From Hyphochytrium catenoides (Eukaryota > Sar > Hyphochytriomycetes > Hyphochytriales > Hyphochytriaceae), in the NCBI GenBank assembly GCA_900088475.1, contig FLMG01004481.1, positions 1 to 24,386 on the forward strand: a stretch of DNA of 24,386 nucleotides, given 5' to 3'. A program made the position numbers and the translations under genes. Positions 1-24,386 of this stretch are shown piece after piece; the stretch's first letter is position 1; each line of letters begins with the position of its first letter. The notes below the pieces were generated by a model that saw only the letters and a program-made list of their open reading frames with translations, did no database searches and was not told the origin of the DNA.

Positions 1-38
<38 letters not shown>

Positions 39-431
39 GCTCTCTCTCGCTCTCTTTTATGTTGTGTATTTTATAAAAGACAGTAGTAGGGAGAACGCCG
101 TGACTTATCATTGCACCTCCCTATTTTCGGGAGCTGGACACAATTGCGAGAACCAGGTACAGATACTCAAAACAGTAGTAGAACACCCCAGAAACTAACG
201 CTTAACCGGAAATAGCATGTGCACCTCAACACCTCAACGCGTTTTGTACTGACAGAGCCTCATGGCCCTCTTTCCACTCCAAAATCACCGAAAATATCCC
301 AGAGGGACCAAAGACTAAGAATTGGATAAAACAGAACTAGGAGAGGGAGAAAGAGAGAATATTGAGAGAAAGAGGTGCAAGAAAGAAGAGAGTGAAGGTT
401 GAGATGACAGTGGCAGAGTGTAAGGCGTAGT

Positions 432-463
<32 letters not shown>

Positions 464-1909
464 CAGAAAGGGAGAGAGAAAGAGAGACAAGGGCATTGGG
501 AGACTAAGAGCGGATGGTCTCTATAAACCTTAGGATTCAACTGCAAAAAGGGAGCAACTCTGTGCTGGCGTGCTGCCACATCTCCTCCTTGCGCTCTTCT
601 CATCATGACGATCATCGACGACCTCCATACTTTACCGTGAGTCGTAGTGCTCTGGAGAGGACAGTGGGAGAGAGAGGCAAGAGAGAGAAAGACATAGCAA
701 AATGACAGAGAGAAGAAGAGGGCAATTGAGGACGTCTTTGCGGGGAGAGTGGCAAGGAAAGATATCCATCATGATGCTCTCACCTCCAGTGCTCTGCCGC
801 TAGGCTCCTCCTCCGAAGGGCGGCTGCTGCCCTGCTGCCGGGGAACTGACGTTTCATCCCCTTCCTTCCCTCTTCTCCAACTTCCTCTCGCTTTTGTTTC
901 CTCTTCTCGACCGTCTGTCCTTCTTAGCAACTCTTCGAGCAATATTAGGACTACTGGACGTCGTCGAAGTCGAGGGGGCGAGAGATAAGGAGGAAGGAGG
1001 AGAGAGAAAGGGGAAAGAGGAGGGAAAAGAGAACCCGGAGAGAGAAAAAAAGAGAGAGAAAGCGCAATTTGCCCGATGGCCTCAGCTCACTACTATCGTG
1101 GCTGAGAAAAGCCAAGAAGGTCTGTGGCCCGGCGCAAGTGATCTTGTCTGTCGCCCACATCCAGTGCGGAGAGGACGCCTCTGCATCGGAAGCTGGTAGA
1201 CACCGTCCGTTTCCCGGCCTTTCTCTTACTGCGGTCTCTCCTCTCCCGCTCTTTCTTTCTCTCTGTCTCTCAAACTCTCTCTCTGTCTCCCTTTCTGGCT
1301 TACAGAACGAACAGGTTCTTACACAGCCCAGTCTGATGGTATCCGTCGCCTCTGGCTTTTGATGTATCCTATCGCCTCCCTTTCTCTCTCTCTCTCTCTC
1401 ATGTCTCTCTCTCTGCGCCTCATTAGCTTGCCTATCTCCCCGTTCCAGCTCTGTCTCTGCTCCACCTACACTCTTTTGAATGGATGCGAAAAGGGTGCAT
1501 TTCTAGAAACAATATAGCGAAGGAATCCCCAATGTGTCTCTCTGTATCTCTTTCCACCCTTTTCAACCCTTCAATAGTAGAGGACCCTTGGGGTTCACTC
1601 CTCGGTGGTCTACCCTTCTTCTTCTACTCTCTCTCTCTCTCTCTCTTCTTCTCTTTTCCTTGCTATCTCTCTCTCCCGCCCCTCCGCCGCAAACTTTGGT
1701 TTTGCTCTCCGCTGTGTTCCTGTCTCCCACGAGGGGCTGGCCGTCTCCTCCGAAGTCCTCCTCACTTTGCAATCACCAGGCTATCGAACAAGCACTACCA
1801 CTTTGTTTTGACCAAGACAAGCAGGAAGCCTCCCGTCGGCTATCCCTGGTTCTCCCTCTCTCGCTAGGACAGTTATCCTTCTCTTCGTCTCTCCTGATCT
1901 AGAGATACC
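1..1909. other. Low-complexity DNA upstream of the GH6 gene; no firm gene
   Basis: Begins with a CT tract (1-54). Purine-rich (GA) stretches follow at about 340-495, 660-720 and 960-1060, then CT-rich DNA at 1230-1300, 1380-1420 and 1628-1672. Open frames here are mostly Leu/Ser or Arg/Glu translations of the repeats. A short plus-strand stretch at 1069-1198 (LSSLLSWLRKAKKVCGPAQV and on) is less repetitive and could be an exon, but it has no recognised similarity. The GH6 promoter and 5' UTR must lie in the right half. Confidence 0.6.
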
Positions 1910-3109
1910 ATGGTTCGCGTCACGTCTATGATAATGCAAGGCCTGCTTATGGCAGGCCTCACACTGCTTGCCACTAAAACCGAAGCCGAGAGCCTCTTTA
2001 CACTGAGAAGGATCACCTCTGCCTCTTCCAACCCATATGAAGGCAAGCAGCAGTACGTCAACCCACGCTTTGTCAAGCACGTAGACAGCTCCATCGCCAA
2101 GGTTCCTGGCAAGGCTGATGTCCTGCGCAAGGTGCAGATTCTTCCTGTGGCCGTATGGCTGGACAACATTGCCGCCACCACGCAGATCAGAAGCTACCTG
2201 GAAGAGGCTAGACGGCAGCAGAACAACGCTGGAAAGCCCGTGGTTGTCACCTTTGTTATTTATGATCTTCCAAACCGCGACTGCGCTGCTGCTGCCTCCA
2301 ATGGAGAGCTTCTGGTCGCACAGAACGGCCTAGCGCGGTACAAGGCAGAGTACATTGATGTCATTGCCAGAGAGTTCGCCGCCTATCCTGACATCTCTAT
2401 AGCAGGCATCGTGGAGCCTGATTCTCTTCCAAACCTGGTAACCAACCTGGCAACGCCTAAGTGTGCAGAGGCTAGCCAAGCTTACAGAGATGGTGTTGTG
2501 TACACGCTGCAGAAGCTTTCTGCTCTTCCCCACGTCACTCTGTACCTTGATGCCGCTCATGAAGGCTGGCTTGGATGGCCAGACAACCGTAGTGCCTTCG
2601 CCAGACTCGTTGCTGACCTGCTTCAGAGGGCAGGAGGTCCACAGGTTATCCGCGGCTTCGCTACTAACGTTGCCAACTATAACAGCATCTCCACCTTTAC
2701 CAACGGACAGCCTGCTTATCCTATTGACTTTAACCCTGCTTGGAACGAGACCTCCTATGTCCAGCTCTTGAAGGAGTCTATGGACGCTGCGGGAATGCCT
2801 AACATGCGGTTCATCGTTGACACAAGTCGCCAGAGAGTCCTCCCTGTAGAGAACAAGAAGCTCCAGGAGTGGTGCAACATCAAGGGCGCTGGGCTGGGCC
2901 TTCGTCCTACGACTAACCCTCATCCGTTGATGGACGCGTACGTCTGGGTGAAGATCCCTGGAGAGAGTGATGGCACTTCAGATAAGAATGCAGCGCGCTT
3001 TGACTTCCACTGCGCCTCAGCAGATAGCTACCAGCCTTCTCCTGAGGCTGGAGAGTGGAACCATGAGTACTTTATGGGACTGGTGGAGAGAGCGACTCCT
3101 CCTCTTTAG
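1910..3109 (+). CDS. Secreted GH6 cellulase (cellobiohydrolase/endoglucanase), single domain
   Basis: Intronless 399-aa ORF whose ATG sits in an ACCATGG context. Residues 1-26 look like a signal peptide: basic start, hydrophobic core MAGLTLLA, likely cleavage after TEA. The rest is a full glycoside hydrolase family 6 catalytic domain, which cleaves beta-1,4-glucan (cellulose) by inversion. Visible motifs are NPYEG..YVNP (41-52), IYDLPNRDCAA with Y118/D124/C125, VEPDSLPNLV with D171 as the expected general acid, TPKC (C185), the LDAAHEGWLGWP block, ATNVANYN, EWCN (C322), WVKIPGESDGTSD with D354, and FHCA (C368). By analogy with fungal Cel6A, C125-C185 and C322-C368 would pair as disulfides. 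The Cys usually found in the GECDG loop is Ser353 here. There is no carbohydrate-binding module and no linker. Family assignment is secure. Whether it acts as an exo- or endo-enzyme cannot be told from this reading. Confidence 0.95.
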   Translation: MVRVTSMIMQGLLMAGLTLLATKTEAESLFTLRRITSASSNPYEGKQQYVNPRFVKHVDSSIAKVPGKADVLRKVQILPVAVWLDNIAATTQIRSYLEEARRQQNNAGKPVVVTFVIYDLPNRDCAAAASNGELLVAQNGLARYKAEYIDVIAREFAAYPDISIAGIVEPDSLPNLVTNLATPKCAEASQAYRDGVVYTLQKLSALPHVTLYLDAAHEGWLGWPDNRSAFARLVADLLQRAGGPQVIRGFATNVANYNSISTFTNGQPAYPIDFNPAWNETSYVQLLKESMDAAGMPNMRFIVDTSRQRVLPVENKKLQEWCNIKGAGLGLRPTTNPHPLMDAYVWVKIPGESDGTSDKNAARFDFHCASADSYQPSPEAGEWNHEYFMGLVERATPPL

Positions 3110-3361
3110 ATAATGGAGAAAGAGAGAGAAGGAGGACAGGTGAAGGGAGAGCAACTTTTCAAAGGAAGAGAGAGAACTCGGACCGGCATCTCTTTGCCTC
3201 TCCCCTTTTTTATATTAGACAGCCTTGATGGGCCTTCTGTCTTTCAGTTCCGATGGAGAGAAGAAGAAGAAAGAGAAATGCTGCTGCTGGGGCTTGACTG
3301 CGTGAGAGAGCAAGTCGCAACCCTCTGCCTTTATAAATGGACATCCTGTCTTTTTGTTTAC

Positions 3362-3367
3362 AATAAA
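3362..3367 (+). promoter_or_regulatory. Candidate polyadenylation signal of the GH6 gene
   Basis: An AATAAA hexamer lies about 250 nt after the GH6 stop codon, just before the sequence turns strongly pyrimidine-rich. It is the first canonical signal downstream of the gene. Position and motif only; no transcript evidence. Confidence 0.4.
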
Positions 3368-4369
3368 GAAGTTATTTTGAAGCACTCTCGTCCCCTCTCC
3401 CATTTCCTTTCGCTCTCTCTCTTCTCACACATATTTTTCTACACTCTTCCTTGTCTTCTTCTTCTTCTTTTCTCTGATCTCCTCTTCCTCTTATCTCTAT
3501 TACATTGACTAATGACACTTTCTCATATGACTGCTGGCGTCGGTGTAGGGCACTTACGAGCCTCCTCTACCTTATAAAATATAAAGCTACGGCCCATTTT
3601 AATGAAAACATAGCTACTGCAGGTAGTTGTTTCTGACGCAGAGAAAGAGGAAGTTAGTCTACTGGTCGCTCTCTCATGATCTGGCATTCGTCCTGGGCTT
3701 TTGCACACTGACTGTAGGAAAGAGTGGTGAGCGCTGCAGCGTCGAACTCTTACCCAGCTGTGACAATCGATCATCGCTCCCTTGTCCAAGACTATCTCTT
3801 ATCTTCTCCAGGTCGTGGCCTTTCCCTCTTTTTTACCCGATGCTATGGCTGTCTTGCCTAGAGTTTTTCTCGTCCACCCTTCTTACCCGTTCTTCCCCAT
3901 GTGTTCCTTACTGTCTTCTTTCCGACAGGTGCAATGTCTTTTCTCTCTCTCTTTGAACTCTCTCTCTCTCTCTCTCTCTCTTGCTCCCCTCAAGCTCCTC
4001 TGCCATCACTTGTCATCATCATCATCATCACTATCGCGGACTGGTCGGCCAGCGGCGGCAGCAGCAAGGGAAGGAAGCAGCCCATCCTCCTCCTCTCCCT
4101 CTCAGAGATCAAAAGTCAAAAGAAGCGTCTCTGATGCGGAACAAGAAAAACTGATTCTGGACCTGGGGGAGTTCTGGGTTTAAATGGATCCCGACCACGG
4201 ACCTCATCTATTCCTGACATTGCTATCCTTTGCGCCTATTATTTGTGATATTAAGGCATCTCTTCTGAATAGCCTAGGTAGAATCGCTGCAGCTCGTCCT
4301 CACTTTGATAGAGAGAGAGAGAGAGAGAAGGTTTGGACCAGAAAAGCATTGATTTTATGGAGAACGGTC

Positions 4370-4500
4370 CTCTCTCTCTCTTTCTCTCTCTTTCTTTCCC
4401 TGTCTCTCTTTCTCTCCTCTTTCTTTCTCTCTTTCTCTCTCTTTCTTTCTCTCTTTCTCTCTCTCTCTTTCTCTCTCTGTCTCTGTCTCTGTCTCTGTCT
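4370..4500 (+). repeat. Compound CT / TTTC microsatellite ending in a (TCTCTG)n run
   Basis: CT dinucleotides interrupted every few units by TTTC, finishing with four tandem copies of TCTCTG or its permutation GTCTCT before TTGG at 4500. Confidence 0.85.
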
Positions 4501-4710
4501 TGGAAAAGGTAAGGCTTTCTGTCTTCCCCCTTTTCTTTCCTCTCACTTTCTGTATTATTCTTGGCACTGTGCTCCAGCCAGCTCTCTTTCTCTCTCACTC
4601 CCTCTCTTCGCTTGGCCACCAGGTGTGCCCAGGTTTCTTATTTGTAAAGAGTGTTATGTTCCCTGTTCGGTTTGTGTTGGGTGTTGGGTGGGGCTAGGGC
4701 TTCCCTCACC

Positions 4711-4797
4711 CTCTTTCTCTCTCTTTTTCTCTCTCTCTCTTTCTCTTTCTCTCTCTCTTTCTCTCTCTCTTCCTCTCTCTCTCCCTCTCTCTCTTTC
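4711..4797 (+). repeat. CT-rich microsatellite
   Basis: About 85 bp of CTCTCTTT-type repeats without a single purine over most of its length. Confidence 0.85.
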
Positions 4798-5610
4798 TTC
4801 CACTAATATCTTTCAATTAAAATTATCTGTAAAATGCTACGCTAAGGAATTACTCTGTCTCTCACAATTTGCTTTCAGTTCTACTCTGTCTTGTAACTTT
4901 TGTATTCCTCCTTTTGTAAGGTGCCTTGCTCTGTCTTGCGCTGTCTCCACCTCACTCTTTGCCTCTTTTTTTCTCTTTCTCCAGTTTCTTGCTCTTTCTG
5001 AAGCTCGATTTCTGAAGCCTTGATCACCGATAGATCTTCAGAGCTCTGCCGCTTGCCTGAGCTTCAGATGGGCAGGGTCTGCATAGAGAGAGACAGGGAA
5101 AGCCGATTATTGCTGTCTCTATCTTCAGAAGTCGCCGTTCTCTAGTCAGTTTGCTCGCTGGTCTGGCGCAATTATTGCCAGCAAAGTCCTTGGAAACCGC
5201 CCAGTTCAGTAGCATCTATCTATTAACTCTCTCTCTCTCTCTCTCTCTCTCTTGCCAACGTTGAGGAGACTCACAAGACTCTTTCTTCCCTGCCAACACG
5301 TATCGGAGGACAATCTGTTTCTTTTTGGCTTCTGCCGCGGGACTTCCAGGCCAAAACCAGGATGAGAGAAGGCAGGCTTGTTGCCTACGTGGGTCGATAT
5401 ACTGTCAGCGGTTGGATAAGAATCTGATTGCTTATAAACACTTGGAAAAGGGGGAGAGATAAGAGGAGAGAGAGAGCAAAAGAGAGACACAGCTCTTCCC
5501 TTCTCCTTCCCCTTACGTTATCACCTGTTCAACTCTCTCCTCTCTGAATCCATCCAAGCCCCTCCGTCCGCCTCCAATAACAGGGGCGAGCGAGACATCC
5601 TCTGCTTCCA

Positions 5611-5902
5611 ATGACAGAGTATGAAGTTGTATGGGGCAATCAAGATCTCGGTTGCACTCTAAGAGAAGGAGGACCGGGAGGATGCCCCATCGTTGGCCGC
5701 ATCACGCGCAGAGATGCTGTTGCAGCTACGTCAGGAGTCAGAAGCGGGCACTTGCTGGTCGCCGTCAATGGCAGAGAGACGTCCCGGATTGGCTATGATA
5801 GCACGGTGGATCTGTTGAAGAATCTTCCTCGGCCAGGTAAGAAGCAGGTCCTGTGGCCCTTAGGATAATGGTCCCGACTTCTTTCTCCCTCCTGTTCTAG
5901 TG

Positions 5903-5940
<38 letters not shown>

Positions 5941-6249
5941 ACGCACTTCACTTTGCTTCCCTCTCTTGGAGTGCCTCTCTCGGGTCCGGTCTGTCGATCT
6001 CTCTTATACTGTTTGGAGCTCAGCCAAAGCTCTCTCCGTTGTGTGGAGCAGAAGCTTCTATGCGCATCCATCTCGATAGGATTGTGCGTGTTCGTTTCCT
6101 GGTCTCTTCTGAGTCATACTTCTTGCGTGAATGCCTTTGCCTGATCTCTGGCTTTAGTCTGGGTTCTGTTCTAGGTTAAGATGGAGATTATGACCTCCTT
6201 CTAATGGGTTCTCTTACTCTCTTTCCTTGGCTCTTTCTCTCTCTCCCTC

Positions 6250-6286
<37 letters not shown>

Positions 6287-8525
6287 TGCCGTCATCCTCC
6301 CTTAACTGCTGGCTGTTTCTTTAGGTGTCTTGAGATTTTTAGCTCCAGCAGGCGATGCTCCTCCAGGCAAAGCTGTCCCTCGGGACGAGTACACAGTAGT
6401 CTGGGAAGAGGGAAAGCTGGGCATTGTGTTCACGCCAGGAGGACAAGAAGTGCTAAACCTTCCTTGTGTCAAGCAGCTGACAGGTGAGGGGAAGATGAGG
6501 AGAAGGGGAAAGAGAGAGTGAGAGAGAGAGAGCAGAGTATGGTGTGAAGAGCTTGCGAATGGATGGGGCAAGGCATGACAAGCAGAGCAAGAGAACGCGG
6601 ACGAGGCGCCAGGCTGGTAAAGAGAAAGACGTCGTAGGACAGGTGTACGATGAGACGAGATGCCGAGCACGAACCTGTCATTTCATCCTCTATTGATCAC
6701 GTGGCTTTGTTTTCCTGCGTTAGCCGAACCTGACCCATGTGTCTTCCCTTTGTCGCCACTGGCTCTTTCTCTCTCTCTCTCTCCATTCGCAGGACACGGT
6801 CGCTCTGGCAGCATCGCTAGGGTAAAGCTAGGGGACTTGCTAATCTCAGTGAATCAGAACCAAGCCAGCAGGCTGGGCTACCAAGGCAGCATAGACTTGC
6901 TCAAAGTAGTTGGCAAGCCTTGCATCTTGCGCTTCAAGGTCCAGAAGTCCTTGCGCTCTGCGTCCGCAGTCACAGGGAGAATAGTCCCAGAAAATAGCAT
7001 TATTCCTCCGCGTTTCTCTGCCCCTCCAACAGTTCAAAGAGGAGGAAAGTATGGGGGCTCCAGCGCAAGAGAAGGAGAAGAGTACGACGTGGTGTGGAGA
7101 GAGGGTAACCTGGGCCTCACGCTGAAGCCCAACATCAGCAATATTCCTTTCATTAGCCGTAAGAGTGGCAACGGAGACGGAGCAGAAGGCTTTGAACTTG
7201 CTCATGAAGGCGATGAACTCATAGCAGTGAATGGAATCCGGCCCTCTCGGGACTTCTATCAGACAATGGCGATGGTCAAGTCGGCCAAGCAGTCAGGGAA
7301 GCCTGTCGTACTAAGATTTAAAGCTGGAGTAGGGGCCTCTGAGAGGCAAGGAAGTGACTCGTACCCTCGTTCTTCGCGAGGCTCGGGCTCTTCAGAAGAT
7401 TGGAAAGGCTCATCCACGTCAACAGGAGCTCTTCCCCTTCCATCCTCGGGTGCTGTGGTTGCAGGCGGCCCACAAAGTAGTATAGCCAAGCGCTTTGCGG
7501 CTGGCGTTGTACCAGACGCTCGGCTCCCTCCTCCTCCACCAGTGATTCCTCTCCCTCCTCCTGGCATGAACCCTGAAGTCTACGAGTATTTCCTTCACCA
7601 GCAAAGAGAGGCAGAAAAGAGGCTTGCACAGTATGATGAGGAACTACGCAGAGCAGCGCAAGAGAGGGAGAGATTGGCCAAGCTTCTCCAGGAGAAACAG
7701 CGGCAGGTAGCAGAGGCAGAAGATGACTATGGAAAGCAAGTGTTGGACACAGCCAAAAACATTCTCTCCTCTCCTTCTCGCATGTCAATGCTTAGCCCTG
7801 GCATTCCACCACAGGCGTCCACTCCTCTTTCTCCAGCCTCCTTAAGCAACTACGGCTCTCCTTCTGTCTCATCACCGAAGAGAAAAGGATCTGTCCCTAA
7901 GACCAGAGACCCGAAGAAGAAGGCTCTCATCAATGAGCTTCACGCTATTCTAGGCCTTCCAAAGCTAGGGCAGAAGAAGAAGTGCTCACAATGTGGGAAA
8001 GAAGAGACAGAGGAAGAGCCACTAGAGCAGGATGAGTCCGATATGCGCTGGTACTGCACAAAGTGTTTAGACGAATACTATGCAGAGCAGAGAGAGTTAG
8101 AAGAGCAATGGAGAAAGGAGCAAGAAGAGCTAGCAAGAAAGCAGAGAGAAGAGTACGAGGCTGCTTTAGCGCAAGAAGAACAAGAGGAAGCACAAGAAGC
8201 AGAAGAGGAAGTACTTCGTGAGCAAAAGCAGAAAGAGGTGGAAGATCTACAAAAGAAGCATCTTCTGGCTAAGATTGCCGCTGAGAACGCGGCGATGCAG
8301 CGGCGTATAGAGCAGGAGGAGGAGGCATTGAGCCGAGTAACCTCGGCGGCAGGAAAGATCCATGAGAACCAGTCAGAACTTACTGATGAACAGATTCTAC
8401 AACTCTCCTCTGCTATAGAGAAGGCGGAGGAGGAAGAGTTTAGTGAGGTTAGTGAGGACGAAGTAGACAGTGAAGCAGAGGGAGAGGGAGGAGAAGGAGA
8501 GCAGGATGACTCGGTTTGGCTATGA
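5611..8525 (+). CDS. Triple-PDZ scaffold protein with C4 zinc-binding-like motif and coiled coils
   Basis: Exons 5611-5836, 6325-6483 and 6793-8525 (introns GTAAGA..TTTAG and GTGAGG..CGCAG, both phase 1) join to a 705-aa protein. Three PDZ-like domains start with the same signature: YEVVW..DLGCTL (about 3-82), YTVVW..KLGIVF (98-178) and YDVVW..NLGLTL (226-307). Each has a GdxLxxVN turn and ends in hxRF. Splicing rebuilds the last strand of PDZ1 (RPG/VLRF) and the middle of PDZ2 (QLTG/HGRSG), which supports the exon model. A proline-rich stretch (about 372-386) is followed by a charged coiled coil, a C526-x2-C529..C550-x2-C553 motif (CSQC..WYCTKC) likely to bind zinc, a second long Glu/Lys coiled coil, and a very acidic C-terminus ending DSVWL. 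Probably a cytoplasmic scaffold. PDZ domains bind C-terminal peptides; partners are unknown and I recognise no named orthologue. Confidence 0.88.
6233..6287 (+). repeat. CT microsatellite in intron 1 of the PDZ gene
   Basis: Pure or nearly pure (CT)n just upstream of the TTTAG acceptor; a similar tract lies at 5911-5941 near the 5' part of the same intron. Confidence 0.85.
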
Positions 8526-9223
8526 GAGGAGTTAGACTGTGTACTAAGCGTGTCCTTTCCTCTCTTGCTCGACGTGTCCGGTCGAGATCGTCTCTCTCTC
8601 TCTCTAGCAGTAACTGTTTTCTAAAGACTATTATGTAGACCATGATCCTCCGCCTGTCATTACACGGCTGTAGGGAGGCATAACCCTCTTTTGCATCTCT
8701 CTCTCTCTGCCGGCTCGCTTCTTCTTCTCTCCATGCTTGTGATACACTTGCCGCTTGGTCGTGTCGTCTAAGCGTTCATGCGAAGAAAGTACTCTAAAGA
8801 AGTTGGCACACTTTTGTTCTATCCTCATCTCTGCCGTTATCGACCTGCTTCCTCTCCATCCACGCTATTTAACTCTCTCCTTTTCTCCCATGCGTCCGGT
8901 TTTCCGACCCACAATCGCTACTGAATAGTCATACGCCGGTACGGTCGACCTCCACTTTATTAGCCAGGTTATCATCCTCATGCAGCCGTTAGGACGGCCG
9001 AAAACATGGGTGGATGCCCGCTGAACGATTGCTGATCGGACGCCGAGGGTTCCACGAGGAGGAAGAAGGGCTCTACCGCGGTAGGAGCATTAGAGGGACT
9101 ATTGCGACTTTGCTATAGATTCTTGGCGAGCTAGCTGGGACATGTAGGGGGCAACACGGGCGAAAACGATAAGAGAGAGGAGAAGGAGGGCTGCTGACAC
9201 TCAAGTTACACGGCAATGCAGTC
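8526..9223. other. Convergent intergenic region between the PDZ and WW genes
   Basis: Contains the 3' UTRs of two facing genes. No open frame resembles a gene. A 12-bp perfect palindrome (CTACCGCGGTAG) lies at 9073-9084. Confidence 0.6.
8956..8961 (-). promoter_or_regulatory. Candidate polyadenylation signal of the WW-domain gene
   Basis: TTTATT on the plus strand (AATAAA on the minus) lies about 265 nt beyond the stop of the minus-strand WW gene. Motif and position only. Confidence 0.25.
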
Positions 9224-10725
9224 CTATCGCACAAGCCATTTGCCTCCAGTTGAGTCTGTGTCTTTGTCCACAGCCTTGAGGTTCTGCACCATTTCGAGAT
9301 ACTTCCTCTGAGCACTGGAGGATAGCTCTTTCTGTCTCTTCGCTTCCTGCTCCTCTTTCTTCTTTTTAGCCGCCTCTTTCTCCTTCTTTTTCTGAAGCGC
9401 GGCAGCTAGTCTCTGTTGCAAGAGATCATTGTGCTTTGGCTGTGAGTCTACCTCCTCCGCCGCCGCCGAGACCGCGGTCTCCCTTTCTCCGTTGCTTCCC
9501 TTCTTGACAGGAAGTTCTGTTGGAGAGGCGTCACCCTCGCGTTTCCTAGATTGTATGGGCCTTCATGGTGAGATAGAGAAGGTACTTCTAGCAGAAGAGC
9601 TCAATAGCAGAAGGAGGTGCACAGAAAGGCAGTCTGTCAATAAAGAGCAGCCTGGGCATGTGAGGATGGAAAGGAAGTAGGAAGCAGGCGTACGGAGATG
9701 GCGAGAGCCATTTAGAAATGATTGAAGTGACGGAGAGCGAGCCATATCCACGCTCTATCGCGCTAGAGGCAAGCGAGAGCCGGCTGGAAGGTATCTGCAC
9801 CTCTTTTGTCCACTATTGGGACTTGATGATCTGTCAGGTCGGCTTGATGACGCCAGACTCGATGCGGGAGGCGCAACCGCGTCCACATTCTTCTTTGGCT
9901 TGTCTAAAGAGGAAGAAGAGGATGCTGACGGTCCCTCCACCCGAGCTGCTTCTCTAGGTGCTACCGGGGTCGCTCCTTGTCGCTGCAGAGCTAAAAACTA
10001 CTCCAAGAACGGTCAGAGACGAAGTCGGTGCAGAGAAGAATGGGGATGGCTAAGTGAAAGGAGAAACTAGTAGAGAGAGAGCGCCTTCCTGATGTTCCGG
10101 GTGAGCGTTCGTATCGGCTGCGTGGTTCTAAAATCTTAAGCTCGAACAACACGGATCCGTAAGAAAGAGGAGGAAGCCAACCTTTGCCATAAAGCTGCCG
10201 TCATTTGAGAAGAGTTCTTGAGCTGGGGCAGGCGGAGCTGGTGGGACTGCTGCTGGTGGTGCGTTAGAGGCCGAAGAAGGAGATGCGGAAGTGTCCCTCG
10301 TGCCAGCGGGAGGAGTGGCAGGCTTCTCACTTTCTGGTCGATTCCACGAGCATTCTCCAGTCTTGATGTTCATGAAATAAACCCGCTAGATAGCAAAGGA
10401 GGAACCGATGGAGACCCATGTCAATAACAGGAACCGATGGAGACGGAGTGGAATGGCAAGCATTGGAGCAAGGGGCAGGCCAAGGGATAAGAAAATTGAT
10501 AGACCCTAGGTATAAATAGCGCCGGAGCGCCAGTTGATAAAGGCTCGGAAGCTCTAAGAGTACGTGTAGAGCGTAAGGCAGGGCGACTTATGCAAGAATG
10601 GAGCTGCCTCAGCCCCATAAAAGGGCAACAGGATCAAAGAATGGAAGCAAACCAAAATTGCGTACCCCATCGCCAGTCCGCCTCTCCTCCCAGCCCGCCT
10701 TTGATGGCTGAGATTTGCCAGCCAT
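9224..10725 (-). CDS. WW-domain protein with basic coiled-coil C-terminus
   Basis: Four exons read on the minus strand: 10725-10666, 10385-10182, 9982-9801 and 9545-9224. All junctions are GT..AG and keep frame, giving 255 aa. The start ATG (10725) is preceded in frame by a stop. Exons 1 and 2 together build a WW domain that no single ORF contains: W12 in AGWEERR, then GDG/RVYFMN, then the second Trp W34 and P37 in GECSWNRPE. WW domains bind proline-rich ligands. The middle is Ala/Pro/Ser-rich and probably disordered. Residues from about 180 are Lys/Glu-rich and helical (QKKKEKEAAKKKKEEQ), followed by the short end KDTDSTGGKWLVR. Single-WW proteins with a charged helix are common in splicing and transcription factors, but I do not recognise the orthologue. 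It is divergently oriented to the Nup107 gene, with starts about 850 nt apart. Confidence 0.85.
10401..10444 (+). repeat. 15-bp perfect direct repeat in intron 1 of the WW gene
   Basis: GGAACCGATGGAGAC occurs at 10401-10415 and again at 10430-10444, within 20 to 60 nt of the exon 2 acceptor on the minus strand. Confidence 0.8.
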
Positions 10726-11578
10726 TCCTGCTTCCTAGCTGTACGTCCCACTTTCCAGATGCCGAAGGTCTCAGTTGAGAAGTCTAACTTAAGCTCAGCT
10801 TGTCATACAGCACGTCTAAGGGCCATGTAACGTGCTTTCATCGGCAAGCGGCGGCCAGAAATGGCAATAGTCTCTGTCTTCAGTCTTCAAGGCAGATGCA
10901 GAAGGCACAGAATGTGACAGAGCCAGAGCTTTCCATAGAAATGTAGTGGAAAACTCACCACTATCGAGAGACAGACGGTGAAGTAGATGCGGTATAAATC
11001 TAACGAGATGCGTTTAAGACTCGTTAGGTGCTGTAAAAGGACCAAGTCAGAGATACAAAGACACAAGACAGAGTGACACCAAGTTACTTGGGCACGGGCA
11101 AATTATTGATTATCATGAGGATCTCGCAAGTCCTGATTTAAATCAGAAGCTCCCAAGGGATCAGCTGTCTGTTGTACAGTAATTCCAGATCGTGCATAAG
11201 GACCATAGTATCATAGATAACACAGAATATTTGTAGCCCATCGGGCAGAATTCTGAATGGATGGCGATTCTCAATAGTTGGAGCTCCAAAATCTTCATCT
11301 GCCGCCAATCTTCATCATCATCGGATCTCTCCGAGGACCATCGCCTACAGCTGGATGCAAAGGCACCAGACACGGTCTTATACGCGCCATGCAGGAGGCA
11401 CTTAACAGAGTGAGGGTCTTTCTTCTTCCCTGCGTGTGAACCCCACTCTCTGAGAGGCTGAGCAATGGACGCATGCCTCTGACCATCAAGAACAGCAAGC
11501 CTCGCCTATTCTACTCTTTCGCCTTCCGGAATTAGGGAGTGGACCCTGTGAGAACCGTGACTGCATATAGTACGAAAG
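10726..11578. other. Divergent intergenic region between the WW gene (-) and the Nup107 gene (+)
   Basis: About 850 nt that must hold both promoters and both 5' UTRs. Unlike most other spacers in this window it lacks long CT/GA tracts. The small frames on the minus strand at 11161-11498 show no recognisable protein. No tRNA-like or snRNA-like fold was seen. Confidence 0.55.
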
Positions 11579-14500
11579 ATGAGTGGCACAGCGGCTCAAG
11601 GATTCTTCACCTCGCCCTCATCCCCGCCTAGTGGTGGAGAGGATCGATGGAATGTAGAGAGTTTCGATCCAAGCGGTGCCAACACTGGTAAGTACAGCTT
11701 ATCACCCGATCTTGTGACCTTCTATCGTGTAAGACTGCTATATCGGCAGAAGTCTCATGGAGGGCTTGGCCTGGGGAGCGGTCGGACTTGATGTCTCGTG
11801 CAGATCGCGCCCTCCTCTCACTCTCCGCTCTGGCTGACACCGTGCAGACACCCTATGGCATGGGTGCGCGAGGGCCCACCATAGCAAGCGGAAAAGGTGA
11901 TGGAGCCGTACTTTTCTTTCTCTCGTTTTTCCTCTGTTTCCTCAACTGGCATGACTCTCTTACACTTGCCCTGGCCTGCGCAAACATCTTCTCCCCCTCT
12001 CGCTCTCTCGTTGCGCTAACCGTAATGCTCCTTGAATAGAAGAAAATAAGCAGGACGAGCTAGAGCGAACCGAGCAGTATAGCGAGATATCTATAGCAAA
12101 CCGCAACCTCATGCACATTCGCGTCCACCTTCCAAATGGCGCTAGTATCTATGAGGATATTGATCCTAGAACGGACACTGTGGCTGATCTGAAGGCCAGA
12201 GTGTGCAAGCGAGAGAGGTGGCTGAAGGCACCCAGCCAGGTCAAGGGCTTCGACGTTGCTCTTTCGTGTCCAACGCCCTATTTTCTTACTCCATCTTGAC
12301 ATACTCCTTGGCTTGCTCTTGTCTGAATACACTCTCTCTTTCTCTTTGTTTCTTGTCTCTCTCTCGTTCCCTGTGTGTCTCTTCTTTCTCCTGCCCTGTA
12401 ACATCGCCAGCTAATCGTGTGTTATTGAAGTCTTGACTTCTGTATCTATTCCTATCGCCAAACCTTTGGCATTCCTTCGTGTCTCTTCCCCACAGCTGAT
12501 ACTTTTTTTTGCTGTGCCCTGTACCTTATGGTTCACAGCTGCTAGTAGTATACAATGGCCTACCAGTCCAGGATGACTGGCTTGTCTACGACTGCGGGGT
12601 TCAGAAGGATGGCACAGTCCATCTCGTGTTCCGAAGCGCGTGGAGGGGTGGGAAGGGTTACCCAGGAGAGAGAGTTGGTGCAAACAGCAGTTTTTCTCTT
12701 CGAACACCGTCCTTCGATGTCGGTGACGAGTCTCTCGTAGGCCCGGATGTGGGTGCCGCAGGAACCAGTTTCTCTCTCTCTCGTATCTCACTCAACGAAG
12801 GCCCTTCTTTTTATCCGGGAGGAGGGAGAGATGGAGAAGATAGCACTTTCCTAGCGGAGGAGAGACGGTCTTTACTTCCTGAGGCCTCAAACTGGACAGC
12901 TGCAAGCTGGGGCGGGAGAGGTTGGGCGGAAGAGGTTGCCTTTCACGAGATCTTGAAGAAGGAGATGGAGATGGTGTCACAAGAAGGAGGAGGAGAAGCA
13001 GAGGAGAGGCCCATTACGGAGAATCTTCTTTCTTTCTATCAGGAGATTTGTGATAAACAGATCAGTCAACTAAGAGAGGCAGCAACAGGCAAGAAGGCAG
13101 TCAAGAAGCTAAAAGAGCTTGTTCAAGAGAGAAACACATGGGACCTCTTAGCCCGGCTGGAGGATCTTGCCCTTAGACAACAGAAGAGATCTTCCGCCAT
13201 GGAAGAAGAAGAGGAAGAAGAAGTCATGCTTAAAGGGACAGAACAGGATGCTCTTGACCGTCTATTGACTCGAAGCGAGCTTCTGCAACTGTACACCACT
13301 GTCCTTCAATGGCTTGAGAGCATAGCAGCGGAACAGGTCGAGTACAAGGAACTAGGTACGTAATTCTGTTCCTTGTCCGTCCCTCGTCCTTTCACCGTCG
13401 TGAGAGTGCACCTTCTCTCTTCAGGGACTGCACCTCTTGCTTCGATTTATGTGAGTCCTGTTCTTCGTAGTCCTCCTGCTTCCCTCTTGCACACATACTG
13501 CACCTCTGACAATTTTGTATCAACCACAGACATGGACGGTAGCTCCAGTCTCTCGGCTTGGCCTGAGACTTTACGTGTCTTAAAATCCAACAGAGCCAGT
13601 GGAGGAATGATTAAAGCTTTGGATCCTGATGCTCCTACTAGGGATGGTGGACGCCTTGCCCCAGATGATGACGAGAGCGAAGAAGAGCTTCTGAGGACGC
13701 TCTGGTCTTTTCTTAGGGCAGGAGAGGTGCAAAGGGCCATCCTATACTGCAAAGAAAGAGGTCAACACTGGAGGGCAGCCACTCTAGGTGGAGGCAACCC
13801 TTGCGCGGCGCAGATGGGGCTGCACGACGAGAACGGATGTCAGGTGGTGTTCGAAGACCAACCGGAAGATGTTCAGCTCCTCATCTCCCAAGGAGTAGTT
13901 CCTCCTTCCTGTTCTATGCTACTGAAGCGTTGGGGCAACCCTTATCGATTTCTTTGGAAGAGCTTGTGCTGGCGGTTCTCTTTGAGAGGAGCCAAGGAGA
14001 AGCGAGTCACAGGATCCGCTTCTACACTTTCGGAGGAGTACGAGAGACTAATCTACGCCGCCTTATCGTGCAACCTTCGTATTCTACTTTCTTCTCCTCT
14101 ATCTAGCACTTGGGAAGACCACTGTTGGGCGCTCTTTCGCTGCGCACTTGAGAGAAAGCTTGATGAACACCTTTGGAACCATTGGAAGCTTAAGGGCTCG
14201 CTTTCTCTCTTCCGAGCAGGACCCAAGTCTTCGTCGTCTGCTCAAGAGGTCCTAAGAAACACTGAAGATGCCCTACATCTCACTCCAGAGAGTATATTCC
14301 AGCGACTTAGTGACGACGCAAACGAAGAGCTGAGGAAAGAAGGTCAAAGCTTACTTAGAAAGGTACAAGGCGCTCTCATCCAAGGTCAGAGAGAGGAAAT
14401 GATACTTGATATCGTCTATCCAGCCATTGCAACGATAGATCCAGTTCTCTCCGAGGAAGGAGCTCTGGAAAGATCTAGAAAGAGACAGCGACCTGTTGAT

Positions 14501-16167
14501 CATGGCATCTGGGAGCTCTCTCTTGACGAAGAGCGAGAGGAAGTGGGGCTTCTCTCTTCGTCATCTGACTCCGGCTCTCTCACCGCCGGCACACTTCGCT
14601 TCTTGGCGCATCTCTGTCTATATGTCCGACCCCTGCCTGATGGCTCCAACCCTTGCGACGAGGCTGTCTGGCAGGTTGTCAAGGCGTACATTAGACACCT
14701 CGTAAAACAGGGACAGACTGACCTCGTTGCGTTCTATGTGGCTACTCTGCCCTCTCAAGGGAGGGTGCATGTATATTCCCAGGTCTGCGCCCGTATCCTC
14801 TCTTCCTCATCTAGGCAGCGATGTTTAGAGCTAGCCAACGCCTTTTTCACTCCTGACGAGATAGCGCAAATCACAAAGATGGCGGTAGAAGAGGTGCGAC
14901 TGGGCGAGGGAGGAGCGGGAGACAATGCCAGGAGAAAAGAGGAGGACAGGCCACGCCAAGGCATAACGAGAGAGGAAGAGGACATCGCTGTGGATGAAGT
15001 GAAACTTTCTTCCCTCGAGTGGCTCATCGCCTTCCCAGAGCATAGGGAAGAAGCCCTACTGCAAAGCAATCTTCTCATTCGGGATCTCATCCGCGAGGAT
15101 AAACTGTCTTCTGCCATCAAGACTCTTGAGATGCTACCTCCAGACTCATTAGATATAATAAGCGCACACTCCCAAGCCAGGAGAGACAGAGGTCTGGACG
15201 AAGAGAGAGACTCTTTATCTCGTGGAGCCATCAAGGAGCATCTCTGCTGGCAAGCTTATCTCCATGCTACACAGAAATACCTTTCTTGGCACTCTTTCAT
15301 TGCTCTTGCGAAGCAGCGGAGAGGGGGAATGGTGAGAATCGACGACAGGGAACAGGCTGCAGAGTTATTGCGACAGAGTGTTCAGGAGACCGTGACAGCA
15401 ATCAAGGCAGTGCTGGAGTTTGAGAGTGGCTGGTTAGTAGGAGTTGGGCTTGCAGAGCGAGAAGAGGATGACTGGGCGTCAGATTTGAGGAGACTCTGCC
15501 TGCCACCGCTTGTCAACTATCTCCACCAGGTGAGAGCGGTTCAGGCTGTCTTTGGATCCCTTTGTGTCCATTGATGGCTTCTCAATGTGGCTTTTCATAT
15601 CCAGCAGCTCCTTACTCGTAGCGCTTTCACTGCCTCTTTTAGCTTTTTAGCTTCTCACATGCTCTTCATAGCGCTCTTTCTGTCCGTTGCCACTGACTAA
15701 TCCTCCTCTTACTGTCTTAGCCCTTGGGTGTGTATCTATACGTTAGTCGCCGCTGGACCCTTCGCTTTCTTCGTTTATCAACTTCTTCCTTCTTCCATCT
15801 CATTAAACTGGGAGGCAAGACGTTGATCTTTATGTCTTTTTAAGTTCCCCCCTCCTTATCCTTCTCGATTCCCAATGCCGACCCTGTGTGCTGACATCTT
15901 GCTTTGTCACTCTATGCCCTTGGTCCCTATCAGGTCTATGTTGAGAGTGCAACGCTTCTTCTTTCCATAGATTCGTCAAATGCAGTCTTTTGTGAACTCG
16001 CTCTCTCATTCTTCAAAAGTAGCCTGAAGGTCGCGGATCTCGTTGCTTCTTCTCAGTGGAGAATTGACGTGGCAATGGCACCGGAGGAAGTGAGGAAGCT
16101 TTTAGACTCCCTCACAGTCAGCGCAATGGCGCTGTTGCACTTAGAGAACAGCATACAGTTGGCTTAA
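11579..16167 (+). CDS. NUP107: Nup107/Nup84-family nuclear pore protein with N-terminal ubiquitin-like domain
   Basis: Exons 11579-11687, 11804-11896, 12040-12239, 12539-13355, 13530-15529 and 15934-16167 splice to 1150 aa. The C-terminal two thirds carry Nup107 family landmarks: QWLES, WPETLRVLKS, ALDPDAPTRD, LLRTLWSFLRAGEVQRAILYCKERGQHWRAATL (in pieces), and the terminal KVADLVASS..PEEVRKLLDSL block. Nup107 is a helical scaffold subunit of the Y complex of the nuclear pore. Residues 92-166 (MHIRVHLPNG..DLKAR, LLVVYNG, VQKDGTVHLVFR) align along the whole length of ubiquitin and end in RGG (170-172). Exon 4 contains both the second half of this module and the first Nup107 helices, so the fusion does not depend on a splice guess. 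Intron 4 has an alternative acceptor at 13423-13424 that adds 35 aa in frame (1185 aa). Family call firm; exact intron 3 and 4 borders less so. Confidence 0.88.
12040..12656 (+). other. Ubiquitin-like domain segment inside the Nup107 gene (exons 3-4)
   Basis: The domain begins at Met92 of the spliced protein and is split by intron 3 (12240-12538), which falls after Q134. Equivalent positions to ubiquitin are: MHIRV for MQIFV, ADLKARV for ENVKAKI, LLVVYNG for RLIFAG (V138 at the Ile44 position), VQKDGTVHLVFR for IQKESTLHLVLR (H162 and V164 at His68 and Val70), then AWRGG for LRGG with two extra residues. A Lys follows the Gly-Gly. Recognised by eye from pattern, not by a search. Confidence 0.75.
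13425..13450 (+). other. Candidate 26-nt cassette microexon or alternative 3' splice site in Nup107 intron 4
   Basis: Within the intron there is a good acceptor (CTCTCTTCAG ending at 13424) and, 26 nt later, a consensus donor GTGAGT (13451). Using both would insert 26 nt, shift the frame and reach a stop within about 20 codons of exon 5. Using only the acceptor keeps the frame and adds 35 residues. Predicted from splice consensus only. Confidence 0.4.
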
Positions 16168-16283
16168 GTCTTGTCTGCTTACGATCTGGCGTCTGTTGAT
16201 GTCTCGCAGTCAACTTTAAGACCCCAAACTTTCCTTCTTCCACCCCAATGGCCGCTCTCCCATACAGCCTTCAACTCTGCAGA

Positions 16284-16289
16284 AATAAA
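16284..16289 (+). promoter_or_regulatory. Candidate polyadenylation signal of the Nup107 gene
   Basis: AATAAA about 117 nt after the Nup107 stop codon. If used, it places 16168 to about 16310 in the Nup107 3' UTR and argues against a separate coding exon there. Confidence 0.4.
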
Positions 16290-16582
16290 TTGGTAATGGT
16301 CGTCCGGCCACATCTTTTCTAAGAACGAGACATCAAAGGAACAGCGCCGCCCGCTAGTCCCTCTTATTTTGCTGATCATCTGAAGTCCCCCTTGTCACGT
16401 TCTCTGTCAACCCTCCGGCTGTCAATTGAGATGTACTAGGAGCATGCTGCTCCTGATGAAGGTGGTGGGGAAGAGAGCAAAGCATCACTATCTACTAGGA
16501 TAAAACATGATGATGGCGGAACTACTGCGAATACTCATCTCTCATACAGCTCCCTTTCTCTTTCTGTCTTATCCTTTCATAG

Positions 16583-16709
16583 GTGTGATCGATATACCAT
16601 CATTCTTCTTCATGTTCTCAGACCATTCTTCCTGCTTATCATCACTATCGGGCTGGTAATACGAAAAAGCGCCGACGTGAAGAGCATGCCTGGATTCTCG
16701 ACTCCCCAG
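16583..16709 (+). CDS. Alternative plus-strand exon candidate (hydrophobic)
   Basis: A long pyrimidine run ending TTTCATAG precedes this segment, and CCCCAG/GTACAT closes it. The open frame reads CDRYTIILLHVLRPFFLLII and continues hydrophobic, like a membrane segment. It competes with the minus-strand reading of the same DNA. No partner exon or family could be recognised. Confidence 0.2.
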
Positions 16710-16798
16710 GTACATAGAATAACCGTGATGGCATCGCTTTGTATGGCCTCATGAAAACTTGCTTAACACATCTTGACGTTGAGCTCCTTCATAAAGTC
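16598..16798 (-). CDS. Possible minus-strand exon pair of an unidentified gene
   Basis: Two short open segments on the minus strand, 16798-16770 and 16689-16598, can be joined in frame. The first follows a strong polypyrimidine acceptor (TTCTCCTTCCGCTCAAG) and reads DFMKELNVK. The second follows AATCCAG and reads HALHVGAFSYYQPD then a charged run ending near KKND. The composition is protein-like, but no family is recognised and I could not connect the pair cleanly to a start or a stop. An open frame further on (16379-16179, containing KMWPDDHYQFISAELK) may be a terminal exon of the same gene. The plus strand also has an exon-like frame here, so both readings cannot be right. Unproven. Confidence 0.22.
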
Positions 16799-16904
16799 CT
16801 TGAGCGGAAGGAGAAGGAAAAGAAAAGTCCGTCTAGGACGACCATGCTGTGGATTTTATGCGCAAGCAGCGACGAGTAAAGATGATGAAAACGATGATCT
16901 TCTC

Positions 16905-16946
16905 TTTGATGAAGATTTTGGCAGATTTGATGAAGATTTCTGCAGA
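16905..16946 (+). repeat. Imperfect 21-bp tandem duplication
   Basis: Two adjacent 21-bp units, 16905-16925 and 16926-16946, share TTTGATGAAGATTT and end in GCAGA. They differ at about two positions, and a degenerate third partial copy follows. In the plus frame they read FDEDFGR FDEDFCR inside an open frame of 16773-17000; in the minus frame they read as NLHQ repeats. The unit length is a multiple of three, which suits a coding region but does not prove one. Confidence 0.6.
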
Positions 16947-17340
16947 TTTGCTGTTGAAGATGGAAGGATCTGGATCTCAGATCTATTAACTGATAACTAG
17001 AGGTATGATAACCTTGGCTTTTGAAATCTGTATTGTAATTGTCTCTCCCATGTTCGGTGTTGTAGTACTTGATAGTATGCTGGTGGTGGTTGAGCTGTGG
17101 TGTGGCTATGGAAGTATCTTGCCCCTCAAATTCTGCTCCCATTTACATGTCTCCTCTGCTCTTCCTCATCCTAGCACTGAGATACGTATAGAATGATGAT
17201 ATCTCATAATGACTCTGTCTCTCTTGCTCTCCACCATTAATTGTCTCCTGTCTCCTGTCAGTCCCGCTGTCTTCCACTTCCGCCGCTCCAGGCAACCGAA
17301 GTGCTGTACCGCAGCCTCAACCTGTCGCCACGCGTGAGCT

Positions 17341-17341
17341 G

Positions 17342-17409
<68 letters not shown>

Positions 17410-17655
17410 TCATTGTTTCTCTAGGATTGTCCCTCTCAGTGGCCCTTCTCTTTCTCTCTATCACCCTTTTTCTCTGTCTCTACCGTGCTCTTTCTTTCCA
17501 GTGTGTATTCTCTCTCTTCCCTCTCCTGTTCATCTCTCCCTCTCTCTCTTTCTCTCTCTCTCTTTCTCACACTCTCTCTTTCTCTTTCTCTCCTTTTCTC
17601 TCCGCTTCCGCGTTCCTCTCTCACTCGTTTCCCTCTCTCTCTCTCTCCCTCCCTC
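17341..17655 (+). repeat. 300-bp CT-rich block upstream of the Bfr1-like gene
   Basis: Starts with about 68 bp of nearly pure (CT)n with GTCTCT interruptions, then continues as CT/TTTC-rich DNA to about 17655. Frames through it are Ser/Leu repeats. Confidence 0.8.
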
Positions 17656-18005
17656 ACTCCGGGACAGTGGTGCATCTCATCTCTCTCCACTGTTTTCTCT
17701 AAAGCTCAGTCAGACTGAGTCACCTTCGGATCTGAACTGTCTCTACTTTGTCTCTTCTTTTGGGAGAGACAGCGATAGCGTTTTCCTCGCTACGATTGAG
17801 ACAACAGCACAAGGTACGGCTGAGCCTTCACTTATAACGGACGCTAATCTACCGAGAAGAGAGAGAGAGAGAAAGAGAGGACTCTTCGTCTGGCGTTCAG
17901 GTTCGCGCTAAGTGCACCGAGTCTTCACTCTCACTCCGCGTTTCTCTCCTTTTGTCTCCCCCTTTCTGACCTGGTCAAGGACTTGCCCTAGAACATTTAA
18001 GCGTC

Positions 18006-21000
18006 ATGGCGGAGCCAGCAGACCAGCAGCCTGAGGTGGTGGAGGAGACTCCCGTCACCGAGGAGGAAGGTAAACGACAGCAGAAAGGTTCAGGCAGTTA
18101 GACGCCAGCAGCAGGAAGAGCTAACACGCCTCCTCTCACTTTTGATTCGCACAGTCCCTGCAGGGGAGACTCCTCCCGCCATTGACGTCTCGAAGCCTCC
18201 TCAGCGCGTTCCGAAGCCAGACAAGGCAGAGCTAGAGGCTAAGATCAAGGAGGTTGATGATGCGATTGCAGTCCTTGAGGAGAAGAGGGTACATACCTTG
18301 TGTTTGTCCGCGTCAGGCTTTATGAAAAAGTAACGACGCGGTGTTTGGCTATGTTTCTGTAGAGCAAGATCAAGGCTCAGCTTGATGCCAAGCAGGCCAG
18401 CAGACAGGGCGTCCAGGTATAGAATCGCTACAGCGATGACTTGCTTGTCTGATCTACTCCTCTTTCCCTCTCTCCTTCTCTCTCTGTCTCTCTCTCTCTC
18501 TCTTTCCCTTGCCGCTTGCTGCCTTCATTTCTACCCCTGTGATCTACCTTCACCTACGTAAGATATGGGGCTTTTTGTCAATGGGGCCGCTCCATGCTGC
18601 TTTCCCTGGAAACTGTCCCTCTGTATTCGCTTTCGTTCTCTATGAGCCGCTTTTGCTCTTGGTCCTCTCTAAAGATTGTTGCTTCTGACAGTCCTCTTCT
18701 TGATGTCATCTTGTAGGGCCAAGTCCAAGCTGCTCGTGATGAGATGAACCGCCTCAGAGCAGAGTTCAACCGTTTGAGAGAGGAGAGAGCCAAGATCTTT
18801 GCGGAGAGAGATGCGGTCAAGAATGCAATCAACAAGAAGTCTGCCAGCGCCAAGGGAATGAAGAGTGACGTGCGGTTCCACTCTCTCGCCGACATTGAGG
18901 CGGAGATTCGCAGACTGGAGACGAAGCAGAATACTGAGTCCATGTCCATCAACCAGGAGAAGCAGCTTCTCAAGGAGATTGAGTCTCTTAAGCAGTCGAA
19001 GAAGGTGAACTTCATGACGCCCTCTCTTCTCCCAGACATTCCAAGCTTCAGTCGTGTTTCGTAATGGGCCATATGAACTGCTGCTTCTTGGCTTCTCCTC
19101 GTGTCTGTTGGCTCATTATATCACATGCCCAGGTCGTTGCTGCCCTTGCTAGCCAGGAGGAAGCAATCAAGGCTGAAAAGGACAAGTCCAAGGACATCAA
19201 CACTCGCATTGATGAGAAGAACAAGGAGCTAGATGAGGTTAGACTCACCACATCCTCCTCCTACTCTTCCCTCCTCAGCAAGTGCTATCGGGTGTTCCGT
19301 TGTCTATTTCCTTGCCATTGGTCACGTTGCCGCCTGCACCCTATAAGCTATGTGTCTAGTCAGTCTTCGCCAACATCTTCAGACATTGATCTCTGTACAT
19401 GTTTCATGAACCATCTCTCTTGCCGGTGTATAGGTGAATGCTCTTATTGCTGCCCAGAAAAAGATTCTGGAAGAGTTCTCTGCTGCCCAGCCACCAAAGG
19501 AGGAGACGCCTAAGCTAATAGCCGAGAGAGACGCCATCAAGAAGGAGATCGATGCCAAGTATACCGAGAAGAGAGAGCTCAAGAAGGAGTGGAAGGAGAA
19601 GAATGATGAGTATTACAACTATATGCGGGCTCTGAGAGCTTATAAGAATGAGCTCAGGAGACTTGACTATGAGAGGAGAAAGGAGGAAAGAGAGGCCAGG
19701 ATGAGGTTAGTAGGGATATCACGTGGTGGCACAACAGCGAGGCTGTCCGTTTTTCACGTCCTGTCTCATGTGTGCTGCCTCTTGGATCTCCTTCTACTAC
19801 TCTGCGTTCCCACGCTCACTCTTCTTCATTTGTTTAGCTCTTGTCTCATCCCTTGCCGGTTTCTGGACCGTTGCTTCTGCTTCTTGGTTGTTTGCTCTTT
19901 CGTTTGCCGTTAGTTCATGGCCGTCTCTCCTGTTGCCTAGCGCTATGCCGATGAGGCCAATGGAGCTTCTGTTTGTTCTAAACCGACTCAAAGCCTTGCC
20001 TCAATCTTCCCCTCTCCTTCCTGTCCGTTCCAGCAGCTATTGCTAGGCACCCTGAGGTTGTGCTCTCTCTGTCGCCTCATGCTCTCTATCCTCGAGCCGC
20101 GTGCCTTTGCTCCACCACTTCGTCCTCTCCTCACCATTGACATTGCTGTCTCTCTTCTTCTGCTGCTGCGCCTCGCTCGGTATAGGGAGTTCGAGGCGGA
20201 GGAGGCTAAGAAGATCCCTTATGAGGAAGAAATGGCTCTCTGTGACAACCTTGTGTCCTACCTTCAAGCTGCTTTCCTCTCCTCCGAGTCCACCGCTTCG
20301 GACTCCAAGCCAGCTGGCGATAAGAAGCCCGCCATCGCCGGAAAGGTGGAAGAGGGTTGGACCGTGTTGAAGAGAGAGGAAGAGGACTTCATGGTCATGG
20401 GTGGGGCGAAGAAGAAGGGAGGAAAGGTAAGCTGCCTTCTTTCCTAGAAGGAACTCTCTTTCTGTGCTACTCTTCCGTCTTAGTGCCTGTCTGGCTCGCT
20501 CTCTACGTCGTTTTGGCATCCCTCTCTTCGAAGTGACGTTATCAAAGCATCCAAGTAGAGTATGTGGGAATTCTCTAACCTCTCTCTCTTTCTCCGTTTT
20601 GCGTTTGCAGAAGAAGAAGGGAGGGAAGAAAGACGAGAAGTCTGGCACCATCACGCACACGCTGGACATCATTTCTTCCTTCTCTCTCCTTGAGCTCAAT
20701 CCGCCTCCTACCCGCGCGGCCGTGGAGAAGTCTATTGAGGAGCTGAAGAACAAGAAGGAGCACTTCAAGACCTTGCCTCGACCAGAGAAAAAGAAGAAGG
20801 AGGAGGTAGAGGAGAACGCTGCGACCGAGGGAGAGGCACCAAGGTACTATCGCCTTTCCTCGGTCCCTGGATCCTCTAGTGCTTGCACCACCTCGCTTTC
20901 TATGGGCCGTCCTTAGGCATAGGTTTTCTCTATCTTTTCGCTCTTTATAAATCTGTTTGGAAGGCCGATTCCATCTTTCCACTATGCTGTTCTCCTCTTT

Positions 21001-21229
21001 GGTTAATCTCTATCCCTTTCTGTCTCTGCTTCTCGTCTGCAGCTCCCCTAAGAAAGGCAATAACAAGAAAGCCAACAAGAAGAGCTTCAAGCCTGACGAG
21101 GGAGACTTCCCTACTCTTGGAGGAAATGTGGGCACTGCTGCTCCTGCCATTGGCGTCTATGCCAAGCCGTCCGCTGGAGATTATGAGGAAGTTGGAGACG
21201 AGGAGGCTGGTTACGTAGCAGAGGAATAA
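18006..21229 (+). CDS. Bfr1-like coiled-coil protein (mRNP / nuclear segregation family)
   Basis: Nine exons: 18006-18069, 18155-18288, 18363-18416, 18717-19004, 19133-19237, 19434-19705, 20186-20426, 20611-20843 and 21043-21229. All introns are GT..AG and frame is kept throughout, giving 525 aa from an ATG in a TCATGGCG context. After an acidic start the protein is nearly continuous charged coiled coil (KPDKAELEAKIKEVDDAI.., RDEMNRLRAEFNRLREERAK.., ERDAIKKEIDAKYTEKREL..). It then has YEEEMALCDNLVSYLQ in exon 7, a Lys-rich tract, and a tail with KPDEGDFPTLGG. This order matches the eukaryotic Bfr1 family as I know it; yeast Bfr1 associates with polyribosomes and mRNPs at the ER. The family link is from pattern memory. 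A generic coiled-coil protein is the alternative. Confidence 0.82.
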
Positions 21230-21922
21230 GAGAGACCACTGGGAAGAGAGTGAGAAAAGGGAACAAAAGGAAAGAAAGGAGAAGAGAGAGAGAGTATAGA
21301 GGTTTGGATAGAGGAAGAACGGGCACACTTACATGCTTCTATCGCAACCCGCGCCACAACTTCCTTTATCCTTCCTCCTGCTCTTTCTCCTGGGGTTAGA
21401 GAAGAAGAGTAGGTGCACCTCCTCTCCCTTCTCTAGATCCCTCTCTCTCCTGGGGTTAGAGAAGAAAAGTTGAGAAGTCCTTTGGCAGTGCACTCCTATG
21501 AGTAGCTCTGCTTTTGTAAATTCATTACTCTTAATAATGGGAAAGGGAGAGGACAAAGACTATCGATCCAGCATTGTGTTTGTTGCCTTCATGAAGCTCC
21601 CTCTCACATCTACCCCTCGCCTTTATAAACTGGAGTCTCTTATCAACTTCGTATTTCTCTCTCTTCTCTACTACCTTCTCTCTTGGCGCGCCGCCTCTAG
21701 GGACGCTTTCTGAAAGTTGGTGACCGTAGATTGAGACGCTACAACCTTAGGCCGAGCTTGAAGGACGGCTTATTCTTTGACCGATAACACTATCGAGCTG
21801 AAGGACTCTGTCCCTCGTCAATGATCAGCTTAATGCTCCGCTTTCCTCTCAGATCTCTCTGTCTCTGTTGCTGCATCTTTCTCAGTCTTATGTACTATGC
21901 GATATCTTGACCTTTGGTCTTT
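21230..21922. other. Convergent 3' region between the Bfr1-like and DHHC genes
   Basis: Purine-rich just after the Bfr1-like stop (21232-21300), then pyrimidine-rich approaching the DHHC stop. Holds a 25-bp direct repeat. No gene seen, and no canonical AATAAA on either strand close to the stops. Confidence 0.6.
21386..21470 (+). repeat. 25-bp direct repeat in the 3' flank of the Bfr1-like gene
   Basis: TCTCCTGGGGTTAGAGAAGA begins both copies (21386-21410 and 21446-21470). Over 25 bp they differ at one base and their starts are 60 bp apart. They lie in the convergent 3' region between the Bfr1-like and DHHC genes. Confidence 0.8.
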
Positions 21923-24350
21923 TTATCGAGGGGCTGGAACCTCCATCGCAAGATACCTGTGAGCCAGCATACTTCTGTCTGCACAGAGAAACTCCGTCCA
22001 GTTCCGGATGAATCCTCTGTCAAAGGGGTTCAGATAGAAGCCGTTTTGATCCTTCATATACTCGTACTTGTCCTTGTTAAATGTCTCGTTCACCGTGATG
22101 TTTCTTGATATGTTGCTCGTCTGGATAATCAGGAGGATGAGCGTCGGGATGCCGAAGATAACGGAGAGAAGGAGAAGCCCTATCTGTGCAGCGATGCGGC
22201 ACTCAGAGAGAGCGCACCACTCTACGAACTCGCTATCAGAAAGAGGAGAGAGGATGGTCTGGCTGAGAAGAGAGCCGTAAAGAGACTGAGATGAAGAGAG
22301 AGGTTTCTCCCGAACGTTCTGAAAGAAAACAGCGATGAGAGAAGATATCATCAGCGCCATCTCCACCACGAAGAGAAAGCAGAAGAAGACAAATTGCCGA
22401 TGATTGAAGAGGCCAACGCAATTGCTGATCCATCTAGTTGAGAGCAGACCGTGAGCAGGATTCCCAAAAGATTATGCGCGCCAGTCCCGAGACGGTAGCA
22501 CAGCGCAGAAGGGAAAGGAGAAGCAGGTCAGTTCTATGTGGGAGCAAGAAGAATATATACAGGGTGGAGACCTCGTCAGGGGCCAAGAGAAGCACACTGC
22601 CAGATTGGCTATGGCAGAGCAGCAGATGGCAGAGGGGAGTCAAAGGGTAGATGCAATAGATAAATGAGCTCAAAGAGGACACTTCCTGTCGTTTGAAGGC
22701 ATCAAGGGCTCTGGAATATAAAGAGAGAAGGTGCAGCATTACTTACGGGCAATGGTGGTCGAAGCGGTGCACACATCGTCCACAGGAGTGACAATGCTTC
22801 ATTCTAGCAGTCTTCTTTATCCTGCAACTCGGACAAGGAAGCGGTCCCTCCTCGGACGCCAATAACTCTTCAAAGACCAACGGATCGCCTTTGGGAATGT
22901 AGCCTGGGCTCGTTAGCCATACCGACGTATAGCTCCCGGCTACCATCAGAGAGAGACACAGGGCTAGAATCTCAACCGTGTTCAAAGAGAGCAAGAGAGT
23001 CCCTTCCAGCACACTAGCGAGGAAAGGCAGCACAAATACAAGCCAGAGAAAGACTCCCAGGGAGAAGAATGAGAAGAAGAAAAGGACTGTTAGTCTCTTC
23101 TCTGAAGCTTCAGCCATCAACCTATCACTTCTGCCGTTCTTCAGAGCCTGCGTTGTGCTCTCAGATCCTGAAGCTTTACTTAAGTCTAGCGCTGTCCTCC
23201 CCAAGCTGTCCCTTATATGCACAGGAGCGCCCTCTAGCACTAACTGTTTGGCGAGAAAAGCATCGCCTAAGGTACAGGCGAGCATCAGCGGTGTCTGACC
23301 CTATGGCAGCAGAGGCAGAAGTGGAGAGAGGAAGATCGTAAGGTAGTGGAGGACAATCGGGAGCAACCGCGTGAAAGGGGATTCATAGAGGGCAAAGAGC
23401 TAAACGGCTGAGTCATTATGGCCTCCGAGAGCAAAGGAGAATGCTGGCAAAGAGTGCGAGGGACACATTGAAAGCAGGATACAGGCAACTAGAAAGTACG
23501 ATGGCGAATCAAGGCTCATAAAAGAGAACTTGCAGCACGGGGATACCTGCCGTACAAGCTCTCTTCCCCCACAGATTTAACCGTCTCTCTCCTCTTCCTC
23601 TCTCTTTCATTTGTCTCTCTCTTCTCTCTCTCTCTTCTCTTTATTGCGATTTTATTTGTGCTGCTAAGCCTACCTGCGCGTCCTGCAATGTCTGATCTGC
23701 CCCTGATGCCACGAGAAGCATGGCAGTGTAATGAAAGCCCTCGAAGACGGCCCAGTGAAGAGGCGTGGCTCCTCTCTTGTCTTGCATGTTGACATCTGCC
23801 CCATAGCGGACAAGGACAGCTATAATGGCTGGGTTATCAGAACTGGAAGCGTAGTGAAGCGGTGTCATGCCAATCGAGTCCGTAGACGAGTGAGACGCTC
23901 CTGCCTGGAGATAGCCAGCGTGATGAGGAATCAGAAAAGAGATGAGTAAACGAAGAGAGAAGGTGGAGAGAGAAAATAAAGGGAACTAAAGGAGAGAGAG
24001 TTAGAAGTAAATAAAGAGAGAGAGAGCGAGGGGAGAGAGAGCCAGAGAGGAAAAGAGAGAGAGAAGAGGAGAGAGAGTCCTCAATGACCGCAGTCAGTCA
24101 AGGTCCAGGTCCAGGGCGAGAGGAGAGGGTAAAAATAAGCTTAGACAAGCGATGAGTTAACATACTTCCAGCAGCAGTCTGCAGAGAGAGAAGGAGGAGC
24201 AGAGCATGAGCGCAGTGGCTGCTCCTTTCCCATAATTAGCCTTCGCTTCCAGAACAGCCTTCAGCTCATCAGAGGACAGAACCTCCTTGGCCAGGGAGAC
24301 TAGATACCGTGCGACACTCTGCTGGTCATAGTAGCACGCTAGCTGCAAAC
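21923..24350 (-). CDS. Ankyrin-repeat DHHC protein S-palmitoyltransferase (5' end outside window)
   Basis: Minus-strand exons 24350-24166, 23904-23674, 23300-22747 and 22433-21923 splice in frame to 492 visible residues; the N-terminus lies beyond the right edge. Ankyrin repeats cross the junctions perfectly (LLLE/AGASH, DAQ/GQTPLMLAC; MTPLHYAS, GATPLHWAV, LGRTALDLS). Two membrane segments follow (LTVLFFFSFFSLGVF.., ILALCLSLMVAGSY). Then comes the cysteine-rich catalytic domain CPSCRIKKTARMKHCHSC..CVHRFDHHCPW, whose DHHCP/W is rebuilt by splicing, then NCVGLFNHRQF and two more membrane segments. DHHC enzymes transfer palmitate to cysteines of target proteins at Golgi or plasma membranes. The architecture resembles Akr1/HIP14 (ZDHHC17), but only four membrane segments are visible where that group usually has six. 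The long tail has NITVNETFN near the usual TTxE position. Confidence 0.92.
23944..24075 (+). repeat. GA-rich tract inside an intron of the DHHC gene
   Basis: About 130 bp of GAGA-type repeats on the plus strand, which is a CT tract in the direction of transcription of this minus-strand gene. It lies between the donor at 24165 and the acceptor at 23905 and may act as an extended polypyrimidine tract. Confidence 0.8.
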
Positions 24351-24386
24351 CTAAGAGATAGAGTGGAGTTGAGGGAGAGAAAGAAG

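Follow-up and report, generated by a model that had tools for sequence, protein, structure and literature searches.

A ubiquitin-like domain ahead of the nuclear-pore scaffold protein Nup107 in Hyphochytrium catenoides, and its apparent counterpart in the oomycete Aphanomyces stellatus

The Nup107 gene of Hyphochytrium catenoides, located at positions 11579-16167 on the forward strand of contig FLMG01004481.1 (assembly GCA_900088475.1), is predicted to encode a protein in which a ubiquitin-like domain (Ubl) stands ahead of the Nup107 body, and the sequence comparisons described below leave us with little doubt that this architecture is real. The window mentioned throughout is the whole stretch of DNA that was analyzed (24,386 nucleotides). 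Few parts of the nuclear pore are as conserved as the Y complex, and one would not expect a new domain on one of the proteins of its scaffold. What is new here is that, as judged from its sequence, the Nup107 of Aphanomyces stellatus likewise carries this domain, in the position that it occupies in H. catenoides, so that the fusion is not an oddity of a single genome. Through an old and retained Ubl on Nup107, a protist lineage could have its pores wired directly to the ubiquitin or SUMO machinery, which other eukaryotes are known to connect to the pore through separate proteins (excerpts of PMC4339684 and PMC6969544).

The gene model comprises six exons that together encode 1150 residues (Table 1); all its introns are of the GT-AG type and none of its 1150 codons is an internal stop.

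Table 1. Predicted features of the H. catenoides Nup107 gene (positions in the window).
Feature	Positions	Strand	Content
Exon 1	11579..11687	+	Start codon and N-terminal extension, residues 1-36; GTAAGT donor; weakly supported
Exon 2	11804..11896	+	N-terminal extension, residues 37-67; open frame links exons 1 and 3; weakly supported
Exon 3	12040..12239	+	Residues 68-134: remaining N-terminal extension, then first part of the Ubl from Met92
Intron 3	12240..12538	+	Phase 0; interrupts the Ubl; pyrimidine-rich (C+T 71%)
Exon 4	12539..13355	+	Rest of the Ubl (residues 135-166), then linker (167 to about 325) and first Nup107 helices (326-406)
Ubl C-terminal part	12539..12634	+	Residues 135-166; W148, D152, C153 and G154 common with Aphanomyces
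Exon 5	13530..15529	+	Main Nup107 body
Exon 6	15934..16167	+	C-terminal Nup107 helices, then stop codon

A sequence-only reading of this gene had placed the Ubl at residues 92-166, ahead of a Nup107 body, and these limits, like those that it gave for exon 4, proved right. The ubiquitin family of Pfam (PF00240) matched residues 111-166 (E=1e-7, 32.0 bits, with a curated cut-off of 25.4) and the Nup84_Nup100 family (PF04121) matched residues 326-1119 (E=5e-124, 415.4 bits, with a curated cut-off of 22.5), over positions 2-698 of the 717 of its profile. As a query by itself, the Ubl retrieved ubiquitin from the PDB library, with E values of about 2e-6 to 2e-5 for single chains, and hhalign gave 95% for this domain against the own-genome ubiquitin-family profile; a search of NCBIfam returned no match. 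By its family matches, the gene product is a true Nup107, predicted to serve as one of the scaffold proteins in the Y complex of the nuclear pore. No other match to PF04121 was found in the H. catenoides genome, which also encodes Nup96 (E=2.8e-43) and, on one exon, a member of the scaffold nucleoporin family PF03177 (E=1.9e-8). Signs of a thraustochytrid or algal identity were looked for in terms of absence: neither a light-harvesting family nor a PUFA synthase gave a match, but the latter search may be insensitive in this genome, as it did not even detect a ketosynthase here whereas it did so in 11 of 14 controls. In a tree of six sequences, this Nup107 joined two oomycete Nup107s with a support of 99/99, its residue composition being flagged as unusual by the program.

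Homologue searches, each scoring 7990-7992 candidates, yielded five different Nup107s (P0001-P0005), and the search of relatives for the same domain order that the earlier reading had called for was successful in one of them: P0004, the independently annotated Nup107 of A. stellatus, carries the same domain at the same position before its body (Smith-Waterman score of 93, reached by 0 of 2000 shuffles). Identity between the window protein and P0004 was 21/76 aligned positions in the Ubl (27.6%), 219/674 in the Nup107 core (32.5%) and 17/86 in the linker (19.8%), where 86 of 129 positions could be aligned; the extensions formed by residues 1-90 showed no similarity (score of 23, reached by 1435 of 2000 shuffles). 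The P0004 domain is itself hardly recognizable as a Ubl: alone, it had no match in Pfam, hhalign gave 3% against the own-genome ubiquitin-family profile, and the own-genome ubiquitin profile hit the correct place at 2.6 bits, under threshold. A two-sequence profile made from both Ubls matched ubiquitin and parkin in the PDB library.

Residues of the two domains were then compared with ubiquitin in one MAFFT alignment, in which the Aphanomyces helix receives an insertion of five residues and positions about 26-35 are unsure, while the placement of ubiquitin positions 44-70 agrees with two other comparisons. P8, V44, W54, C59 and G60 (ubiquitin numbering) are among the residues common to the window and Aphanomyces but not to ubiquitin, and all three have G47 and D58. 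On their surface, the two Ubls agree best in a W..D-C-G patch (W148-x3-D152-C153-G154, ubiquitin positions 54-60). The Ile44 patch of ubiquitin (L8, I44, H68, V70) is kept only in part, reading P, V, H, V in the window and P, V, Q, H in Aphanomyces: both have V44, only the window has H68 and V70, and neither has L8. The linker behind the Ubl is rich in Gly, Ser and Glu and about 130-160 residues long.

We propose that a Ubl was fused once to Nup107 in a common ancestor and retained since, and that it would remain attached to Nup107, neither cleaved nor conjugated. It would act as a docking module on a flexible linker, repeated many times along the rings of the pore, with a binding face around W148-x3-D152-C153-G154 and with a neighboring nucleoporin, or a protein of the ubiquitin, SUMO or proteasome systems, as candidate partner. 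Taken as a whole, this picture of a true Nup107 with an integral, uncleaved Ubl docking module that binds through its W-D-C-G face is the one that we favor with moderate confidence; docking through that particular face is putative and, on its own, a tentative suggestion. Parkin, the nearest named PDB match besides ubiquitin, likewise has a Ubl integral to a larger protein, and Rad23, Dsk2 and USP14 are other non-conjugated proteins with integral ubiquitin-like domains. Whereas Ubl proteins of the parkin type are shuttles, ligases or proteases, the Ubl described here sits on a pore scaffold, and H68 and V70 of the Ile44 patch are absent from the oomycete copy. A connection between this part of the pore and ubiquitin-related enzymes has precedents: in yeast, Nup84 copurifies with the ligase Slx5/Slx8, and the tethering of SUMO proteases is aided by the Nup84 or Nup107/160 complexes in yeast and mammals (both from excerpts of PMC4339684). 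Speaking against our proposal, the pore-tethered proteasomes of Chlamydomonas are held at Rpn9 and not, as far as shown in the excerpts of PMC6969544, by a Ubl. A bolder version of our proposal, which we consider rather unlikely, is that the ancestor of oomycetes and of this lineage fused the Ubl such that every Y complex would display a permanent, uncleavable ubiquitin-like signal, turning the rings into a built-in platform for proteasomes, p97 and SUMO or ubiquitin enzymes that would replace separate tethers.

Alternatively, the Ubl may have a structural task alone, as a lineage-specific addition packed on the Y-complex stalk or on Nup93/Nup96, without any role in ubiquitin signaling. This is a realistic possibility, if not the one that we favor, considering that the best-shared face differs from the full Ile44 patch and that the Aphanomyces domain has drifted beyond detection by Pfam; yet the length and low conservation of the linker are what one would expect for a mobile module, and the window Ubl still stands near ubiquitin (z=19 in the bridge test described below).

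Fusions of ubiquitin to the ribosomal proteins eS31 and eL40 also have a ubiquitin fold N-terminal to an unrelated essential protein, and an open reading frame of the H. catenoides genome is, as we take it to be by eye, ubiquitin-eS31. In such fusions, ubiquitin lies at the very N-terminus and ends with LRLRGG for cleavage, whereas here a 90-residue extension precedes the Ubl and the end of the Ubl is not conserved. That a protease would cut the Nup107 fusion in the same manner, after R170-G171-G172, is suggested by this Arg-Gly-Gly just past the domain, followed by Lys, but the Gly-Gly is two residues too distant from the last strand and Aphanomyces has none; since the linker is rich in glycine (20/129), a Gly-Gly would readily occur there by chance. 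We consequently regard cleavage as improbable and it is probable that the Ubl of H. catenoides stays uncleaved.

As the fusion was found in two sequences only, and as the oomycete domain is barely ubiquitin-like, one may ask if the two Nup107s gained their Ubl stretches independently. A bridge test spoke strongly against such independent gains, which we find very improbable: the H. catenoides Ubl gave z=19 to own-genome ubiquitin and z=16 to the P0004 domain, whereas the P0004 domain gave z=2.2 to ubiquitin and a best z of 4.6 to six other own-genome Ubl stretches. The oomycete domain is thus nearest to the window Ubl, with which it shares residues that ubiquitin lacks as well as its position ahead of the body. 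When used as a query in the H. catenoides genome, the P0004 domain found no match, but its target is split by an intron, making this search uninformative. Common ancestry of the two Ubls is therefore, on these comparisons, very likely. Since the H. catenoides Ubl links the P0004 domain to ubiquitin, the fusion probably predates the split of the two lineages; it looks old and conserved, with an eroded version in Aphanomyces. The window Ubl is near enough to ubiquitin to have revealed the identity of an eroded oomycete N-terminus that is invisible to Pfam.

The start codon and the splicing of the H. catenoides gene are predicted from DNA, and intron 3 has a weak donor (GTCAAG). The stretch surveyed has 456 donor/acceptor pairs for this intron (GT and GC donors), of which 74 keep the frame open, introns shorter than 60 bases having been dropped before this count. 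With the own-genome ubiquitin profile, the junction 12240/12539 is the best pair with a GT donor (23.8 bits), but the GC-donor pair 12247/12546 outscores it (26.2 bits). All 41 open junctions with an acceptor at 12539-12572 pass the HMMER inclusion threshold and all 33 with acceptors at 12605 or beyond fail. The Ubl signal thus comes mainly from exon 4 and, on its own, leaves the donor unfixed. The earlier reading had also stated that exon 4 holds the second half of the Ubl and the first Nup107 helices, and this was confirmed by translating the exon alone: Nup107 scored 31.0 bits (residues 192-266 of the exon) and the ubiquitin family 14.3 bits (E=0.037, residues 3-32), the latter being under the cut-off because the exon holds only part of the Ubl. 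Thus, even though other in-frame junctions exist, the idea that wrong splicing joined an adjacent small ubiquitin-like gene to Nup107 deserves almost no credence, since a single open reading frame runs through exon 4 with the Ubl end and the Nup107 start, and since an independently annotated oomycete protein has the identical domain order, as the claim of a true fusion would have it.

The accompanying claim that Nup107 proteins have no such domain held only in part. Among solved structures, the chains from human and Arabidopsis and those of Nup84 matched the profile in the body only, as judged from the best-matching stretch of each (a second one exists in chain 9hcj), and the long N-termini of P0001 and P0005 contain no Ubl, but the Aphanomyces protein is an exception; P0002 and P0003 start at or near the body and are uninformative. 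Among the proteins compared, only those of H. catenoides and Aphanomyces carry the Ubl. While yeast Nup84 and other Nup107s share nearly the whole family profile with the window protein, the latter adds a Ubl ahead of it. Arabidopsis NUP107 also has an additional lineage-specific domain, proposed to link scaffold parts (excerpts of PMC12626886); unlike in our case, the alignment of its solved chain (9sob) starts at residue 85 of that chain and covers the body only. Pattern scans for further loci in genome contigs and viral contigs gave 31 and 66 matches, respectively, none of which was a relative. Among the matches listed by open-access literature searches, no title announced a Ubl on Nup107 or dealt with the domains of oomycete nucleoporins; in excerpts of two papers, ubiquitin is mentioned 0 times (PMC2951903) or twice, about Mex67 (PMC8421043).

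Finally, AlphaFold models were obtained for P0004. With five sequences as input, residues 1-285 had a pLDDT below 50 and the domain was modeled as helices without strands (mean confidence of 63.3). When a row for exon 4 of the window was included and P0002 left out, the domain showed strands at 85-91 and 97-103, a helix at 109-120, short strands at 135-136 and 139-140 and a helix at 143-147: these elements follow the order of ubiquitin, with the last strand missing and a pLDDT of about 20-40 in the domain, and mean confidence dropped to 59.4. The P0004 body was all-helical from residue 287, mostly with a pLDDT of 70-90 and with some weaker stretches.

The six-exon Nup107 gene of Hyphochytrium catenoides (window 11579-16167, + strand) lies on a contig belonging to a eukaryotic assembly of 42.5 Mb in 1105 contigs, where it was the sole match found to PF04121 (Nup84_Nup100). 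Conceptual translation across its GT-AG introns gave one protein of 1150 residues with no internal stop. Pfam searches placed PF00240 (ubiquitin family, E=1e-7) at residues 111-166 and PF04121 (E=5.3e-124) at residues 326-1119, both above curated cut-offs, confirming the sequence-only reading of a ubiquitin-like (Ubl) domain ahead of a recognisable Nup107 body. By itself, the Ubl matched ubiquitin chains in a PDB-library search, and hhalign aligned it with the ubiquitin-family profile of the same genome at 95% probability.

Read by itself from the DNA, exon 4, surrounded by an open frame at 12500-13363, runs without interruption in a single frame from the final 32 of the ~75 Ubl residues into the first Nup107 helices, as that reading had also proposed. 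The Ubl is interrupted by intron 3, whose donor is weak. When we surveyed the 456 donor/acceptor pairs in this stretch, counting GC donors and removing introns of <60 bases, 74 pairs kept the frame open. The junction 12240/12539 had the top ubiquitin-profile score among GT donors (23.8 bits) and was outscored by one GC-donor pair (26.2 bits). The inclusion threshold was passed by each of the 41 open choices whose acceptor falls at 12539-12572 and by none of the remaining 33, so that a Ubl-like stretch would be joined to Nup107 whatever the donor, unless the acceptor lies beyond that stretch. A 14-base tandem repeat in two copies (12910-12938) is found where exon 4 encodes the linker between Ubl and body.

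Homologue searches gave five Nup107 proteins in all (P0001-P0005), the closest of which are from oomycetes: P0003 of Thraustotheca clavata, which begins at the body, and the 1023-residue P0004 of Aphanomyces stellatus. A body tree of six sequences grouped both with the window protein, whose residue make-up was flagged by the program, with support of 99/99. The light-harvesting family had no match in the H. catenoides assembly; together with the tree, these few data would place the source, probably, among non-photosynthetic stramenopiles close to the oomycetes. The same domain order, sought in these relatives, was present in P0004: its residues 84-160 align with the window Ubl over nearly the full length, with a Smith-Waterman score of 93 versus a mean of 26.9 and a maximum of 52 for 2000 shuffles. 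P0001, P0002, P0003 and P0005 were without match, P0002 and P0003 not being scorable since they start at or near the body. Pfam did not recognise the P0004 domain, and hhalign gave it 3% against the own-genome ubiquitin-family profile (maximum of 30 shuffles, 1%); its direct comparison with ubiquitin reached z=2.2, a score attained by 15/500 shuffles. The window Ubl bridges the two, with z=19 to ubiquitin and z=16 to the P0004 domain, and this transitive link argues that P0004 carries an eroded Ubl, missed by Pfam and identified through the window gene. Most simply, the fusion would then be older than the split of the window and Aphanomyces lineages. Between these two proteins, the Ubl is nearly as conserved as the body and more so than the linker (identities of 27.6% over 76 residues, 32.5% of 674 aligned and 19.8% of 86 aligned, respectively).

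Residues common to both domains and differing from ubiquitin include P8, V44, W54, C59 and G60 (ubiquitin numbering), while G47 and D58 are found in all three. Of the Ile44 patch, the window protein retains a part (P8, V44, H68, V70) and Aphanomyces hardly anything (P8, V44, Q68, H70). Position 54 is on the surface in ubiquitin, and a tryptophan kept there in two distant proteins suggests a binding face around W54. A first AlphaFold run, on P0004 with four relatives, returned a helical body, with pLDDT <50 for residues 1-285 and no strand in the domain. The second run, with window exon 4 added to the alignment and P0002 dropped, predicted strands at 85-91 and 97-103, a helix at 109-120, two short strands (135-136, 139-140) and a second helix at 143-147, with pLDDT of about 20-40 for these elements. 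Their predicted order hints at that of the strands and helices of ubiquitin, which also has a last strand that is missing here.

A PDB-library search profile built from the window protein, P0004 and P0003 matched human NUP107 (5a9q), Arabidopsis NUP107 (9sob), Nup84 chains and the nuclear pore complex protein chains 6lk8 and 9hcj, all with their best stretches in the body (9hcj with one further counted stretch), and its Ubl columns matched ubiquitin and parkin. The 5a9q sequence is also present in 7r5j, a human model named in PMC12626886, which also names 9sob for Arabidopsis. Ubl profiles found no credible match in P0001 and P0005. The earlier statement that Nup107 proteins lack such a domain fits these two and the solved human, Arabidopsis and Nup84 chains, and fails for P0004. 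No title among the open-access literature matches listed reports a Ubl on Nup107, and genome annotations elsewhere may already include the domain without a name. We regard this as an old scaffold nucleoporin whose domain architecture, common to at least two lineages, we did not find described.

Nup107 is part of the Y complex in the outer pore rings, where a Ubl on a long flexible N-terminal linker would be presented many times over around each pore. The own genome also encodes Nup96 and a Nucleoporin_C protein, so the surroundings fit a normal pore scaffold. The Slx5/Slx8 ligase of yeast copurifies with Nup84, and SUMO proteases are tethered with the help of the yeast Nup84 complex and, in mammals, of the Nup107/160 complex (passages of PMC4339684); in Chlamydomonas, proteasomes are tethered to pores, held at Rpn9 (a passage of PMC6969544). 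The most attractive reading is that the Ubl may dock a ligase, SUMO-protease or proteasome type factor at the pore. Nearly as likely, the Ubl would be structural and pack against another nucleoporin, considering that the usual binding patch of ubiquitin is not conserved and that an extra domain of Arabidopsis NUP107 is modelled to contact NUP93A/B (a passage of PMC12626886). Cleavage of the Ubl is unlikely, because Arg-Gly-Gly follows it two residues late in the window protein and is missing in Aphanomyces.

Further Ubl fusions are found in the own genome at two loci, L003 and L004, whose open frames span 580 and 601 residues and contain internal ubiquitin-like domains, two of these in L003.

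Other coding features of the window
Feature	Position	Strand	Evidence
Glycosyl hydrolase family 6 (cellulase type) protein, single open frame	1898-3109	+	PF01341, E=6e-104
PDZ-domain coding stretch	5581-5865, within 5581-8525	+	PF00595, 24.8 bits, above cut-off
Weak PDZ stretch in long frame	6654-8525	+	13.4 bits, below cut-off
Apparent ankyrin-repeat DHHC palmitoyltransferase exons	21923-23985	-	three stretches matched

In the Nup107 gene, pyrimidines make up 67-71% of introns 2-5 and 50% of intron 1, and CT/GA simple repeats are frequent in introns and intergenic stretches of the window, for example at 4370-4500 and 17342-17659.
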